Below, piece by piece: positions 1 through 64,000 of a stretch of DNA of 64,000 nt (within the stretch, counting starts at the first letter, position 1; each line of letters starts with the position of its first letter). The DNA lies in contig CACYPF010000017.1 in NCBI GenBank assembly GCA_902776195.1, positions 1-64,000 on the forward strand, read 5' to 3'. The position numbers were made by a program, and so were the translations under genes. This DNA is from an uncultured Prevotellaceae bacterium. GTDB lineage: Bacteria > Bacteroidota > Bacteroidia > Bacteroidales > Bacteroidaceae. The notes under the pieces were generated by a model that saw nothing but the letters and a program-made list of their open reading frames with translations, was not told the DNA's origin and searched no databases.

Positions 1-151
1 AGCGTCTCAACAACACCTCAGCAAGTTGTCGCAAACGCCATTTACGCTTCGCCCGTTTGCCGTGCATGACATAGTGGCAATGGCGGCAGATGCCCCGTCT
101 TCTCTTTACGAGGTTTTAGGCTCCGTGGGTCGAAGCATTGTTTTTTCCTTG

Positions 152-2344
152 TTATCTGATAAACAGGAGCTCGCGGTATTTGGGGAGTGTCCACAGACCG
201 TCCTCCACGATGAGTTCGAGTTTGTCAGCCTCGTAGCGGATGGCATCCATGTGGGGCTCTACCGTGTCGTGGTAGACGATGGCACGCTCGTGGATGTTCT
301 CGATGCGGTTGGCAACCTTACGAGCCTCGGTAAGTTCCTCCACAAACTGCTCGATCTTCTCCGTCCGCTCGGCAATCTCCTCAATGAGTTTCATGTTACG
401 GATAGAGAGACGCTCCGCTTTCTCCGTGGAGAAAACATCCTTCATGCCCTGTACGTTCTTGATGAGCTGACTCTGGTAGTGTGTGGCAACGGGGATGATG
501 TGGTTCATGGCAAGGTCGCCCAGTACACGTGCCTCTATCTGTACCGTCTTGACATACATCTCCCATTTCACCTCGTTACGAGCCTCCAGCTCCTTGCGGT
601 TCATCACCTTGGTACTCTCGAACATCTTCACGCTGGACTCATCGAGGTAATGCTCGAAGATGACGGGACATGACTTCTCCACGTCGAGACCACGGTGTGC
701 CGCCTCCTTCACCCATTCCTCGCTATAGCCGTTGCCGTCGAAGCGGATGGGTTTGCAGGTCTTGATATCCTCCCGCAGTATGTCGAGGATTGCCGAAACC
801 TTGCTCTCACCTTTTGCGATGAAGGCATCGACACGCTCCTTGAACGACTCCAGCGCCTCTGCCATGGCGGCATTCAGTGCGATCATCGCTGACGCACAGT
901 TGGCGGTAGAGCCCGGTGCACGGAACTCAAAGCGGTTACCCGTGAAAGCAAAGGGTGATGTGCGGTTACGGTCCGTATTATCGACGATAAGGTCAGGGAT
1001 CTGCGGAATGTCGATCTCCATACCCTGTTTGCCCTTCAGGTTGAAGAGCTCGTTCTTGTCGCTCTGCTCGATATGGTCGAGCAGTTCCGTGAGCTGTGTA
1101 CCGAGGAACGAGCTGATGATGGCGGGAGGAGCCTCGTTGCCCCCTAAGCGGTGGGCGTTGGTGGCACTCATGATAGAAGCCTTCAGCAGACCGTTGTGCT
1201 TATGTACCGCCATCAGTGTCTCCACGATGAACGTCACGAAGCGCAGGTTCTCCTCCGGTGTCTTGCCGGGCGCATGCAGCAGTACCCCGTTATCGGCACT
1301 GAGGCTCCAGTTATTATGCTTACCCGAGCCGTTGATGCCGTCGAAGGGTTTCTCGTGCAGCAACACCCGGAAGCCATGGTTGCGGGCCACCTTCTTCATC
1401 AGCGACATCAGCAGCATGTTATGGTCGACGGCAAGGTTGCACTCCTCGAAGATAGGAGCCAGCTCAAACTGGTTCGGTGCCACCTCGTTATGACGTGTCT
1501 TGACAGGGATGGCAAGCTCCAGTGCCTGAATCTCCAGGTCCTTCATGAAAGCCTGCACACGGTCGGGGATGGTACCGAAGTAATGGTCGTCCATCTGCTG
1601 GTTCTTCGCACTCTCATGTCCCATCAGTGTGCGACCCGTCAGCATCAGGTCAGGACGAGCCGAGTAGAGCCCCTCGTCAACGAGGAAATACTCCTGTTCC
1701 CATCCGAGGTTCACCTGAACCTTCTGTACGTCGTCATAGAAATACTGGCAGACATCCTTCGCCGCCTTGCCTACCGCATGGAGGGCACGCAGCAGCGGTG
1801 CCTTGTAGTCGAGAGCCTCTCCCGTATAGGCGATGAAGATGGTAGGGATACACAGGGTGTCGTCGATGATGAACACCGGTGAGGTGGGATCCCAGGCGGA
1901 ATAGCCGCGTGCCTCGAAGGTGTTGCGGATACCGCCGTTGGGGAATGACGAAGCGTCAGGCTCCTGCTGTACGAGCAGTTTGCCGCTGAACTTCTCAATC
2001 ATACCCCCTTTGCCGTCGTGCTCCACGAAAGCGTCGTGTTTCTCTGCCGTGCCCTCGGTGAGAGGCTGGAACCAGTGCGTGTAATGCGTGACACCCATCT
2101 CCAGCGCCCACTGCTTCATGCCGTCGGCAACGGCATCGGCAATGCTGCGGTCCAGCCGGGCACCGTTATCCATCACGTCAATCATCTTGTCGTAGATGTC
2201 GGCACGCAGGTATTTATGCATCTTCTGTTTGTTGAAGACATACTTTCCGAAATACTCCGAAGGGCGCTCCTTGGGAGTCTTCACTTCCACAGCTCTTTTC
2301 TTGAAAGCCTCCTCGACGACCTGAAATCTCAAATTGTTTGCCAT
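152..2344 (-). CDS. glnN: Glutamine synthetase type III
   Basis: Cytosolic ATP-dependent ligation of ammonia to glutamate. The 730 residues match the long GSIII class typical of Bacteroidales, not the ~450-residue GSI. Visible motifs: NLGWEQEYFLVD (metal-binding Glu) near residue 215, RHNEVAPNQFELAP near 285, GSGKHNNWS near 340 (nucleotide/ammonia site) and NRTSPFAFTGNRFEFR near 460. The C-terminal helical region (about 590-730) is the GSIII-specific extension. It is the last gene of a minus-strand run, starting 1 nt after aguB stops, and has no promoter motif of its own, so it is probably co-transcribed with aguA-aguB. Both agu enzymes release ammonia that this enzyme could capture (inference). 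Confidence 0.95.
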   Translation of the reverse strand: MANNLRFQVVEEAFKKRAVEVKTPKERPSEYFGKYVFNKQKMHKYLRADIYDKMIDVMDNGARLDRSIADAVADGMKQWALEMGVTHYTHWFQPLTEGTAEKHDAFVEHDGKGGMIEKFSGKLLVQQEPDASSFPNGGIRNTFEARGYSAWDPTSPVFIIDDTLCIPTIFIAYTGEALDYKAPLLRALHAVGKAAKDVCQYFYDDVQKVQVNLGWEQEYFLVDEGLYSARPDLMLTGRTLMGHESAKNQQMDDHYFGTIPDRVQAFMKDLEIQALELAIPVKTRHNEVAPNQFELAPIFEECNLAVDHNMLLMSLMKKVARNHGFRVLLHEKPFDGINGSGKHNNWSLSADNGVLLHAPGKTPEENLRFVTFIVETLMAVHKHNGLLKASIMSATNAHRLGGNEAPPAIISSFLGTQLTELLDHIEQSDKNELFNLKGKQGMEIDIPQIPDLIVDNTDRNRTSPFAFTGNRFEFRAPGSTANCASAMIALNAAMAEALESFKERVDAFIAKGESKVSAILDILREDIKTCKPIRFDGNGYSEEWVKEAAHRGLDVEKSCPVIFEHYLDESSVKMFESTKVMNRKELEARNEVKWEMYVKTVQIEARVLGDLAMNHIIPVATHYQSQLIKNVQGMKDVFSTEKAERLSIRNMKLIEEIAERTEKIEQFVEELTEARKVANRIENIHERAIVYHDTVEPHMDAIRYEADKLELIVEDGLWTLPKYRELLFIR

Positions 2345-2345
2345 A

Positions 2346-3200
2346 TTAGTCTATGAATCGTTTAGTTATATCCTTGTATTCTTCTATTCTCCTGTCACGG
2401 AGGAAAGGCCACCAGCGGCGTACCTGTTCCGAGCGTTGCATATCCACCTCGACGATGACACATTCCTCCTCAGTGGTGGATGCCTCGTAGAGCAGTTCTC
2501 CCTGCGGACCAGCCACGAAGGACGTTCCCCAGAACGGTACACCATCCTCCTCCCCGACACGGTTGACGGTGACGACGGGAAGTCCGTTTGCCACGGCATG
2601 TCCCCGCTGGACGGTCTGCCATGCCATGCGCTGACGCTCCTGTTCCTCTTTCGTGTCATGAGGGTCGTAGCCGATAGCGGTAGGGTATATCAACAGTTCC
2701 GCCCCCTGCAGTGCCATCAGTCGTGCTGCCTCCGGGTACCACTGGTCCCAGCAGACGAGGACTCCCAGTTTGCCGAGGGATGTCTCGACGGGTTTAAAGC
2801 CTAAGTCACCGGGTGTGAAATAGAACTTCTCGTAATACCCCGGGTCATCGGGTATATGCATCTTCCGGTAGATGCCGGCAATATCTCCGTCCTTCTCCAG
2901 GACGACGGCGGTATTATGATAGAGTCCGGGAGCCCTGCGCTCGAAGAGGGAGGTGACAATGACCACGCCATATTCCTTGGCGAGTTCTCCAAAGAAAGCA
3001 GTCGACGGACCGGGAATCGTCTCGGCAAGGTCGAAGTTGTTGACATCCTCCACCTGGCAGAAATAAAGTCCGTTATGCAGTTCCTGCAATACGATGAGTT
3101 CCGCACCCGCCTTCGCAAGGTCGGCGATCTTCACGGCAAGTCTCGACCTGTTGTCAGCGATATCCGCCGTGTTATGCTGTTGTATAATACCTATCTTCAT
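2346..3200 (-). CDS. aguB: N-carbamoylputrescine amidohydrolase
   Basis: Nitrilase-superfamily hydrolase that converts N-carbamoylputrescine to putrescine, CO2 and ammonia, the second step of the agmatine deiminase route. The catalytic triad is visible: Glu in VLQELHNGLYF, Lys in YRKMHIPDD, Cys in LVCWDQWYPEAARLM. The start at MKIGIIQQ (284 residues, the usual family length) is preferred over an upstream in-frame ATG because the protein domain begins there and the longer form would overlap aguA. It starts 4 nt after the aguA stop and ends 1 nt before glnN, so the three genes look like one transcript. Confidence 0.94.
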   Translation of the reverse strand: MKIGIIQQHNTADIADNRSRLAVKIADLAKAGAELIVLQELHNGLYFCQVEDVNNFDLAETIPGPSTAFFGELAKEYGVVIVTSLFERRAPGLYHNTAVVLEKDGDIAGIYRKMHIPDDPGYYEKFYFTPGDLGFKPVETSLGKLGVLVCWDQWYPEAARLMALQGAELLIYPTAIGYDPHDTKEEQERQRMAWQTVQRGHAVANGLPVVTVNRVGEEDGVPFWGTSFVAGPQGELLYEASTTEEECVIVEVDMQRSEQVRRWWPFLRDRRIEEYKDITKRFID

Positions 3201-3204
3201 ATTT

Positions 3205-4191
3205 CTAATAATATTGCATAGTGCAGCAGTGTAGTGAGCCATGTTGCTTGATGACGGCACGGCAGTCAATGCCTATGATCTCCCTATCTGGGAAAGCCTC
3301 GCCAATCGTGCGCATCGCCTCCTCGTCGAGGTCGGGCTGGTCGTAGGTGGGAACCAGTACCGCTCCGTTGATGACGAGATAGTTGGCATAGGTGGCAGGC
3401 AGTCTCTCACCTCTCACCTCTGACCTCTCACCACTATCATAGATGGGACGGGGGAGGGGTAGTCTCAATAATCTGTAGGGGCGGTCATGGCATGTCCGCA
3501 GACCCTGCAGTTCCTTTTCCATCTCCATGAGGTCGGGGTGCTCCTCGTCACCCCCCGTATATAATAAGGTGTCGTCAGGGGCGATGCGTACCAAGGTGTC
3601 GATATGTCCGTCGGTGTCGTCACCTATCAGACTGCCGTGATTCAGCCATACGATGCGCTCAGCACCTAAATACTCCTTCAGACGCTCCTCTATCTCCTCT
3701 TGTGTCAGTGGTTGGTTGCGGTGGGGAGCCATCAGACAACAGCGGGTCGTGAAGATGGTACCCTTGCCGTCGCTCTCTATCGACCCGCCCTCCAGGACGA
3801 AGTCGAGATGCGGCTCATACGCGCCTTTCACCAGTCCCTGCTCGTAAAGCCGGCGGTTGAGGGCATTGTCCAGTTCCGCGGGGAACTTCTCGCCCCAGCC
3901 GTTGAAGCGGAAGTCGAGGAGGATAACCTCTTCTTTCCCCTCGCCAACAGGAAAGGGGGTAGGGGTGAGACATGTGATAAACCCATGGTCACGAGCCCAT
4001 GTGTCGTTATGAGGGATGTCGTCTACGATGATCAGCGGCTCACGCTTGCTGATCTCACGCTTCATCTCCTCATAGACAGCCGTTATCTCCGGCAGGATGG
4101 GAGCCCAGTCGGTATGCTCATTCGGTAATGTCAACTGCACCGCGCTTTGCTTCTCCCATTCGGCAGGCATCCGCCTCTTTCTCGTTTTCAT
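3205..4191 (-). CDS. aguA: Agmatine deiminase with in-frame repeat insertions
   Basis: Peptidylarginine-deiminase-fold enzyme that hydrolyses agmatine to N-carbamoylputrescine and ammonia. Hallmarks: MPAEWEKQSAVQLTLP at the N-terminus, WARDHGF near residue 68, FNGWGEKF, EGGSIESDG, HIDTLVRI, and the C-terminal HC pair with the likely nucleophile Cys322. Two segments look foreign to the family. CLTPTPFPVGEG after WARDHGFIT is encoded by a GC-rich palindromic repeat at 3933-3970. SGERSEVRGERLP is encoded by a CTCTCACC tandem repeat at 3403-3432. Both keep the frame. A promoter -7 box lies 5 nt before the start codon. Confidence 0.93.
   Translation of the reverse strand: MKTRKRRMPAEWEKQSAVQLTLPNEHTDWAPILPEITAVYEEMKREISKREPLIIVDDIPHNDTWARDHGFITCLTPTPFPVGEGKEEVILLDFRFNGWGEKFPAELDNALNRRLYEQGLVKGAYEPHLDFVLEGGSIESDGKGTIFTTRCCLMAPHRNQPLTQEEIEERLKEYLGAERIVWLNHGSLIGDDTDGHIDTLVRIAPDDTLLYTGGDEEHPDLMEMEKELQGLRTCHDRPYRLLRLPLPRPIYDSGERSEVRGERLPATYANYLVINGAVLVPTYDQPDLDEEAMRTIGEAFPDREIIGIDCRAVIKQHGSLHCCTMQYY
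3403..3432. repeat. CTCTCACC tandem repeat inside aguA
   Basis: About four degenerate 7-8-nt units on the plus strand (GAGAGGTGA on the coding strand), in frame; similar to the GAGTTGAGA repeats at 45.9, 46.8 and 49.7 kb. Confidence 0.65.
3933..3970. repeat. REP-like palindrome inside aguA
   Basis: GC-rich element with TTTCC / GGAAA and CCCC / GGGG arms, ending GGGGTGAG; translated as LTPTPFPVGEG in AguA. Confidence 0.7.
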
Positions 4192-4196
4192 GGCTG

Positions 4197-4204
4197 CAAA
4201 ATTA
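4197..4204 (-). promoter_or_regulatory. aguA promoter -7 box
   Basis: TAATTTTG on the minus strand, 5 nt from the aguA start codon; implies a very short or absent 5' UTR. No clear -33 TTTG. Confidence 0.7.
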
Positions 4205-4247
4205 CGAAATTATTATTAATTATGTGTGATGCATTAAATTATTTTTG

Positions 4248-4255
4248 TAATTTTG
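4248..4255 (+). promoter_or_regulatory. ABC operon promoter -7 box
   Basis: TAATTTTG, 4 nt before the ATG at 4260. It is divergent from the aguA box only about 45 nt away. Confidence 0.7.
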
Positions 4256-4259
4256 CAGC

Positions 4260-4820
4260 ATGTTAGAACTGCATAACGTAACGATAGAACCTATCATCCG
4301 CTCGTTGTCCCTGACGGTTGGCGATGGTCAGCTGGTCTGTCTGACAGGCTCTCAGGGGCGTGGCAAGACCACCGTCCTGCGTGCCGTATTGGGGTTGATA
4401 CCTATTCATCAAGGACATATCAGTATTGACGGAGAACTGCTGACCCCACTGTCTGCTCCTTATTTCCGCAGACAGATAGCCTATGTGCCGCAGCATCTGA
4501 CGGCGATAGAGGACTATGACAGTATTGCCGACCTCTCGGAAATGCTTTTCGGACTGAAAGTCAATAAGGGTGAGGCATCGTACCGGGTACCTGCCGACGG
4601 ACGGCGGTGGAGTGAGCTGTCGGCTGACGAGCGTTATCTGCTGTTGCTACAGAATGCCATGCAGTTAGGTAAGCGCTTGCTGGTTATCGACGAGCCGGCG
4701 CAACCTGTCAGTGCGGAGACGATGCAGACCGTCGACTCGATGCTGCAGGAGGCTGCCCGTCAGGGTGCCACCGTCCTTGCCGTCAATTCCAGAATCCTTC
4801 AAAATCAGATACAATTATGA
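4260..4820 (+). CDS. Degenerate ABC transporter ATPase (FetA-like)
   Basis: Nucleotide-binding subunit of a small ABC transporter; its partner is the FetB-like permease that starts 4 nt before this gene ends (ATGA overlap). Walker A is intact (GSQGRGKTT, about residue 31) and a Q-loop (YVPQ) and Walker B (LLVIDEP) are present. The signature reads LSADE instead of LSGGQ/E, the D-loop is unusual (AQPVS), and the H-loop position reads AVNSR without histidine. At 186 residues it is shorter than the usual ~215-230. The FetAB family is linked to iron export in E. coli; the substrate here is not shown. ATPase activity may be weak or altered (inference). Confidence 0.8.
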   Translation: MLELHNVTIEPIIRSLSLTVGDGQLVCLTGSQGRGKTTVLRAVLGLIPIHQGHISIDGELLTPLSAPYFRRQIAYVPQHLTAIEDYDSIADLSEMLFGLKVNKGEASYRVPADGRRWSELSADERYLLLLQNAMQLGKRLLVIDEPAQPVSAETMQTVDSMLQEAARQGATVLAVNSRILQNQIQL

Positions 4821-5536
4821 ATATCACTATCGTACGACTGATCATCGGCATCCTGCTGTTGTTGGTGCCTGCCCTGATACTATTCCGCTTAGACCGCCGC
4901 TTCCTGCGGATGTCGGCATCGGTCATGGGGAGGCTGGTCATCGTGCTTGCCGTCATGGCATTATGCCTTTATTATATCTTCCAGTGGGACAAGGTATGGC
5001 TGAATATCCTGTGGGTGCTGCTTACCAGTGGTGTAGCGACAGCCGTCTATTGCCGGAAGCGGTGGCAGTCTGTACCCATCTATGTCAGTATGACCATCGT
5101 CACCTTCGTGATGGGTATTCTGGTGCTGTTATTGATGGATGTCAGTCATCTGTTCAGTGCTGATGTCTTCATCCCCGTCATGACGATGCTGCAGGCAGAG
5201 GCACTCTTCGTCTGCAAACGAGGCATCACCACTTATGTCCTGGAGCGCCGTACGCATAAGGAACTGTTTGAATACCTGCGTGGCAACGGGGCTAATCAGT
5301 TGGAGGCGCTGCGCCCCTTCCTGACCAAGTCGATCACCAGAGCCTTCGCCCCCGTCCTGTCACAGTTGCTGTTGGTAGGACTCGTCTTCGTGCCCTCCCT
5401 GCTGTGCGGACTGCTTCTCGGTGGTGTGCAGCCCCTGCAGGCAATCGCTTTCCTGGCATTGATGACGTCTGCCGCTTTGTGCAGTACGATGCTGATACTG
5501 GTGTTCTCCATCTATATTTATACCCGAATGAGTTAA
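4817..5536 (+). CDS. FetB/UPF0014-family ABC permease
   Basis: Integral membrane protein of 239 residues with about seven hydrophobic segments. It contains the family-typical central stretch MTMLQAEALFVCKRG followed by a cytosolic helix rich in charge (VLERRTHKELFEYL) and the ...EALRPFLTKSITRAFAPV... coupling region, as in E. coli FetB/YbbM. Overlaps the ATPase gene by 4 nt, implying translational coupling. FetAB is implicated in metal (iron) efflux in E. coli; whether that holds here is inference. Confidence 0.85.
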   Translation: MNITIVRLIIGILLLLVPALILFRLDRRFLRMSASVMGRLVIVLAVMALCLYYIFQWDKVWLNILWVLLTSGVATAVYCRKRWQSVPIYVSMTIVTFVMGILVLLLMDVSHLFSADVFIPVMTMLQAEALFVCKRGITTYVLERRTHKELFEYLRGNGANQLEALRPFLTKSITRAFAPVLSQLLLVGLVFVPSLLCGLLLGGVQPLQAIAFLALMTSAALCSTMLILVFSIYIYTRMS

Positions 5537-5539
5537 CCG

Positions 5540-6316
5540 ATGAAAAGAATCTCTCTTATAATAGCAGCCGTGACGCTGCTGTGTCTGCAGTCCTGTGGAC
5601 AGAAAGTCAAGAACAGTGTGCCGTCAGAGCAAGAAAGCAGTCTGACGGATGTGCGTGTTGACAAGGATGTCGTTCCTCTCCAGCGCTATGCGTATAAGGC
5701 ATGGTACTCACCGTCCATGCGTATTCCCCTTGCCGTGGCATGGTATCTGACAGGCAATCATGTGTCAGGCAGTTACAAACGTAGGGGTGTTGCCTTTCAT
5801 CCCGATGAGAATATAGACAATCCCGTCACCACGTTCGATTATATGCAGTCGGGTTACAGTCGCGGGCACATGTGTCCCTCCGGTGATAACAAATGGAATC
5901 AGCGGGCACAGGAGGAGTCGTTCCTGATGACGAACATCTGTCCGCAGAACAGTAAACTGAATGGCGGTGACTGGAATGACCTGGAGATGCTGTGCCGCAC
6001 ATGGGCAAAGCGTTACGACAGAGTATATATCGTCTGTGGACCTATCCTTCGTGGTAACAGTCATAAGACGATCGGGCGACAGCGCAGTCGCCGTGTCACC
6101 GTACCGGAGGCTTTCTATAAGGTGGTGCTCCGCACGGGTAAGAATGCCGCAGCCATCGGCTTTATCTACGAGAATAACGGTAGTAGCCAACCTATGAAGG
6201 CGGCTGTCCGCAGCGTTGATGAGATAGAGCGACAGACCGGCTTTGACTTCTTCCATGCTCTTCCCGATGACGTGGAGAACCGCATAGAGGGCAAGGCAAA
6301 CCTGTCAGAATGGTGA
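5540..6316 (+). CDS. Secreted DNA/RNA non-specific endonuclease (lipoprotein)
   Basis: Beta-beta-alpha-metal nuclease of the NUC1/NucA family. The N-terminus is a lipoprotein signal (hydrophobic core then LQSCG, lipobox Cys about residue 19), so it should sit in the envelope. The catalytic motif is YSRGHMCPSGD near residue 109 (family RGH; His is the general base) with the metal-binding Asn in TNICPQNSKLNGGDWNDLE, and VYIVCGPIL further on. It follows the permease by 3 nt and may be read from the same transcript. Likely role: degradation of external nucleic acid for nutrients (inference). Confidence 0.9.
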   Translation: MKRISLIIAAVTLLCLQSCGQKVKNSVPSEQESSLTDVRVDKDVVPLQRYAYKAWYSPSMRIPLAVAWYLTGNHVSGSYKRRGVAFHPDENIDNPVTTFDYMQSGYSRGHMCPSGDNKWNQRAQEESFLMTNICPQNSKLNGGDWNDLEMLCRTWAKRYDRVYIVCGPILRGNSHKTIGRQRSRRVTVPEAFYKVVLRTGKNAAAIGFIYENNGSSQPMKAAVRSVDEIERQTGFDFFHALPDDVENRIEGKANLSEW

Positions 6317-6341
6317 TGGAGTAAAATATAAGAATATAATA

Positions 6342-6983
6342 ATGATTATGGAAAAGAACGGGAAATTTGTCATTACAATCAATCGTGAACTGGGTTCTGG
6401 TGGTCGTACCGTAGGCAGAAAGCTGGCGGAGCAATTAGGAGTGAAGTACTACGACAAGGCACTTATCGAAGGACTGACCAAGGAATTCGGGCTCACAGTA
6501 GAGGAAATAGAGAAATTTAAGGCTCAGAAGAAGTCGTGGTGGAATGAGTTCAATGCCTATTACACAAAACTGAATACTACCACGATGCCCTTTGAGGCAG
6601 AGACGATATTAACCACGGAGACGATGATGGAGGCAGAGACGCGTATCCTGCAAGATCTTGCCGCGGAAGAGTCGTGTGTCGTGGCAGGCAGAAGTGGCTT
6701 CCTGGTATTCCGTGACTGTCCCAATAGCATGAGTGTTTTCATTCAGGCTCCTCTGGAGAGTCGTATCAGCAGAATCATGAGAAAGAAACAGATCAGTCAC
6801 GAAGAAGCCAAGGCAATCATAGAGGAAGTGGATAAAGGTCGTGAGACATACATACAGAAGTATGCGGACACGTCACGTTACGATACCCGGAACTATGATC
6901 TTGTCCTTAATATGGATGGCTTGACAGAGGATGAGGCAGTGACGGTGATTATGACCTATTGGAAGCTCATCAACTCCCTATAG
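6342..6983 (+). CDS. Cytidylate kinase-like family protein
   Basis: P-loop kinase-like protein of the cytidylate_kin2 family: FVITINRELGSGGRTVGRKLAEQLG at the N-terminus carries the nucleotide-binding loop, and the C-terminal half has the LID-like arginines (ESRISRIMRKKQ). This family resembles Cmk but is a distinct paralogue of unproven substrate. Start codons at 6342 and 6348 (MIMEKN) are both possible. The last 14 nt overlap the 3' end of the convergent AAA ATPase gene. Confidence 0.85.
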   Translation: MIMEKNGKFVITINRELGSGGRTVGRKLAEQLGVKYYDKALIEGLTKEFGLTVEEIEKFKAQKKSWWNEFNAYYTKLNTTTMPFEAETILTTETMMEAETRILQDLAAEESCVVAGRSGFLVFRDCPNSMSVFIQAPLESRISRIMRKKQISHEEAKAIIEEVDKGRETYIQKYADTSRYDTRNYDLVLNMDGLTEDEAVTVIMTYWKLINSL

Positions 6984-8043
6984 CTTTTTTGATGTCAGTA
7001 AAGGTGATCTCCACCAGTTCCTGGTCATTTACCCTGCCTGCTTTGGCAATACGGTTAGCCTGTGCCTGAATCGTTTTCTCGAAGAGGTTACGGACATAGC
7101 GGGCATTACCAAAGTTGCGGTCCTTGGTGGCTACCTTGTGCTCCAGGTGCTCCTGAACGAGCTGGGCACCCTCTTTGGTAATCGTATACTGGTTTTTCTT
7201 CAAATACTGGCGGAAGATCTTATAGAGATCGTCGGCAGAGTAGTCGGGGAAGTGGATGTAGCGGTTGAAGCGTGACTCAAGACCGGGGTTGGTGTCGATG
7301 AATTTCTTCATCTCGTTGGTATAGCCTGCCACGATAACCACCAACCGGTCGCGGTCGTCCTCCATGCGCTTCAGCAAAGTGGCGACAGCCTCCTTGCCAT
7401 AATCGGTGCTGGCATCACTCTGGGTAAGGGCATACGCCTCGTCGATGAAGAGCACGCCACCCAGGGCAGAGTCACACATCTGGTTGACTCGGGGAGCGGT
7501 CTGCCCCACATACTGTCCGATGAGTCCGGAACGGTCTGTCTCTACGAGATGTCCCTTCTTGAGAATACCTAAATCCTTATAGATTCGTGCCACGATACGT
7601 GCCACGGTGGTCTTTCCTGTACCAGGGCTACCCGTGAAAACGAGGTGATAGTTGAGGCTGGTGGTCTTCAGCCCCTTCTCCTTACGTGCCTTCTGCACCT
7701 TGACATAGTTGGCAAGTGAGCGCACTTCCCCTTTGACAGCATCCAGACCGATCAGTTCGTCAAGTTCCTTGTAGGGGTCACCCTCCAGTGCCTTGTTGAC
7801 TACTACACTGTCGTCCTTGGTGCCCTCCTCGCGGTCTTCCTTATCCACAAACTTATATTTACGTCCTCCTTCGTCGGAGCCGTCGTCATCGTCATCGAAC
7901 ACGAGTTTTTTCTCTTTCTGGGTATCTGTGTCCTCATTGCCGAGAACCATAGTGCATGCGCCCATCATAAGGAAACAGGCGGTGATACAAATGATAACGA
8001 TTGTCAGTTGCTTGCTGTTGAAGCGGTCAAAAAAACTTGCCAT
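6970..8043 (-). CDS. Membrane-anchored AAA+ ATPase (CbbX/SpoVK-like)
   Basis: 357 residues. One N-terminal transmembrane helix (about 13-35) is followed by a highly acidic linker (a run of Asp around 50-55), then an AAA+ domain: Walker A GSPGTGKTT at about 138-146, the CbbX-type pore region GLIGQYVGQTAP, Walker B GGVLFIDEAYAL, and sensor/arginine-finger region NPGLESRFNRYIHFPDY. CbbX-like ATPases remodel protein complexes; the target here is unknown. The start overlaps the upstream membrane-protein gene by 40 nt, so the pair is probably co-expressed. The AAA domain is certain, the role is not. Confidence 0.87.
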   Translation of the reverse strand: MASFFDRFNSKQLTIVIICITACFLMMGACTMVLGNEDTDTQKEKKLVFDDDDDGSDEGGRKYKFVDKEDREEGTKDDSVVVNKALEGDPYKELDELIGLDAVKGEVRSLANYVKVQKARKEKGLKTTSLNYHLVFTGSPGTGKTTVARIVARIYKDLGILKKGHLVETDRSGLIGQYVGQTAPRVNQMCDSALGGVLFIDEAYALTQSDASTDYGKEAVATLLKRMEDDRDRLVVIVAGYTNEMKKFIDTNPGLESRFNRYIHFPDYSADDLYKIFRQYLKKNQYTITKEGAQLVQEHLEHKVATKDRNFGNARYVRNLFEKTIQAQANRIAKAGRVNDQELVEITFTDIKKAIGS

Positions 8044-8468
8044 ATAGATAGATTTTTAATGATTATATACATATTTAATATTATAAGGGGCACCGCATAG
8101 CAGACAAGGTCGGCGGTGTCGAAGACTCCGGGGAGCAGTCCTGCTTGCTGCATCAGTTCGGAACAGATGCCAGCCAGGGGTATGATGCTTGCCACTATCA
8201 TCCTCTGCCATCTCATAGCCCGTTCTAACAGGCTGACTACGAGAAGGATATAGGATGTGGCCCATAAACCTCCGGGAAGGGAGTAAACGACAAACTCAGA
8301 CGGCTGGCAGGCGGCTGCAAGTGTGCGCCAGTCGGTGACCAACGGCATCAGTCCCACTATGTCCAAGGTATGGAAGAGCAGGAGGGTGGTGGGGCGGAAC
8401 AATAAGTAGATTATTCCTCCAAGCAGCAACATCACCAGTCCGATGAGTATTTGAAGTCGTGTCGTCAT
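8004..8468 (-). CDS. Small integral membrane protein, unknown function
   Basis: 154 residues with about four hydrophobic segments (near 8-26, 64-82, 88-102 and 115-137). I recognise no family. It overlaps the AAA ATPase gene by 40 nt in another frame, and both share the promoter box at 8495-8502, which suggests that it may be a membrane partner of the ATPase (inference). Confidence 0.72.
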   Translation of the reverse strand: MTTRLQILIGLVMLLLGGIIYLLFRPTTLLLFHTLDIVGLMPLVTDWRTLAAACQPSEFVVYSLPGGLWATSYILLVVSLLERAMRWQRMIVASIIPLAGICSELMQQAGLLPGVFDTADLVCYAVPLIILNMYIIIKNLSIWQVFLTASTASN

Positions 8469-8494
8469 GACCAGGTTGAATCAATAATGCGCTA

Positions 8495-8502
8495 CAAAAA
8501 TA
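8495..8502 (-). promoter_or_regulatory. -7 box for membrane protein/AAA operon
   Basis: TATTTTTG on the minus strand, 26 nt before the start at 8468. Confidence 0.55.
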
Positions 8503-8544
8503 CAAAAAAAATGATATAGTTGATGGAAAACGATGATTTTTTTG

Positions 8545-8552
8545 TATCTTTG
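8545..8552 (+). promoter_or_regulatory. -7 box for purF-like gene
   Basis: TATCTTTG 37 nt before the ATG at 8590; a TTG at 8520-8522 is a possible -33 element. Confidence 0.65.
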
Positions 8553-8589
8553 CACGCCTAAAAGGTATTAATTTTATAAAGGTAAGAAA

Positions 8590-10020
8590 ATGGGAGGCTT
8601 TTTCGGCACTATCTCAACAAAGGACTGCGTAAACGACTTGTTTTACGGGACAGACTATAACTCGCACTTAGGTACAAAACGCGCTGGACTGGTGACTTTC
8701 GATGAGGAGAAGGGGTTCAGTCGTTCTATCCACTCGTTGGAGCGTCAGTATTTCCGTTCACGCTTTGAGGATGAGCTCGACTCGTTTAAGGGAAAACAAG
8801 GTATTGGTGTCATTAGTGACACTGACCCGCAGCCGATGATTGTGAATTCTCATCTGGGACGCTATGCTGTGGTGACCGTGGCGAAGATCAATAATTTGCG
8901 GGAGATAGCCGATGAGTTGCTTGCCGAGAGAATGCATTTCAGTGAGTTGTCCGCCAATAACATCAACCAGACGGAGTTGGTGGCACTGCTTATCAATATG
9001 GGTAATACCTTTGTGGATGGTATTAACAAGGTGTACCAGAAGATAGACGGCTCCTGTTCGATGCTGATACTGACAGAAGACGGTATCATTGCCGCGCGTG
9101 ACTTCTTGGGACGTACTCCTATCGTAATAGGTAAAAAAGAAGGAGCCTATGCTGTGTCCAGTGAGACGACGAGTTTCCCCAACCTCGACTATCAAATACT
9201 ACGTGACGTGGGTCCTGGTGAGATTGTCCGTTTGCGAGCCGATGGCATAGAGGTGATGCAGAAACCGTTCAGCCGTTGTCAGATATGCTCATTCCTCTGG
9301 GTATATTATGGCTTTCCAGCCAGTGACTATGAGGGAATCAATACGGAATTGGTACGTGAGAGGAACGGTTGCCTGATGGGAGAGAAAGACAAGGATGTAG
9401 AGGCAGACCTTGTGTGTGGTATCCCAGATTCTGGCGTGGGAATGGCATTAGGCTACTCTCATGGTAAAAAAATACCTTATAAGCGTGCTGTCCTGAAATA
9501 CACCCCGACATGGCCACGCTCATTTACACCTGGTAACCAGCTGCGTCGTGACTTGGTGGCACGTATGAAACTGATTCCTAATGCAGCCATGCTGAAAGAC
9601 CAGCGTGTCGTGTTCTGCGACGACTCTATTGTCCGTGGTACTCAGTTGCGTGACAATGTCCGCACCTTCTTTGAGAATGGTGCCAAGGAGGTCCATGTAC
9701 GTATTTCGTGCCCTCCACTGGTGTATGGATGTAAATATATAGGATTCACCTCGTCGAAGAGTGATCTGGAACTGATAACCCGTCGTATCATTAAGGATTT
9801 TGAGGGTGATGACTCAAAGAATCTGGAAGCTTATGCAAAGACAGGTACACCCGAGTACCAGCGGATGGTCAATGAGATAGCCCGTCGGTTGGGGCTGACG
9901 AGTGTGAAGTTCGCCAGTCTGGAAGACCTTATAGCGTCTATCGGAATCCCTAAGGAGCGGCTGTGTACCCATTGCTTTGATGGGTCGAGCTATTGCCATG
10001 AACATGACAATGACAAATAA
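8590..10020 (+). CDS. PurF-like protein lacking the glutaminase nucleophile
   Basis: Homologue of glutamine-PRPP amidotransferase (476 residues). The phosphoribosyltransferase half is well kept: the PRPP loop VVFCDDSIVRGT at 340-351, and four Cys at positions matching the B. subtilis 4Fe-4S ligands (C233, C381, C459, C462). The N-terminal Ntn-hydrolase half has lost its chemistry. It begins MGGFFG where active enzymes have a Cys after the start, the usual His-Val-Arg-Tyr and His-Asn-Gly motifs are unrecognisable, and no upstream in-frame extension supplies a Cys. It may use free ammonia or another amine, or be regulatory (inference). Confidence 0.85.
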   Translation: MGGFFGTISTKDCVNDLFYGTDYNSHLGTKRAGLVTFDEEKGFSRSIHSLERQYFRSRFEDELDSFKGKQGIGVISDTDPQPMIVNSHLGRYAVVTVAKINNLREIADELLAERMHFSELSANNINQTELVALLINMGNTFVDGINKVYQKIDGSCSMLILTEDGIIAARDFLGRTPIVIGKKEGAYAVSSETTSFPNLDYQILRDVGPGEIVRLRADGIEVMQKPFSRCQICSFLWVYYGFPASDYEGINTELVRERNGCLMGEKDKDVEADLVCGIPDSGVGMALGYSHGKKIPYKRAVLKYTPTWPRSFTPGNQLRRDLVARMKLIPNAAMLKDQRVVFCDDSIVRGTQLRDNVRTFFENGAKEVHVRISCPPLVYGCKYIGFTSSKSDLELITRRIIKDFEGDDSKNLEAYAKTGTPEYQRMVNEIARRLGLTSVKFASLEDLIASIGIPKERLCTHCFDGSSYCHEHDNDK

Positions 10021-10084
10021 TGTGTTGAGCGTTAAAAAAGAATAATGTTCAATGCTTAAAGGTACAAGTTCAATGTAAATTGAC

Positions 10085-10092
10085 TACCTTTG
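10085..10092 (+). promoter_or_regulatory. nif3-family gene -7 box
   Basis: TACCTTTG, 16 nt before the GTG start. Confidence 0.65.
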
Positions 10093-10108
10093 CAAAAATT
10101 TTAGAAGC

Positions 10109-10894
10109 GTGAAGATAAAGCAAGTGCTGAGCGCCCTTGAACGATTCGCGCCTCTGCCCTTACAGGAAAGCTGGGATAATGCTGGCCTGCAAGTAGGACT
10201 GACAGAGGCGGAGGTTTCAGGGGCATTATTGTGTCTGGATGTCAACGAACGCATTGTTGATGAGGCGATTACGAAGGGGTGTAACCTCATCGTGAGTCAT
10301 CATCCCTTGCTGTTCCGTGGACTGAAACAGATAACGGATGCGAATGATGTTCAACGCGCTGTCATCAAGGCGATCAAGCATGATATCGTCGTTATCTCGA
10401 TGCATACCAATATGGATAATGCACAGGATGGAGTCAACTGGAAGATCGCAGAGCATTTAGGACTGAAGGATGTCAGGTTCTTCGCTCAAAAGACGGTAGA
10501 TGGTATCGAGGCGGGAAGTGGTGTTGTCGGTGTATTACCAGAGGCAATGGCTGCCGATGACTTTGTGCTGTTCGTGAAAAAGCAGTTTGATGTGGAGTGT
10601 GCCATGTGCAATGAGTTGTTACGCCGTCCTATCCAGCATGTTGCCATCTGTGGCGGTGCCGGTGATTTCCTGCTTGACGATGCCCTTCGGCAAGGAGCCG
10701 ATGCCTTTATCACGGGGGAGATGCACTATCACCAGTATTTCGGTTATGAGCAGCGCATCCAGATATGTGTCATCGGTCATTACCAGAGTGAACAGTTTAC
10801 CAGCGAGATATTCCGTGATATCATCCAGAAGGAATGTCCGGAGGTACGTGCTGAAATCGCCGAGACATGCACTAATCCGATTATTTACCTTTAG
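10109..10894 (+). CDS. Nif3-like dinuclear metal-centre protein
   Basis: Nif3/YbgI family, 261 residues, starting at GTG. Metal-binding features: GCNLIVSHHPLLF (paired His, about residue 66), SMHTNMDNAQDGVN, and C-terminal ITGEMHYHQYF and VIGHYQSEQF. The protein forms a hexameric toroid with two metal ions per subunit in known structures; its reaction is uncertain. It is followed 35 nt later by the zinc-ribbon/coiled-coil gene, a pairing common in Bacteroidota (family knowledge). Confidence 0.9.
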   Translation: MKIKQVLSALERFAPLPLQESWDNAGLQVGLTEAEVSGALLCLDVNERIVDEAITKGCNLIVSHHPLLFRGLKQITDANDVQRAVIKAIKHDIVVISMHTNMDNAQDGVNWKIAEHLGLKDVRFFAQKTVDGIEAGSGVVGVLPEAMAADDFVLFVKKQFDVECAMCNELLRRPIQHVAICGGAGDFLLDDALRQGADAFITGEMHYHQYFGYEQRIQICVIGHYQSEQFTSEIFRDIIQKECPEVRAEIAETCTNPIIYL

Positions 10895-10929
10895 TTGAGA
10901 TATCGAAATAACGAAAAATAAAGAAAGTT

Positions 10930-11775
10930 ATGGCAAAGAAAGACCCAACAGACATGCCGGTTGAAGAGCGTTTGAAAACTCTCTATCAACTGCAGACCAC
11001 GCTCTCTGGTATTGACGAGAAGCGTGCCTTGAGAGGTGAACTGCCTCTGGAAGTACAAGACCTTGAGGATGAGATTGAGGGCTTGACCACTCGTATTGAT
11101 AAGATTCAGGGTGACATCAAAGAGTATGAGTCGGCTATCTCACAGAAAAAAGGTGAGATAGAGACTGCAAAAGCTAGTGTGGAGCGTTACAAGACCCAGT
11201 TGAACGATGTGAAGAACAACCGTGAGTATGACACGCTGACTAAGGAAATCGAGTTCCAGTCCCTTGAGATAGAACTGTGTAACAAGAAAATCAAGGAGGC
11301 ACAGATCCGTATTGAGGAGAAGAAAGAGGAACTTGCTAAGAACCAGGATATTATTCAGGATCGTCAGCAGGCTCTGGAGGTGAAGAAGGGTGAGTTGGAC
11401 GAGATTATGGAAGAGACCCGTGCTGAGGAGGATAAGTTAAAGGCAAAGGTGAAAGACTTGGAAGCAAAGATAGAACCTCGTCTCTTGACATCTTTCAAGC
11501 GTATCCGTAAAAATGCCCGCAATGGTCTGGGAATCGTCTATGTACAGCGTGATGCCTGTGGTGGTTGCTTCAATAAGATTCCACCCCAGCGTCAGTTGGA
11601 TATCAAGATGCACAAGAAGATTATCGTCTGTGAGTATTGTGGACGTATTATGATCGATCCGGAACTGGCAGGAGTAAAGGTTGCTCCGGTAGGAACGGAG
11701 GAGAAGAAGCCTCGTAAGCGTGCTATCCGTAAGACGACAAAGAAAGCTGCGGACGACACTCCAGAGGAGGCATAA
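10930..11775 (+). CDS. Coiled-coil protein with C-terminal zinc ribbon
   Basis: 281 residues. Residues ~30-185 are a long charged coiled coil (repeated KKGEIETAK, EEKKEELAKNQ). Residues ~210-245 form a C4 zinc ribbon, CGGCFNKIP...CEYCGRIM, the last stretch matching the zf-RING_7/C4-type family. The tail is Lys/Arg rich. Members are often described as putative nucleic-acid-binding proteins; function unproven. Probably in an operon with the preceding nif3-like gene. A strong bidirectional terminator follows. Confidence 0.88.
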   Translation: MAKKDPTDMPVEERLKTLYQLQTTLSGIDEKRALRGELPLEVQDLEDEIEGLTTRIDKIQGDIKEYESAISQKKGEIETAKASVERYKTQLNDVKNNREYDTLTKEIEFQSLEIELCNKKIKEAQIRIEEKKEELAKNQDIIQDRQQALEVKKGELDEIMEETRAEEDKLKAKVKDLEAKIEPRLLTSFKRIRKNARNGLGIVYVQRDACGGCFNKIPPQRQLDIKMHKKIIVCEYCGRIMIDPELAGVKVAPVGTEEKKPRKRAIRKTTKKAADDTPEEA

Positions 11776-11797
11776 TCCCCAAAGCAGCAGTCAAAGA

Positions 11798-11830
11798 ATA
11801 GGCGTGGTTCTCTCCACGCCTATATTTTTT
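11798..11830 (+). terminator. Bidirectional intrinsic terminator
   Basis: Perfect 10-bp stem ATAGGCGTGG / CCACGCCTAT with a 6-nt loop, followed by ATTTTTT. The stop codon of the convergent gene lies inside the right arm. Confidence 0.85.
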
Positions 11831-12269
11831 CATAATCAGGGATGTCCTGCAGGAAATAGTAGCAGTTCCGCTCATAGTCCATCTGGCAGCAATAGTGTTC
11901 AATACCATTGCTCATCACCAGGTAGTCTACATGTAGCAGCAGGTTATAGGCAGATATCTGGTCAAAAACTTTCTGAGACAGTGCAATGGTGGGTGCCTTG
12001 TATTCGATGATCATGACAGGATGGGCGTTGCTGTCGTAAAGTATAGAGTCGCACCGCAGTTTCTTTTCCCCTACCTGCAGCTCTATTTCATTACCTAACA
12101 ACCCCTTCGGGTAGCCTTTATGTTCCACTAGCCAATGTACGAAATGCTGGCGAACCCACTCCTCTGGGGTGAGTTTCACATACCGGCGGCGTAAGAAATC
12201 GAAAATCTCAGGTTTCTCGCGTGTTCCTCTTAGCTGTATTTCGTATTTGGGCAAATTTAACTCGTACAT
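11820..12269 (-). CDS. HsdR N-terminal-like nuclease domain protein
   Basis: 149 residues matching the stand-alone type I restriction enzyme R N-terminal (HSDR_N) family: EWVRQHFVHWLVEHKGYPKGLL, then EIELQVGEKKLRCDSILYD...PVMIIEYKAP, which contains the PD-(D/E)XK core (Asp in CDSILYD; Glu-x-Lys in IEYKAP). No methylase or specificity subunit is nearby, so it is not part of a restriction system here. The start at 12269 is chosen because the next upstream ATG (12284) overlaps the promoter -7 box. Role unknown; possibly a repair or degradation nuclease. Confidence 0.82.
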   Translation of the reverse strand: MYELNLPKYEIQLRGTREKPEIFDFLRRRYVKLTPEEWVRQHFVHWLVEHKGYPKGLLGNEIELQVGEKKLRCDSILYDSNAHPVMIIEYKAPTIALSQKVFDQISAYNLLLHVDYLVMSNGIEHYCCQMDYERNCYYFLQDIPDYEKI

Positions 12270-12273
12270 ATTG

Positions 12274-12281
12274 CAAAGGTA
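12274..12281 (-). promoter_or_regulatory. -7 box that fixes the HsdR-N start
   Basis: TACCTTTG on the minus strand, 4 nt from the ATG at 12269; the transcript would be nearly leaderless. Confidence 0.65.
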
Positions 12282-12385
12282 CAAAATAATTCCTGATTTC
12301 TATTTTTTAAATCCTGATTATTTTGTAACTATGGCTTCGCCGAACTTATTTTTCGTTCGGAAATGAAAAGAAAACAGGTTTCCTT

Positions 12386-12417
12386 TTTGCATTTCTCTCA
12401 CTTATTTGGTAACTTTG
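12386..12417 (+). promoter_or_regulatory. Histidine kinase gene promoter
   Basis: TTTG (12386-12389), 20-nt spacer, TAACTTTG (12410-12417): an exact match to the Bacteroidota primary promoter layout. Confidence 0.8.
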
Positions 12418-12439
12418 CATCCATAAAAACCAAAAAACT

Positions 12440-14458
12440 ATGAGAAATAGAAGCCTAACGATATTAGGAATATTATTACTTTTACTCTCTTTAACGGCAA
12501 GGGGACTGTCAGCTCCAAGGAGCAGGGTAGACTCTATCCGTCAGGAATTGCCAAAACTGGAAGGACACGAGCGCTTGCAAGCCTATTATAAAATATATAA
12601 TCTCTACTATTATGCCGGAGAGGCGAAAAAGGAACGGAAGGCAATAGACAACCTGCTCCATGAGGCTGATCTACAGGGAGATGTGGATATGCAGGGAACG
12701 GCAAGGGCAGCCTTGCTTTATTACTATTATAATACCGATTTAAATGATTCTCTGCTGTCAGAATTCCCCAAGCATCAGGCTTTTTTCCTCAAGCATTCTG
12801 ACTGGAAACTATATTATGACACTTGGGTACTTGTCGTCAATCACCATATTTTCACCAGCCAGAGTAATATGGCACTCCGTGAGGTGAAAAAGATGTATGA
12901 GGATGCTCAGAAACGGGGAAACAGTTACGGTATAGGATTGGCTTCTTATGGAATGGGTAATGCCTATATGGAAATCGGTTTCCACCAGGAGGCGATACAA
13001 GCTTATGAGCGTTGCATCAAAGCCTTGAGGCATACAGACTTAGGTAGTTCCACGTTGCTGGATGTCTATCCCTATTATTGCTCGGTACTTTCTGAGGTAC
13101 AGAACTATAAACGGATGTTGGAGATCACAGACCAGTGGTTGACTTATCTGGATTCTCATCGCAAGGACTTGGGACTGGACGATGCCAATGCGGAGAGTTC
13201 ACCTTATTATACCTTCTATAGCAATTCACGAGCAACAGCCTTGATGGGACTGGGTAGGCTCAGGGAAGCTGAAAATCTGTTGATGAAAGCCTATGAAGCG
13301 ACTAAGGACGTGAAGGATAATACGCAGTTGACGGTGTTCTATAACTTAGGGCAGTTGTATATGAAGAAAAAAGACTATGCCAAGGCGCTTGCATTCAATT
13401 CCCGGATCATACAGAACTTTGCTGACCCGAAAGACCTGTCAGGTACGCTGATGCTGAATAAACAGCGTGCAGAGATAATGCTGCAGTCTCATCGTTTCGA
13501 GGAGGCAGCGAAGCTATATAAACAAGTATTTTATCTTGCCGACTCCCTGAATATTAAGAGTGTAAAGAACCAGTTGAATGAATTCAATACACTTTTTAAG
13601 GTTAATGAAATGGAGAAAGATACTCAACAGGCACGGACACGGCATATTTATATCATATTAGCCGTGATTATTATCGCTTTGTTACTGATGGGGTTGCTGG
13701 GACTCTACTTTATGATACGCCTCCGCCAGAAAAACAATGAACTGGGTGTTGCCTTAGACCATGCTCAAGAAAGTGACCGTATGAAGACAGCCTTTATCCA
13801 GCATGTCTCCCACGAGATTCGCACACCACTCAATGTCATTACAGGTTTTGCACAAGTCATTGGTAATCCTGACTATCATTTGAGCAAAGAAGAGCGATTG
13901 AATATTGTGAATAGTATAGAGACAAATACCCGTGAGATTACTAATTTCGTCAATGAATTACTTGTTTTCTCTGAGAATGAGAGCCAGAATCATTATAAGA
14001 TGACGGATTGTGTCAATATCAGTCTGTTTTGTAAGGATCTGTTGAAAAAAGCAGAGGTGGTTAACAATGGCAGACTTGTTCTGTCTTATGAATCACGACT
14101 GGATGACAATTATACTGTAATAAGCAATACTATGGCTTTGGAGAGAATCTTGCGCCCACTGCTCGGTAATGCAATGAAATTTACGGAGAAAGGTTGTATC
14201 AAAATACAAGTTCAAGAGAGTGAGGTCCAAGGAAAGTTGGACATCAGTGTTGCTGATACGGGAATAGGTATTGCGGAAGACCAGCGAGATCGTATCTTTG
14301 AGAAATTCTATAAGGTGGATTCCTTTAAGAGTGGCTTGGGACTGGGGTTGCCGATGGCACGCAGTATAGCTCATAAGATAGGAGGAGAATTGATGCTTGA
14401 CGACACCTATAAAGAAGGTACTCGCTTTATTCTTAGGATTCCTAATAAAACCTCTTAA
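12440..14458 (+). CDS. TPR-repeat sensor histidine kinase
   Basis: 672 residues: signal peptide (1-25), a periplasmic array of TPR-like helical repeats (about 35-390, for example YGMGNAYMEIGFHQEAIQAYERC), one membrane helix (about 404-427), a short coiled coil, a HisKA domain with phosphoacceptor His458 in QHVSHEIRTPLN, and a HATPase domain with the N box (LLGNAMKF), G1 (DTGIGI) and G2 (GLGLGLPMA). No receiver domain and no adjacent response regulator, so it is an orphan kinase here. The stimulus is unknown; TPR sensor domains usually bind proteins or peptides. Confidence 0.9.
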   Translation: MRNRSLTILGILLLLLSLTARGLSAPRSRVDSIRQELPKLEGHERLQAYYKIYNLYYYAGEAKKERKAIDNLLHEADLQGDVDMQGTARAALLYYYYNTDLNDSLLSEFPKHQAFFLKHSDWKLYYDTWVLVVNHHIFTSQSNMALREVKKMYEDAQKRGNSYGIGLASYGMGNAYMEIGFHQEAIQAYERCIKALRHTDLGSSTLLDVYPYYCSVLSEVQNYKRMLEITDQWLTYLDSHRKDLGLDDANAESSPYYTFYSNSRATALMGLGRLREAENLLMKAYEATKDVKDNTQLTVFYNLGQLYMKKKDYAKALAFNSRIIQNFADPKDLSGTLMLNKQRAEIMLQSHRFEEAAKLYKQVFYLADSLNIKSVKNQLNEFNTLFKVNEMEKDTQQARTRHIYIILAVIIIALLLMGLLGLYFMIRLRQKNNELGVALDHAQESDRMKTAFIQHVSHEIRTPLNVITGFAQVIGNPDYHLSKEERLNIVNSIETNTREITNFVNELLVFSENESQNHYKMTDCVNISLFCKDLLKKAEVVNNGRLVLSYESRLDDNYTVISNTMALERILRPLLGNAMKFTEKGCIKIQVQESEVQGKLDISVADTGIGIAEDQRDRIFEKFYKVDSFKSGLGLGLPMARSIAHKIGGELMLDDTYKEGTRFILRIPNKTS

Positions 14459-14461
14459 TTT

Positions 14462-14493
14462 TTTGTTTTTCTCTTGGTATTTTAGTAATTTTG
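14462..14493 (+). promoter_or_regulatory. holA promoter
   Basis: TTTG (14462-14465), 20-nt spacer, TAATTTTG (14486-14493), then the ATG 4 nt later. Confidence 0.8.
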
Positions 14494-14497
14494 CACC

Positions 14498-15523
14498 ATG
14501 GCTCAGGCTGTCGTGACATATGACTCCGTCATGAGTGAGTTGAAAGCTCGCCATTTTTCTCCTGTCTATTATCTGATGGGTGATGAACCTTATTATATCG
14601 ATAAAATCAGTAATTGGATTGCGGAGAACGTATTACAGCCGGAAGAAAGAGACTTTAATCAGACTGTCCTTTTCGGTTCTGATGTCAATGCGTCCCAGAT
14701 TGTTGATGCAGCAAAACGCTATCCTATGATGTCTGAGCATCAGGTTATCATTGTCAAGGAAGCCCAGAATGTGAAGAATACAGAGCCTCTGGAGAAGTAT
14801 TTTAAGTCACCGATGCCCTCTACTATTCTTGTGATGTGCCATAAAAATGGCTCTATAGACGGTCGGAAAAAGGAATATGTGAAGTCTATCCAGCAGGCTG
14901 GGGTACTCTTTGAGAGTAGAAAACTGCGTGATCGTGACCTTCCAACCTTTATAGAAGGCTATCTGAAAGCTAAGAATGCTAGCATAGACCCTAAATCCAC
15001 CCAACTCATAGCAGACGCTGTAGGAGCTGATCTAAGCCGACTGGTGGGTGAGTTAGATAAGGTGTTGCTGTCGCTCCCAGAAAATGATAGGAGAGTGACA
15101 CCACAGGTTGTGGAAGACCAGATAGGTGTGAGTAAAGACTTTAATGGATATGAGCTAAGGGATGCCATTGTGAACAGGAATATTTTCAAGGCAAACCAGA
15201 TTGTGAAATATTTTGACGAAAATCCCAAGGCTGGAAGTATCTACTCGTTTCTCCCATTACTCTTTAATTATTTTCAAAATCTGATGCTGGCACATTATTG
15301 TCCCCAGAAAAACAGTCAGGATGGGGTAGCGCAGTGGTTGGATCTGCGTAGTCCATGGGCGGCAAAAGACTATATGACGGGTATGCGAAATTACACAGGA
15401 ATGAAAGTGTTGCAAATTATCGGCAAAATAAGAGAAATTGATGCCAAAAGTAAGGGGTTGGACAACCCAAATACCCCTCCAGGGGAACTGATGAAGGAGC
15501 TTATTTTCTTCATTTTGCATTAA
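14498..15523 (+). CDS. holA: DNA polymerase III subunit delta
   Basis: Clamp-loader subunit that opens the beta sliding clamp. The 341 residues show the HolA pattern: YYLMGDEPYYIDKISNWI near the N-terminus, TVLFGSDVNASQIVDAAKRYPMMSEHQVIIVKEAQ, then FESRKLRDRDLPTFIEGYLKAKN, ISADAVG-like helices (LIADAVGADLSRLVGELDKVLL) and the C-terminal collar helices. It has its own promoter 4 nt upstream and an immediate terminator, so it is monocistronic. Confidence 0.92.
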   Translation: MAQAVVTYDSVMSELKARHFSPVYYLMGDEPYYIDKISNWIAENVLQPEERDFNQTVLFGSDVNASQIVDAAKRYPMMSEHQVIIVKEAQNVKNTEPLEKYFKSPMPSTILVMCHKNGSIDGRKKEYVKSIQQAGVLFESRKLRDRDLPTFIEGYLKAKNASIDPKSTQLIADAVGADLSRLVGELDKVLLSLPENDRRVTPQVVEDQIGVSKDFNGYELRDAIVNRNIFKANQIVKYFDENPKAGSIYSFLPLLFNYFQNLMLAHYCPQKNSQDGVAQWLDLRSPWAAKDYMTGMRNYTGMKVLQIIGKIREIDAKSKGLDNPNTPPGELMKELIFFILH

Positions 15524-15551
15524 AAAACGATCTTTTCAAGGTCGTTTTTTT
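15524..15551 (+). terminator. holA terminator
   Basis: AAAAAACGATC / GGTCGTTTTTT stem (11 bp with one wobble), loop TTTTCAA, ending in a T tract directly after the stop codon. Confidence 0.85.
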
Positions 15552-16209
15552 CTATTTTCACCTAAAATCCATACATAAAATTTGGGCATCAAATGCCGAT
15601 AAATAAAGCATTTTTCACCATTTTACCCCCTTCTATTTTTACGAATTTAGAACTATCTGAACGCTCGCTCGAAATTCCTCAAGAATTTAAAAATTTAGCC
15701 AATTTTTGTCTTTTGGATTTAGTGTTATAGTATTTTAAGATTTTACTCTGTGAATTTAGAGTACTAAAGCGTTTAGAAAGTTAACGAAGTTTTGAATCTT
15801 AAACAATCGATGATTTACAAATATATTCACATTTCTAAAAGAAAATATAGGTATAGAAATCAAAATCAGACACCTTGAATAGTAGATTTAATGCGTATTC
15901 TTCAGTCATAAATTTGTATATATTGCTAAAAACCTATACTTTATAACTATGTATTCAAGTAAAAAGATTAAATACTTGGTCATTTAGCATCTAAAAAATG
16001 CATATTCTCATATGTAATCCTTATATTATAATAATTAACTAATAAGTAATCAGATATTTACGATAAATTATTCTATTTAATTACGATTAATTTTTAGGAG
16101 TCTTGATTTTGATTTACAAATCTAATATACAAAAGTACAGCTCAACCTGTCTTGTTTTATAAATTTAAAGATCGAAACGTAGATTTAAATATCAAAAATA
16201 TTTCTCTCT
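15552..16209 (+). other. AT-rich non-coding stretch
   Basis: About 660 nt with no plausible gene on either strand and far lower GC than its surroundings. It holds a near-perfect inverted pair (15857-15871 with 16100-16115, AAATCAAAATCA core) and a direct repeat GATTTACAAAT at 15812 and 16111. I recognise no known RNA or mobile element. Confidence 0.6.
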
Positions 16210-16244
16210 TTTGTTGTCTGTTCCAAATATTTGTTTTACCTTTG
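16210..16244 (+). promoter_or_regulatory. XRE regulator promoter
   Basis: TTTG at 16210-16213, 23-nt spacer, TACCTTTG at 16237-16244; about 50 nt from the start codon. Confidence 0.6.
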
Positions 16245-16294
16245 TAAAGTCTAAGAAAAATGAGAAATTTACCCTAAAAATGACTTGATTAGTG

Positions 16295-16744
16295 ATGAAA
16301 GATAGAATTAAGCGCATCATGGAAGAGCAGCATATGAGTCAACAAGTGTTCGCTGATTTCATAGGATTATCACCTGCAACATTGAGTAGTATATTCACTG
16401 GTAGGACACGCCCCACCCTGAATGTGGTTGAGGCGATCAAAAATAAGTTGCCCTCTGTTAACACCGATTGGTTGTTAATGGGTACAGGAAATATGTATGT
16501 GACTCCAACTTCAGAAGAGACTTCACCTGTTCACCAGCCATCCTCGGAACAGATGCTCGACTTCGACCACCCTGTTTCTGAGCTTCCTGTTACCTCGTTT
16601 TCTCAAGGTGTACATAGCACACCATTGGAAAATGTCCATAATGTTGTGAAAATATTTGACAAAGAACACCGAAAGGTAACTGAGATACGGGTTTATTATG
16701 ATGACCAAACCTATGAAACCTTTGTTCCGATGAAGTCTAAATGA
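16295..16744 (+). CDS. XRE-family helix-turn-helix regulator
   Basis: 149 residues. The N-terminal ~60 form an HTH_3 domain: RIMEEQHMSQQVFADFIGLSPATLSSIFTGRTRPTLNVVEAIK, with TDWLLMGTGNMY closing the domain as in many Bacteroidales XRE proteins. The C-terminal half is a low-complexity linker and a short conserved-looking end (VVKIFDKEHRKVTEIRVYYDDQTYETFVP). It is monocistronic, with its stop codon inside its own terminator. The target is unknown; autoregulation through the AT-rich upstream stretch is possible (inference). Confidence 0.85.
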   Translation: MKDRIKRIMEEQHMSQQVFADFIGLSPATLSSIFTGRTRPTLNVVEAIKNKLPSVNTDWLLMGTGNMYVTPTSEETSPVHQPSSEQMLDFDHPVSELPVTSFSQGVHSTPLENVHNVVKIFDKEHRKVTEIRVYYDDQTYETFVPMKSK

Positions 16745-16778
16745 GAGCACAATTGCGGTGTTCTCATTTTTTTTTCTT
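16742..16778 (+). terminator. XRE gene terminator
   Basis: GAGAGCAC / GTGTTCTC stem with one wobble and a 7-nt loop, then a long T run that touches the pyrK -7 box. Confidence 0.8.
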
Positions 16779-16785
16779 ATTTTTG
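16778..16785 (+). promoter_or_regulatory. pyrK promoter -7 box
   Basis: TATTTTTG, 27 nt before the pyrK start; it abuts the preceding terminator T run. Confidence 0.6.
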
Positions 16786-16812
16786 CAGCATGATTTATTA
16801 TAATTAAGGTAT

Positions 16813-17589
16813 ATGAAGAAATACATTCTTGATTTGACAGTCAAGCAAGCAGAACGTATCAGTCCTAAGCATGTTTTGCTCCGTTTGACAGATCATCGTC
16901 CCCTTCCCGACATGGTTCCAGGTCAGTTTGTGGAGGTTCGGGTGGATGGTTCAGACACTACGTTCCTGCGTCGTCCCATTTCCATCAACTTTGTCGACAA
17001 GTCGTGTAATGAGTTATGGTTGTTGGTTGCTACCATAGGTGACGGAACCCGTCGTATAGGTACGTTGAAGGCAGGTGATGCCGTCAACTGTGTCTTGCCT
17101 TTGGGTAATGGTTTTACGATGCCCCAGACTCCCCAGCAGCGCATTCTGCTGGTGGGGGGAGGTGTAGGTGTTGCCCCCCTGCTGTATATGGGTGCAGAGA
17201 TGAAGAAGAAGAAAATCGAGCCTACATTTTTGTTAGGAGCCCGTTCGAAAGGCGATTTATTGGAGATAGACCTCTTTAAGCAGTATGGACGTGTGTTTGT
17301 GACCACGGAGGACGGTTCCGAGGGGGAGAAAGGTTTTGTGACCAACCACTCCATTCTGCAGAATGAACATTTCGACCGCATTGCCACATGTGGTCCCAAG
17401 CCTATGATGGTTGCTGTAGCACGACATGCCCACCAGGCAGATATAGAGTGTGAGGTCTCTTTGGAGAATATGATGGCATGTGGACTGGGAGCCTGTCTGT
17501 GTTGTGTTGAGAAGACCACGAAGGGTAATCTCTGTGTTTGTAAGGAAGGACCGGTGTTTAACATAAAACAGTTGTTATGGCAGATTTAA
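16813..17589 (+). CDS. pyrK: Dihydroorotate dehydrogenase electron transfer subunit
   Basis: Iron-sulfur flavoprotein that passes electrons from PyrD to NAD+ in pyrimidine synthesis. 258 residues: FAD-binding ferredoxin-reductase barrel (RRPISINF near residue 56), NAD-binding fold ([17 protein letters not shown] near 116), and the C-terminal [2Fe-2S] loop with Cys in [11 protein letters not shown] and [10 protein letters not shown]. The gene overlaps pyrD by 13 nt, consistent with a PyrK-PyrDB complex. Confidence 0.95.
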
Positions 17590-18482
17590 GAGTCAATATA
17601 GGTTGTTTGTCACTGAAGAATCCTGTGATGACAGCTTCAGGAACCTTCGGGTATGGTTTGGAGTTCGCTGATTTTATCCCCCTTGACGGATTAGGAGGCA
17701 TTATTGTCAAAGGTACGACGCTGAAACCCCGTGAGGGCAATGACTACCCCCGTATGGCAGAGACGCCGCAAGGCATGCTCAACTGTGTTGGACTACAGAA
17801 CAAGGGGGTGGATTATTTCTGTGAGCATATCTATCCGCAGATCAAGGAAATCGATACCAATATGATCGTTAATGTCAGTGGCTCGTCTCCAGAGGACTAT
17901 GCCGAGTGTGCCGCCCGTATTGATGCTTTGGACCGTATCCCAGCCATCGAGTTGAATATCTCCTGTCCCAATGTGAAAGATGGAGGAATGGCGTTTGGTG
18001 TTACCTGCGTTGGAGCTGAGAGTGTGGTGAAGGCGGTGCGTGGGCGTTACCACAAGACACTGATAGTGAAACTCTCGCCCAATGTCACCAACATTGCTGA
18101 GATTGCCAAAGCCTGTGAGGCGCAGGGAGCCGACAGTGTCTCTCTGATTAATACGCTGATGGGAATGGCGATAGATATTGAGAAGCGTCGTACGTTACTC
18201 AGTATCAACACAGGTGGACTCAGTGGTCCTGCAGTGAAGCCTGTAGCCCTCCGTATGGTATGGCAGGTGGCAAAGGCCGTGAAGATTCCTGTAGTAGGTT
18301 TAGGAGGTATTATGAATGCCCGTGATGCCATTGAGTTTCTGATGGCAGGTGCTACGGCGATAGAGATTGGTACGGCTAATTTCATTGATCCCGCAGTGAC
18401 TATCAAGGTACGTGACGGTATTGACGAATGGCTCGACCAGCATGGATGCCACTCAGTATCGGAGATTATCGGATGTATATAA
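17577..18482 (+). CDS. pyrD: Dihydroorotate dehydrogenase, NAD-dependent catalytic subunit
   Basis: Class 1B dihydroorotate dehydrogenase, oxidising dihydroorotate to orotate with FMN. 301 residues: [18 protein letters not shown] at the start, IVKGTT, the catalytic Cys in [32 protein letters not shown], and the phosphate-binding [26 protein letters not shown] spread over two segments. Translationally coupled to pyrK by the overlapping start. Confidence 0.95.
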
Positions 18483-18486
18483 AATT

Positions 18487-18514
18487 TGAGAGCAGCCAAA
18501 TGACTGCTCTCAAC
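18487..18514 (+). terminator. Strong hairpin after pyrD, no downstream T run
   Basis: Perfect 10-bp stem TTGAGAGCAG / CTGCTCTCAA with an 8-nt loop, 5 nt after the pyrD stop. The flanking AT-rich side is on the left, so it could end minus-strand transcription better than plus-strand; it may also protect the pyrD mRNA end. Confidence 0.5.
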
Positions 18515-18652
18515 CAACACAAAAACTAAACTAGACTTAACTAAAGCATATTGGAGATTTTCACAAACCCGTCAATAGCAATGCAAAGTTAGTATAAAAT
18601 ATTTAAACGACCAAAGCTTTTTCGATTTTTTTTGTATTTTAATGCGAAAAAC

Positions 18653-19726
18653 CTATAACTTCGTCGATTTATTAAGCAAATAGTAGTCTAAAATGGTCAT
18701 AGCAGCCATCGCTTCCACCACAGGAACTGCACGTGGGAGTACACATGGGTCATGACGTCCCTTTGCTGTCAGTTTGGTGGCATTACCATAGATGTCTATT
18801 GTGTCTTGTTCACGGAGTAGGGTGGCTACAGGTTTGAAAGCCACACGGAAATAGATGTTCTGTCCGTTACTGATTCCTCCTTGGATACCGCCACTGTGGT
18901 TTGTCAGCGTCTCGACTTTTCCGTTGATATTCACAAAGACATCATTTTGCTCCGAGCCACGGGTCGTTACCCCGTCAAATCCCTCTCCGTACTCAAAACC
19001 TTTCACGGCATTGATTCCGAGCATTGCTGATCCCAGAGCAGCATGTAGTTTACCAAATTCCGGTTCTCCCAGTCCGGGAGGGCATCCTTTCACCACACAA
19101 GTTATGACACCTCCTATGGTATCGCCCTCAGCCCTTAGTTGAGAGATGAGTTGTATCATTTCCTCCGCTTTTATAGGGTCTGGACATCGTACGATATTCG
19201 TCTCTGTCAGCGACAAATCGTATTTCTGATAGTCTCTGTCCAGTTGGATGTGTCCTACCTGCGATGTATATGCCTGAACACTGATGTTTAGTTGCCGCAG
19301 TGCCAGTTTTGCCAATGCGCCGGCAACTACACGGCTGATGGTGATACGTGCCGATGACCTGCCTCCGCCGCGATGGTCTCTGTTACCATATTTGGTCGCG
19401 TATGTATAGTCGGCATGCGAAGGGCGATATAGTTGGCGCATATTCTCGTAGTCCTGCGAGTGTTGGTTGGTGTTGCGTACGATAAAACCAATGGGGCATC
19501 CTGTGCTTCGTCCCTCAAAGACGCCGCTGAGCAGTTCCACCACATCCCCTTCCTGACGACTGGTCGTGATGCTGCTTTGTCCCGGACGGCGACGGTTCAG
19601 TTCACTCTGGATGAAGTCCACGTCGATGGCAATACCTGCCGGCATGCCGTCAACAACACCGCCAATCGCCTCTCCATGACTCTCGCCGAATGTTGTCAGC
19701 GTGAATATGTTGCCAAAAGTATTCAT
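18653..19726 (-). CDS. aroC: Chorismate synthase
   Basis: FMN-dependent 1,4-elimination of EPSP to chorismate, the last step of the shikimate pathway. 357 residues with the three family signatures: [18 protein letters not shown] at residue 14, the [15 protein letters not shown] active-site block near 125, and the C-terminal KPVATL...[18 protein letters not shown]. The start follows the SlyD-like gene stop by 9 nt, so the two are probably one transcript. The product feeds the Phe/Tyr operon at 34-38 kb. Confidence 0.96.
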
Positions 19727-19735
19727 ATTGTTGTT

Positions 19736-20311
19736 TTAGTTACATCCTCCACAGCTGCTGCAGTTGCAGTCACCCTCACAGCCGTCCTTATGACAGCCGC
19801 CGCATCCGCCGCACCCTCCGCTCATACGGGTAATCATACTACGGACCTCGTCTTCGGTGGCATCTCGGTTCTCCAGAACCTCACCCACGAAATGTAAGGT
19901 TTCTCCAGCCAGTGGGTGGTTCAGGTCCACCTTCACTTTCTCATCACTAATTTCCAGGATCTTACCGTAAAAGCGGTTGCCGTCCTCGTTTTGTAAGGGC
20001 ACTACAGCATCCACAAAGATATGCTCGTTATCAAACTTACCGTTGATGGTAAATATGGAGCGGTCCAGTTCCACCACATGCTCCAGCACGTACTCACCGT
20101 AAGCCTCCTCCTTTTCCAGTGAGAAGTCGAAGTTCTCACCCTGAGGAACGTCAATCAGTTTTTTCTCAAAGGCATCCAGTGCGATGCCGAAACCTGAGAG
20201 GAAATAGAAAGGTTGTTCTTTCGTAGCCTCTTCGACCATCTCCTTGCCATTGTCTCCGTCAATGAACAGGCGGTAACTTACGGCAATGTATTTATGGGTC
20301 ATTTCACTCAT
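19736..20311 (-). CDS. SlyD-like FKBP peptidyl-prolyl isomerase with Cys-rich tail
   Basis: 191 residues. FKBP core with the SlyD arrangement: ISVSYRL-type first strand, LSGFGIALDAFEKKL, insert-in-flap domain, then VDLNHPLAGETLHFVGEV, the SlyD hallmark. The C-terminus from ~165 is a Gly/Cys metal-binding tail with nine Cys and one His (GGCGGCGGCHKDGCEGD and following). SlyD tails bind nickel and other metals in known members. The start at 20311 is chosen because an upstream extension would cross the promoter box at 20339. Confidence 0.9.
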   Translation of the reverse strand: MSEMTHKYIAVSYRLFIDGDNGKEMVEEATKEQPFYFLSGFGIALDAFEKKLIDVPQGENFDFSLEKEEAYGEYVLEHVVELDRSIFTINGKFDNEHIFVDAVVPLQNEDGNRFYGKILEISDEKVKVDLNHPLAGETLHFVGEVLENRDATEDEVRSMITRMSGGCGGCGGCHKDGCEGDCNCSSCGGCN

Positions 20312-20338
20312 AGTCTGCTTTAGTTTTAAATTTGGCTG

Positions 20339-20346
20339 CGAAGTTA
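20339..20346 (-). promoter_or_regulatory. -7-like box of slyD-like gene
   Basis: TAACTTCG on the minus strand (one mismatch to TAnnTTTG), 27 nt from the start codon. Confidence 0.5.
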
Positions 20347-20475
20347 CGAATTTATTTTGAAATAGGCAAAAAACGACACCGTTTAATGCTGAAATGATAA
20401 AAAAATGATAAAAGTGTGATTCTTTGACCGAGGTCAAGAATTCGGGCTGTTTCCGCACACAATACCATGGAAAGC

Positions 20476-20506
20476 TTGGAGCGTATCAAAAAATGCCGTA
20501 CCTTTG
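20476..20506 (+). promoter_or_regulatory. Promoter of small secreted-protein gene
   Basis: TTG at 20476-20478, 20-nt spacer, TACCTTTG at 20499-20506; it produces an unusually long (about 115 nt) leader. Confidence 0.65.
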
Positions 20507-20522
20507 CATCGTCAAAAACAAA

Positions 20523-20603
20523 AAGCGCATAAGTCCGAAAGGGTTGCGCGAGTTAGGATAACATTATTAATAAGTAAGGACGGAATTAACACAACCGTCC
20601 TGA
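20523..20603 (+). other. Structured 5' leader of 20628 gene
   Basis: Two hairpins are visible: GCGC...GCGC enclosing a stem capped by a GAAA tetraloop (about 20523-20552), and AGGACGG / CCGTCCT with an 11-nt loop (about 20579-20603). There is no T run. Function unknown; possibly mRNA stability. Confidence 0.4.
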
Positions 20604-20627
20604 GTAAAGAAAAGAAAGGGTAACAAA

Positions 20628-20987
20628 ATGAAAAGATTGTTTTTAACTGTTGTAGCTATGATGAGCCTGACGCTCACATTCGCTGAGAACGAGAACATGA
20701 ACAGTGTCAACAATGCAGAGGCCTATAATCTGAGTGTCAACATGAATGCTTTGAGCAAGGCTCTGAATCTTGCCAACGACCAGAGAGAGGCTGTTTCTGA
20801 GATCCACAAGACCTTCTGCTCAGAGTTGATGTTCGCCACACAGTATGGCAAAGACGAGCGTGATGCCCGTGTTGATGCTGCCATCCGCAAGGATCTGGGC
20901 TACATGAACTACATTCTGAACAAGGATCAGTACAAGAAGTATGTGATGCTGCTCAATGTGACGATGGTAAACCGTGGTCTGAAATAA
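20628..20987 (+). CDS. Small secreted helical protein, unknown function
   Basis: 119 residues: signal peptide MKRLFLTVVAMMSLTLTFA, then a mostly helical mature part with Asn-rich start (AEAYNLSVNMNALSKALNLANDQ) and an end reminiscent of small periplasmic helical proteins (ILNKDQYKKYVMLLNVTMVNRGLK). The LxxDQxxAVxEIxxTF pattern loosely recalls Spy/CpxP-like helices but I cannot assign it. It stands alone between a long structured leader and a strong terminator, which suggests abundant expression. Confidence 0.8.
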   Translation: MKRLFLTVVAMMSLTLTFAENENMNSVNNAEAYNLSVNMNALSKALNLANDQREAVSEIHKTFCSELMFATQYGKDERDARVDAAIRKDLGYMNYILNKDQYKKYVMLLNVTMVNRGLK

Positions 20988-21011
20988 GAGAGGAAGTTAG
21001 CGTTTAATAAT

Positions 21012-21046
21012 CAAAAGCCGCAGGTATTCATTGACTTGCGGCTTTT
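21012..21046 (+). terminator. Bidirectional terminator
   Basis: AAAGCCGCA / TGCGGCTTT stem followed by a T run; it separates the convergent 20628 gene and the GltD-like gene. Confidence 0.85.
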
Positions 21047-21052
21047 TTGTAT

Positions 21053-22426
21053 TTACATATTAATCATCTTCATCAGTTTGACGGCATCCACGTATTGCGC
21101 GATACCCAGAGCCACTTTCTTGGCATCCTGCATGGCATGGACAACGGTAGCCTGACGACCAACAACGTCTCCTCCGGCAAAGACTCCCTTGCGGGTGGTC
21201 ATGCCAAAAGGCACCTCACGGGTGATAAGGAATTTCTTGTCATCGTTCTCCAGTCCTGATGTGGTGCGCACTATTTTCGTGGCTGGTGTGGCACCGATGG
21301 CGAAGATGATGTTATTGGCTGGCAATGTTTGGCGGACAGGCTCTTTGTCGGGTTCCGCAGTCTCCAGTACAATCTCTGTGATGTCGAGGTTGTCGTCCAC
21401 GTGAATCTCCGTGATGCTGCTCCACCAGTTGAAGTTGACACCCTCTTTCACTGCATCGTCATATTCCGCATGCAGTGCCGACATGGTGTCAATACCTTTG
21501 TGGTAGACAATCTCCACCTGTGAGGCTCCGATGCGCAATGCAGTACGGGAAGCATCCATTGCCGTGTTGCCACAGCCGATGACAAATACGTGTGCCCCCT
21601 CGTCAACAGGCAGTTCGTTACGTTGCATGAAACCCTCGGAGATCAACTCCACACGACGCAGGAAATGCGTGGCAAGACGGATGCGCTTCAAGTCCTTGCA
21701 TGTCGTGGCATTCTCCCCCTCAGAGATACAACGCCCGTGTTGCCAGATAGGAATCTCCAGCGACTTCGGCTTACTCAGTCCTGTACCAATGAAGATAGCG
21801 TCGAAACCCTGTTCGAAGAGACTGTCGATCGTGATCTCGACACCGACATGCGTGTTGCGATGAATCACCACCCCCATCTTCTCGATATATCGTATCTCAC
21901 GAGCCACCACCTCCTTAGGCAGTCGGTATTCCGGGATACCGTAGCGGAGTACACCACCACACTGTGCCTCCATCTCGAAGATCTCGACGGCAAAGCCCTC
22001 ACGAGCCAGGTCTCCAGCCACCGTAATACCGGAAGGTCCTGCACCGATGACCGCCACCTTGCCACGCCTCTTCTCCGCAATGTCCTCATGCGTCAGCTCG
22101 TTGTCAGAGTCGAAGTCAGCAATGAAACGTTCCAGTTTCCCGATATTCACCGGTTGTCCCTTCTTGCCCAGCACGCAACTTCCCTCACACTGTTTCTCAT
22201 GGGCACAGACCCGTCCGCAAACGGCAGGGAGGTTGCTCTTGGTACGTATGATGCTGATGGCATTCCCCAGATTACCCTTCTTCAACTCATGAATCCAGTC
22301 TGGGATATCATTGCTGATAGGGCATCCCTTCTTACATTGTGGCACCTTGCAGTGCATACAGCGCTGCGCCTCCTTGATGGCTTCCGCCATCGTATAGCTC
22401 TCGTTAATCTCTTCTTTGAATCTCAT
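21053..22426 (-). CDS. NADPH-dependent glutamate synthase small-subunit-like flavoprotein
   Basis: GltD/NfnL-type FAD-NAD(P)H oxidoreductase, 457 residues. The N-terminal adaptor has the Cys clusters CMHCKVPQCKKGCP and CGRVCAHEKQCEGSC for two [4Fe-4S] centres. The FAD site is VAVIGAGPSGITVAGDLA (about 125-143), the NADPH site VFVIGCGNTAMDASRTALRIG (about 281), and the end AGGDVVGRQATVVHAMQDAK. It matches the monomeric form annotated gltA in many anaerobes. No large subunit is adjacent, so it may act with another partner; whether it makes glutamate or transfers electrons is not settled by sequence. Confidence 0.88.
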   Translation of the reverse strand: MRFKEEINESYTMAEAIKEAQRCMHCKVPQCKKGCPISNDIPDWIHELKKGNLGNAISIIRTKSNLPAVCGRVCAHEKQCEGSCVLGKKGQPVNIGKLERFIADFDSDNELTHEDIAEKRRGKVAVIGAGPSGITVAGDLAREGFAVEIFEMEAQCGGVLRYGIPEYRLPKEVVAREIRYIEKMGVVIHRNTHVGVEITIDSLFEQGFDAIFIGTGLSKPKSLEIPIWQHGRCISEGENATTCKDLKRIRLATHFLRRVELISEGFMQRNELPVDEGAHVFVIGCGNTAMDASRTALRIGASQVEIVYHKGIDTMSALHAEYDDAVKEGVNFNWWSSITEIHVDDNLDITEIVLETAEPDKEPVRQTLPANNIIFAIGATPATKIVRTTSGLENDDKKFLITREVPFGMTTRKGVFAGGDVVGRQATVVHAMQDAKKVALGIAQYVDAVKLMKMINM

Positions 22427-22449
22427 GTTTTAAGCAGTTGTTTCGTCTG

Positions 22450-22481
22450 CAAAGTTACGAAAAATCGAGAGAAAAGCCAAA
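22450..22481 (-). promoter_or_regulatory. GltD-like gene promoter
   Basis: Minus strand: TTTG (22481-22478), 20-nt spacer, TAACTTTG (22457-22450), 23 nt before the start. Confidence 0.8.
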
Positions 22482-22570
22482 AATATTTGAGCGTTTGTTT
22501 TCAGACAAAGGATGCCAGTCACCGTAATCTCCATGATGCCGAGCGGGGCGTCAGGACTGCCGATCATTGC

Positions 22571-24202
22571 TTAAGCTTTATAGACTTCTTCGCCGTCTAC
22601 GATAGTGGCGACGAGATTTGCCTGTACTATTTTCTCTGCATCATCGTGCAGGAAGTCGCAGTCGTACACCGTCATATTGGCAAGCTTGCCAAACTCGATG
22701 GAGCCTATTCGGTGTTCCTGATGGAACTGACGCGCCACGTTGATGGTAATGGCTTGCAGCGACTGCTTGCGGGTGATTGCCTCCTTAATGTTGCGCTGGG
22801 TGTCTCCGTCCATGAGAATCTTGGGTAGCGCGCGCTTCTCTGCCATGTAAATGCTGAGTTTGACATCCAACAATGGTGATACAGGATAGTCGGAATGGAA
22901 TACCACATTGGTGCCCGCATCGAAGAAAGACTTGATAGGGTATGCCCGATCAGCCCATTCCTTGCCGGCGTAGGCAACCTCCATTTCATAACCGCCGGGC
23001 ATTTTTGCTGTCCAAAGCGGTGGAACAGCTGCTATAGAACGAGTTGCTGCCATACGGCGGATGTCCTCGTCAGTCACGTATTGCAGATGCGCTAGGATAT
23101 TGCGCTGGTCCATGTCACCGGTAATCTTTTCCGCATCCTCGATGCAATCGAGCATGAAGTGTGTGGCACCGTTACCTACCGAATGGGCATGGACGGAGAG
23201 TCCCTCCTTGTCGGCAGCCACGATCAGCTCTACCATCTTGTCGTGGTTGTTGAAGCGCTCCACACCGTGATAGCCAGGCTGGTCTTTGTAGTCATCGAGC
23301 AGCCAGCCGGTGTGAGCCTCCACCACACCGTCGAGGAGCACCTTGGCACCGATGATATTGTAATACTCGTTGGCATATTTTGCACGGATGGCGGCAACGT
23401 TGGCTATCTCTCCCTTTGGGTCGTTGGGATTGTCAGGAATAATCACATTGGCATAGGTGCGCAGTTTCAGTTTGCCCTCCTCTTCCAGCTGATAGTAGGC
23501 CTCAGCTTCGGGGAAGCGGAGATCGTCGCCGGCAAAGGCTGTGGCTGTCAGACCGTTAGCGAAAGCGAAGTCCTGCCAGGCAAGGATATAGGTCTTTGCC
23601 TCCTCAACAGTTACAGGAACGTCATGCATGACTTTGAAAGCGGGACCCTCGCAGATGAAACCAGTCGGCTCACCGTTCTCATCAACATACACCAGGTCAT
23701 AGCCCTGTTTCTTAGCGTACTCTGCATTGATGCCTGCCCATTCCAGTGCCTTTGTGTTAAGCAGACAGGAGTGTGCATCTCCGGTGTTCATAATCAACGG
23801 TTTATCTGGGCAGATCTCGTCCAGATAAGTCTTGGTGATGGGCTCCTCGTTTTTGATCCATCCAGAAGCCATATAAATCTTGCGCTGCGGGTTCTTCGCA
23901 ATGAAGTCCTTGATGATTTCGCGATATTTGGGATAGTTGGTGGTTAAGCCGGCTTGAGCGAGGTTCGCCTGACCTACGGCACGGTAACCGGCAAAACAAC
24001 CGTGGGCATGCCCCTCAATGAAGCCTGGGTAGATGAAACTGTCTCCATAGTCCAGTACCTTGGCATCACCACTGGCAAGTTTTCTCGCCTCTTCCTCACT
24101 GCCGATATAGGAAAAAACACCGTTCTTTACTATTGCAGCCTTGGCAAAAGGCCTTTTGTCGTCCATCGTGATGATGTTGCCGAGAAAAAGTTTCTGTTTC
24201 AT
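22571..24202 (-). CDS. YtcJ-like metal-dependent amidohydrolase
   Basis: Amidohydrolase_3 family, 543 residues. N-terminal beta-sandwich (LFLGNIITMD), metal-binding HAH in YPGFIEGHAHGC (about 65), later metal ligands in SVHAHSVGNGA (about 335) and FHSDYPVSP (about 440), and the C-terminal GSIEFGKLANMTVYD. No signal peptide, so cytosolic. The start follows the carboxylesterase stop by 19 nt and no promoter box lies between, so the two enzymes are probably co-expressed. The substrate is unknown; members hydrolyse cyclic amides or formamides. Confidence 0.88.
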   Translation of the reverse strand: MKQKLFLGNIITMDDKRPFAKAAIVKNGVFSYIGSEEEARKLASGDAKVLDYGDSFIYPGFIEGHAHGCFAGYRAVGQANLAQAGLTTNYPKYREIIKDFIAKNPQRKIYMASGWIKNEEPITKTYLDEICPDKPLIMNTGDAHSCLLNTKALEWAGINAEYAKKQGYDLVYVDENGEPTGFICEGPAFKVMHDVPVTVEEAKTYILAWQDFAFANGLTATAFAGDDLRFPEAEAYYQLEEEGKLKLRTYANVIIPDNPNDPKGEIANVAAIRAKYANEYYNIIGAKVLLDGVVEAHTGWLLDDYKDQPGYHGVERFNNHDKMVELIVAADKEGLSVHAHSVGNGATHFMLDCIEDAEKITGDMDQRNILAHLQYVTDEDIRRMAATRSIAAVPPLWTAKMPGGYEMEVAYAGKEWADRAYPIKSFFDAGTNVVFHSDYPVSPLLDVKLSIYMAEKRALPKILMDGDTQRNIKEAITRKQSLQAITINVARQFHQEHRIGSIEFGKLANMTVYDCDFLHDDAEKIVQANLVATIVDGEEVYKA

Positions 24203-24221
24203 TAGATTTGTCTTTATTAGT

Positions 24222-25901
24222 TTAGAAAATATAATACTTTGTCAACGGATAAGTTCTCTTCCAGTCCACAATACCATAATCTCCTTCAAAACCCTGATGG
24301 ATATTGAATTCATCGAACACCATGATAGGCTTAGTATCGGAGTTGTACAGATCCCACTTAATTGCCTTCCCTGTGGGGGATTCTTCTGCTGTCAGTGAGG
24401 GATCACCCTTCTTGGCAAAATTCACCCACATGCGCTGCAATGTATGATTGAATATGTCATTATAGGCTCTTCCGGTAAAGAATGTGTCCTGCGGATTGTT
24501 GAATACAACAGGGAGCTCGGCAGCATGTCCGGAAAGGAAATAAGGAATGGAGGTCTCAACCCTGAAATAATAATGGTAAGTGCGGCCTCCTGCGGCAGTA
24601 TGGTTCTCGGACAAGCGGAATACTGGAGCGATGAAAAAGACCTGATCTCCGAACTTGAATGTCTTATGGAACTTGTTGCCTAATGTGTTGTCCATAAAAG
24701 CTTTTGCCTTTTCCACATCTTCAGGTAGCATGGTCTTGAATTTGTACTCTCTGCGCATGCCGAAGTATTCGGTGAATCCGTCAGGAGTCATAAAGTAGGC
24801 GAACTGCCCCATTTCGTCTTTGTTGCAGCCCTCAAGGATGTCAATCTCCTTGGCTTCTCCTTTGAGATACGCATCAAAGGGATCCAGAGGAAGAAGATAC
24901 CCATCCCGTTCAGGCCAGTCTCTGAGTGCGAGGATTGTTCCAGCTGTATTGGCAATTGTGTCAGCGGGACAGGCTAAGAGGTCAGCTACCGTCTTTGCTC
25001 CAAGTGCTTCCATTAGCTCGTTGGTGGCTGCGATGGCTTCTTCTGTAGAACTGGTGAAAATGGGTGATCCACTCTGTGCGATGACCCGTCGGAAAAAGCC
25101 CCTTGCCTCTGGTATGAGCGGAAGCAGTGTAACACTGGCTCCTCCGGCAGATTCACCAAAGATAGTCACATTATCAGGATCTCCGCCAAAAGCGGCAATG
25201 TTCTCATGAACCCACTTAAGTGCCATCATCTGGTCGAGGAGTCCAAGATTCTGGGCATCAGGGTAATCCTTGCCGTCAGGCAGATGCGACAGGTGGATAA
25301 ATCCCAATCCTCCCAGGCGATAAGCCACGGATACCAGGATGACCTCTCCGTTATCTTTCACAAAATTGAAACCATCGTATAGGGGATTGACCGTACTACC
25401 CTGAGTAAATCCTCCTCCATGAATCCAGACCATGACAGGTTTCTTGGCAGAGACATCAGCTGTATTCTTCCAGATATTCAGGTACAGGCAGTCCTCTCCA
25501 AGCACTGCAAGGGCTCCCCTGTCATCGTTTGTTTCCGGCTGGAGACTGCCCTTGGCAAAATGGTATGCTTCGTAGATGCCCCCATCCTTTCCGAACGGAA
25601 CAGGCTTTTTGAATCTGTTTTTGCCGACTGGTTGTTTGCCGACAAATGGGATGCCCTTGTATGCAACGACATCCTCTGTCTTCTTGCCAACAAAGGTACC
25701 ATTGATGCATTTGATGGCTAGCTTCTTGTCATAATTGCCGTCCGTAATCCTTTTATTCTCTCCGTATCGGGCTTTTATCATTTCTTTATCACTCACAGCA
25801 TTCGTGGAAACCATATTGCCAGTATCCAAGATGCATGTAGCATGCAATGATATAAAGCTGCTAATAAGGATGGCAGGTAACATCCACTGTTTCTTATTCA
25901 T
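24222..25901 (-). CDS. Secreted type-B carboxylesterase
   Basis: Alpha/beta-hydrolase of the carboxylesterase B family, 559 residues, with an N-terminal signal peptide ending about residue 22 (LHATC could also be read as a lipobox-like Cys). The family block EDCLYLNIW is followed by the oxyanion segment VWIHGGGFTQGS, the nucleophile Ser in FGESAGGAS (about 253), and the acidic/His region near GHAAELPVVFNNP. It heads a probable two-gene operon with the amidohydrolase; the AraC-type regulator just upstream is a candidate controller (inference). Confidence 0.9.
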   Translation of the reverse strand: MNKKQWMLPAILISSFISLHATCILDTGNMVSTNAVSDKEMIKARYGENKRITDGNYDKKLAIKCINGTFVGKKTEDVVAYKGIPFVGKQPVGKNRFKKPVPFGKDGGIYEAYHFAKGSLQPETNDDRGALAVLGEDCLYLNIWKNTADVSAKKPVMVWIHGGGFTQGSTVNPLYDGFNFVKDNGEVILVSVAYRLGGLGFIHLSHLPDGKDYPDAQNLGLLDQMMALKWVHENIAAFGGDPDNVTIFGESAGGASVTLLPLIPEARGFFRRVIAQSGSPIFTSSTEEAIAATNELMEALGAKTVADLLACPADTIANTAGTILALRDWPERDGYLLPLDPFDAYLKGEAKEIDILEGCNKDEMGQFAYFMTPDGFTEYFGMRREYKFKTMLPEDVEKAKAFMDNTLGNKFHKTFKFGDQVFFIAPVFRLSENHTAAGGRTYHYYFRVETSIPYFLSGHAAELPVVFNNPQDTFFTGRAYNDIFNHTLQRMWVNFAKKGDPSLTAEESPTGKAIKWDLYNSDTKPIMVFDEFNIHQGFEGDYGIVDWKRTYPLTKYYIF

Positions 25902-25946
25902 AATATCAAATATAATAGGGGTTCAACAACTCAGCATATCAGTTTA

Positions 25947-25954
25947 CAAAGTTA
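25947..25954 (-). promoter_or_regulatory. Carboxylesterase operon -7 box
   Basis: TAACTTTG on the minus strand, 45 nt before the start at 25901. Confidence 0.6.
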
Positions 25955-26042
25955 GTAAAATCCTCTCAAATAAAATCATGGTTCATGCCGTAAGTTTGTG
26001 ATTCTTGCAGATTATACTATTGTTTTTGCAGATTTTTCCATT

Positions 26043-27173
26043 TTAGGACGCATCCAGTCTCTGCTGGGTCTTGTCCTCCGAGCCATTCTTTATCCAGCCT
26101 GTCACTGTCAGTCCCATCAGGTGTTTGAAGGCATTGCTGAAAGTACGGTAATTATGAAAACCACTCTCCATAGCCAACTGCTGAGCAGTGAAGGATTGCC
26201 GAAAAGCAACGCTCTTGCGGTAGAGATTCATGAAATGCTGGATGCGCAGCCCGTTGATATAAGCGTTGTAAGTAGTACCCTGACGTGAGAAATGCTGGCT
26301 AAGATAATAGCGATTGGTGCCAATAGCTTTTGCCAGTTGGAGCAGGGTCAGGTCATGCTGTAAGTAGAGCTGGGTGTCTATGCAATGTCGTTGTAATAAT
26401 GGTCCGATCTTGTCTGTGGCGGTTGGAGAAAAGTCGTTTTTCATCGTCTCTCCATCGTCAGTTTCCTCCATCGTCAGGGGCAAAGACCGGGTGATGCCGA
26501 GGTCGCTTAACGTCTCCACCCGCCACAGGAGATAGCAGACAAGTATCATGTTGTTTAATTGCATGATATATTTGATGGAGTGATAGTAGGGTTCTAAGGT
26601 GTAAATGCCGAAAAATAACAGGATAACTGCCAATATCACAAAACTCTGCCATACCTCCTTGTGCTCGAGATCGGCATAGTTGTTGCGCAGCCAGAGGCTG
26701 TATTGTCGCACCTCGCGTACCATATAAATTAGTAAGCCGATACCTAACAGCAGGTAATAGGCGTATAATACAGGCAGCAGGGTAATGCTACAAGTAGCAG
26801 CGCACAGCATCGTGACGGCAGCGAGTGGTGCTACCGCAACGAAGACAGGCCATAGAGGTCGCTTATGGTCTTGTAGCATATTCAGCAACACGATGATTCC
26901 TAAAGGGACCAGCGTCATGAAGTCGAGCGTAGCACCAACAAGGTTGGTCAGCAGAATATCCTCTGTTGTGGTAAGATAGAATTCTGGCATATACCATACG
27001 TGGCTCAAAGCCATGCTTGCTAAGAAAGCGGCAGTCCACCGGCGCAAGGGTAGTGGCGAATTGACATCGGGGGCTATAGCGTTGCTTTTGCGGAACAGCA
27101 GATAGCAGCATGCTGTCAAAGATAGCATAGCCGATGCTCCGTATAATATCAAATAGAGTATATCTTCCTGCAT
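26043..27173 (-). CDS. Membrane-bound AraC-family regulator
   Basis: 376 residues. The first ~230 contain about six or seven hydrophobic helices (ILYLILYGASAMLSLTACCYLLF, then five more), followed by a cytosolic linker and an AraC DNA-binding domain (about 262-360): LLQLAKAIGTNRYYLSQHFSR for the first HTH and AMESGFHNYRTFSNAFKHLMG for the second. This architecture implies direct membrane-to-DNA signalling without a kinase. It lies 141 nt upstream of the carboxylesterase-amidohydrolase pair on the same strand. Ligand unknown. Confidence 0.85.
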   Translation of the reverse strand: MQEDILYLILYGASAMLSLTACCYLLFRKSNAIAPDVNSPLPLRRWTAAFLASMALSHVWYMPEFYLTTTEDILLTNLVGATLDFMTLVPLGIIVLLNMLQDHKRPLWPVFVAVAPLAAVTMLCAATCSITLLPVLYAYYLLLGIGLLIYMVREVRQYSLWLRNNYADLEHKEVWQSFVILAVILLFFGIYTLEPYYHSIKYIMQLNNMILVCYLLWRVETLSDLGITRSLPLTMEETDDGETMKNDFSPTATDKIGPLLQRHCIDTQLYLQHDLTLLQLAKAIGTNRYYLSQHFSRQGTTYNAYINGLRIQHFMNLYRKSVAFRQSFTAQQLAMESGFHNYRTFSNAFKHLMGLTVTGWIKNGSEDKTQQRLDAS

Positions 27174-27235
27174 CTGTTGTTCGCGTGAAAGTTTAGGATT
27201 CTAGCCATTCAAGCGTCTTTATGACGATTTCACTG

Positions 27236-27243
27236 CAAAAGTA
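27236..27243 (-). promoter_or_regulatory. AraC-family gene -7 box
   Basis: TACTTTTG on the minus strand, 62 nt before the start. Confidence 0.5.
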
Positions 27244-27315
27244 TAAAAAACATATGACTTATTGGCATTTTCTCTACACCTTTTTGTATTTATAAAAATC
27301 GGCGGGAGGTTCTTG

Positions 27316-28407
27316 CTATAGCAAGCGACTTCGTCGATGACAGAATGTTGCCGAGATATTATTCTTGGCTATCTCGGGTCTCATGGCTTCCGACAAGGGA
27401 AGGCCGGCAGGGTTGATACAGATCACCTGTGCGAAACCAGCATGCAGCAAAGCGTCCCGGTCGGCGACACGCCCGGCGATGAGACAGACAGGTACCCGAT
27501 GCGTCTTGGCGTGTTGCAGAATACCGTAAGGCAACTTCCCCATCAGTGTCTGGCGGTCGGCAGCACCCTCACCGGTGATGACGAGGGTGGCATCCTCCAG
27601 CATCTCATCGAAGCGGACAGTCTCCAATAGCAGGTCGATGCCAGGACGGCACGTGGCATTCATATATTGAAGGAAAGCGTAGCCGAGTCCCCCCGCCGCT
27701 CCTGCTCCCGGCTGTTCTTGCCGGTCGTAGCCGAAATGACGGGCAGACAATTCCGCAAACCGTCTGGCACGAGCATCAAGACGGAGCACCATCTCAGGGG
27801 TAGCACCCTTCTGGGGGGCAAAGACATGCGCAGCCCCATGGTCGCCACAGAGAGGGTTCGTGACATCAGTGGCTATCGTGAAGCGGATGCCGTCGAGCTC
27901 ATGAATCCCATCCCACCGGCTATGGGCAGTAGTGGGAGCCTGTCTGGCGAAACTGTCGATGACCGCATGTAGCATACCGATGCCGCAGTCGCTGGTGGCA
28001 CTGCCCCCCAGTCCTATGATGATGTCACGGCAACCCCGTCGGACAGCATCCGCGACCAGCTGTCCCGTACCGTAACTCGTGGCTTTCAAGGGGTTACGCT
28101 CCTTGGGTGAGAGCTGTGTGAGTCCACTGGCTTGTGCCATCTCTATCACGGCAATACCGTCATGGACGAGATAATGGGCAGTGACCGGACGCATCAGCGG
28201 GTCGCGCACCGTCATCGTGACGAGCGCTCCACCCGTTGCCGCCTGGAACGCCGCCAGCCAACCCTCACCGCCGTCGCTGACGGGAATCTGTATCACCTCG
28301 GCATCCGGTATATGGGCGGCTATCCCTTCTGCCGCAGCCTGATTAGCCTCCTGTGAGGTCAGGCATCCCTTGAACGAGTCGATGGCAATGATGATCTTCT
28401 GTCTCAT
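27316..28407 (-). CDS. Glycerate kinase
   Basis: GarK/GlxK family (type 1 glycerate 2-kinase), phosphorylating D-glycerate with ATP. 363 residues: IIIAIDSFKGCLTSQEANQAAAEG at the N-terminus, VSDGGEGWLAAF, SYGTGQLVADAV, the glycine-rich IIGLGGSATSDCGIGML, DVTNPLCGDHGAA, PGAGAAGGLGYAFLQY, and LVITGEGAADRQTLMGK. The Arg-rich C-terminal end (CHRRSRLL) is slightly unusual. It has its own promoter box and no obvious operon partner. Confidence 0.93.
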   Translation of the reverse strand: MRQKIIIAIDSFKGCLTSQEANQAAAEGIAAHIPDAEVIQIPVSDGGEGWLAAFQAATGGALVTMTVRDPLMRPVTAHYLVHDGIAVIEMAQASGLTQLSPKERNPLKATSYGTGQLVADAVRRGCRDIIIGLGGSATSDCGIGMLHAVIDSFARQAPTTAHSRWDGIHELDGIRFTIATDVTNPLCGDHGAAHVFAPQKGATPEMVLRLDARARRFAELSARHFGYDRQEQPGAGAAGGLGYAFLQYMNATCRPGIDLLLETVRFDEMLEDATLVITGEGAADRQTLMGKLPYGILQHAKTHRVPVCLIAGRVADRDALLHAGFAQVICINPAGLPLSEAMRPEIAKNNISATFCHRRSRLL

Positions 28408-28442
28408 ACGTTGGCTGTCCTTTTTTATTTTTGTACCAAGTG

Positions 28443-28450
28443 CAAAGATA
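28443..28450 (-). promoter_or_regulatory. Glycerate kinase -7 box
   Basis: TATCTTTG on the minus strand, 35 nt before the start. Confidence 0.6.
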
Positions 28451-28524
28451 CTAATTAATGAAGAGATGGAGCATGGAAATTGAAAAATTCTGTCGATTTT
28501 GTTTCTGCTTCATCGGAAAATGTG

Positions 28525-28532
28525 TACCTTTG
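28525..28532 (+). promoter_or_regulatory. M48 peptidase gene -7 box
   Basis: TACCTTTG 30 nt before the ATG at 28563; TTTG at 28498-28501 is a possible -33 element (23-nt spacer). It rules out the upstream in-frame start at 28458. Confidence 0.65.
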
Positions 28533-28562
28533 TCATCGGAAATAATCAGAATTATATATAAT

Positions 28563-29483
28563 ATGAAGAACGTGAAATTGATTCTAATGTCTGTTGTCGC
28601 AGCGATATTGGTCGGTTGCGGAACAACGAAAACAGTGCCCATTACCGGACGTAAACAGAATCTGGTGGTGTCTGACGGTCAGATGCTGAGTCTTTCCAGT
28701 CAGCAGTACACAGAGTATATGAAGACAGCCAAGCCCTCTACCAATGCTGCTAATACAGCAATGGTGAAGCGGGTAGGGCAGCGTCTTGCTACTGCCGTGG
28801 AGACCTATCTGAGGAATAACGGCATGGCAGAGGACATACAGTATTACAAATGGCAGTTCAATCTGGTGCAAGACCAGAACGTGAATGCCTGGTGTATGCC
28901 CGGAGGACTGATCTGTGTCTATGAGGGACTGTTGCCCGTCACCCAGAATGAGGCATCCCTCGCCATCGTGCTGGGTCATGAGATTGCCCATGCCGTGGCA
29001 CGTCACTCTGCCGAGCAGTACAGCACTCAGTACCGTCAGCAATACGGTATGCAGATTGGTTCCGCTATTGCCGGCGCCGTGGGTGTCGGCAGTAATACGG
29101 TAGCTATCGGTCAGAGTGTCCTCTCACAAGGATTGGGTCTTGCCAACCTGAAGTACTCCCGCAACCATGAGAGTGAGGCAGACCACATGGGACTGATCTT
29201 CGCTGCTATGGCAGGTTACGACCCACAGGTGGCTGTCGGCTTCTGGCAGCGTATGGCGGCGGCAAGCAACAACAAGACCTCCGAGTTCCTGAGCAGTCAC
29301 CCCAGCGATGCCACCCGTATCAAGCAGATACAGGGTTGGATGCCGGAGGCTATGCGCTATTATAAGGGTGGGGTTCCTAGTGGTTCTAGTTCTTCTAGTA
29401 AGACTAGTGGTACTAGTAGTTCTAGCAGTACCCCTAAGGCAACCAAGACGATTCATATATCATCCAAAAAGAACAAGAAATGA
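28563..29483 (+). CDS. M48 metallopeptidase lipoprotein
   Basis: Periplasmic zinc protease of the BepA/LoiP group, 306 residues. Lipoprotein signal ends at VGCG (Cys about 18). Catalytic HExxH is in VLGHEIAHAVARHSAEQ with the third ligand Glu in SRNHESEADHMGL, and SSHPSDATRIKQIQ marks the end of the domain. The C-terminal ~35 residues are a Ser/Thr/Gly run then basic residues, a low-complexity tail. It overlaps the next peptidase gene by 4 nt (ATGA). Family members handle outer-membrane protein quality control (family knowledge). Confidence 0.92.
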   Translation: MKNVKLILMSVVAAILVGCGTTKTVPITGRKQNLVVSDGQMLSLSSQQYTEYMKTAKPSTNAANTAMVKRVGQRLATAVETYLRNNGMAEDIQYYKWQFNLVQDQNVNAWCMPGGLICVYEGLLPVTQNEASLAIVLGHEIAHAVARHSAEQYSTQYRQQYGMQIGSAIAGAVGVGSNTVAIGQSVLSQGLGLANLKYSRNHESEADHMGLIFAAMAGYDPQVAVGFWQRMAAASNNKTSEFLSSHPSDATRIKQIQGWMPEAMRYYKGGVPSGSSSSSKTSGTSSSSSTPKATKTIHISSKKNKK

Positions 29484-30877
29484 GAACAGCCATGATACTG
29501 CTGTCCGTGGCTTTCACGATGACAGCGACAGCACAAACAGCAGGAGGTGGTATCTCGGAGAAGATGCTGCAGCAGATGGAGCAGCAGTATGCCGCACACC
29601 CTGCCAACAAGGCTTTGCGTAATGCCATCGCCTCCAATGCGATAGATAACCTGACGAAAAACCAGGCGAATGCCGGTGCACTGGACACCTATTTCAGTAT
29701 AGAGACCAAGAAACAGTCGATTCACGACCAGAAGTCGAGCGGTCGCTGTTGGATGTTCAGTGGACTGAACGTGCTGCGTGCCAACTTTGCCAAGCGTACC
29801 GACTCGCTGACGGTGGAGTACTCACAGGCATACCTGTTCTTCTACGACCAGTTGGAGAAGTCAAATCTCTTCCTGCAGGGTGTCATTGACACGGCGAAGG
29901 AGCCTATCGATGCCCAGCGTGTGCAGTTCTTCTTCCATTACCCGATAGGGGACGGCGGTACGTTCTGTGGTGTTGCCGACCTTGCTGAGAAATACGGACT
30001 CGTACCGATGTCGGTACAGCCTGAGACCTATTCCGCGGAGAGTACCTCCCGTATGGCTGCCATCATCAAGTCGAAGTTACGTGAGTATGGTTTGCAGTTG
30101 CGTAAGATGGTGGCTGACGGCAAGAAGACAGCGGATATCCAGAAGGTAAAGACGGAAGCCCTGGCACAGATTTACCAGATGCTCTGCCTGACCTTGGGAG
30201 AACCCGTGAAGGAGTTCACTTATGCTTTTAAGGACAAGAACGGCAAGCAGCAGACGGCTGTAAAGAAATATACTCCAAAGTCGTTCTATGAGGAGACGGT
30301 GGGAGGACCGCTGAACGGTACGTTCATCATGGTGATGAACGACCCGCGCCGTCCTTACTATAAGACTTTCGAGGTGGAGTATGATCGTCATACCTACGAC
30401 GGGCATAACTGGAAATACCTCAACTTGCCGATGGACGACATCGAGCAGCTCGCCATCGCCTCGTTGAAAGACGGTCGTAAGCTCTACTCCAGCTATGACG
30501 TGGGTAAGCAGCTCGACCGTAAGCGTGGCTTTGCCGATACGGAGAATTTCGACTATGGCTCCCTTTTCGATACTACCTTCGGGATGACCAAGGCAGAGCG
30601 TATCAGTACGTTCGACAGTGGCTCTACCCATGCGATGACCCTCACGGCTGTGGATATCGCAGCAGACGGAAAGGCCTCGAAGTGGAAGGTGGAGAACTCA
30701 TGGGGCAGCACATGGGGACAGCAAGGGCATTTGATCATGACCGACCGTTGGTTCCGCGAGTATATGTTCCGCCTGGTCGTTGATAAGAAATACGTTTCCG
30801 ACAAACTCTTGAAAGACTACGAGCAGAAACCTATTTTGGTAATGCCGGAAGACCCGCTGTTTCAAAATGAGGAATGA
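29480..30877 (+). CDS. C1-family aminopeptidase C (bleomycin hydrolase-like), exported
   Basis: Papain-fold aminopeptidase, 465 residues with a signal peptide (MRTAMILLSVAFTMTATAQ). The catalytic Cys is in QKSSGRCWMFSGLN (about residue 90), His in STHAMTLTAVDI and Asn in WKVENSWGSTWG. The C-terminal extension that limits cleavage to aminopeptidase activity in bleomycin hydrolase is present. Unlike the cytosolic PepC of Firmicutes this one is exported, which fits a peptide-fermenting Bacteroidales. Coupled to the M48 gene by a 4-nt overlap. Confidence 0.92.
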   Translation: MRTAMILLSVAFTMTATAQTAGGGISEKMLQQMEQQYAAHPANKALRNAIASNAIDNLTKNQANAGALDTYFSIETKKQSIHDQKSSGRCWMFSGLNVLRANFAKRTDSLTVEYSQAYLFFYDQLEKSNLFLQGVIDTAKEPIDAQRVQFFFHYPIGDGGTFCGVADLAEKYGLVPMSVQPETYSAESTSRMAAIIKSKLREYGLQLRKMVADGKKTADIQKVKTEALAQIYQMLCLTLGEPVKEFTYAFKDKNGKQQTAVKKYTPKSFYEETVGGPLNGTFIMVMNDPRRPYYKTFEVEYDRHTYDGHNWKYLNLPMDDIEQLAIASLKDGRKLYSSYDVGKQLDRKRGFADTENFDYGSLFDTTFGMTKAERISTFDSGSTHAMTLTAVDIAADGKASKWKVENSWGSTWGQQGHLIMTDRWFREYMFRLVVDKKYVSDKLLKDYEQKPILVMPEDPLFQNEE

Positions 30878-30912
30878 GAAATGAAAATGAGGAAATGAGG
30901 AAATGAAGAAGA
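30872..30912 (+). repeat. ATGAGGAA-type short tandem repeat
   Basis: Degenerate tandem of GAGGAATGA / GAGGAAATGA units after the C1 peptidase gene; the same unit recurs at 37256-37282. Confidence 0.7.
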
Positions 30913-30917
30913 AAGGC

Positions 30918-32030
30918 TTATTCGCCTTCCTTCTTTTCTTCTGTTCCCTGTAGTCTCTGCTCCTTTCGTATGACGAAACGCTGGTAGTAGGTCAGTAGTA
31001 GGGTGGTCATCGGCAGGGCGATAATCATGCCCATGATACCCAGCAGCGAGCCCCATATAGAGAGTGACAAGAGGATGATGGCGGCATTCAGCCCCATTAC
31101 CTTACCCATGATCTTCGGGGTGAGGACGGTGTCTTGGATAAGTTGTACGACACAGAAGACGATGACGACCAGCAGCATGATAAACCAGAAGTTCTGTCCT
31201 GTGTCGGCAGCCTTGACAATGGCGAGCAGGATGGCTGGTATGAAACCGATCAGCTGCAGGTAAGGTACCATGTTCAGCAGTCCGATGAACATACCCAGTC
31301 CTATTGCCATGGGGAAGTCGATAATCAGGAAGCCGATGCTGAAGAGGATCCCCACGCAGAAAGCCACGATGCCTTGTCCGCGGAAATACTTGTTCATGCC
31401 TTCCTGTACGTCGGCAACCAGATGGACAGCCATGTGACGGTACTTCTCTGGCAGCAGCTCGGGCCACCCCTGTGTGAACTTCTCGTAGTCGATCAGGATG
31501 AAGAGCGTGTAGATAAGTACCATGACGACAGTCACCAGTCCTGAGAGTGCACTGAACGACTGCATCAGCACGTCCCACACCTTCGGTGTCGCCTCCTTGA
31601 TGGAGTTGATGAAACCTTCCTGGGTCACGATAGCCTTGATATCCTCTGCCGACAGATGCTCACGGACGAACATCTCTATCTGGTCAGGGATGTTGTTGGC
31701 AAGTGACTCTTTTGTAACATATTCGATCAGCATGTCCTTCACCCGCAGCGACTCCTCCACGATAGGAGGTATCATCAGCCAGAAAACCCCTGTCAGTACC
31801 AGTGTCACCGTGAGAATGGCGGCAATGACAGCCAACACGCGAATGCGCATCTTACAACGATACTGGAAGAACTTCACCAGTGGGAATAGCAGGTAGGCGA
31901 TGAGCCATGCGAGGAAGAAGGGTAGTAACACACTACTTAGTCGGTCAAGCAACAGATAGACGCATACGATACCTGCCACTGTTAACGCACCACGTACAAA
32001 TGAGTCAAATGTAATCTCTTTTCGTTCCAT
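30918..32030 (-). CDS. AI-2E family transporter
   Basis: PerM/TqsA-type membrane protein, 370 residues with about eight hydrophobic helices: two near the N-terminus, one at about 65-85, a soluble stretch (about 95-150), then the conserved C-terminal block with GFLIIDFPMAIGLGMFIGLLNMVPYLQLIGFIPA split over helices and IQDTVLTPKIMGKVMGLNAAIIL. Substrates in this family vary and AI-2 export is shown only for a few, so the name is not a function. It starts 4 nt after the copA stop and shares its transcript. Confidence 0.87.
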   Translation of the reverse strand: MERKEITFDSFVRGALTVAGIVCVYLLLDRLSSVLLPFFLAWLIAYLLFPLVKFFQYRCKMRIRVLAVIAAILTVTLVLTGVFWLMIPPIVEESLRVKDMLIEYVTKESLANNIPDQIEMFVREHLSAEDIKAIVTQEGFINSIKEATPKVWDVLMQSFSALSGLVTVVMVLIYTLFILIDYEKFTQGWPELLPEKYRHMAVHLVADVQEGMNKYFRGQGIVAFCVGILFSIGFLIIDFPMAIGLGMFIGLLNMVPYLQLIGFIPAILLAIVKAADTGQNFWFIMLLVVIVFCVVQLIQDTVLTPKIMGKVMGLNAAIILLSLSIWGSLLGIMGMIIALPMTTLLLTYYQRFVIRKEQRLQGTEEKKEGE

Positions 32031-32034
32031 ATCT

Positions 32035-33924
32035 TCAATTCTTCAATTTTAACCTCAGACTGTTCAGTACCACACTGACACTGGAGAACGCCATCAATGC
32101 CGATGCCCACATCGGGGTAATCTGCCAATGTAGTCCGAAGAGGTAGGGGAGTCCTGCTGCCAGTGGGATACATATTATATTATAGATAAACGCCCAGAAC
32201 AGGTTTTGGTGAATCATATTGACGGTTTGTTTCGACAGGCTGATGGCATCAGGGATACGACGCAGGTCGTTTCCCATCAGCGTCACCTGTGCCACATCCA
32301 TGGCGACATCGGTGCCCTTGCCCATGGCGATACTCACATCAGCAACGGCAAGTGCCTGGGAGTCGTTGATACCGTCACCCACCATGGCGACATGCTTACC
32401 CTGCTGTTGCAGTTCCTGCACCAGGTCCTCCTTGTCCTGTGGCATCACCTGAGAGCGATAATGCTGAATACCAGCCTCTTGCGCTATCTTCTTGGCACGC
32501 TCTTCCTTGTCGCCACTCATCATATATACCTCGATACCCATGTCTTGTAGTTGCTGCATCGCCTCCTGGGCATGGGGCTTGAGGGATTCGGACCCCTCCA
32601 ACCTCCCCTGTTGAGGGGAGGCTATAGGTTGGGTGAGTGTTCCTGTCTTGTCGATGACGAGGGCATCGACCTTACGGATATCCTCTAAGGCGGCAGCGTC
32701 TTTGATGAGGATATTCTTCTCGGCAGCCTTGCCGATACCCACCATCAGGGCAGTAGGGGTGGCGAGTCCCATGGCACAGGGACAGGCTATTACCAAGACG
32801 CTGACGGCAGAGAGGATGGCATGTGGCAGATACTCGTGTCCTCCAATGAGATACCAGACGAGGAAGGTCAGCAGGGCGATGCCGCCCACGGCAGGTACGA
32901 AGACGAGGGCGATCTTGTCGACCACCCGTTGTACGGGAGCCTTGGAGCCCTGTGCCTCCTGTACCATCCGTATCATATTCGCCAGTACGGTCTTCTGTCC
33001 TATCTCCTCCGCCTTGAAACGGAAAGTACCCTCACGGACAATCGTTCCTGCCAAGACCTTATCACCCGCATTCTTCTCTACAGCAACGGACTCGCCTGTC
33101 ATCATCGACTCGTCGATGAGGGCTGTATTATTGCCTACCATACGACCGTCCACTGGAATCTTCTCACCGGGTCGAACCTCAACCGTATCGCCGGGTTGGA
33201 GTGCTGACAGGGGCACTTCCACCACCTCACCCGTATCAACGAGATGTGCCGTCTTGGGAGCCAGTTCCATCAAGGAACGGATAGCGGAGGCGGTCCCATG
33301 CTTGGCACGCTCCTCCATCAGTCTGCCTGTCAGTACGAAGGTGATAATCATCACAGAGGCATCAAAATAGGTATGCCACTCGATACCCTGACTACCCCAG
33401 TAGGAGTCGCCCCAGAACGTATTGAAAGTACTGAAGAGGAACGAGATACCTGTTGAGAGAGCCACCAGAGTGTCCATATTGGCAGAGGCATGCATCAACT
33501 GTCTTGCGGCATTCACGTAGAACTGTCTGCCCGAATATAGGATGTTCAGCAAGGCGAGAATCATCATCGTCTGGTTTGCCATATCGCGCGTACCTATATA
33601 TATCCATCCCATGGAGATGGACATCACCAGTAAGGCAAAGAGCCAGGAGACGATGACCTTATTGCGCAGACGCTTATAGGCATGCCGCTCTATCGCCTCC
33701 ACGTTACGGTCTTCCTCCACCACCATGTCGTAGCCGATGGCGGCAAGTGCCTCCTTCATCTTCTCTGGTGAGGTGACAGCCTCGTCATATTCTATCATAG
33801 CGGTACGGGCAGGCAGGTTGACGGCGGCAGAGGCGACACCCTCCGTCAGGTTGAGCCGTCGCTCCACATTAGCGGCGCATCCTGCACACATCATGCCCAA
33901 TACTGCAAACGTCTTTTTCTCCAT
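32035..33924 (-). CDS. copA: Copper-type P1B ATPase with compact nucleotide domain
   Basis: Heavy-metal export ATPase, 629 residues. One HMA domain with MMCAGCAANVERR (Cys pair about 15-18), membrane helices, the A-domain TGES motif, the intramembrane metal site ACPCAMGLATPTA (about 376), phosphorylated Asp425 in DKTGTLT, and GDGINDSQAL (about 516). Between DKTGT and SGDK there are only ~40 residues, where E. coli CopA has ~140, so the usual N domain with its His-Pro motif is absent. That linker is encoded by a REP-like palindrome (32590-32637). The last residues (KLKN) come from a TTGAAGAATTGAAG repeat. The start at 33924 fits the HMA domain and the promoter. Confidence 0.88.
   Translation of the reverse strand: MEKKTFAVLGMMCAGCAANVERRLNLTEGVASAAVNLPARTAMIEYDEAVTSPEKMKEALAAIGYDMVVEEDRNVEAIERHAYKRLRNKVIVSWLFALLVMSISMGWIYIGTRDMANQTMMILALLNILYSGRQFYVNAARQLMHASANMDTLVALSTGISFLFSTFNTFWGDSYWGSQGIEWHTYFDASVMIITFVLTGRLMEERAKHGTASAIRSLMELAPKTAHLVDTGEVVEVPLSALQPGDTVEVRPGEKIPVDGRMVGNNTALIDESMMTGESVAVEKNAGDKVLAGTIVREGTFRFKAEEIGQKTVLANMIRMVQEAQGSKAPVQRVVDKIALVFVPAVGGIALLTFLVWYLIGGHEYLPHAILSAVSVLVIACPCAMGLATPTALMVGIGKAAEKNILIKDAAALEDIRKVDALVIDKTGTLTQPIASPQQGRLEGSESLKPHAQEAMQQLQDMGIEVYMMSGDKEERAKKIAQEAGIQHYRSQVMPQDKEDLVQELQQQGKHVAMVGDGINDSQALAVADVSIAMGKGTDVAMDVAQVTLMGNDLRRIPDAISLSKQTVNMIHQNLFWAFIYNIICIPLAAGLPYLFGLHWQITPMWASALMAFSSVSVVLNSLRLKLKN
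32598..32637. repeat. REP-like palindrome inside copA
   Basis: CCTCCCCT / AGGGGAGG stem with a GTTG loop plus an outer CCAAC / GGTTGG pair, read in frame as part of CopA. It resembles the element in aguA at 3933-3970. Confidence 0.75.
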
Positions 33925-33932
33925 ATTGACTG

Positions 33933-33940
33933 CAAAGTTA
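33933..33940 (-). promoter_or_regulatory. copA promoter -7 box
   Basis: TAACTTTG on the minus strand, 8 nt before the start; TTTG at 33967-33964 (23-nt spacer) is a possible -33 element. It is back-to-back with the Phe/Tyr operon promoter. Confidence 0.65.
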
Positions 33941-33970
33941 ATTATTTTCTGATAAAAAAGTGACAAATTA

Positions 33971-34002
33971 TTTGTTTGTTTCATGGAAATGTGTTACTTT
34001 TG
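33971..34002 (+). promoter_or_regulatory. Phe/Tyr operon promoter
   Basis: TTTG (33971-33974), 20-nt spacer, TACTTTTG (33995-34002). A 7-bp inverted repeat TTTGCAA / TTGCAAA (33999-34017) overlaps the -7 box and the expected transcript start, a possible operator. Confidence 0.8.
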
Positions 34003-34030
34003 CAACCGAATTGCAAAAAACAATAGACTT

Positions 34031-34108
34031 ATGACACGATTGAACGCTTACTTTTACGGTTATTATTTTTACTTTACAGCAAACTGTGAAGCGGGAAGTC
34101 GTATGTAA
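34031..34108 (+). CDS. Tyr/Phe-rich attenuator leader peptide
   Basis: A 25-codon ORF starting about 24 nt after the predicted transcript start. Residues 7-15 are Y-F-Y-G-Y-Y-F-Y-F: five Tyr and three Phe codons in nine, matching the end products of the downstream operon. The peptide itself need have no function; translation of these codons would sense charged tRNA-Tyr and tRNA-Phe. Codons 14-21 overlap RNA segments 1 and 2 of the attenuator. It has the same design as the Phe-rich pheA leader of E. coli. Start and frame are read directly; expression is inferred. Confidence 0.85.
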   Translation: MTRLNAYFYGYYFYFTANCEAGSRM

Positions 34109-34179
34109 AACAGAAAAATTGAAAATAGAAGAATTAAATAAGGCTCCGCTTCACAAACAAGTGAAAGCGGAGTTTTTTT
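34072..34179 (+). promoter_or_regulatory. Ribosome-mediated attenuator (1:2, 2:3, 3:4 helices)
   Basis: Segment 1 (34072-34079, CTTTACAG) pairs with segment 2 (34084-34091, CTGTGAAG; 8 bp, one wobble). Segment 2 (34086-34094, GTGAAGCGG) pairs with segment 3 (34146-34154, CCGCTTCAC; 9 bp perfect). Segment 3 (34144-34154) pairs with segment 4 (34161-34172) as the terminator, followed by seven T. Stalling at the Tyr/Phe codons would mask segment 1 and favour 2:3 (read-through); free translation would favour 3:4 (stop). Confidence 0.85.
34144..34179 (+). terminator. Attenuator terminator
   Basis: CTCCGCTTCAC / GTGAAAGCGGAG stem (11 bp with one bulged A), loop AAACAA, T7 tail; 18 nt before pheA. 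Confidence 0.88.
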
Positions 34180-34197
34180 ATAAAAGTAAAAAGCATT

Positions 34198-35040
34198 ATG
34201 AAGAGAATAGCGATACAAGGACTCATCGGTTCGTTTCACGACATCGCCGCACATCTTTTTTTCGAGGATGAGCAGATACAGTTGATTTGTTGCTCTACCT
34301 TCGAGCAGGTGTTTGACACCATCAAGCAGGATCCTACTGCCATCGGCATGCTCGCCATCGAGAATACCATCGCCGGCTCGCTACTGCATAACTACGAGTT
34401 GTTGCGTGACTCAGGCACCACCATCGTGGGAGAGCATAAACTGCATATCTCCCACTGTATCTGTTGTCTGCCAGATGACGACTGGGACACCATCACCGAG
34501 ATTCATTCGCATCCCGTGGCACTGATGCAGTGCCGTGAGTTCCTCGCACAGCATCCTGACATGAAACATGTGGAGGCGGAGGATACGGCAGGAAGTGCCA
34601 AGATGATTGCGGAAGGTCAGAAGAAGGGGTGGGCTGCCATCTGTCATGCTGACGCTGCCAAGCAGTATGGACTGAAGGTACTGGAAAACCATATTGAGGA
34701 CAACAAGCATAACTTTACCCGCTTCCTTGTGGTGTCGAATCCCAACAAGGCGGACTTGCTGCGTCCGCTGACGGAGGCTAACAAGGCGAGCATCGTCTTC
34801 TCACTGCCTCACGAGGAGGGTTCGCTGTCGCATGTCCTCGCTATCCTCTCGTTCTACAAGATCAACCTGACGAAGATACAGTCGCTGCCCATCATCGGAC
34901 GGGAGTGGGAGTATCTGTTCTATGTGGACGTGATGTATGACGACCTCACCCGCTATCGTCAGTCGATAGATGCGATTATCCCATTGACCAAGGACTTTAA
35001 GATTTTAGGAGAATACAAAGATGGCAAACAGACCAATTGA
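34198..35040 (+). CDS. pheA: Prephenate dehydratase
   Basis: Converts prephenate to phenylpyruvate. 280 residues: PDT domain with IAIQGLIGSFHDIAA, LAIENTIAGSLLHNYELL, and the catalytic Thr-Arg-Phe in HNFTRFLVVS (about 175-184). A C-terminal ACT domain follows (SIVFSLPHEEGSLSHVLAIL, then LTKIQSLPI replacing the usual ESRP), the site for Phe feedback inhibition in the family. No chorismate mutase domain; that activity sits on the DAHP synthase two genes on. First structural gene after the attenuator; overlaps the aminotransferase gene by 20 nt. Confidence 0.95.
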   Translation: MKRIAIQGLIGSFHDIAAHLFFEDEQIQLICCSTFEQVFDTIKQDPTAIGMLAIENTIAGSLLHNYELLRDSGTTIVGEHKLHISHCICCLPDDDWDTITEIHSHPVALMQCREFLAQHPDMKHVEAEDTAGSAKMIAEGQKKGWAAICHADAAKQYGLKVLENHIEDNKHNFTRFLVVSNPNKADLLRPLTEANKASIVFSLPHEEGSLSHVLAILSFYKINLTKIQSLPIIGREWEYLFYVDVMYDDLTRYRQSIDAIIPLTKDFKILGEYKDGKQTN

Positions 35041-36193
35041 ACCAGCAGAGAGATTAAGCTTAGTGAGTGAATACTACTTCAGCCGTAAACTGAAGGAGGT
35101 TGCCCAACTGAATGCGGAGGGTAAGGACATCATCAGTCTTGCCATCGGCAGTCCTGACATGCCACCCTCGGAGAAGACGATAGAGAAGTTGTGCGAGGTG
35201 GCTCATCAGCCCAGTGCGCATGGTTATCAGCCGACGATGGGAACACCGGAGTTGCGTGAGGCGATGGCTCGTTTCTATAAGCGGTGGTATGGTGTCGACC
35301 TCGACGCTAAGACAGAGGTGCTGCCTCTGATAGGCTCGAAGGAGGGTATCCTGCATGTCACCCTTGCCTTCGTCAACCCTGGCGATGAGGTGCTGGTGCC
35401 TAACCCTGGCTATCCTACCTATACGTCCCTGTCGAAGATATTGGGTACCAAGATTGTCAATTATAACCTGCGTGAGGATAACGGCTGGCAGCCTGACTTC
35501 GACGAGTTGGAGAAGATGGACCTCTCAAAGGTCAAGCTGATGTGGACGAACTATCCCAACATGCCGACAGGTGGTAACGCCCGCCGTGAGACCTACGAGC
35601 GACTGGTGCAGTTTGCCAGGCAGCATGGTATCGTGGTGGTCAACGACAACCCTTACTCCTTCATCCTCAACGAGGAGCATCTCAGTATTCTGCAGGTACC
35701 TGGTGCGAAAGACTGCTGTATCGAGTTCAACTCCATGTCGAAGTCGCATAACATGCCTGGATGGCGTGTCGGTCTGTGTGCCACCAACAGCGAGTTCATC
35801 TCATGGATACTCAAGGTGCAGTCGAACATCGAGAGCGGTACGTTCCGTGGCATCCAGCTGGCTGCCGCCGAGGCTTATGACAATAGTGACGAGTGGCATC
35901 GTGAGGCGAATATAGAGACGTATCGCCGTCGTCGCCAGTATGCGGAGCAGATCATGGACGTGCTGGACTGTACGTATGACAAGAACCAGGTGGGGATGTT
36001 CCTCTGGGGTAAGATTCCCGCAAAGTACGATAACGTGGAGAATTTGACGGAACGGGTACTGCACGAGGCTCGTGTCTTCATCACCCCTGGCTTTATCTTC
36101 GGCTCCAACGGGGAGCGGTATATTCGCATCTCACTTTGCGCAAAAGAGGAAAAAATCAAAGAGGCATTAGAAAGAATCAAAAAAACGATATAA
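35021..36193 (+). CDS. Class I/II aminotransferase (probable aromatic aminotransferase)
   Basis: PLP enzyme, 390 residues. PLP-binding features: YQPTMGTPELREAMARFY, NPGYPTYTSL, WTNYPNMPTGG (Asn), VVNDNPYSFIL (Asp), the Schiff-base Lys in EFNSMSKSHNMPGWRVG (about 241), and the substrate Arg in ERYIRISL near the C-terminus. Its place between pheA and the DAHP synthase gene points to the last transamination of phenylpyruvate and hydroxyphenylpyruvate (inference; the sequence alone also resembles LL-diaminopimelate-type aminotransferases). Confidence 0.88.
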   Translation: MANRPIEPAERLSLVSEYYFSRKLKEVAQLNAEGKDIISLAIGSPDMPPSEKTIEKLCEVAHQPSAHGYQPTMGTPELREAMARFYKRWYGVDLDAKTEVLPLIGSKEGILHVTLAFVNPGDEVLVPNPGYPTYTSLSKILGTKIVNYNLREDNGWQPDFDELEKMDLSKVKLMWTNYPNMPTGGNARRETYERLVQFARQHGIVVVNDNPYSFILNEEHLSILQVPGAKDCCIEFNSMSKSHNMPGWRVGLCATNSEFISWILKVQSNIESGTFRGIQLAAAEAYDNSDEWHREANIETYRRRRQYAEQIMDVLDCTYDKNQVGMFLWGKIPAKYDNVENLTERVLHEARVFITPGFIFGSNGERYIRISLCAKEEKIKEALERIKKTI

Positions 36194-36195
36194 AC

Positions 36196-37260
36196 ATGGA
36201 ACTGGAACTAGAAAAATTGAATCTACCAAGTGACAATGAACGCCCCTTCGTCATTGCAGGACCCTGCAGTGCTGAGAGTGAGGAGCAAGTGATGACTACC
36301 GCCAAGCAACTGGCAATGTACGGATGTCATAACTTCCGTGCCGGGGTATGGAAGCCCCGTACGAAACCCGGTGGCTTCGAGGGACATGGTGAACCAGCCC
36401 TCGTTTGGTTGAAGCAGGTAAAGCAGGAGACGAAGATGCTGGTGGCTACCGAGGTGGCTACACCGGAGCATGTGGAGCTCTGCCTGAAGTATGGCATTGA
36501 TATCCTGTGGGTGGGTGCGCGTACCTCTGCCAATCCCTTTGCCATGCAGGCACTTGCCGACTCGCTGAAAGGTGTGGATATCCCCGTCTTCGTGAAGAAT
36601 CCCGTCAACCCCGACCTGGAGTTGTGGATTGGTGCGATGGAGCGTCTGAACCAGGCTGGTGTGAAGCGCCTGGCAGCTATCCATCGCGGTTTCTCCAGCT
36701 ATGACAAGAAGATATACCGTAACATGCCGATGTGGCAGATTCCTATCGAGTTGCGTCGCCGTATTCCCGAACTGCCTATCATCAATGACCCCAGTCATAT
36801 CGGTGGTCGTCGTGAACTGATTGCCCCCTTGTGCCAGCAGGCGATGGACCTCGGCTTCGACGGTCTGATCATCGAGAGCCACTGTGATCCTGACAAGGCG
36901 TGGAGTGATGCCAAGCAGCAGGTGACTCCTGATGTGCTTGACTATATCCTGTCGCTGCTCGTCATCCGTGAGGAGAACACATCCACCGAGGGTATCACCA
37001 CGCTCCGTAAGCAGATTGATGAGCTGGACAACCAGTTGATGGAGCTGCTCTCGAAGCGTATGCGTGTCTGCCGTGAGATCGGTCAGTACAAGAAGGAGCA
37101 TAACATGACGGTATTGCAGACCACACGTTACAACGAGATTCTCGACAAGCGTGGCGCACAGGGTTCTCTGCTGGGCATGGGACCTGAGTTCGTGGCAAGT
37201 GTCTTCGAGAGTATCCATGAGGAGAGTGTCCGTCAGCAGATAGAGATCATTAATAAATGA
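36196..37260 (+). CDS. DAHP synthase fused to chorismate mutase
   Basis: Bifunctional enzyme, 354 residues. Residues 1-260 are a type I-beta DAHP synthase (PFVIAGPCSAES, FRAGVWKPRTKPGGFEG, WVGARTSANPF, VFVKNPVNPD, HRGFSSYDK, DPSHIGGRR, IIESHCDPD). Residues ~270-354 are an AroQ-type chorismate mutase (LRKQIDELDNQLMELLSKRMRVCREIGQYKK). It catalyses both the entry to the shikimate pathway and the chorismate-to-prephenate step. The start at 36196, 2 nt after the aminotransferase stop, fits the domain. Confidence 0.95.
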   Translation: MELELEKLNLPSDNERPFVIAGPCSAESEEQVMTTAKQLAMYGCHNFRAGVWKPRTKPGGFEGHGEPALVWLKQVKQETKMLVATEVATPEHVELCLKYGIDILWVGARTSANPFAMQALADSLKGVDIPVFVKNPVNPDLELWIGAMERLNQAGVKRLAAIHRGFSSYDKKIYRNMPMWQIPIELRRRIPELPIINDPSHIGGRRELIAPLCQQAMDLGFDGLIIESHCDPDKAWSDAKQQVTPDVLDYILSLLVIREENTSTEGITTLRKQIDELDNQLMELLSKRMRVCREIGQYKKEHNMTVLQTTRYNEILDKRGAQGSLLGMGPEFVASVFESIHEESVRQQIEIINK

Positions 37261-37282
37261 GGAATGAAGAATGAGGAATGAA
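37256..37282 (+). repeat. GAGGAATGA short tandem repeat
   Basis: Three or four degenerate GAGGAATGA / GAAGAATGA units spanning the stop codon of the DAHP synthase gene and the gap before tyrA. Confidence 0.7.
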
Positions 37283-37287
37283 TTAAT

Positions 37288-38082
37288 ATGAAAATAATAG
37301 TTTTGGGTGCAGGAAAGATGGGTAGTTTCTTCATCGACCTGCTGAGTTTCGATCATGAGGTGGCTGTCTACGAGAAAGACCCCAAGCGCATGCGGTTCAC
37401 GTATAACTGTCAGCGCTTCACGGAGTTGGAGGAGATTCGCACATTCAATCCCGACTTGGTGATTAACGCCGTGACAGTGAAGTATACCATCCCTGCCTTC
37501 AAGGACGTGATTCCCTATTTGTCGAAGGACTGTATCATCAGCGATATCTCCTCCGTGAAGACGGGTCTGAAAGATTATTATGAGTCGACAGGGATGCGCT
37601 ATGTCTCCACGCACCCGATGTTCGGTCCTACGTTCGCCAATCTCCAGCAGCTCTCTGAGGAGAACGCCATCATCATCAGCGAGGGTGACTATATGGGACG
37701 TATCTTCTTCAAGGACCTGTATCAGAAGCTCGACCTGAACATCTACGAGTATACCTTCGAGGAGCACGACAAGACGGTTGCCTACTCATTGAGTATTCCT
37801 TTCGTGTCGACCTTCGTCTTCGCTGCTGTCATGAAGCATCAGGATGCACCAGGTACCACCTTCAAGCGTCACATGCGCATTGCCAAGGGGGTACTTAACG
37901 AGGACGACTATCTCTTGCAGGAGATTCTCTTCAACCCCTATACACATGACCAGGTGTCGCAGATCCGCACGGAGCTGAAGGAACTGCTGGAGATTATCGA
38001 CCAGAAGGATGCCAAGGGTATGAAGGCTTATCTCACAAAGATTCGCAATAACGTAAAGCGTGACATCGAAATCACTAAATAG
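37288..38082 (+). CDS. tyrA: Prephenate dehydrogenase
   Basis: Oxidative decarboxylation of prephenate to hydroxyphenylpyruvate with NAD(P). 264 residues: Rossmann motif IIVLGAGKMGSFFIDLL at the N-terminus, DLVINAVTVKYT, ISDISSVKTGL, STHPMFGPTFANLQ, and the helical dimerisation domain after EEHDKTVAYSLSIPFVS. The length and lack of an ACT domain fit the short Bacteroidales form. It overlaps the transporter gene by 23 nt and completes the Tyr branch of the operon. Confidence 0.93.
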   Translation: MKIIVLGAGKMGSFFIDLLSFDHEVAVYEKDPKRMRFTYNCQRFTELEEIRTFNPDLVINAVTVKYTIPAFKDVIPYLSKDCIISDISSVKTGLKDYYESTGMRYVSTHPMFGPTFANLQQLSEENAIIISEGDYMGRIFFKDLYQKLDLNIYEYTFEEHDKTVAYSLSIPFVSTFVFAAVMKHQDAPGTTFKRHMRIAKGVLNEDDYLLQEILFNPYTHDQVSQIRTELKELLEIIDQKDAKGMKAYLTKIRNNVKRDIEITK

Positions 38083-39004
38083 TACGTTAGGCTATCATTT
38101 TGTCGCTTTCCTGATTGTTGCCATCTGGGGCAGCACCTTCGTCTTTACGAAGATGCTGCTCATGGCAGGTCTGTCGCCTGCTCAGATCTTTACGCTTCGT
38201 TTCATCATCGCTTATGTGCTGTTACTGGGGTATGAGTTTTCTCTTCAGTCCTTCAATTTTTCAACTCTTCAATTCTTCTGTCGTTCTTGGCGGGATGAAC
38301 TGTTGATGGCGTTGTTAGGATTATCGGGTGGGGCACTCTATTTCCTCACCGAGAACGCAGCCCTCATCTATACCACGGCAACGAACACCTCGTTGATAGT
38401 CTGTTCGAGTCCGCTCTTCGCCATGCTGCTCATCGCCTTGTTCTATCGGCAGAGTGAACCGCTCACCAGACAGAAGGTGACGGGGTCGCTGATGGCATGT
38501 GCGGGGATGGCGGTCGTCGTGCTCAACGGTCATTTCGTGCTTCACCTGTCACCGCTCGGTGATATCCTTGCCTTCGGTGCTTGTCTTTGCTGGGCACTCT
38601 ATTCTCTCATTATGAGGAACGTCACAGGTCGTTATAGTTCCCTTTTCATTACCCGTAAGGTGTTCTTCTATGGGGTCTTGACCATCCTGCCGTATTATTT
38701 CATCGTTCCTTCTGATAACTGGATATTCACCCCTTCCATTCTTCAATTCTTCCATCTTTCCACGCTCCTCAACCTGCTGTTCCTTGCTGTGGTGGCATCG
38801 ATGCTCTGTTTCTTGGCATGGAACTGGGTGATCAGCAAGTTGGGTACCGTCGTCGCCACCAACTGGGTCTATTTCAATCCCATCACCACCATCATCTTCG
38901 CATGGTGGCTGCTCAACGAGCAAATCACACCGTGGTTCCTCCTTGGCACCGTCCTCATCCTTTTGGGCATGTATCTGTGCGATAAAAATTCTAGAACTTT
39001 CTAG
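38060..39004 (+). CDS. EamA/DMT-family transporter with repeat-encoded loops
   Basis: Drug/metabolite transporter superfamily, 314 residues, ten predicted helices in two EamA halves (VAIWGSTFVFTKMLL; YTTATNTSLIVCSSPLFAMLLIALFY; ILLGMYLCDK at the end). GTG start inside tyrA. Three parts are encoded by short tandem repeats: loop residues 61-74 (SLQSFNFSTLQFF), residues 224-235 (TPSILQFFHLS) and the C-terminal NSRTF, which comes from the TCTAGAA array. The position suggests export of an aromatic compound, but substrate is not evident. Confidence 0.85.
   Translation: MTSKSLNSTLGYHFVAFLIVAIWGSTFVFTKMLLMAGLSPAQIFTLRFIIAYVLLLGYEFSLQSFNFSTLQFFCRSWRDELLMALLGLSGGALYFLTENAALIYTTATNTSLIVCSSPLFAMLLIALFYRQSEPLTRQKVTGSLMACAGMAVVVLNGHFVLHLSPLGDILAFGACLCWALYSLIMRNVTGRYSSLFITRKVFFYGVLTILPYYFIVPSDNWIFTPSILQFFHLSTLLNLLFLAVVASMLCFLAWNWVISKLGTVVATNWVYFNPITTIIFAWWLLNEQITPWFLLGTVLILLGMYLCDKNSRTF
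38242..38281 (+). repeat. CTTCAATTCTTC repeat inside EamA gene
   Basis: Degenerate tandem CTTCAATTTTTCAACTCTTC-type units in frame. The same family occurs at 38731-38760 in the same gene and at 32033-32050 in the copA/AI-2E junction. Confidence 0.7.
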
Positions 39005-39036
39005 AACATTCTAGAACAATCTAGAACTCTCTAGAA
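38990..39036 (+). repeat. TCTAGAA array, 10-nt period (left)
   Basis: Five TCTAGAA units starting at 38990, 39000, 39010, 39020 and 39030, consensus TCTAGAACAA, with a decayed sixth. It includes the EamA stop codon. Confidence 0.9.
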
Positions 39037-39054
39037 AATTCTATCCCCCTCTAT

Positions 39055-39723
39055 CTATCCTTTCCCTCTAAGCCTAGCCACTTCCCCCTCCAGTTGCGTT
39101 ATCCTTTTTTCTGCCCTTTCCAATTTCTGTTTCAGGCGCATAATCTCATCTTTCTGGTTCGTGCGATAGCCGAGCCGTGCGGCAGTCATCCGTTCCTTGA
39201 TGCCACCCTCAACCAGAAACTCCTTCTCCAGTTTCTTCTGATACGACCGCATCATCTTATCTATCATATGACAAAGCGTGAGTGCCGTATTAGCCATTTC
39301 CTCATCATTCATCTTGTTAATAAATAGCGCATACTCTTCCCATTGGTTGTTCTTCCTGCAAAATTCCAGCATACCATGATAACGATGAAAACGACTGTCC
39401 CATTGGTGTAGATGCCGTGAGGCAAGATAATCCTCGTAATCCTCACGCAGTTCGTGGATACTGCTTCGAGCCACGTTCATCAACTTGATTTCCATTTCCA
39501 TGGAGGTAGCACCATCTTCTGCCCCTTCCACAATATTCTGCTTGCCAGAGCGTGCCGCTTGTACCATCTGGTCTATCGTGCGGTCACCCTGTCGCAGATA
39601 CCGCTTGGCAAACTCGAATGTCAGTAAGTACAAAACATTTGTCTTTTGGTAGAAATACAAATCTGCCCATCGAGTCTGACTTCTCATCACTCGGAATTGT
39701 TTTTCCAAATTCTCGTTATTCAT
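39055..39723 (-). CDS. Four-helix-bundle (S23/Avd-like) protein
   Basis: 222 residues. The ~30-120 core has the S23-type four-helix-bundle pattern (LTFEFAKRYLRQGDRTIDQMVQAARSGKQNIVEGAE) and the longer suffix region of Bacteroidales homologues, ending in a coiled coil (IMRLKQKLERAEKRITQLEGEVARL). Relatives are encoded in 23S rRNA intervening sequences and as Avd in diversity-generating retroelements; no reverse transcriptase or variable gene is nearby. It is bracketed by two TCTAGAA arrays in the same orientation. Function unknown. Confidence 0.82.
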   Translation of the reverse strand: MNNENLEKQFRVMRSQTRWADLYFYQKTNVLYLLTFEFAKRYLRQGDRTIDQMVQAARSGKQNIVEGAEDGATSMEMEIKLMNVARSSIHELREDYEDYLASRHLHQWDSRFHRYHGMLEFCRKNNQWEEYALFINKMNDEEMANTALTLCHMIDKMMRSYQKKLEKEFLVEGGIKERMTAARLGYRTNQKDEIMRLKQKLERAEKRITQLEGEVARLRGKG

Positions 39724-39766
39724 TGAAAATAAGTCATTAATTTTTTAGAAATTCTGTTTATCCCTG

Positions 39767-39774
39767 CAAAGATA
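39767..39774 (-). promoter_or_regulatory. Four-helix-bundle gene -7 box
   Basis: TATCTTTG on the minus strand, 43 nt before the start. Confidence 0.6.
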
Positions 39775-39816
39775 AACATAAAACTCCACAATCTCCCCCT
39801 TTTCCCCAAAAAAAAT

Positions 39817-39883
39817 TCTAGAAACTTCTAGAAATTTCTAGAACGCTCTAGAACAATCTAGAATAATCTAGAACAATCTAGAA
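39817..39883 (+). repeat. TCTAGAA array, 10-nt period (right)
   Basis: Seven TCTAGAA units at exact 10-nt steps from 39817 to 39877, same strand consensus as the left array. Confidence 0.9.
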
Positions 39884-39964
39884 CACCATTCCCAAAATGC
39901 TCTCCCTCTTGAAATAACTGCAGGAATCATAAAAAATATACCTAAGTTTAAAAAATCGAGAAAT

Positions 39965-40050
39965 ATCTGTCAATCTATCAGCGAGAGGGTTTAACACACT
40001 GATAGACAGCGGATTGAACCGCTGACAGATAGGCTGATAGATTGATAGAT
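39965..40050. repeat. 18-bp inverted repeat with nested hairpin
   Basis: 39965-39982 pairs with 40033-40050 (17 of 18 bp); CAGCGG / CCGCTG (40007-40024) forms a second stem inside. Confidence 0.8.
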
Positions 40051-40130
40051 TCCAATGACAATGTCCCTTGTTACCCTTGATACCTTTGACACCAGTAGCT
40101 ACAACCTTTGTAAAGGATGCCTCCTTTCAT

Positions 40131-40218
40131 TGTAAATCAAATTGATTTGCAAAGTAAATCAAATTGAATTACTGAGTAAATCAAATTGAATTACTGAGTA
40201 AACCAAGTTAGACTGCAA
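40131..40218 (+). repeat. Four 22-nt tandem repeats (iteron-like), array 1
   Basis: Units at 40131, 40153, 40175 and 40197; the two central ones are identical (AGTAAATCAAATTGAATTAC then TG). Core AATCAAATTGAATT is nearly palindromic. Confidence 0.9.
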
Positions 40219-40419
40219 CTCTGCATGATATAGTTTTCATTGACGATGCCTAAGGCTTCGCAAGGAGGAAGTGGCACCTTCGTTCGTTTTTTCACTCATT
40301 TTAAGGGCAAAAACACCATTCGTTGTCACCCTTGTTACCTCGTTGTTACCGCAATCGTCTGATAATCAAATAGTCTTGCAAGGCGGCAACGGTTGCAAGG
40401 GTAAAAAACTTTATGTATT

Positions 40420-40439
40420 CGCACGTGCGCGTACGCGCG
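40420..40439. other. 20-nt alternating purine-pyrimidine run
   Basis: CGCACGTGCGCGTACGCGCG, strictly alternating, GC-rich within AT-rich DNA; capable of adopting Z-DNA. Confidence 0.75.
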
Positions 40440-40550
40440 AGGAATTCTGATACTCATATTAAACAATACGAGTATCTTATTAGACAATACGAGTATCAGA
40501 TTTTTCATTCCGCCAGTCGTATTATCAAACAACATTATTATATTTGACAA

Positions 40551-40757
40551 AAAACTAGTCCCCTTCTCCCTTTTTCTCTTGAAATGCTGATGTACAGGGC
40601 GTTTCACGACGGGAGTAGTTGCTCCAACTAGTCCCGTACTACTCCCTTTCGACTTCAACGGGAGAAGTATGGGAGATGTTCAGCCAACTACTCCCGTGCC
40701 CTGCGCCCTTTATTTATCAGGGTTTGAGCCACCTGACGGGAGAAGGGGACTAGTTTT
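40551..40757. mobile_element. MITE-like 207-nt nested palindrome
   Basis: Perfect 20-bp terminal inverted repeats (40551-40570, 40738-40757; AAAACTAGTCCCCTTCTCCC). Inside, a perfect 13-bp pair (ACGGGAGTAGTTG at 40612-40624 with 40685-40697) and a third inner pair of about 15 bp with two mismatches. No ORF. No clear target-site duplication. Confidence 0.7.
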
Positions 40758-40787
40758 ATCGATTTTCTTAAAAATTCTCCGGAATCA

Positions 40788-40875
40788 GTTACCGATTGAC
40801 CATTGCTTTGTTACCGACTGACTGTTGTTTTGTTACCGACTGACCATTGTTTTGTTACCGGCTGAAGCCTCTTTT
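40788..40875 (+). repeat. Four 22-nt tandem repeats (iteron-like), array 2
   Basis: Units start at 40788, 40810, 40832 and 40854 with consensus GTTACCGACTGACCATTGTT then TT; the fourth diverges in its second half. Same period as array 1, different sequence. Confidence 0.88.
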
Positions 40876-41060
40876 CATATCGGTTGAAGCCCATAATCGG
40901 GTCAGTTAAAGCCTCCATTTGATAAAGATATAGTTTATCACTCGTTCCGATATCAGTTATGACCCTTGGAGCCCAGGGCTTCGACCCTTGGAGGCGGCAC
41001 CTCCGCCCCTCGAAGCCCGGGGCTTCGTAATCCATATGCATTCTGATACTCATATTAAAT

Positions 41061-41181
41061 AATACGACTGGCAGATTTTTTATTCCGCCAGTCGTAATTA
41101 AAGATAGTGGCATCGTATTACCAAATAATACTGTCTATTTAACGATTATCATCGATTAAGCAGTGGATTATTGAGAACCGT
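41061..41181. repeat. Left copy of ~120-nt direct repeat flanking dinD
   Basis: Begins with the TACGACTGGC / GCCAGTCGTA hairpin (41063-41096) and ends GTGGATTATTGAGAACCGT. The last codons and stop of dinD lie inside its right end. Confidence 0.8.
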
Positions 41182-42019
41182 CTTTTTCTTCTTGTTCGTT
41201 CTTTTCCGGCAACAGATAGTCACTTGCCTTATCTTTAGTGATAACACTGCGTCCCAACTTACTCTCCAGTTGTTTACGTGCAGCTTTCGCCACACTACCA
41301 CCTTCTTTTGCCACTTGCGTCTGAGCATTAAAACCCTTAGGATTGCGATCTTTTGAAATCTCTGTAGCTGATGCCTCAGCAAGAATATTGAGGGCTATCT
41401 CAAGATTTGTCATATTATCACGCAAGTTCTCTTTCTTCAAACCCTTATGGCGTTTGTATTGCTTGGTGGTGAAACCGCTCCATTCACGAGTGATGATATC
41501 CGTCAATGAAGCATATTCCAACCCCTCTTTGACACCTGTGCGTTTCCACTCGTCAGTAAGTTCTTTGCGTACTTCTATTGATTTGATGCGCTGATTAATC
41601 CATGCGTCACTATAACCTAAGCGTTTATAGTCAATAATAGCCTGATCAATGCTCAGTTCCGGGTCTTGCATCTGGTCAAGACGTAGACTTGCCACCTGTG
41701 CCATCCATTGTTTGAAAGGCTCTGCCTTAGGAGAAGGGATTGACTGGATGATACGGAAAAATCCTTCTTGATTAGCACAATTTACCCTTTGCTTCCCACC
41801 AGGAGTTTGCAACGAAAGGGGGGTGACAATTTGTCCCCATCCTTTTGCAAGTTCAGGGTCTCGCTTTTTCATTTTCTTGATGTAATCTGTTGGATTAACA
41901 CTGTCTGTAAGTGCTTCCACCACATCTACAACACAAAAGTACCACTTCTCTTCCTGATCATCCCAAACTGTACGAACTTTACGCTCCTCAAATAGTTTGA
42001 TAACTTGTTTCTTAGTCAT
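41168..42019 (-). CDS. dinD: DNA damage-inducible protein D-like (BRO-N domain)
   Basis: 283 residues. The N-terminal BRO-N domain (VRTVWDDQEEKWYFCVVDVVEALTDS) is followed by the DinD-specific region with WAQVASLRLDQMQDPELSIDQAIIDYKRLGYSDAWINQRIKSIEVRKELTDEWKRTG in segments, and the FTTKQYKRHKGLKKENLRDNMTNLEIALNILAEASATEISK block. DinD inhibits RecA filaments in E. coli; here it is inferred to be an accessory gene because near-identical ~120-nt repeats flank it. It has a consensus promoter. Confidence 0.9.
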   Translation of the reverse strand: MTKKQVIKLFEERKVRTVWDDQEEKWYFCVVDVVEALTDSVNPTDYIKKMKKRDPELAKGWGQIVTPLSLQTPGGKQRVNCANQEGFFRIIQSIPSPKAEPFKQWMAQVASLRLDQMQDPELSIDQAIIDYKRLGYSDAWINQRIKSIEVRKELTDEWKRTGVKEGLEYASLTDIITREWSGFTTKQYKRHKGLKKENLRDNMTNLEIALNILAEASATEISKDRNPKGFNAQTQVAKEGGSVAKAARKQLESKLGRSVITKDKASDYLLPEKNEQEEKDGSQ

Positions 42020-42043
42020 ATTTAGTTTACTTTATATTGGAAG

Positions 42044-42075
42044 CAAAGATACAAACATTTTACTATTCCACCAAA
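42044..42075 (-). promoter_or_regulatory. dinD promoter
   Basis: Minus strand TTTG (42075-42072), 20-nt spacer, TATCTTTG (42051-42044), 24 nt before the start. No LexA-type operator recognised. Confidence 0.8.
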
Positions 42076-42114
42076 CAATCCATTCAAAAACTTGCGTTAT
42101 GGGATACTTCGTCA

Positions 42115-42236
42115 AATACGACTGGCAGATTTTTCATTCCGCCAGTTGTATTTTTTAATGGAGGCATCTTATTACCAAATAGTCTAATCGTGTTTGTCGT
42201 TTATCAACGGCTAAAAAGTGGATCGTTGAGAACCGT
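42115..42236. repeat. Right copy of ~120-nt direct repeat flanking dinD
   Basis: Same order of blocks as 41061-41181: TACGACTGGC hairpin, ATTACCAAATA, TTATCA, AGTGGAT(C/T)(G/A)TTGAGAACCGT. About 80% identical by eye, best at both ends. Confidence 0.8.
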
Positions 42237-42401
42237 TCCCGGCTTTGAATAAACTAAGAGACACTGGCGAAATAATTTATAGAAAGACTTCTTCCCCCAG
42301 CATATACAATACTCTTGTCGGAAGAATTGTCATTTGTCAACTGTCAACATTGTGTTGTGTCGCTTCCTATCGGAGGTAAAGAAAAATTTCGTTGAGAAAC
42401 G

Positions 42402-42433
42402 TTTGCCATTACAGAAATTATTTATTATCTTTG
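42402..42433 (+). promoter_or_regulatory. Promoter of structured RNA / lipoprotein transcript
   Basis: TTTG (42402-42405), 20-nt spacer, TATCTTTG (42426-42433). The transcript would start near 42440, over 300 nt before the next gene. Confidence 0.8.
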
Positions 42434-42550
42434 CAATCGAGTTTATACAAATAAAATGTCTAATCATTAAAAAGAAAGGATTTATTTATGGGCTGATGAA
42501 GTTATTTTAATTGAAAAGGACATACTATAGATAAAGGCGTTAGCTTTTGA

Positions 42551-42705
42551 TTCTTGCTCACCCGAAATCGCCAAATTTCACGAGCACCAAGAGTAAAAGT
42601 TAATGCTCACGTCGCACAGGCGTGGGCTTTTACTCGAATATGGTGCATAGGTGTTTGGCGATACCTGGGAGAGCGTAGGCGAAGTAAGAAGTCCACGTTT
42701 TTTTT
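42551..42705 (+). ncRNA. Rod-like structured RNA with alternative terminator fold
   Basis: Nested helices read from the sequence: TTCTT/AAGAA (closing), GCTC-A-CCC/GGG-A-GAGC, ATCGCCAAA (42567) with TTTGGCGAT (42654), GCACCA (42584) with TGGTGC (42641), GAGTAAAAG (42591) with CTTTTACTC (42627), CTCACG with CGTGGG at the tip. Alternatively 42621-42634 pairs with 42683-42697 (about 13 bp) directly before T8 (42698-42705), a terminator that destroys the rod. It could be a 6S-like RNA or a cis-acting switch for the lipoprotein gene; I recognise no known riboswitch core. Confidence 0.6.
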
Positions 42706-42755
42706 ATGTGTAATTTTATACTAATAATCATTTATTAACTTAAACATTTACGATT

Positions 42756-43511
42756 ATGAGAAAAACATTTAGGTTTGTAGGTCTCATGTTGATGACCTCA
42801 TTGAGTTATGGTTTAATTTCTTGTGGAAGTGATGGTGATGATGAGCCTGGAATTTCAATAACTCCTGCCAGTGTCTCAATGCACTATGATGACACTCAGC
42901 AACTGAAAGCAGATGGTGCAACCAGTTGGACGGTCAACGATGATTTCGTTGCGAAGGTTGATGGAAGTGGACTTGTAACAGCCAGACATATTGGAACCAC
43001 ACAAGTCATTGCGTCAAATGGGAAAAAGTCTGCTATCTGTGAAGTGACGGTTACTCCAGAGTATGATCTTTTTGATAATCCTATCTTTGACTGGGGGGCA
43101 TCAGAGTCTTCAATCAGCTCAAAGGAGTCGCATGCATTCTTGAGAGGTTCAGATAATATACTGTTCTATGATTTTTCGAAAAATAGCACATCATGTATTT
43201 TAGGTTATTCTTTTAAGAATGGGGGATTATCTTCTATTAATGCTATTTTAAATTATTCAGATTATGCTAAGGCCGGCAATTACTTGATAGAACGTTATCA
43301 ACCTATAGGTGAAGATGATGGAATGTTTGTCTTCTTGGATGCTTTGACAAAAGATAAAGCAAAGACAATAGTAGGACTCACGACTATGAAATTGTCCGGT
43401 AGTACTGTTACGTCAATCATTTTCATGTCTGCATCAACGGCTTCAAATTCTGGTCTGTCTATCTCCAACGTCCTGAATGAGCAAATGAAGAATATTGAGA
43501 TAGTCAAATAA
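42756..43511 (+). CDS. Lipoprotein with bacterial Ig-like (BIG2) domain
   Basis: 251 residues. Signal peptide with lipobox LISCG (Cys about 23) followed by an acidic SDGDDEPG linker typical of Bacteroidales surface lipoproteins. Residues ~33-98 are a BIG2 domain (ISITPASVSMHYDDTQQLKADGATSWTVNDDFVAKVDGSGLVTARHIGTTQV, in several pieces). The C-terminal ~140 residues I do not recognise. It is preceded by the structured RNA and may be controlled by it; a terminator follows. Confidence 0.85.
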   Translation: MRKTFRFVGLMLMTSLSYGLISCGSDGDDEPGISITPASVSMHYDDTQQLKADGATSWTVNDDFVAKVDGSGLVTARHIGTTQVIASNGKKSAICEVTVTPEYDLFDNPIFDWGASESSISSKESHAFLRGSDNILFYDFSKNSTSCILGYSFKNGGLSSINAILNYSDYAKAGNYLIERYQPIGEDDGMFVFLDALTKDKAKTIVGLTTMKLSGSTVTSIIFMSASTASNSGLSISNVLNEQMKNIEIVK

Positions 43512-43566
43512 CTATTCACACTTGACGAATGACAGTCTTTTGCTGTCACATCTGTTGAAGATTTCT

Positions 43567-43603
43567 GCCAACCTGTCACGTATAGGTTGGTAGAATTTTT
43601 TTG
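43567..43603 (+). terminator. Lipoprotein gene terminator
   Basis: CCAACCT / AGGTTGG stem with a 9-nt loop, then TAGAATTTTTTT. Confidence 0.75.
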
Positions 43604-43724
43604 TATCTATCATCGTATCATAGTTTTCCATTTGGATATCTATTTTGAGGAAAGTGGAAAAAGAAGTTTTCCGTTTTGGATAACTTTTCAAGTGTCTGGT
43701 ATATTTTTTTAATTTAAGTTTTTG

Positions 43725-43732
43725 CAAAGATA
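43725..43732 (-). promoter_or_regulatory. Minus-strand -7 box facing a doubtful 39-codon ORF
   Basis: TATCTTTG on the minus strand. Downstream lies only a small ORF (ATG at 43631 to stop at 43512; MENYDTMIDTKKFYQPIRDR and 19 more residues) that runs into the lipoprotein terminator. Confidence 0.35.
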
Positions 43733-43938
43733 CAAAAAAATGATATTCAAGATACTGAGACCTTAAATATCAATAATGCTTAGTAAAACTATCAGTAAGG
43801 AACTGCCAGGTCCCGATTCGTCAAGCACAAAGCGTCAAGTAACGCCTTTTCTATATATAGATTCCCACCCTTACGGTCCCACACTCATGCAGGGTTTCGG
43901 TATGAGAATATCGGCAAAGATAAGTATTCAAAAACAAA

Positions 43939-43967
43939 AAGGTTCACACAGTTTTGTGTGAACCTTT
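43939..43967 (-). terminator. Terminator of lipocalin-like gene
   Basis: AGGTTCACAC / GTGTGAACCT stem (12 bp with flanks), T-rich on the minus-strand exit side. Confidence 0.8.
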
Positions 43968-43991
43968 AATATAAAATTAAGTTATGTTGTG

Positions 43992-44348
43992 TCATTGCAC
44001 TTTCTTCATCTCAAAAGTGGTAGTGTAGGTCGTTCCGTTATCTCGCATGCGGAGTGCCTTCCACTTCATCACACCATTCTGGATACTTTCAATCTCCCAC
44101 CACTCGCGTATTTCCTTGCTGTCGGCACTATTCTTCCAGCGGGTGCAGAGCAGGGGGCCGTCAACGAAGTATTCAGACAGGACGTCATCGCTGCGTATCC
44201 ATGTTCCACCTCCTTCGCTGTAGTAGGCGTAAGTTCCGTCTGCTTTGTATTCCCAGCGGTGCAACTCACTGTCAGAATTGGCATCTTCCGCACTGCTAAC
44301 CTTTCCTTCCCACATGCCGATGATATCATTCTGGTAGTCTACTGTCAC
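43992..44348 (-). CDS. Lipocalin-like protein, uncertain N-terminus
   Basis: 118 residues from a GTG start. The pattern IGMWEGKVSS...RWEYKADGTYAYYSEGGGTWIRSDDVLSEYFVDG...WWEIESIQNGVMKWKALR resembles the lipocalin-like small proteins of Bacteroidales (stress/lipoprotein family). The frame stays open upstream with plausible residues (HEAYAQERWERV) back to the SDR stop but offers no ATG, and no signal peptide is seen. It may therefore be an N-terminally shortened gene, or use a non-standard start. Function unknown. Confidence 0.65.
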   Translation of the reverse strand: MTVDYQNDIIGMWEGKVSSAEDANSDSELHRWEYKADGTYAYYSEGGGTWIRSDDVLSEYFVDGPLLCTRWKNSADSKEIREWWEIESIQNGVMKWKALRMRDNGTTYTTTFEMKKVQ

Positions 44349-44419
44349 GCGTTCCCAGCGTTCCTGGGCATAAGCCTCATGCAGTAACTGTTGTTTTTTT
44401 AGTGTTATTTGTTTAAATT

Positions 44420-45166
44420 CTATTTCCTGACAATGACGCTGCCGCTTGCCTGATGGGTTGCCAGTATCAGGACTTCGGCTATTTGGACGTGAGCAGGGGC
44501 ATTGGCGGCATAGACAGCGACATCGGCGATGTCATCACCAGTCAGGGGCTTGATGCCCTGGTACAGTTTCGCAGCCCTCTCGTGATCCCCATGGAAACGG
44601 ATGTTGCTGAAGTTCGTCTCCACTAAGCCCGGTTTGAGGTTTGTGACACGGATGGCAGTATCGGCGACATCTATTCTCAGTCCGTCGGAGAGTGCTTTGA
44701 CGGCTGCTTTGGTGGCACAGTAGACATTACCACCTGCATAGGCTGCGTCACCAGCCACCGATCCGATGTTGATGATATGGCCACTGTTCCGTTTGACCAT
44801 GCCCGGTACGATCAGCCGTGTCATCGTCAGCAATCCCTTGATGTTGGTGTCTATCATCGTCTCCCAATCGTCGAGATTTCCCTCATACTCCGGTTCCAGT
44901 CCGAGAGCCAAGCCGGCATTATTCACCAATACGTCAATGTCCTGCCATTGCTCAGGCAGTTCGTTGAGATATTTCTTCGCCTTTTCCCGGTCCCTTACGT
45001 CGAAGGCGAGTGTGATCACTTCTGTGTCCAGTTCTTTCTTGAGCTCTGCCAACCGGTGCTCATTCCTGCCGGTGAGTATCAGTTTATCACCATTCTCAGC
45101 AAACTTCCTTGCACATGCCAGACCAATTCCGCTGGTGGCACCTGTTATCAATACTATTTTGTTCAT
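44420..45166 (-). CDS. SDR-family NAD(P)-dependent oxidoreductase (YdfG-like)
   Basis: Classical short-chain dehydrogenase, 248 residues. Cofactor site TGATSGIGLACARKF, the structural NAG in LVNNAGLALG, catalytic Ser in NIGSVAGDAAYAGG and the YxxxK pair in YCATKAAVK (about 151-155), then LKPGLVETNFSNIRF. Closest in pattern to YdfG-type 3-hydroxy acid/serine dehydrogenases. The promoter is divergent from the HD hydrolase gene with -33 elements 6 nt apart, so the two could be co-regulated. Confidence 0.93.
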   Translation of the reverse strand: MNKIVLITGATSGIGLACARKFAENGDKLILTGRNEHRLAELKKELDTEVITLAFDVRDREKAKKYLNELPEQWQDIDVLVNNAGLALGLEPEYEGNLDDWETMIDTNIKGLLTMTRLIVPGMVKRNSGHIINIGSVAGDAAYAGGNVYCATKAAVKALSDGLRIDVADTAIRVTNLKPGLVETNFSNIRFHGDHERAAKLYQGIKPLTGDDIADVAVYAANAPAHVQIAEVLILATHQASGSVIVRK

Positions 45167-45191
45167 ACTCAGATCTTGTATATTCTAAATG

Positions 45192-45223
45192 CAAAGATAC
45201 GAATAAGTGAGTAAAATGCCAAA
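45192..45223 (-). promoter_or_regulatory. SDR gene promoter
   Basis: Minus strand TTTG (45223-45220), 20-nt spacer, TATCTTTG (45199-45192). Confidence 0.8.
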
Positions 45224-45228
45224 TTTTT

Positions 45229-45260
45229 TTTGGTTTTCTGCATGTTTATATGTACCTTTG
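45229..45260 (+). promoter_or_regulatory. HD hydrolase gene promoter
   Basis: TTTG (45229-45232), 20-nt spacer, TACCTTTG (45253-45260). It fixes the start at 45281 over an upstream in-frame start at 45230. Confidence 0.8.
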
Positions 45261-45280
45261 CAGAATTAAGTGAGAAAAAT

Positions 45281-45943
45281 ATGACAAGAACAGAGTATGA
45301 GGCTTTGATGGAGAAATATGCAGAGCAGATAGAGCATATCCGCCAGACCGCACATGAGTTACATCGGAGTGTGAACCAGCTTTATGGTGACAACTTACCT
45401 TATGGCTACCACCTTGATATGGTGGTCAATGGAATCCGTGACTTCGGTCATCTGGTGTTGGTCAAGGAAGAGGATATGCTGCCGCTCTTTTTTGGCGGGT
45501 ATTACCACGATAGTATCGAGGATGCCCGTCTGACCTATAATGACGTGCTGAAAGAGGCTCGTGGGATGATGGCGGAGGAACAGGCCTATATGGCAACCGA
45601 GATAGTCTATGCGCTGACCAACGACAAAGGACGTACCCGTGCTGAGCGAGCCGGTGAGAAATACTACAAGGGTATTCGGGAGACACCCTATGCCCCCTTC
45701 GTAAAACTCTGTGACCGTCTGGCGAACATCACTTATAGCTGCTCGGGTGTCAATGCTGACAATCTCCACATGAGGGAGGTGTACAAAGGGGAGGTACCTC
45801 ATTTCCTTGCCTCTATCAATCCACATAGTGACGACCAGCGTCTGCTCGTGCCACAGGAAGTCGTGCTGAAACTGGCAGAGTGTCTGATTGACGACCTGGA
45901 GCGTGAGGAGCAGAACGAGTCAGCATGGTGGCATGAGTACTGA
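45281..45943 (+). CDS. Stand-alone SpoT-like HD phosphohydrolase
   Basis: 220 residues. HD-domain metal-binding residues: His in YGYHLDMVV, HD in YYHDSIEDARLTYNDV (HDxxED as in SpoT/Mesh1), and KLCDRLANITYSC for the second half of the site. No synthetase or ACT/TGS domain. It may hydrolyse (p)ppGpp or another nucleotide (inference from family). Its C-terminus is rich in acidic residues. The DjlA-like gene follows after 32 nt. Confidence 0.83.
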   Translation: MTRTEYEALMEKYAEQIEHIRQTAHELHRSVNQLYGDNLPYGYHLDMVVNGIRDFGHLVLVKEEDMLPLFFGGYYHDSIEDARLTYNDVLKEARGMMAEEQAYMATEIVYALTNDKGRTRAERAGEKYYKGIRETPYAPFVKLCDRLANITYSCSGVNADNLHMREVYKGEVPHFLASINPHSDDQRLLVPQEVVLKLAECLIDDLEREEQNESAWWHEY

Positions 45944-45946
45944 TGG

Positions 45947-45966
45947 TGAGTTGAGAGTTTAGAGAC
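45947..45966 (+). repeat. GAGTTGAGA short repeat
   Basis: GAGTTGAGAGTTTAGAGA between the HD and DjlA-like genes; the same family is at 46793-46816 and 49719-49752. Confidence 0.65.
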
Positions 45967-45975
45967 ATATATATT

Positions 45976-46794
45976 ATGGCATTTGGAACTTGGATAGGAG
46001 GATTTCTGGGATGGATGACGGCAGGACCGTTAGGAGCTTTGGCTGGTATCGTGTTGGGCAAGGTGTTCGACTCGATGATGGATGCCGTGAACACCCCCGA
46101 GACACAAGGGACGTTTGAGAGTCCTTTTGGACAGCAGGCGGCAGGTAATTATCAGCAACAATATACGAGACAGCGCACAGACTACGGACAGCGGAACAGT
46201 TTTCTGTTCTCCCTGTTGGTACTTGCCTCCTATATTATTAAAGCCGATGGCAAGGTGATGCATTCCGAGATGGAGTTCGTGCGTCAGATGCTCCGTCAGA
46301 ATTTCGGTGAACAGGCATCATCGCAGGGAGATGATATCCTAAAGAAACTCTTCAACGAGCAGAAAAGGGTAGGGGCAGCCTCCTTTAAGAATACCGTGGC
46401 AGACTGTTGTCAGCAGATAGCCCGTAACATGGACTACTCACAGCGTCTGCAACTGCTTAACTTCCTCGTGATGATCGCACGGGCTGACGGAAAGACTCCT
46501 CAAAGTGAGATAACGGCTCTGAAGGAGTGTGCGCAATGGATGCGGATGTCGGCTGATGAGGTAGACTCAATGATGGGACTGGGTAAGGATGACCTTGCCT
46601 CAGCCTATCAGGTGCTGGGTGTGTCGCCCAATGCCTCCGATGACGAGGTGAAGAAAGCCTATCGTAAACTCGCCCTGGAGCATCATCCCGATAAGGTGGC
46701 AGCCCTTGGCGAGGATATCCGTAAGGCTGCCGAGAAGAAATTCCAGGAGATCAATGCGGCGAAAGACCGTATCTGGAAGGCAAGGGGACTTTAG
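45976..46794 (+). CDS. DjlA-like TerB/J-domain protein
   Basis: 272 residues: N-terminal glycine-rich hydrophobic helix ([26 protein letters not shown]), a flexible Gln-rich linker, a TerB/DjlA central domain (about 75-190, with [23 protein letters not shown] and [14 protein letters not shown]), then a J domain (about 207-272) with the HPD motif in [13 protein letters not shown]. The layout matches the DjlA co-chaperone, anchored by its N-terminus and stimulating DnaK from the C-terminus. Confidence 0.9.
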
Positions 46795-46816
46795 AGTTGA
46801 GAGTTGAGAGTTGAAA
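46793..46816 (+). repeat. GAGTTGAGA tandem repeat at queH start
   Basis: Three GAGTTGAGA units between the djlA-like stop and queH; the TTG start of queH is the last unit. Confidence 0.7.
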
Positions 46817-47386
46817 AGTCCTGCTATTATCGTACCAGAGGGGTTGCATGAGGTGTTGCTGCATGCTTGTTGCGCTCCTTGCTCATCCGCCATCGTGGAG
46901 TGGATGCTTGCCCATGATATAAAGCCTACCATTTTCTACTATAATCCCAATATCTACCCTCGTGAGGAATACGAGATTCGCAAGAATGAGAGTAAACGGC
47001 ATGCTGAGAGTCTTGGTGTTCAGTGGATTGACGGTGATTACGACCATGAAGGATGGTTGCAGGATGTCTGTGGGATGGAAAACGAACCAGAGCGTGGGCG
47101 ACGTTGTGAGCAGTGCTTTACACTTCGTCTGACAAAGGCGGCGCAAGAGGCGCGGAAACTCGGTTTGCAGTACTTTACGACCACCTTGGCTTCTTCACGC
47201 TGGAAGAGTCTGGAACAGATCAACCGTGCGGGACAAATAGCCCAGCAGACAGTGGAGGGTACCGTCTTCTGGGACCAGAACTGGCGGAAGGGAGGACTAC
47301 AGGAGCGTCGTAACCAGCTATTGAGGGAATTTAACTTCTATAATCAGCTATACTGCGGTTGTGAGTTTTCGCAGAGGAAACAATAA
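46811..47386 (+). CDS. queH: Epoxyqueuosine reductase QueH
   Basis: Reduces epoxyqueuosine to queuosine in tRNA; the iron-sulfur enzyme that replaces QueG. 191 residues with LLHACCAPCSSAIVEW (CC and Cys about 20-24), YNPNIYPREEYEIRKNES, GRRCEQCFTLRL (Cys pair about 98-101), FTTTLASSRWKSLEQIN, and the C-terminal YCGCEFS. The start appears to be TTG within a GAGTTGAGA repeat; translation could begin further in, but LHEVLLHACC must be included. Confidence 0.92.
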   Translation: MKSPAIIVPEGLHEVLLHACCAPCSSAIVEWMLAHDIKPTIFYYNPNIYPREEYEIRKNESKRHAESLGVQWIDGDYDHEGWLQDVCGMENEPERGRRCEQCFTLRLTKAAQEARKLGLQYFTTTLASSRWKSLEQINRAGQIAQQTVEGTVFWDQNWRKGGLQERRNQLLREFNFYNQLYCGCEFSQRKQ

Positions 47387-47400
47387 ATAACACGTTTTCT

Positions 47401-47431
47401 TTTGTGTTTTCCTTATTTATTCGTAACTTTG
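47401..47431 (+). promoter_or_regulatory. ffh promoter
   Basis: TTTG (47401-47404), 19-nt spacer, TAACTTTG (47424-47431), 24 nt before the ATG at 47456. Confidence 0.8.
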
Positions 47432-47455
47432 CACCCCAAAATAAATAAGGTATAT

Positions 47456-48802
47456 ATGTTTGAGAATTTAAGCGACAGACTTGAACGGTCGTTCAAGATA
47501 TTGAAAGGTGAGGGAAAAATCACCGAGATTAACGTAGCGGAGACCCTGAAGGATGTCCGGCGTGCCCTGTTGGATGCCGATGTCAACTACAAGGTGGCGA
47601 AGAACTTCACGGACACGGTGAAGCAGAAGGCGATGGGCATGAATGTGCTCACAGCCGTGAAGCCTGGACAGTTGATGGTGAAGATCGTCCATGACGAGCT
47701 TGCCGAACTGATGGGTGGTAAGGCTGTCGAGCTGAAACTGGAGGGTCGTCCCGCCATTGTCCTGATGTCTGGTCTGCAAGGCTCTGGTAAGACTACCTTC
47801 AGTGGTAAGCTTGCCAATATGCTGAAGAACAAGCAGCATAAGAACCCGTTGCTCGTGGCATGTGATGTCTACCGTCCCGCCGCTATCCAGCAGTTGCATG
47901 TGGTGGGTGACAGTGTGGGTGTCCCTGTCTATTCAGAGCCCGAGAACAAGAATGTCGTGGAGATTGCCAATAACGCTATCCGTGAGGCAAAGGCAAAGAA
48001 CTATAACGTCGTCATCATTGATACCGCCGGTCGTCTTGCCGTTGACGAGGAGATGATGAATGAGATAGCCACCCTGAAAGAGGCTGTCAATCCTGACGAG
48101 ACGTTGTTTGTGGTAGACTCGATGACGGGTCAGGATGCCGTGAACACCGCCAAGGAGTTTAACGACCGTCTCGACTTTGACGGTGTGGTACTCACCAAGC
48201 TTGATGGTGACACCCGTGGTGGTGCTGCCCTCTCTATCCGTACCGTTGTCACCAAACCCATCAAGTTTGTGGGAACAGGTGAGAAGATGGAGGCTATCGA
48301 CGTGTTCCATCCCGAGCGTATGGCAGACCGTATCCTCGGAATGGGTGATATCGTCAGTCTCGTAGAACGTGCCCAGGAGCAGTTTGACGAGAAGCAGGCA
48401 CGTGAGCTGGAGAAGAAAATCCGCAAGAACAAGTTTGACTTCAATGACTTCATGTCGCAGATACAGCAGATCAAGAAGATGGGTAATATCAAGGATCTTG
48501 CCGGCATGATACCTGGGGTAGGTAAGGCTATCAAGGATATCGACATTGACGACAATGCCTTCAAGGGAGTCGAGGCAATCATCAATTCCATGACCCCTAA
48601 AGAGCGTGCCAACCCGGATATCATCAACCAGAGCCGCCGTATGCGTATCGCCAAGGGCTCTGGTACGAAGATAGAGGAGGTCAACCGTCTGATGAAGCAG
48701 TTTGACCAGACTCGCAAGATGATGAAGATGGTAGCTGGTGCCGGTAACTCGAAGATGGCACAGATGGCTGCCGCAATGAAGATGCGTGGTAATAAACTAT
48801 AG
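47456..48802 (+). CDS. ffh: Signal recognition particle protein Ffh
   Basis: SRP54 GTPase that targets nascent membrane proteins, 448 residues. N domain ([23 protein letters not shown]), G domain with [53 protein letters not shown] and [26 protein letters not shown] (in parts), and a Met-rich M domain ([36 protein letters not shown], then [22 protein letters not shown]). A promoter immediately upstream supports the chosen start. Confidence 0.97.
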
Positions 48803-48834
48803 TTCCTATAGTACCTATAGTTCCTATAATTTTT
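48799..48834 (+). repeat. ATAGTTCCT 9-nt tandem repeat
   Basis: Three to four units (ATAGTTCCT, ATAGTACCT, ATAGTTCCT, ATAAT) fill the ffh-folD gap. Confidence 0.75.
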
Positions 48835-48840
48835 ATAAAA

Positions 48841-49719
48841 ATGCAATTAATAGATGGAAAAGCAACGGCAACAGCCATTAAGGCGGAGATTGCCGAAGAG
48901 GTAAAGGAGATGGTGGCTCATGGTGGTAAACAGCCCCATCTTGCCGCCGTGCTTGTAGGGCATGACGGTGGCAGTGAGACCTACGTGAAGAACAAGGTGC
49001 TGGCGTGTGAGGCTTGCGGCTTCAAGAGCACGCTTATCCGTTATGAGGATACGATCACGGAGGAGGAACTGCTGAGCTGTGTCGATAAACTGAATAAGGA
49101 CGAGGATGTGGATGGCTTCATCGTACAGCTCCCCCTTCCCAAGCATATCGACGAGCAGAAAATCATTGAGGCTATCGACTACCGTAAGGATGTTGACGGT
49201 TTCCATCCCATCAACGTGGGACGTATGGCAATCGGACTGCCTTGCTTTATCTCTGCCACTCCATTGGGCATCATCACCCTGCTGAAGCGTTACGGCATTG
49301 AGACATCAGGTAAGAAATGTGTCATCCTAGGACGCTCGAATATCGTGGGCAAGCCCATGGCACAGTTGATGATGCAGAAACAATATGGTGACGCTACCGT
49401 TACCGTTTGCCACTCCCGCTCAAAGACATTGAAGGAGGAGTGCCGTGAGGCAGATATTATCATTGCAGCTATCGGAAGCCCCGATTTCGTGACAGCCGAT
49501 ATGGTGAAAGAGGGTGCCGTCATCATCGACGTGGGTACCACCCGTGTGCCTGATGCCACCCGTAAGAGCGGTTTTCGCCTGAATGGTGACGTGAAGTTCG
49601 ACGAGGTAGCTCCTAAGTGCTCGTTCATTACTCCCGTTCCCGGAGGAGTAGGACCGATGACTATCTGTTCGCTGATGAAGAACACGTTGGCAGCGGGCAA
49701 GAAAGAGTATTATAAGTAG
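48841..49719 (+). CDS. folD: Bifunctional methylene-THF dehydrogenase/cyclohydrolase
   Basis: Interconverts methylene-, methenyl- and formyl-tetrahydrofolate. 292 residues: [16 protein letters not shown] with the catalytic Lys, [46 protein letters not shown] for NADP binding, [20 protein letters not shown] and [14 protein letters not shown]. It follows ffh after a short repeat, with no promoter box of its own in the gap, so it may be read from the ffh transcript. Confidence 0.96.
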
Positions 49720-49752
49720 TTGAGAGTTTAGAGTTTAGAGTTTAGAGTTGAG
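49719..49752 (+). repeat. GAGTTTAGA tandem repeat
   Basis: Four to five GAGTTTAGA / GAGTTGAGA units filling the folD-TPR gene gap. Confidence 0.75.
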
Positions 49753-49754
49753 AG

Positions 49755-49937
49755 GTGGCTAGTTCACGAGAGTTTTATGAGCAAGGGAATGCTTACCGCA
49801 AGCAGGGCAACTGGCAGGAGGCTATCAACAGCTATCTGAAAGCTATCGAGCTCGACCCGGAGAGTCCTGCCGTAGAGGCGAAGCAGATGCTCGACGACAT
49901 CATGAATTATTACCATAAAGATTACTATAATCCATAA
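49755..49937 (+). CDS. Small single-TPR protein
   Basis: 60 residues from a GTG start: one and a half TPR helices (FYEQGNAYRKQGNWQEAINSYLKAIELDPESPAVEAKQMLDDI in pieces) and a Tyr-rich end. It lies 17 nt upstream of the ferredoxin-type subunit gene and probably belongs to the ketoacid oxidoreductase operon; a similar small TPR gene in this position is common in Bacteroidales (recollection, not checked). Role unknown, perhaps assembly. Confidence 0.75.
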   Translation: MASSREFYEQGNAYRKQGNWQEAINSYLKAIELDPESPAVEAKQMLDDIMNYYHKDYYNP

Positions 49938-49954
49938 GAACAAATACTAAAGAA

Positions 49955-50185
49955 ATGGCGAAACTGAAAGGTGCTATTGTGGTGAATACCGACCGCTGCA
50001 AAGGATGTGTGCTCTGTGTGAGTGCTTGTCCGCAGGGTGTCATCGCACTGGCCAATCGTGTGAATGTGCATGGCTATCCCTATGTGGAGCCCGTGCAGAT
50101 AGACAAATGCACTGGCTGTACGTCATGTGCGGTGGTATGTCCTGACGGATGTATCACGGTCTATCGTAAAAAAGTAGAGGAGTAA
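49955..50185 (+). CDS. Ketoacid:ferredoxin oxidoreductase, ferredoxin (delta) subunit
   Basis: 76 residues with two [4Fe-4S] motifs, CKGCVLCVSACPQG and CTGCTSCAVVCPDG. It passes electrons from the TPP/catalytic subunits to ferredoxin. First of four adjacent oxidoreductase genes (4, 1 and -4 nt spacing). Confidence 0.93.
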   Translation: MAKLKGAIVVNTDRCKGCVLCVSACPQGVIALANRVNVHGYPYVEPVQIDKCTGCTSCAVVCPDGCITVYRKKVEE

Positions 50186-50189
50186 AAAG

Positions 50190-51305
50190 ATGGCAGAACA
50201 GGTAAACGACAAGTCGCTTGCTACCGACGGGAAGCAAGAAGTGACACTGATGAAGGGCAACGAGGCGATAGCCCACGCTGCCATCCGTTGTGGTGCTGAC
50301 GGATATTTCGGATATCCCATCACCCCACAGAGTGAAGTGATTGAGACATTAGCCGAGCTGAAGCCTTGGGAGACCACTGGTATGGTGGTGCTGCAGGCAG
50401 AGAGTGAGGTGGCGTCTATTAATATGATTTATGGTGGAGCAGCGGCAGGTAAGCGTGTGCTCACCTCCTCCTCGTCACCCGGTGTGGCACTGATGCAGGA
50501 GGGTATCACCTATATGGCTGGTGCCGAACTGCCCGGTGTCTTCGTCAACGTACAGCGTGGCGGTCCTGGCTTGGGTACTATCCAGCCCTCACAGGGTGAC
50601 TATTTCCAGGCTACCCGTGGCGGTGGTAATGGCGACTATAACGTCATCGTCCTGGCTCCTAACTCTGTCCAGGAGATGGCAGACTTCGTAGACCTCGCCT
50701 TTGAGTTGGCGTTCAAATACCGTAACCCTGTCATGATCCTCTCTGATGGTGTCATCGGACAGATGATGGAGAAAATCGTGCTGCCACCCTATAAGCCCCG
50801 TCGTACGGAGGAGCAGATCCGCAAAGAGTGTCCTTGGGCTACCATCGGTCGCACCAAGGACCGCAAGCCAAATATCATCACCTCGCTGGAGTTGAAACCA
50901 GAGGCAATGGAGGCTCGTAACATCCATCTGCAGGAGAAATATGCGGAGATCCGTGAGAAAGAGGTGCGTTATGAGACCCTTTATTGCGATGATGCCGAAT
51001 ACCTGATCGTGGCTTTCGGCTCTGCAGCCCGCCTGACACAGAAAGCTATCGAGATGGCTCGTGAGGAAGGTATCAAGGTAGGACTCTTGCGTCCTATCAC
51101 GCTTTGGCCGTTCCCCTCTAAGCAGATTGCTGAGATGGCGAAGGGTAAGAAGGGTGTACTCGTTGTCGAGATTAATGCCGGACAGATGGTACAGGATGTC
51201 CGTCTTGCCATCAACGGTGCCCTGCCTGTCGAGCAGTTTGGTCGCTTGGGTGGTATCGTTCCTGAGCCCGAAGAGATTATTGATGCTTTAAAGAAGATGA
51301 TGTAA
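50190..51305 (+). CDS. 2-ketoacid:ferredoxin oxidoreductase alpha subunit (VorB-like)
   Basis: 371 residues. N-terminal pyrimidine-binding domain (EAIAHAAIRCGADGYFGYPITPQSEVIE in two parts, LQAESEVASINMIYGGAAAGKRVLTSSSSPG), then the C-terminal domain (YLIVAFGSAARLTQKAIEMAREEG, VLVVEINAGQMVQDVRLA). It resembles VorB/KorA, acting on branched-chain 2-ketoacids or 2-oxoglutarate; sequence alone does not decide which. Confidence 0.92.
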   Translation: MAEQVNDKSLATDGKQEVTLMKGNEAIAHAAIRCGADGYFGYPITPQSEVIETLAELKPWETTGMVVLQAESEVASINMIYGGAAAGKRVLTSSSSPGVALMQEGITYMAGAELPGVFVNVQRGGPGLGTIQPSQGDYFQATRGGGNGDYNVIVLAPNSVQEMADFVDLAFELAFKYRNPVMILSDGVIGQMMEKIVLPPYKPRRTEEQIRKECPWATIGRTKDRKPNIITSLELKPEAMEARNIHLQEKYAEIREKEVRYETLYCDDAEYLIVAFGSAARLTQKAIEMAREEGIKVGLLRPITLWPFPSKQIAEMAKGKKGVLVVEINAGQMVQDVRLAINGALPVEQFGRLGGIVPEPEEIIDALKKMM

Positions 51306-51306
51306 G

Positions 51307-52071
51307 ATGGAGAACAATATCATTTCACCAGAGAACCTGGTATATCAGAAACCCACACTGATGAACGACAACCACATGCACTACTGCCCTGGTTGCTCGC
51401 ATGGCGTGGTGCATAAACTCGTGGCTGAGGTCATCGAGGAAATGGGCATGGAGGAGAAGACCGTTGGTGTGTCACCCGTGGGCTGTGCCGTGTTTGCCTA
51501 TAATTATCTGGACATCGACTGGCAGGAGGCTGCCCATGGACGTGCCCCTGCTGTGGCTACCGCTATCAAGCGCCTGTGGCCCGACCGTCTCGTGTTTACT
51601 TATCAGGGTGACGGTGACCTTGCCTGTATCGGAACCTGTGAGACCATTCATGCCCTGAACCGTGGGGAGAACATCGCTATCATCTTCATCAATAATGCCA
51701 TCTATGGTATGACGGGTGGACAGATGGCTCCTACCACACTGATGGGTATGAAGACCTCCACGTGTCCTTATGGCCGTCAGGCTGACCTGCACGGATATCC
51801 TCTGCATATCACGGAGATCGCTGCCACACTGGAGGGTACTTGCTATGTCACCCGTCAGAGTGTCGAGACCGTTGTCGCTATCCGCAGTGCGAAGAAGGCT
51901 ATCCGCAAGGCTTTCGAGGCTTCGATGGCTGGAAAGGGAAGTAGTCTCGTTGAGATTGTATCAACCTGTAACAGTGGTTGGAAGATGCCTCCAAAGGCTG
52001 CCAACGAGTGGATGCAGGAACACATGTTCAATTACTATCCGAAAGGAGACTTAAAAGACACAACAAAATGA
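51307..52071 (+). CDS. 2-ketoacid:ferredoxin oxidoreductase beta (TPP) subunit
   Basis: 254 residues. CPGCSHGVVHKLVAEVIEE at the start, the TPP/Mg motif GDGDLACIGTCETIHALNRGENIAIIFINN (Gly-Asp-Gly to Asn-Asn), and the family end TCNSGWKMPPKAANEWM. It starts 1 nt after the alpha gene and its stop overlaps the start of the gamma gene (ATGA). Confidence 0.93.
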   Translation: MENNIISPENLVYQKPTLMNDNHMHYCPGCSHGVVHKLVAEVIEEMGMEEKTVGVSPVGCAVFAYNYLDIDWQEAAHGRAPAVATAIKRLWPDRLVFTYQGDGDLACIGTCETIHALNRGENIAIIFINNAIYGMTGGQMAPTTLMGMKTSTCPYGRQADLHGYPLHITEIAATLEGTCYVTRQSVETVVAIRSAKKAIRKAFEASMAGKGSSLVEIVSTCNSGWKMPPKAANEWMQEHMFNYYPKGDLKDTTK

Positions 52072-52610
52072 AAAAAGAGATAATTATCAGTGGATTCGGT
52101 GGTCAGGGAGTCCTCTCGATGGGTAAGATTCTTGCCTATTCAGGACTGATGGATGACAAGGAAGTGACCTGGATGCCAGCCTATGGTCCCGAACAGCGTG
52201 GTGGTACGGCAAATGTCACCGTCATCGTGAGTGATGAGAAGATTTCTTCGCCCATCCTCTCGAAGTTCGACATCGCCATCGTCCTCAACCAGCCGTCGCT
52301 GGAGAAATTTGAACCGAAACTCAAACCCGGTGGTATCTTGATTTACGACGGCTATGGCATCCTCAACCCGCCAACCCGTAAGGACATCACCGTCTACCGC
52401 ATCGATGCCATGGACAAGGCTGCGGAGATGAAGAACTCGAAGGTGTTCAACATGATTGTGCTGGGCGGTCTCCTCAAGGTGGCTCCCGTCGTGAGCACGA
52501 AGGGTGTGGAGAAAGCACTCTTTAAGACGCTCCCTGAGCGTCATCACGCAATGATTCCCCTCAACATGCAGGCAATAGAGGAGGGTGGCAAGATTATTGC
52601 GCAGGTGTAA
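52068..52610 (+). CDS. 2-ketoacid:ferredoxin oxidoreductase gamma subunit
   Basis: 180 residues: KEIIISGFGGQGVLSMGKILAYSG at the N-terminus, WMPAYGPEQRGGTANVTVIVSD, and GGLLKVAPVV. This is the POR_N-gamma family that binds CoA in pyruvate oxidoreductases. It completes the four-subunit enzyme; the operon ends in the ACGACTGGC hairpin. Confidence 0.93.
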   Translation: MKKEIIISGFGGQGVLSMGKILAYSGLMDDKEVTWMPAYGPEQRGGTANVTVIVSDEKISSPILSKFDIAIVLNQPSLEKFEPKLKPGGILIYDGYGILNPPTRKDITVYRIDAMDKAAEMKNSKVFNMIVLGGLLKVAPVVSTKGVEKALFKTLPERHHAMIPLNMQAIEEGGKIIAQV

Positions 52611-52633
52611 CCTACATTATAATATATATTAGC

Positions 52634-52671
52634 AAAACGACTGGCGGAATGAGAAATCTGCCAGTCGTTTT
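52634..52671. terminator. ACGACTGGC hairpin used as bidirectional terminator
   Basis: AAAACGACTGGC / GCCAGTCGTTTT stem (12 bp) with a 14-nt loop GGAATGAGAAATCT, between convergent genes. Same element as the hairpins around dinD, opposite orientation. Confidence 0.8.
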
Positions 52672-52699
52672 GTTGATGATGAGTATTGGAATAACGGTA

Positions 52700-54571
52700 T
52701 CAGAAGCTACACTGCACACCAGCCATGAAGGTGGCTCGGGGCATGGGGTAGCCGAGGTTGATCTCGTAGCGTTGCGCCAGCAGGTTCTCGCCACGTACCC
52801 AGAGGGCAAGGTTCCTGATGAGCTGATAGCTGACCGTGGCGTTAAGCAGGAGGAAGTTCTCTTTCTTCTCGTTGTCGCCAATAGCAGTATAGAGTCCACT
52901 GATATATTGAAGACCAGTCACTACGCTCAGTCGGTGGCAGTTGTAGTTAGCACCGAGGAAGCCCTTATACTTCGGAGCCGCCAGTACAGGGTTCTTCATG
53001 TGCAGCAGAGCGTGGTTGGTGGTGATGTCCCAATGCTGGTTGATGCGATAGGCAGCCTCCAGTTCAGCACCATAGTTCTCTATCTTCCCCGTGTTCACGT
53101 TACGGGGCTTGCCATCGACGGGCATCGTCTGAATCATGTTGTCACCCTTCAGATAGAAGAGGTTGATGCCGTAGGTCAGCGTGTTAAACCGGTGTTTCCA
53201 CGACAGTTCATAGTTCATCAGACGTTCCGGTTTCAAGTCCTCGTTAGAGGGAGGGTAGAGATACATCTCCCGCATGGTAGGATTGCGGACCCCCTTGCTC
53301 ACCATCGCTTTCAGCTCACCGTTGTCCATCGGACGGATGACGATGCCCCCCTGTGGAATCCACTCCGTACCCGTGACGCTATGGTGGTCGATACGGATGC
53401 CCGCATCAACCGTCAGCCACGAGGTGAGATCCTGCCGGAACTCCACATAGCCTGCTATCTCGTTGCGATACGACTTGCCACTCTGTTTGTTGGGTGTGTC
53501 CAGTGTCTCACCCGTTTCCTTAGAGGTATAGTACGCATGTCCATAGATATGCTGATAGTCAATACCCACTGTCACCCGGTTGCCCTCGAAGAGTTGGGCA
53601 CTCTGATAGAGAGAGACACCCATCAGTGCGTCCTTCGAACGGAAATACCGTTTGGTGGGATTCTCTGGGTCTGCTGTACCGTCGTCAATCTTATGTCGTC
53701 CGAAGTTGGTATAGAGACTGACGGCACCGCTGGTCTTGTTATAATGATTCTCGACAGCCGCAGACACCATGCCGCGAGTGATCCACTGGTCGGCATCGTA
53801 GAGTGGGGAAGACGTACTGCCCGGTTGGCTGGCATTGAAATGCGTGATATTCGCATCGACATACGCATTCCAGTGCGCATGGAAGTCATAACCCAGTTTC
53901 AGATATCCCCCATACTGCTCGAAACCCATGCGGGGGCGGTGATTGTCGGTGCGCCCATACTGTGCGGCAACGGTACTGGAGAACTTGCCGCTGCGCACCT
54001 GATTAGAGGCTTCCGCCTGGATGGTGCCGTAGCTGCCAGCCCCCAGGTTGACTGTCGTCTTCACGCCATCCTCATGCATTCCACGGGTCACGATATTGAT
54101 GACACCTCCCATGGCATTCGAGCCATAGAGCATAGAGGCAGGACCGCGCAACACCTCCACCCGCTCGGTCATCAGTGTCTGGTAGCTGTCAGCGATGGGA
54201 TGGCCATAGATACCGTTATATTGCGGATGACCGTCGATGAGTACCATCAACTGACCACTGCCGCCAGTGATGCCCCGTAGGTTGATACCCCCTGCGGCCC
54301 CGCCGGAGACCCCATAGCCCAGCATGGAACGGCTGGTGATGAAGAGTCCGGGCACCTGTTGCATGACGGTGGGCAGGACACTTGTCTGATACTGTTCTGT
54401 GAGTGTCTGACGACCGATGACAGAGACCGTCATGGGCAGATAGCGCACGTCGGTGGCGTTACGGGTACCCGTCACCACGACGTCCTGCAGGTTCATAGAG
54501 TCGGTGACTTCTTCAGCGTTAATGCCGGCAGCCACCGCTACCAGCATCAGCGTAAGGAGATTTCTTCTCAT
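52700..54571 (-). CDS. TonB-dependent outer-membrane receptor
   Basis: 623 residues: signal peptide (MRRNLLTLMLVAVAAGINA), TonB box region NLQDVVVTGTRN, plug domain (PGLFITSRSMLGYGVSGG, INLRGITGGSGQLMVLIDG, VEVLRGPASMLYGSNAMGGVINIVT), and a 22-strand-type barrel ending in Phe (MAGVQCSF). It looks like the BtuB/FepA-type receptors for metal complexes or cofactors, not the SusC type (no N-terminal CarboxypepD repeat). It lies 30 nt after the DUF362 gene, probably the same transcript. Ligand unknown. Confidence 0.92.
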   Translation of the reverse strand: MRRNLLTLMLVAVAAGINAEEVTDSMNLQDVVVTGTRNATDVRYLPMTVSVIGRQTLTEQYQTSVLPTVMQQVPGLFITSRSMLGYGVSGGAAGGINLRGITGGSGQLMVLIDGHPQYNGIYGHPIADSYQTLMTERVEVLRGPASMLYGSNAMGGVINIVTRGMHEDGVKTTVNLGAGSYGTIQAEASNQVRSGKFSSTVAAQYGRTDNHRPRMGFEQYGGYLKLGYDFHAHWNAYVDANITHFNASQPGSTSSPLYDADQWITRGMVSAAVENHYNKTSGAVSLYTNFGRHKIDDGTADPENPTKRYFRSKDALMGVSLYQSAQLFEGNRVTVGIDYQHIYGHAYYTSKETGETLDTPNKQSGKSYRNEIAGYVEFRQDLTSWLTVDAGIRIDHHSVTGTEWIPQGGIVIRPMDNGELKAMVSKGVRNPTMREMYLYPPSNEDLKPERLMNYELSWKHRFNTLTYGINLFYLKGDNMIQTMPVDGKPRNVNTGKIENYGAELEAAYRINQHWDITTNHALLHMKNPVLAAPKYKGFLGANYNCHRLSVVTGLQYISGLYTAIGDNEKKENFLLLNATVSYQLIRNLALWVRGENLLAQRYEINLGYPMPRATFMAGVQCSF

Positions 54572-54601
54572 TAGTATCGTTTTTGATGTGTTGGTAATTA
54601 C

Positions 54602-55573
54602 TTATTTGTCGAGGTTAATCAGCTCATATTTTTTCGAGCCGAAACCGATCTTCTCAGCATAGTCAGTGATATATGTGCCATGCTGACGGTTGATGCGCTG
54701 GATGAGGGGGCTATTGTCATCACCCGGTTTGCCCTGGTAGTTGAACACCTTGTCGAGACAAGCCTGGTCAACAGCAACAGGGTCGAGGGATGCCATGATA
54801 CCCATGTCCTGCAGTTCCGGCTTTGCGGGATGCCCATCGCAGTCGCAGTCTACCGACATGTTGTTCATGACGTTGATGTAGATGATGTTGCCGTTGAAAT
54901 ACTCATGGACAGCCTGTGCGGCAGCAGCCATCGACTCCAGGAAGAGGTCCTGTGTCTTACCAGCAGCGAGATAGTCGGGGCCCCATGCAATCTTGGCATC
55001 GTCCGTCTTACCAGCCGTATGGATATACGCCTTACCTGCCGTGGAGGCTACACCGATGGAGGCGTTCTTCATCACACCGCCGAAGCCCCCCATGGCATGT
55101 CCCTTGAAGTGGGCGAGGTTGATCATGAAGTCGTAGTTGGCAAGGTGCTCACCCACGATATCGTATTTCAGGTGTTTCTTGTCCTGAATGGGGATGCGGA
55201 TATCGTGGAACTCATCCATGATGTCCACGGCGAAGATGCTGTCGAAGCCATGGTCATGAATCGTCTCCCAATGTTTTTGGGGATCCTGACGGGAACCGCC
55301 GTATGCTGTGCAGCACTCCACAATCGTACCGTTTACCTCATCCACCAGATTGCGGATGAGTGTGGGTTTCAGGTAATGGGTATTACCACCCTCACCTGTT
55401 GATATCTTCACTGCGACGCGTCCTTTAGCCTCTACACCGAGTGCCTTGTAGATTTTCACTAATGACTCAGGAGTAATCTCCTTAGTAAAATAAACCTTCG
55501 ACTGGGCGAAAGTCGTTGTTGTAACTATTGTCAAAGCTGCAACCAAGAGTAGTTTCATACTTTTCATATTCAT
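54602..55573 (-). CDS. Exported DUF362-family protein
   Basis: 323 residues with a signal peptide (MKLLLVAALTIVTTTTFAQ). DUF362 block: VAVKISTGEGGNTHYLKP, ECCTAYGGSRQDP, INLAHFKGHAMGGFGGVMKNASIG, GIMASLDPVAVDQACLD. No ferredoxin motif remains, unlike many cytosolic DUF362 proteins, though CDCDGH and ECC offer Cys residues. The family is uncharacterised. The start at 55573 is chosen because an earlier one overlaps the -7 box at 55596; ATG codons at 55567 and 55558 are alternatives. Confidence 0.85.
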   Translation of the reverse strand: MNMKSMKLLLVAALTIVTTTTFAQSKVYFTKEITPESLVKIYKALGVEAKGRVAVKISTGEGGNTHYLKPTLIRNLVDEVNGTIVECCTAYGGSRQDPQKHWETIHDHGFDSIFAVDIMDEFHDIRIPIQDKKHLKYDIVGEHLANYDFMINLAHFKGHAMGGFGGVMKNASIGVASTAGKAYIHTAGKTDDAKIAWGPDYLAAGKTQDLFLESMAAAAQAVHEYFNGNIIYINVMNNMSVDCDCDGHPAKPELQDMGIMASLDPVAVDQACLDKVFNYQGKPGDDNSPLIQRINRQHGTYITDYAEKIGFGSKKYELINLDK

Positions 55574-55595
55574 GTATATTAGGAAATTTCTGTTG

Positions 55596-55603
55596 CAAAG
55601 ATA
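55596..55603 (-). promoter_or_regulatory. DUF362-TonB receptor promoter -7 box
   Basis: TATCTTTG on the minus strand, 22 nt before the start at 55573; TTTG at 55629-55626 is a possible -33 element. Confidence 0.65.
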
Positions 55604-55733
55604 CACATTATTTATTATTTAAAGACAAAACAAAATACGGAAAGTTTAACCCATATTACGGAAAATAAATACTAATATTGTTCTTTTCGCGTAATTTCCT
55701 TGTCATTTTTTACGGATTATCGAAAATAATTTA

Positions 55734-55741
55734 TACCTTTG
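55734..55741 (+). promoter_or_regulatory. fadL-like gene -7 box
   Basis: TACCTTTG, 30 nt before the ATG at 55772. Confidence 0.65.
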
Positions 55742-55771
55742 CACCATGAAACCATTAAGGATAGAAGAAGT

Positions 55772-57091
55772 ATGAAGAAACTTTTTATGATGGCAATGAT
55801 CCTGTTTGTGACATTGGGTGTCCGTGCAGGAGGACTGATGACCAACACGAATTATCACATTGCATTCGACCGTATGATGGCACGTGGTGCCACATTTGAC
55901 ATTGACGCCGTATTCAGTAACCCTGCCGGTTTGGCTTGGGGACATGAAGGATGGCAACTCTCACTGAATTTCCAGAAACCATGGCAGAACCGCGATATTG
56001 AGACCAGCATCCCCAATTTCATGGGTGCTGACTATAACCAGAAATTTCATGGCAAGGCATCGGCGCCTATCGTACCGGCGTTCTTCGCCTCCTATAAAAA
56101 AGACCGCATCGCGCTGTCAGCTATGATTGGTATCGTGGGAAGTGGTGGTTTCGTCGAGTATAAGGACGGCGTACCGATGTTCAATGTCCCGATGACCGCC
56201 ATGCTGGCACAAAAAGGAATGATGCCCGGCAGCTATACCCTCGACTCGGAGATGAAAGGCAAACAGTATATCTATGGAGGACAGATCAACTTCACGTATA
56301 AGATTATTGATTGTCTGGCGGCAGCTGTCGGCTTCCGTGCCAACTACTATGACGGCTATTATCGTGGACATGTGGTGGCGGATATGGGAGGTAACAAACT
56401 CATCAATCTGCAACTTGACTGTAACCAGCGTGGGTGGGGTTTCACACCGATTATCAGTGTGGACTTCCACAAAGGTCCAGTCACACTGGCTGCCCGTTAT
56501 GAGTTCCGCACAAAACTTAACGTGCCTAACGATACCAAGGAACTGACTGCTGAGATTGCGGGGATGACTCCGGAGCAGACCGCCGCAGTCTTAGGATCGA
56601 AAGTCGGAGGGTATATGGATGGCGTGAAGACTCGTTACGATATGCCGTCATTGTTGACATTCGCAGCGGGGTATGAGTTTTCTCCAAAACTGCGTGCCAC
56701 ATTGGAATATCATTTCTTCGACGATAAGAATGCGAAGATGGCTAACGACCGTCAAAAGGAGTTGAAGCATGGGACGCATGAGTTCCTTGCCGGTGTGGAA
56801 TATGACATTAACGAAAAATTTACCGTCAGTTGCGGTGCACAGCGTACTGACTATGGACTGAGTGACGACTACCAGCAGAACACATCCTTTGCCTGTGACA
56901 GTTGGTCAATAGGACTGGGCGGTGCTTGGAACATCACAGAGAAGATCCGGCTCAATGCAGGTTATTTCATCAGTCTCTATAGCGACTACACCAAAGAGCA
57001 GAGCAGTTACCAGGGACTGGGTGTCGCAGGTAAGGACATTTATTCCCGTACCAATAACGTAATAGGTGTCGGAATCGACTATAAGTTCTGA
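55772..57091 (+). CDS. OmpP1/FadL-family outer-membrane transporter
   Basis: 439 residues: signal peptide (KKLFMMAMILFVTLGVRA), the conserved N-terminal hatch (GGLMTNTNYHIAFDRMMARGATFDIDAVFSNPAGLAWG, with the NPAG motif), then alternating beta strands to a Phe end (GVGIDYKF). FadL-type channels carry long-chain fatty acids and other hydrophobic compounds. Start at 55772 follows the promoter and signal peptide. Confidence 0.93.
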   Translation: MKKLFMMAMILFVTLGVRAGGLMTNTNYHIAFDRMMARGATFDIDAVFSNPAGLAWGHEGWQLSLNFQKPWQNRDIETSIPNFMGADYNQKFHGKASAPIVPAFFASYKKDRIALSAMIGIVGSGGFVEYKDGVPMFNVPMTAMLAQKGMMPGSYTLDSEMKGKQYIYGGQINFTYKIIDCLAAAVGFRANYYDGYYRGHVVADMGGNKLINLQLDCNQRGWGFTPIISVDFHKGPVTLAARYEFRTKLNVPNDTKELTAEIAGMTPEQTAAVLGSKVGGYMDGVKTRYDMPSLLTFAAGYEFSPKLRATLEYHFFDDKNAKMANDRQKELKHGTHEFLAGVEYDINEKFTVSCGAQRTDYGLSDDYQQNTSFACDSWSIGLGGAWNITEKIRLNAGYFISLYSDYTKEQSSYQGLGVAGKDIYSRTNNVIGVGIDYKF

Positions 57092-57202
57092 TTTTTTGTT
57101 AAATCGGGAGAACGTAAAGCTTAAAAAGCAATTTAAATCAAGAAAAATTAGTTAAAAACGTACTTTTTACACGATTTTCTTGGAACTTATTGTTTTTTTT
57201 AT

Positions 57203-57210
57203 TTACTTTG
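57203..57210 (+). promoter_or_regulatory. ompA gene -7-like box
   Basis: TTACTTTG, one mismatch to TAnnTTTG, 58 nt before the start. Confidence 0.45.
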
Positions 57211-57268
57211 CACCGAAAATTTAAAAAATAGGTAGATTTATTTATAAATTAATAAAGTTAGTAAACAA

Positions 57269-58471
57269 ATGAAAAAGCTTTTTTTAATGCTTGCTGTCGC
57301 TATGATGACAGCTTCTGTATCTGCACAGAAAACTGCAGTTACTGCAAACAAGGCTGGTGACAACTGGTACTTAGGTATCAACGCTGGTGTTGGTACTCCT
57401 ATGTCAAAGTTCAGCTATGAGACTGTTGGTGACAACAAGGCTGGTTTCTTCAAGGGTATTACTCCTGAGTTCGGCATTCGTCTTGGTAAGAACCTGACAA
57501 CCGTATTCGGTTTGGCTTTGGATGTTGATGCTTATTTCGGAAACGGTACTAAAGGTATCTATGGAATGGGTAAGTCTATGGTCGGTAGCAAAACTTTCGT
57601 CAATATGACAAACTTCGACCTGATGACCACTTGGAACCTGAGCAACGCTTTCGCTGGTTACAAAGGCGAGCCACGTGCATTCGAGATCATCGCTCTCGTC
57701 GGTGGTGGTTACACTCGCGATTGGGCTCGTAAAGAGGGTGGTATCAATGCAAAGGCTGCTATTGATTTCGCTTTCAATTTCGGTTCTGCTAAGCAGTGGC
57801 AGTTCTATATTGAGCCTTCTGCAATATTCACAAGAGGTTGGGCTAACCCCTTCAGAAAAGGTGAGACTGCTTTTGATGGCAAGAAGCTTGGTGGTGTACT
57901 CAGCGTAAAGGCTGGTTTCAACTACAAATTCGGTACAAGCAACGGTACTCACAACTTCAAGGTTGAGGAGCTCCGCGACCCAGCTGAGATCGACGCTCTG
58001 AACGCTAAGATCAATGAGCTTCGTTCTGATGTTGACGCTAAGAATGGTCAGCTGAACGCTGCTAACGCTACTATTAACGACCTGAAGAAGAAGCTCGCTG
58101 ACTGCGAGGCTCGTCCTACTCAGATTGTAGAGGAGAAGAAGGAGACAACTCTGCAGCCTATCGTTATCTTCCGTCAGGGTAAGAGCACTATCGACGCTGC
58201 TCAGTATGCAAGTGTTGAGATGGTTGCTAAGTACATGAAGAATCATCCTGAGGCTAAGGTTCTTGTTAAGGGTTATGCTTCTCCAGAGGGTCCCGCAGAG
58301 CTGAACCAGAAGCTTTCTGAGGCTCGTGCTACTTCTGTTGCAAATGCTCTGATCAAGCGCTACAAGATTTCTAAGGATCGTATCACTACTCAGGGCTTGG
58401 GTGCTACCAGTGAGATCTCTGAGGAGAACGACTTCAACCGTGTTGCAATGTTCGTTGATACTACTAAGTAA
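57269..58471 (+). CDS. OmpA-family major outer-membrane protein
   Basis: 400 residues: signal peptide to VSAQ, an N-terminal beta barrel (to about 230), a short coiled coil (EIDALNAKINELRSDVDAKNGQLNAANATINDLKKKL in pieces), and a C-terminal OmpA peptidoglycan-binding domain (about 290-400) with VLVKGYASPEGPAELNQKLSEARATSVANALI. Codon use differs from neighbours (many GCT, GGT, AAG), as expected for a very abundant protein. It resembles the paired Omp40/41-type OmpA proteins of Porphyromonas. A strong terminator follows. Confidence 0.94.
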   Translation: MKKLFLMLAVAMMTASVSAQKTAVTANKAGDNWYLGINAGVGTPMSKFSYETVGDNKAGFFKGITPEFGIRLGKNLTTVFGLALDVDAYFGNGTKGIYGMGKSMVGSKTFVNMTNFDLMTTWNLSNAFAGYKGEPRAFEIIALVGGGYTRDWARKEGGINAKAAIDFAFNFGSAKQWQFYIEPSAIFTRGWANPFRKGETAFDGKKLGGVLSVKAGFNYKFGTSNGTHNFKVEELRDPAEIDALNAKINELRSDVDAKNGQLNAANATINDLKKKLADCEARPTQIVEEKKETTLQPIVIFRQGKSTIDAAQYASVEMVAKYMKNHPEAKVLVKGYASPEGPAELNQKLSEARATSVANALIKRYKISKDRITTQGLGATSEISEENDFNRVAMFVDTTK

Positions 58472-58493
58472 TTTAGTAAATTAGTAAAAATAG

Positions 58494-58528
58494 GATCCCC
58501 GCAGGTATTACTTGCGGGGATTTTTTAT
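58494..58528 (+). terminator. ompA terminator
   Basis: ATCCCCGCA / TGCGGGGAT stem followed by six T. Confidence 0.88.
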
Positions 58529-58612
58529 GCCCATTTGTTCCAAAAACGTTTCTGTATGTTTCATCCCCTTGTTTTTTTTGCTTTTTTACTTGTTTTGTAT
58601 TTGTTTTAATCA

Positions 58613-58620
58613 TAACTTTG
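58613..58620 (+). promoter_or_regulatory. GH115 gene -7 box
   Basis: TAACTTTG, 30 nt before the ATG at 58651. Confidence 0.65.
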
Positions 58621-58650
58621 CAACATCAATAACGATAACGTATAGTTTAT

Positions 58651-61179
58651 ATGAAACAGATAAAATTTTCATCAAAAGGTATTATCTATTTTATATTGGT
58701 TGTTCTTGTGTTTTCAAAGAGCAGCATGAGTTATGCTGCTCCTCGCTTTGTCGGATTCACATCAGGGGATATGTTGCTTACCGATGGAACAATAACCATT
58801 AGTTGTGATCAGTCAGATGCTAAGGCTGTAGCTATTGCTGTAAAGACACTGGCAGCAGATTTTGCGAGAGTGACAGGGAAAGAGGCACAGTTAGGAGACA
58901 CGCCTGATGCTAAAATTATAGTAGGAACGTTAGGTAAGTCTCTTCTTATTAATCAACTGGTCAAGCAAAAGAAACTGGATGCGTCTTTATTGAAAGATAA
59001 ACGGGAGAAATTCATCATTACTGTGGTAGACGGGCAATTGGTTATTGCAGGCAGTGATCGCCGTGGTACAGTCTATGGTGTCTATGAACTCTCAGAACAG
59101 ATGGGCGTGTCTCCTTGGTATTATTGGGCAGATGTACCTGTGGAGCATCATGACCATATATATATAAATAAAGGTATGTATACGGATGGTGAGCCTGCCG
59201 TAGAGTTTCGTGGTATCTTCCTCAATGATGAGGCACCCTGTCTGACATCGTGGGTTAAGAATACTTTTGGAACTAATTATGGTGACCATCGCTTTTATGA
59301 GAAAGTTTTTGAATTGATACTCCGACTGCGTGGCAATATGATGTGGCCTGCCATGTGGATGTGGGCATTCTACGCTGATGACCCATTGAACTCCAAGACA
59401 GCTGATGATATGGGGGTTATCATGGGAACATCCCATCATGAGCCAATGGCCCGTAACCATCAGGAATATGCTCGTCGGCGTGCGGAGTGGGGACCATGGA
59501 ATTACCAGAAAAACCAGCAGAAACTTGATCAATTCTTCCGAGAGGGCATTGAGCGCATGAAGGGTACGGAAGATATGGTGACTATCGGTATGCGTGGTGA
59601 TGGTGATGAGGCAATGAGTGAGGATGCCGATACCAAACTATTGCAGCGTATCGTAGAGAACCAGCGTCGTATCATCAGTCAGGTAACAGGTAAGAAGGCA
59701 AAGGAGACCACTCAGGTGTGGGCATTATATAAAGAGGTGTTGGACTATTATGACAAAGGAATGCGTGTTCCCGACGATGTCATCATGTTATTGTGTGACG
59801 ACAACTGGGGTAATGTCCGCCGTGTTCCCAATATGAAGGAGCGTCAGCATCCAGGGGGATGGGGACTCTATTACCATGTCGATTATGTGGGGGCACCTCG
59901 TAACACGAAGTGGCTGAATGTAACACCTGCCCAGAATATGTGGGAGCAGTTGCATCTCGCCTATATCAATGGTATTGAGCGTATGTGGATTCTGAATGTG
60001 GGTGACTTGAAACCGATGGAGTATCCGATCACCTTCTTCATGGACATGGCGTGGAATCCTAATCAATATGATCCAAAACTAATTATCAATCATATTGAGG
60101 CGTTCTGCCGTCAGCAGTTTGGCGAGGACCAGGCTGCTGAGGCAGCGCGCTTGCTTAACTTGTCATGTAAAATGAATGGTCGTGTTACAGCAGAGATGCT
60201 GGATGCGAAGACCTATAATATCAATACAGGGGAATGGCGTCATGTAGCTGATGATTTCATGCGACTGGAGGCGGAGGCATTACGCCAGTATCTGACTCTT
60301 GACCAGCGTTATCATGATGCTTATCAGCAATTGATACTTTTCCCTATACAGGCTATGTCAAACATTTACCAGATGTATTATGCGCAGGCTATGAACCTCA
60401 AACTCTATGAGGAGGGGAATCCTGATTGTAATCTGTGGGCAGATAAGGTAGAGCAGGCTTTCCTGCGTGACTCAGTGCTTTGTGCTGATTATAATCATAA
60501 AATTGCTCATGGCAAGTGGAATGGTATGATGACCCAGAAACATATTGGCTACACTTCATGGAATGACGATTTTCCTGCTGACCGCATGCCAGAGGTAAAG
60601 CGGTTACCTATGGGAGAGGGTGGCGGCTTTGTCTTCTCTATGCAACAGGGTGTAGTGTCGATGGAAGCAGAGCATTATTTTGAGGCAAAGGGTAATGCGG
60701 AGACAGTATGGACTGTCATTCCAGATATGGGACGTACTCGCAGTGGTGTCACTCTGATGCCCTATACGAAGAGTCCTTTGGGTGGTAGTCTTTCGTATCG
60801 CTTTAAAACGAATGGTAATGTTCTGGAAAAAGTGAAGGCTCATATTGTGGTAAAGTCCACACTAGACTATTTAAATAAAGGTGGCTTGACCTATCAGGTA
60901 TCACTTGATGGGAGTACTCCTGTAACTGTGAATTTCAATAAAGATCTCAATGAGAATAAAGAGAATATATACACAATTTATTATCCAACTATTTCTAGGC
61001 GTGTGGTGGAGAGTGTGGTTGAATTACCTTTGTCAGCAGGTGATTTACATACCCTCACCATACGGCCAAATGACCCTGCCATTGTCTTTGAGAAAGTTGT
61101 TATAGACGCTGGTGGTTATCAGCCTTCGTACCTCTTCATGGATGAGTCGCCATGTAAAATTGACACAGGTCAAAAATAA
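58651..61179 (+). CDS. GH115 xylan alpha-1,2-glucuronidase
   Basis: 842 residues, exported (signal peptide about 1-30). Removes (methyl)glucuronic acid side chains from glucuronoxylan. Family landmarks: IAGSDRRGTVYGVYELSEQMGVSPWYYWADVP in pieces, EFRGIFLNDEAP, LRLRGNMMWPAMW, MGTSHHEPMARNHQEY, MVTIGMRGDGDEAM, PDDVIMLLCDDNWGNVRR, YHVDYVGAPRNTKWL and MDMAWNP. The C-terminal ~200 residues are a beta-sandwich domain usual for the family. Points to hemicellulose use. It is convergent with a GH2 gene. Confidence 0.93.
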   Translation: MKQIKFSSKGIIYFILVVLVFSKSSMSYAAPRFVGFTSGDMLLTDGTITISCDQSDAKAVAIAVKTLAADFARVTGKEAQLGDTPDAKIIVGTLGKSLLINQLVKQKKLDASLLKDKREKFIITVVDGQLVIAGSDRRGTVYGVYELSEQMGVSPWYYWADVPVEHHDHIYINKGMYTDGEPAVEFRGIFLNDEAPCLTSWVKNTFGTNYGDHRFYEKVFELILRLRGNMMWPAMWMWAFYADDPLNSKTADDMGVIMGTSHHEPMARNHQEYARRRAEWGPWNYQKNQQKLDQFFREGIERMKGTEDMVTIGMRGDGDEAMSEDADTKLLQRIVENQRRIISQVTGKKAKETTQVWALYKEVLDYYDKGMRVPDDVIMLLCDDNWGNVRRVPNMKERQHPGGWGLYYHVDYVGAPRNTKWLNVTPAQNMWEQLHLAYINGIERMWILNVGDLKPMEYPITFFMDMAWNPNQYDPKLIINHIEAFCRQQFGEDQAAEAARLLNLSCKMNGRVTAEMLDAKTYNINTGEWRHVADDFMRLEAEALRQYLTLDQRYHDAYQQLILFPIQAMSNIYQMYYAQAMNLKLYEEGNPDCNLWADKVEQAFLRDSVLCADYNHKIAHGKWNGMMTQKHIGYTSWNDDFPADRMPEVKRLPMGEGGGFVFSMQQGVVSMEAEHYFEAKGNAETVWTVIPDMGRTRSGVTLMPYTKSPLGGSLSYRFKTNGNVLEKVKAHIVVKSTLDYLNKGGLTYQVSLDGSTPVTVNFNKDLNENKENIYTIYYPTISRRVVESVVELPLSAGDLHTLTIRPNDPAIVFEKVVIDAGGYQPSYLFMDESPCKIDTGQK

Positions 61180-61315
61180 GGGCATTGGGTTGTAATTTTG
61201 CTGCATATGCATGAAAAGATAGAAATGATTGACGTAAATTTGCATTAAGAAAAGCATAGAAAGCCCTATAAAAGGATGGTTCTAAAAGGTAAGAAGATTG
61301 TTTATAAGGAACATA

Positions 61316-61347
61316 AAAAGGTCTCTCGTGATGAGAGACCTTTTTTC
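61316..61347. terminator. Bidirectional terminator between GH115 and GH2 genes
   Basis: AAAAGGTCTCTC / GAGAGACCTTTT stem (12 bp), 5-nt loop, T run that overlaps the GH2 stop codon. Confidence 0.88.
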
Positions 61348-63778
61348 ATTCTTGGGTGTGAATCAAAATAGTTGCGGGGTGTAGCTTCCCCTTACGGTCT
61401 TTGATGTGCAGTCGTATGTTCCCAGGCTTTGATGTGGTTCGTATGATGACAACGAGCTCACCATTAAAGAGTTTCATTTTAGGTTGTTTAAACGACTCCA
61501 GTGAGGTGGCGTCACCATTGCAGACTGCCTCAAACAATCCCGCTCCCTCCACAGAGAATGTCAACTCGTTGTCACAAATGGGTACAGCGACATGCTTGGC
61601 ATCCTCCACACTAACCGTCACAAACACTAAATCTTCACCATTCGCGCGATACCACTTCCTGTCTGCCTTTGCCATTAAAGCGACGGGTGTCCCTGCTGTC
61701 CGCTTGCTATCTTCCCCAATCTGGTTTCCTTGTGCGTCGTATGCCACGACACGGATTTCTCCTGGCTCATATTTTACGTTATTCCAGCGTAGGCGATAGC
61801 GGTCCAGTCGCTCTGCAGGATTTTTTCGGATGCGTCCCTGACTCTTGCCGTTGACAAAGAGTTCTGCCTCCACGCCATCGGTATAACAATATACAGGTGT
61901 AATCTCTCCTTCACGTCCCTGCCAGGTCCAGTGGGGCAGCAGATGGACGGTATGCTTCTTTGTGTTCCACTTGGAGCGGTACAGCCAGTAGCGGTCTTTG
62001 GGAAGTCCTGCTAAGTCACAGATTCCAAAATAACTGCTTCGTGAAGGCCAGTACTCATCGTAAGGAGTAGGCTCTCCTAAATAGTCATACCCCGTCCATA
62101 CAAACTCGCCAATCACCCATGGGTAATCGTCTTGACAACGCCAGTCATCGTCAGGCAGGTTCGACCATGAGCACCATTCCACGTCATAACTACTGCATTG
62201 TCCGTCAGCTTTTTGCAAGGCAGTAGGGTCGTAGTTGGGAGAGTAGGAGGCGAATTGTGAGTTGTCTGTGGGGACAACAGGGAACTTATATACTCCACGT
62301 GATGAGACTGTAGACGCTGTCTCACTACCTAACAGGAAACCTTGTGGCAGTTGTTTGATATTGTTCTCGTATTTATGTACCCGATAGTTGAAACCTGGAA
62401 CTTCCATTGTTTGGGCGAACCCACTTTTTAAGGCGTCCTCGGCACGGTCCATACCCTGTGTGACAGGTCTGGTAGGGTCAAGGCTGTGGCATAGTCCTTG
62501 CAGTTGTTTACTGATCTGTCGTCCTTCCTCGCTCCATTGCTCAGGAATCTCGTTGCCTATCGACCACATCACGATGCTTGGATGGTTACGATGATTCAGA
62601 ATGAGGTTGGTGATATCTTTTTGAGCCCATTCTTTGAAGAAACGGGCATAACCGTTCTTGCACTTCGGGTATATCCACATGTCAAAACTCTCTGCCATCA
62701 CCATCATGCCCATCGAGTCGCAAATCTCCATTTGCCAGGTCGACGGCATATTATGGGATGTACGGATAGCATCACACCCCATCTCTTTCATCATACGGAT
62801 TTGTCGGATCAAGGCAGATTTATTAATAGCCGCACCTAAAGGACCAAGATCATGATGCAGGCAGACTCCCTTTATCTTTCTTGATACACCATTCAATTGG
62901 AAACCGCCCTCGCGAGATACGCTGATGGTGCGGATACCGATTCTCTGTGTTTTCACGTCAACCATTTTCCCGTCTTTGAAGACCTTGGCAGTCAATATAT
63001 ATAAATAAGGTGACTCAGGTGACCAAAGGTTGGGGGCTTTCACCTGCATGGTTGAATGGACGGTTCCGTTCTTTACGCTTATATCATTAGCGGATGCAAT
63101 GATATTCCCCTTGCCGTCAGCAAGTTCCATGCTTGCGGTCGCTCCTTCTGTAGTCCCTTCCACAGACATATCAACAGCAACCTCCGCTTTTTCATGATCC
63201 AGTCTGATGGTACGGGCAAACAGCGACCAGTCATTGATATTCGTCTTCTGTTTAAGAATCAAGGTCACGGGTCGATACAGTCCTGCACCTGGATACCAGC
63301 GGCTACTCTCCTCCAGATTTTGCAGGTGTACACCGATATCCAGTTTCCCAGCCTTTATATAGGGAGTAGCGTCAATTCGGAAGGCATTATAGCCATAAGC
63401 CCAGTAGCCAGCCTCCTTGCCATTGATGGTGACCCGTGGCTCTGCCATGGCGCCGTCGAAGACCAGTTCTGCGCTCTCATAGCCTTGTGGAATTGTCACG
63501 GAGGTGCGATACCATCCCTCTCCAATCCATGGTAATGCTCCTGAGCGTCCAGACTTTTCCGTCGCCTCTGTCTCGCCATTCTGAGTAATGGCAACCTTTT
63601 GTAAGTCCCATTTCTTGTCAAATGGACCTGCTATCGCCCAGTCGTGTGGGATACATACCTGTTCCCATGATTGGTTATTACGTGAGAACTTCCATATTTT
63701 CAGATTCAATTCTTTTCGTGGTTGTGCAAAAGCTGTCAGACTTATCAGCCATGCACCGATTAGTAGCTTTGTTTTCAT
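61346..63778 (-). CDS. Exported GH2-family glycoside hydrolase (beta-galactosidase-like)
   Basis: 810 residues with signal peptide (MKTKLLIGAWLISLTAFAQ). Sugar-binding domain (SWEQVCIPHDWAIAGPFD, WIGEGWYRTSVTIP), Ig-like domain, TIM barrel with the acid/base Glu in MWSIGNEIPEQW and the nucleophile Glu in PWVIGEFVWTGYDYLGE, then C-terminal Big/DUF4982-type domains. GH2 covers beta-galactosidases, mannosidases and glucuronidases; DYLGEPTPY favours a beta-galactosidase-type enzyme but the substrate is not settled. A start at 63799 is also possible. Confidence 0.92.
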   Translation of the reverse strand: MKTKLLIGAWLISLTAFAQPRKELNLKIWKFSRNNQSWEQVCIPHDWAIAGPFDKKWDLQKVAITQNGETEATEKSGRSGALPWIGEGWYRTSVTIPQGYESAELVFDGAMAEPRVTINGKEAGYWAYGYNAFRIDATPYIKAGKLDIGVHLQNLEESSRWYPGAGLYRPVTLILKQKTNINDWSLFARTIRLDHEKAEVAVDMSVEGTTEGATASMELADGKGNIIASANDISVKNGTVHSTMQVKAPNLWSPESPYLYILTAKVFKDGKMVDVKTQRIGIRTISVSREGGFQLNGVSRKIKGVCLHHDLGPLGAAINKSALIRQIRMMKEMGCDAIRTSHNMPSTWQMEICDSMGMMVMAESFDMWIYPKCKNGYARFFKEWAQKDITNLILNHRNHPSIVMWSIGNEIPEQWSEEGRQISKQLQGLCHSLDPTRPVTQGMDRAEDALKSGFAQTMEVPGFNYRVHKYENNIKQLPQGFLLGSETASTVSSRGVYKFPVVPTDNSQFASYSPNYDPTALQKADGQCSSYDVEWCSWSNLPDDDWRCQDDYPWVIGEFVWTGYDYLGEPTPYDEYWPSRSSYFGICDLAGLPKDRYWLYRSKWNTKKHTVHLLPHWTWQGREGEITPVYCYTDGVEAELFVNGKSQGRIRKNPAERLDRYRLRWNNVKYEPGEIRVVAYDAQGNQIGEDSKRTAGTPVALMAKADRKWYRANGEDLVFVTVSVEDAKHVAVPICDNELTFSVEGAGLFEAVCNGDATSLESFKQPKMKLFNGELVVIIRTTSKPGNIRLHIKDRKGKLHPATILIHTQE

Positions 63779-63807
63779 TTTTTTTATAAGGTTATTCATA
63801 TTGAATG

Positions 63808-63815
63808 CAAAGATA
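63808..63815 (-). promoter_or_regulatory. GH2 gene promoter -7 box
   Basis: TATCTTTG on the minus strand, 29 nt before the preferred start; divergent from the next box. Confidence 0.65.
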
Positions 63816-63829
63816 ATCAATTTTTTTTG

Positions 63830-63837
63830 TATATTTG
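63830..63837 (+). promoter_or_regulatory. -7 box of right-edge lipoprotein gene
   Basis: TATATTTG, 43 nt before the ATG at 63881. Confidence 0.6.
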
Positions 63838-63880
63838 CCACCAAATAGAAAAAGATTCGATTAATAACCAAAACCAAAAG

Positions 63881-64000
63881 ATGATGAACAAAATAATCAA
63901 AGGACTCCTGTTAACAGGTACGGTATTGTTGGCGGCAGGCTGTAAGCAAGCAGTCAAGGACACTCCAATCAGCCCGAGACAGAAGAGTATTGTCATCCTC
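63881..64000 (+). CDS. Lipoprotein, 5' end only (runs off the window)
   Basis: Forty codons: MMNKIIKGLLLTGTVLLAAGC is a lipoprotein signal peptide with lipobox Cys at residue 21, then KQAVKDTPISPRQKSIVIL. The end QKSIVIL would suit the first strand of a 5'-nucleotidase/metallophosphatase domain (guess). It is divergent from the GH2 gene. Confidence 0.75.
   Translation, partial: MMNKIIKGLLLTGTVLLAAGCKQAVKDTPISPRQKSIVIL

Follow-up and report, generated by a model that had tools for sequence, protein, structure and literature searches.

How could a bacterium of the Bacteroidota match the transcription of one operon for phenylalanine and tyrosine synthesis to the supply of both amino acids? The question is raised by a short stretch (33971-34197) directly before pheA in the window, by which we mean the whole 64-kb piece of an uncultured Prevotellaceae genome analysed here. 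A sequence-only reading had proposed that this stretch holds a complete attenuator. We confirmed that the parts of a leader attenuator are real. The attenuation interpretation is supported as well: the pheA leader is very probably a ribosome-mediated transcription attenuator that senses the charging of tRNA-Tyr and tRNA-Phe jointly.

Sequence and comparison together establish the leader, its codon run, three pairings, a terminator, their spacing and the operon that follows (Table 1). The two promoter elements lie where they had been predicted and are separated by a 20-nt spacer. We take TTTG/TAnnTTTG to be the Bacteroidota-type promoter consensus and name the promoter in the window on this basis. 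The leader ORF encodes MTRLNAYFYGYYFYFTANCEAGSRM and has the predicted 25 codons, with eight Tyr/Phe codons in a run of nine. Its stop codon (34106-34108) is 89 nt away from the pheA start, and an intrinsic terminator (34142-34179) lies between the leader ORF and pheA. The predicted 8-bp 1:2 pairing (34072-34079 with 34084-34091) was also seen, one of its pairs being G-U. The two longer stems had to be revised: the 2:3 pairing (34085-34094 with 34146-34155) is free of mismatches, as claimed, but measures 10 bp, one more than claimed; the 3:4 pairing runs into the claimed T7 tract, but its stem has 12 bp, including one G-U, and a 1-nt bulge rather than 11 bp. The pheA locus has several features expected of a leader-peptide attenuator: a leader codon run, an intrinsic terminator, mutually exclusive 2:3 and 3:4 pairings, and control codons so placed that a stalled ribosome would leave segment 2 free. 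The terminator does not serve a gene on its other side: the neighbour there, encoding a heavy-metal P-type ATPase, lies on the minus strand and reads away.

Table 1. Features of the pheA leader and of the operon behind it (window coordinates)
Feature	Position	Strand	Basis
Candidate -33 promoter element, TTTG	33971..33974	+	read directly
Candidate -7 promoter element, TACTTTTG (TAnnTTTG)	33995..34002	+	read directly
Leader ORF, 25 codons and stop, no Shine-Dalgarno site	34031..34108	+	read directly; predicted translation
Control codons, codons 7-15, 8/9 Tyr/Phe	34049..34075	+	unique pattern match in genome
Segment 1, pairs with 34084-34091 (8 bp)	34072..34079	+	comparative pairing counts
Segment 2, within leader ORF; partner is segment 1 or segment 3	34084..34094	+	comparison
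Segment 3; antiterminator with segment 2, terminator with segment 4	34142..34155	+	comparison
Segment 4, 3' arm of terminator	34161..34173	+	comparative pairing counts
T7 tract, expected RNA 3' end	34173..34179	+	read directly
pheA, prephenate dehydratase	34198..35040	+	PF00800, 194.5 bits, over cut-off
PLP aminotransferase, same operon	35021..36193	+	best NCBIfam match 398.8 bits, below cut-off 507
DAHP synthase/chorismate mutase fusion (DAHPS/CM), same operon	36196..37260	+	PRK12595, 186.5 bits, below cut-off 279
tyrA, prephenate dehydrogenase, same operon	37288..38082	+	best match 69.6 bits, below cut-off 310

Family matches returned the gene order that had been claimed downstream: pheA, aminotransferase, DAHPS/CM and tyrA. 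All four fall below the curated NCBIfam cut-offs (pheA scores 198 bits with PRK11898, cut-off 219), and their names denote family resemblance. The C-terminal part of the fusion is matched by chorismate mutase families; its start at 36196 was chosen at an ATG. The last 23 nt of tyrA are shared with a DMT-family transporter ORF (38060-39004), a possible further member of the operon. The transporter ORF weakly matches an aromatic amino acid exporter model (27 bits, cut-off 194). The window also contains three distinct short tandem arrays that adjoin one another (39807-40875), one with the 10-bp unit TCTAGAANNN and two with 22-bp units, next to a 222-aa ORF on the minus strand (39055-39723). The nearest named pheA is 99% identical and belongs to an uncultured Prevotellaceae bacterium (RUG037); most other close relatives bear the name Prevotella, many of them apparently from ruminant stomachs. 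We take the window to derive from a Prevotella, probably one of the rumen.

How would such a leader operate? We infer that the promoter is used, that the leader is translated and that ribosome stalling throws the switch. RNA polymerase would start just past the TTTG/TAnnTTTG promoter, and a ribosome would initiate the 25-codon leader without a Shine-Dalgarno site. When Tyr or Phe is short, the ribosome would stall within codons 7-15, cover or melt segment 1 and free segment 2 (34084-34094), which could then pair with segment 3 (34142-34155) before segment 4 is made. No terminator would form, and the pheA-aminotransferase-DAHPS/CM-tyrA operon would be transcribed. When Tyr and Phe are plentiful, the ribosome would reach the stop codon and sit on segment 2; with segment 2 occupied, 3:4 would form and transcription would stop in the T7 tract. 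Without any ribosome, 1:2 would form and 3:4 would again terminate transcription.

We folded the leader with a ribosome at each codon and with segment 4 absent, taking 13 nt from the first A-site base as covered. The 2:3 pairing formed for A-site codons 1-15, partly for codon 16 and for none from codon 17 onward. The Tyr/Phe run (codons 7-15) thus ends just where the availability of 2:3 changes, in agreement with the geometry claimed from the sequence, in which stalling within the run frees segment 2. With the full leader at equilibrium, the terminator was favoured for all ribosome positions (-19.1 kcal/mol for the 2:3 stretch, -20.1 kcal/mol for the terminator). The predicted switch must therefore be kinetic; in known attenuators, too, the choice between folds is kinetic.

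Lack of conservation in related genomes was one of the grounds on which the sequence-only reading could have been refuted; in these genomes the 2:3 pairing is in fact kept, and so are the codons of the leader. We collected 110 pheA loci of Prevotella and allies (30 from genomes and 80 from named contigs, with a few duplicate records). In 108 of them, pheA is preceded by a leader in which 6 or more of 10 residues are F/Y. In the other two, the contig reaches only 140 and 117 nt upstream of pheA, which puts the leader beyond the contig end. A terminator lies between leader and pheA in 102 of 103 distinct loci. The sole exception (L093) has the leader and the left arm and is missing the right arm, a gap that reflects either natural loss of termination or an assembly error. 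At the 73 loci from named contigs, the aminotransferase was found in 73 and DAHPS/CM in 72.

We scored the stems in 65 non-redundant sequences drawn from 101 same-genus loci with a terminator, excluding L093 and three loci from other families (L028-L030) before alignment. The 1:2 pairing was paired in 99.2% of cells (35-61% in slid controls), 2:3 in 90.2% (37-49%) and 3:4 in 88.7% (30-50%). The covariation score of each pairing exceeded all 500 shuffles, which ignore relatedness. Stem 3:4 has 57 cells with two-sided changes, a count reached by 0/500 shuffles. Five of the 14 pairs in 2:3 show them, which 37/500 shuffles equalled, and the 2:3 core is near-invariant in Prevotella. The closing pair is the only one of the eight pairs in 1:2, the protector hairpin, that changes on both sides, a count matched by 233/500 shuffles. 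It is nevertheless the clearest individual example of covariation: the search pattern fitted 100 of 103 loci, and in these the pair is A-U in 50, G-C in 46, a wobble in 3 and unpaired in 1. Measured against shuffles, the stability of 1:2 had p≤0.05 in only 13/101 and 7/31 cases, most being no more stable.

Segment 2 lies within the leader ORF and could be kept for its peptide or for its RNA. Of the 103 loci, 95 read it in the usual frame, 2 read it in a different one, 2 have it spanning the stop codon, and 4 do not fit the pattern. Judged by these readings, segment 2 is conserved as RNA rather than as peptide. The Tyr/Phe run is retained among leaders that differ elsewhere, and conservation is low in the linker that joins segments 2 and 3. 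Many relatives whose leader ends in GSCV (L007, L012, L019-L027 and like loci) carry an AAGTTG...CAACTT complement around the leader stop, just past segment 2, by which the loop of stem 2:3 might be closed; we did not see it in the window.

To what extent is the element shared beyond these loci? With a covariance model built from leader and terminator (E≤0.001), matches were obtained in 128 of the family's 149 genomes and in 14 of its 16 genera; a second, weak match turned up in one genome. At least 5 of the 128 match by construction, since G000, G004, G024, G214 and G238 supplied sequences to the model, and further matched genomes may be of species shared with the named contigs. The source genome was matched at 152 bits (E 1.9e-24), its next best match having E 1.6. 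A PF00800 search for pheA covered 68 of the family's genomes, of which 48 had matched the model and 20 had not. Of the 48, 47 have pheA, and in 46 the match lies 14-52 nt before the pheA domain on the same strand; among the 20, pheA was found in 5 and not found in 15. The model also recovered a leader (G271) that an ATG-only scan had missed.

Our order and class set comprised 66 loci (L111-L176), 57 obtained through PF00800 (from 57/197 genomes) and 9 others. Leaving out the window itself and one locus without upstream sequence gives 64 loci, a few of which share a genus or family. At 45 of the 64 we found a leader that reaches 6 F/Y in 10 residues, every one followed by a terminator (45/45). 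Three more loci have a shorter run, TYFWFYP, together with a terminator and, by eye, a GGGAGG-type complement to its 5' arm, which brings the pheA loci with an aromatic-rich leader to 48/64. By these criteria the remaining 16 of the 64 have no leader, including those of all seven genomes (7/7) of one family (f37). The words that make up the 2:3 pairing differ by lineage and match within each, for example GCCGGGACT with AGTCCCGGC, GTCAGGATT with AATCCTGAT, CGAGGCTT with AAGCCTCG, and GGCAGGA with TCCTGCC. Compared with shuffles, the 2:3 pair had p≤0.05 in 31 of the 45 loci and p≤0.01 in 22; in the other 14 it was not significant (p>0.05). In the 31 significant loci, 5-16 nt separate the last F/Y codon of the run from segment 2, as expected if segment 2 has to stay free while a ribosome is stalled.

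We next consider which signal these leaders read. At least two Phe and at least two Tyr are encoded in 146 of 148 leaders, the exceptions having no Tyr (L028) and one Tyr (L175). Phe and Tyr both occur within the last five residues of the run (101/102 and 43/45). Trp is present in 7 of the 103 leaders of Prevotella and allies and in 13 of the 45 order and class leaders. In all 148, AGGAG, GGAGG and AAGGA are absent from the region about 3-18 nt upstream of the leader's start codon. TAnnTTTG occurs within 80 nt before the start at 127 of the 148 loci (5% in base shuffles), and 122 of these 127 have TTG 15-27 nt farther upstream.

In two genomes the attenuator stays with the aminotransferase operon rather than with pheA. 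In G304 (L228, contig C38), about 7.5 kb separate pheA from the aminotransferase, DAHPS/CM and tyrA genes, which the attenuator immediately precedes. Its run, AYYYSYYYF, is almost wholly Tyr, with a single Phe; none of the 148 main-set leaders has fewer than two Phe in its best ten residues. In G357 (L229, contig C79), the attenuator lies upstream of the aminotransferase and has the mixed run YYYFYFYF; PF00800 found no pheA in this genome. A tuning of the leader codons to the governed genes is suggested by the first genome only, because the second keeps its mixed run with no pheA found. For the same reason we rejected simple codon tuning as a general rule.

The best-surviving alternative is that the leader is translated but acts through Rho or through re-initiation at pheA, the hairpin being a constitutive partial terminator. 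The equilibrium folds, in which the terminator wins at every ribosome position, would suit it, and the accessible text of PMC4833913, which cites Lopatovskaya 2010, describes short leader genes near structural genes as common in bacteria, including Bacteroidetes. The same text places the peak of Bacteroidetes leader-to-gene distances at 11-14 bp, against the 89 nt in the window. A constitutive terminator would also leave unexplained why the complementarity of segments 2 and 3 is maintained while both change between lineages, and why the control codons keep their spacing from segment 2. We regard this alternative as very improbable.

Alternatively, the leader could be a riboswitch, a T-box or a protein-binding switch, its Tyr/Phe-rich ORF being incidental. 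Riboswitches and T-boxes also act through an intrinsic terminator with an alternative fold. However, no Rfam 15 family, T-box included, reached its gathering threshold in the 64-kb window, and neither a riboswitch nor a T-box was among the 13 matches listed at E≤10 in 33900-34300. The poorly conserved linker between segments 2 and 3 and the persistence of the Tyr/Phe run where leaders otherwise differ also speak against such a switch, which we consider slightly less probable still than action through Rho or re-initiation.

Several controls address chance. A search of the 2.97-Mb assembly for three Tyr/Phe codons, one arbitrary codon and five further Tyr/Phe codons matched a single place, the leader itself. 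In the 64 kb, 2 of 566 windows of 450 nt (both strands) reach at least 8 F/Y in 10, and both hold the leader. On the opposite strand of the 65 order and class loci scored, the maximum was 6 F/Y in 10. An identical scan of real and dinucleotide-shuffled sequence gave a hairpin of at most -10 kcal/mol with a T-tract in 146 of 148 leader-to-pheA stretches, compared with 5 of 444 shuffles; the two stretches without one are L093 and a locus at -9.3 kcal/mol (L125). That leader ORF and stems arose by chance from AT-rich DNA and a terminator is thus scarcely credible: TTT and TAT codons are indeed frequent in such DNA, but the codon pattern is unique in the genome, its density is not reached on the opposite strand of the loci scored or elsewhere in the window, and the leader is kept in 108/110 loci, so that the comparative data and the F/Y scan refute a chance ORF.

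A ribosome-mediated attenuator has a classical counterpart before the same gene. The enterobacterial pheA attenuator (pheL, RF01859) likewise consists of a leader ORF with control codons, alternative stems and a terminator before pheA. The window element differs in several respects: its control codons are Tyr and Phe, whereas those of E. coli pheL are Phe; its segment 2 lies inside the ORF; it has no Shine-Dalgarno site and another type of promoter; and its operon additionally holds tyrA and DAHPS/CM. The Rfam model of the enterobacterial leader (Phe_leader) gave 19.6 bits over its whole length and Thr_leader gave 19.4, each with a cut-off of 55, among the matches at E≤10 in 33900-34300, and the known Rfam leader families were rejected as an identification. 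The enterobacterial thr and ilv operons have leaders that respond to two or more amino acids. Joint Phe/Tyr sensing had been called unusual, and for pheA it is; because multi-amino-acid leaders are known in enterobacteria, it is not unprecedented.

Within the phylum, one described system close to it is Bacteroid-trp (RF01692), which the accessible text of Weinberg 2010 (PMC2864571) lists as a cis-regulatory element of Bacteroidetes. It resembles the window element in its phylum, its biosynthetic operon, its short control-codon leader, its terminator and a similar promoter, but it has Trp codons and precedes trpB where the window element has Tyr/Phe codons and precedes pheA. RF01692 (cut-off 49 bits) had no match in the window, nor in the source genome at E≤0.001. 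It matched 4 of 30 relatives, 2 of them over the cut-off; in the match from the same genus, trpB is preceded by a leader with WWW and by a terminator. In the source genome itself, MTNMANAWWWRSSRLK and then a strong hairpin with T4 precede trpB (L196:918-1080, contig C12), a candidate second leader-peptide attenuator that resembles Bacteroid-trp but that the RF01692 search did not report. Attenuation as a general habit of the source genome is only partly borne out. Scans before hisG, ilvD and the homoserine dehydrogenase gene, whose start is uncertain, found no matching leader in this genome, and a search at trpE led only to trpB, which lies upstream of it. A scan for four His codons was uninformative, with 93 matches against 9 for the reversed pattern.

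The claim that Bacteroidota have no characterised case held in one respect: in the literature searched, which covers few subscription journals, we found no experimental proof of ribosome-mediated attenuation at a Bacteroidota pheA, nor a description of a joint Phe/Tyr leader. Leader-peptide attenuation in the phylum had nevertheless been anticipated, by RF01692 and by a 2021 study of Flavobacterium psychrophilum (PMC9723704). The accessible text of that study names leader-peptide attenuation for amino-acid operons and reports a structured 5' element upstream of pheA that is conserved in other genera of the Flavobacteriaceae. This Flavobacterium element belongs to the same gene and phylum as the window element and may be identical with it; the accessible main text gives neither the pheA leader sequence nor its codon content or pairing. 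In other phyla, the accessible passages describe the uORFC-13-1 motif upstream of aroF in Acholeplasma (PMC8632094), whose run codes for at least one Phe, and the Leu/phe leader of Lactococcus lactis (RF01743; PMC2864571). These resemble the window element in presumed Phe sensing before an aromatic gene or in the sensing of two amino acids, and the passages mention no Tyr/Phe run. Short ORFs in 5' UTRs of Bacteroides thetaiotaomicron are likened to leader peptides in the accessible part of PMC7366714, and the accessible main text of PMC2965389 contains no word starting with 'Bacteroid'.

Taken together, the pheA element was partly foreshadowed by Bacteroid-trp and the Flavobacterium study; added here are its full anatomy, the joint Phe/Tyr codon content, the covariation and the breadth. 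We thus describe an RNA element for which Rfam 15 has no above-threshold match in the window. On these comparisons, leader-peptide sensing seems to be widespread in Bacteroidota, a phylum where it has hardly been studied. More tentatively, and with somewhat more doubt than confidence, we propose that one ancient aromatic-operon attenuator runs through the Bacteroidia, pooling Tyr and Phe (and in some lineages Trp) in a leader without a Shine-Dalgarno site whose codon mix tracks the governed genes. If so, transcription and translation would be tightly coupled in these bacteria without Shine-Dalgarno initiation. The pheA leader offers a compact, conserved and genetically simple test of ribosome-polymerase coupling in Bacteroidota, and it suggests how abundant gut and rumen bacteria may fit their synthesis of phenylalanine and tyrosine to demand.
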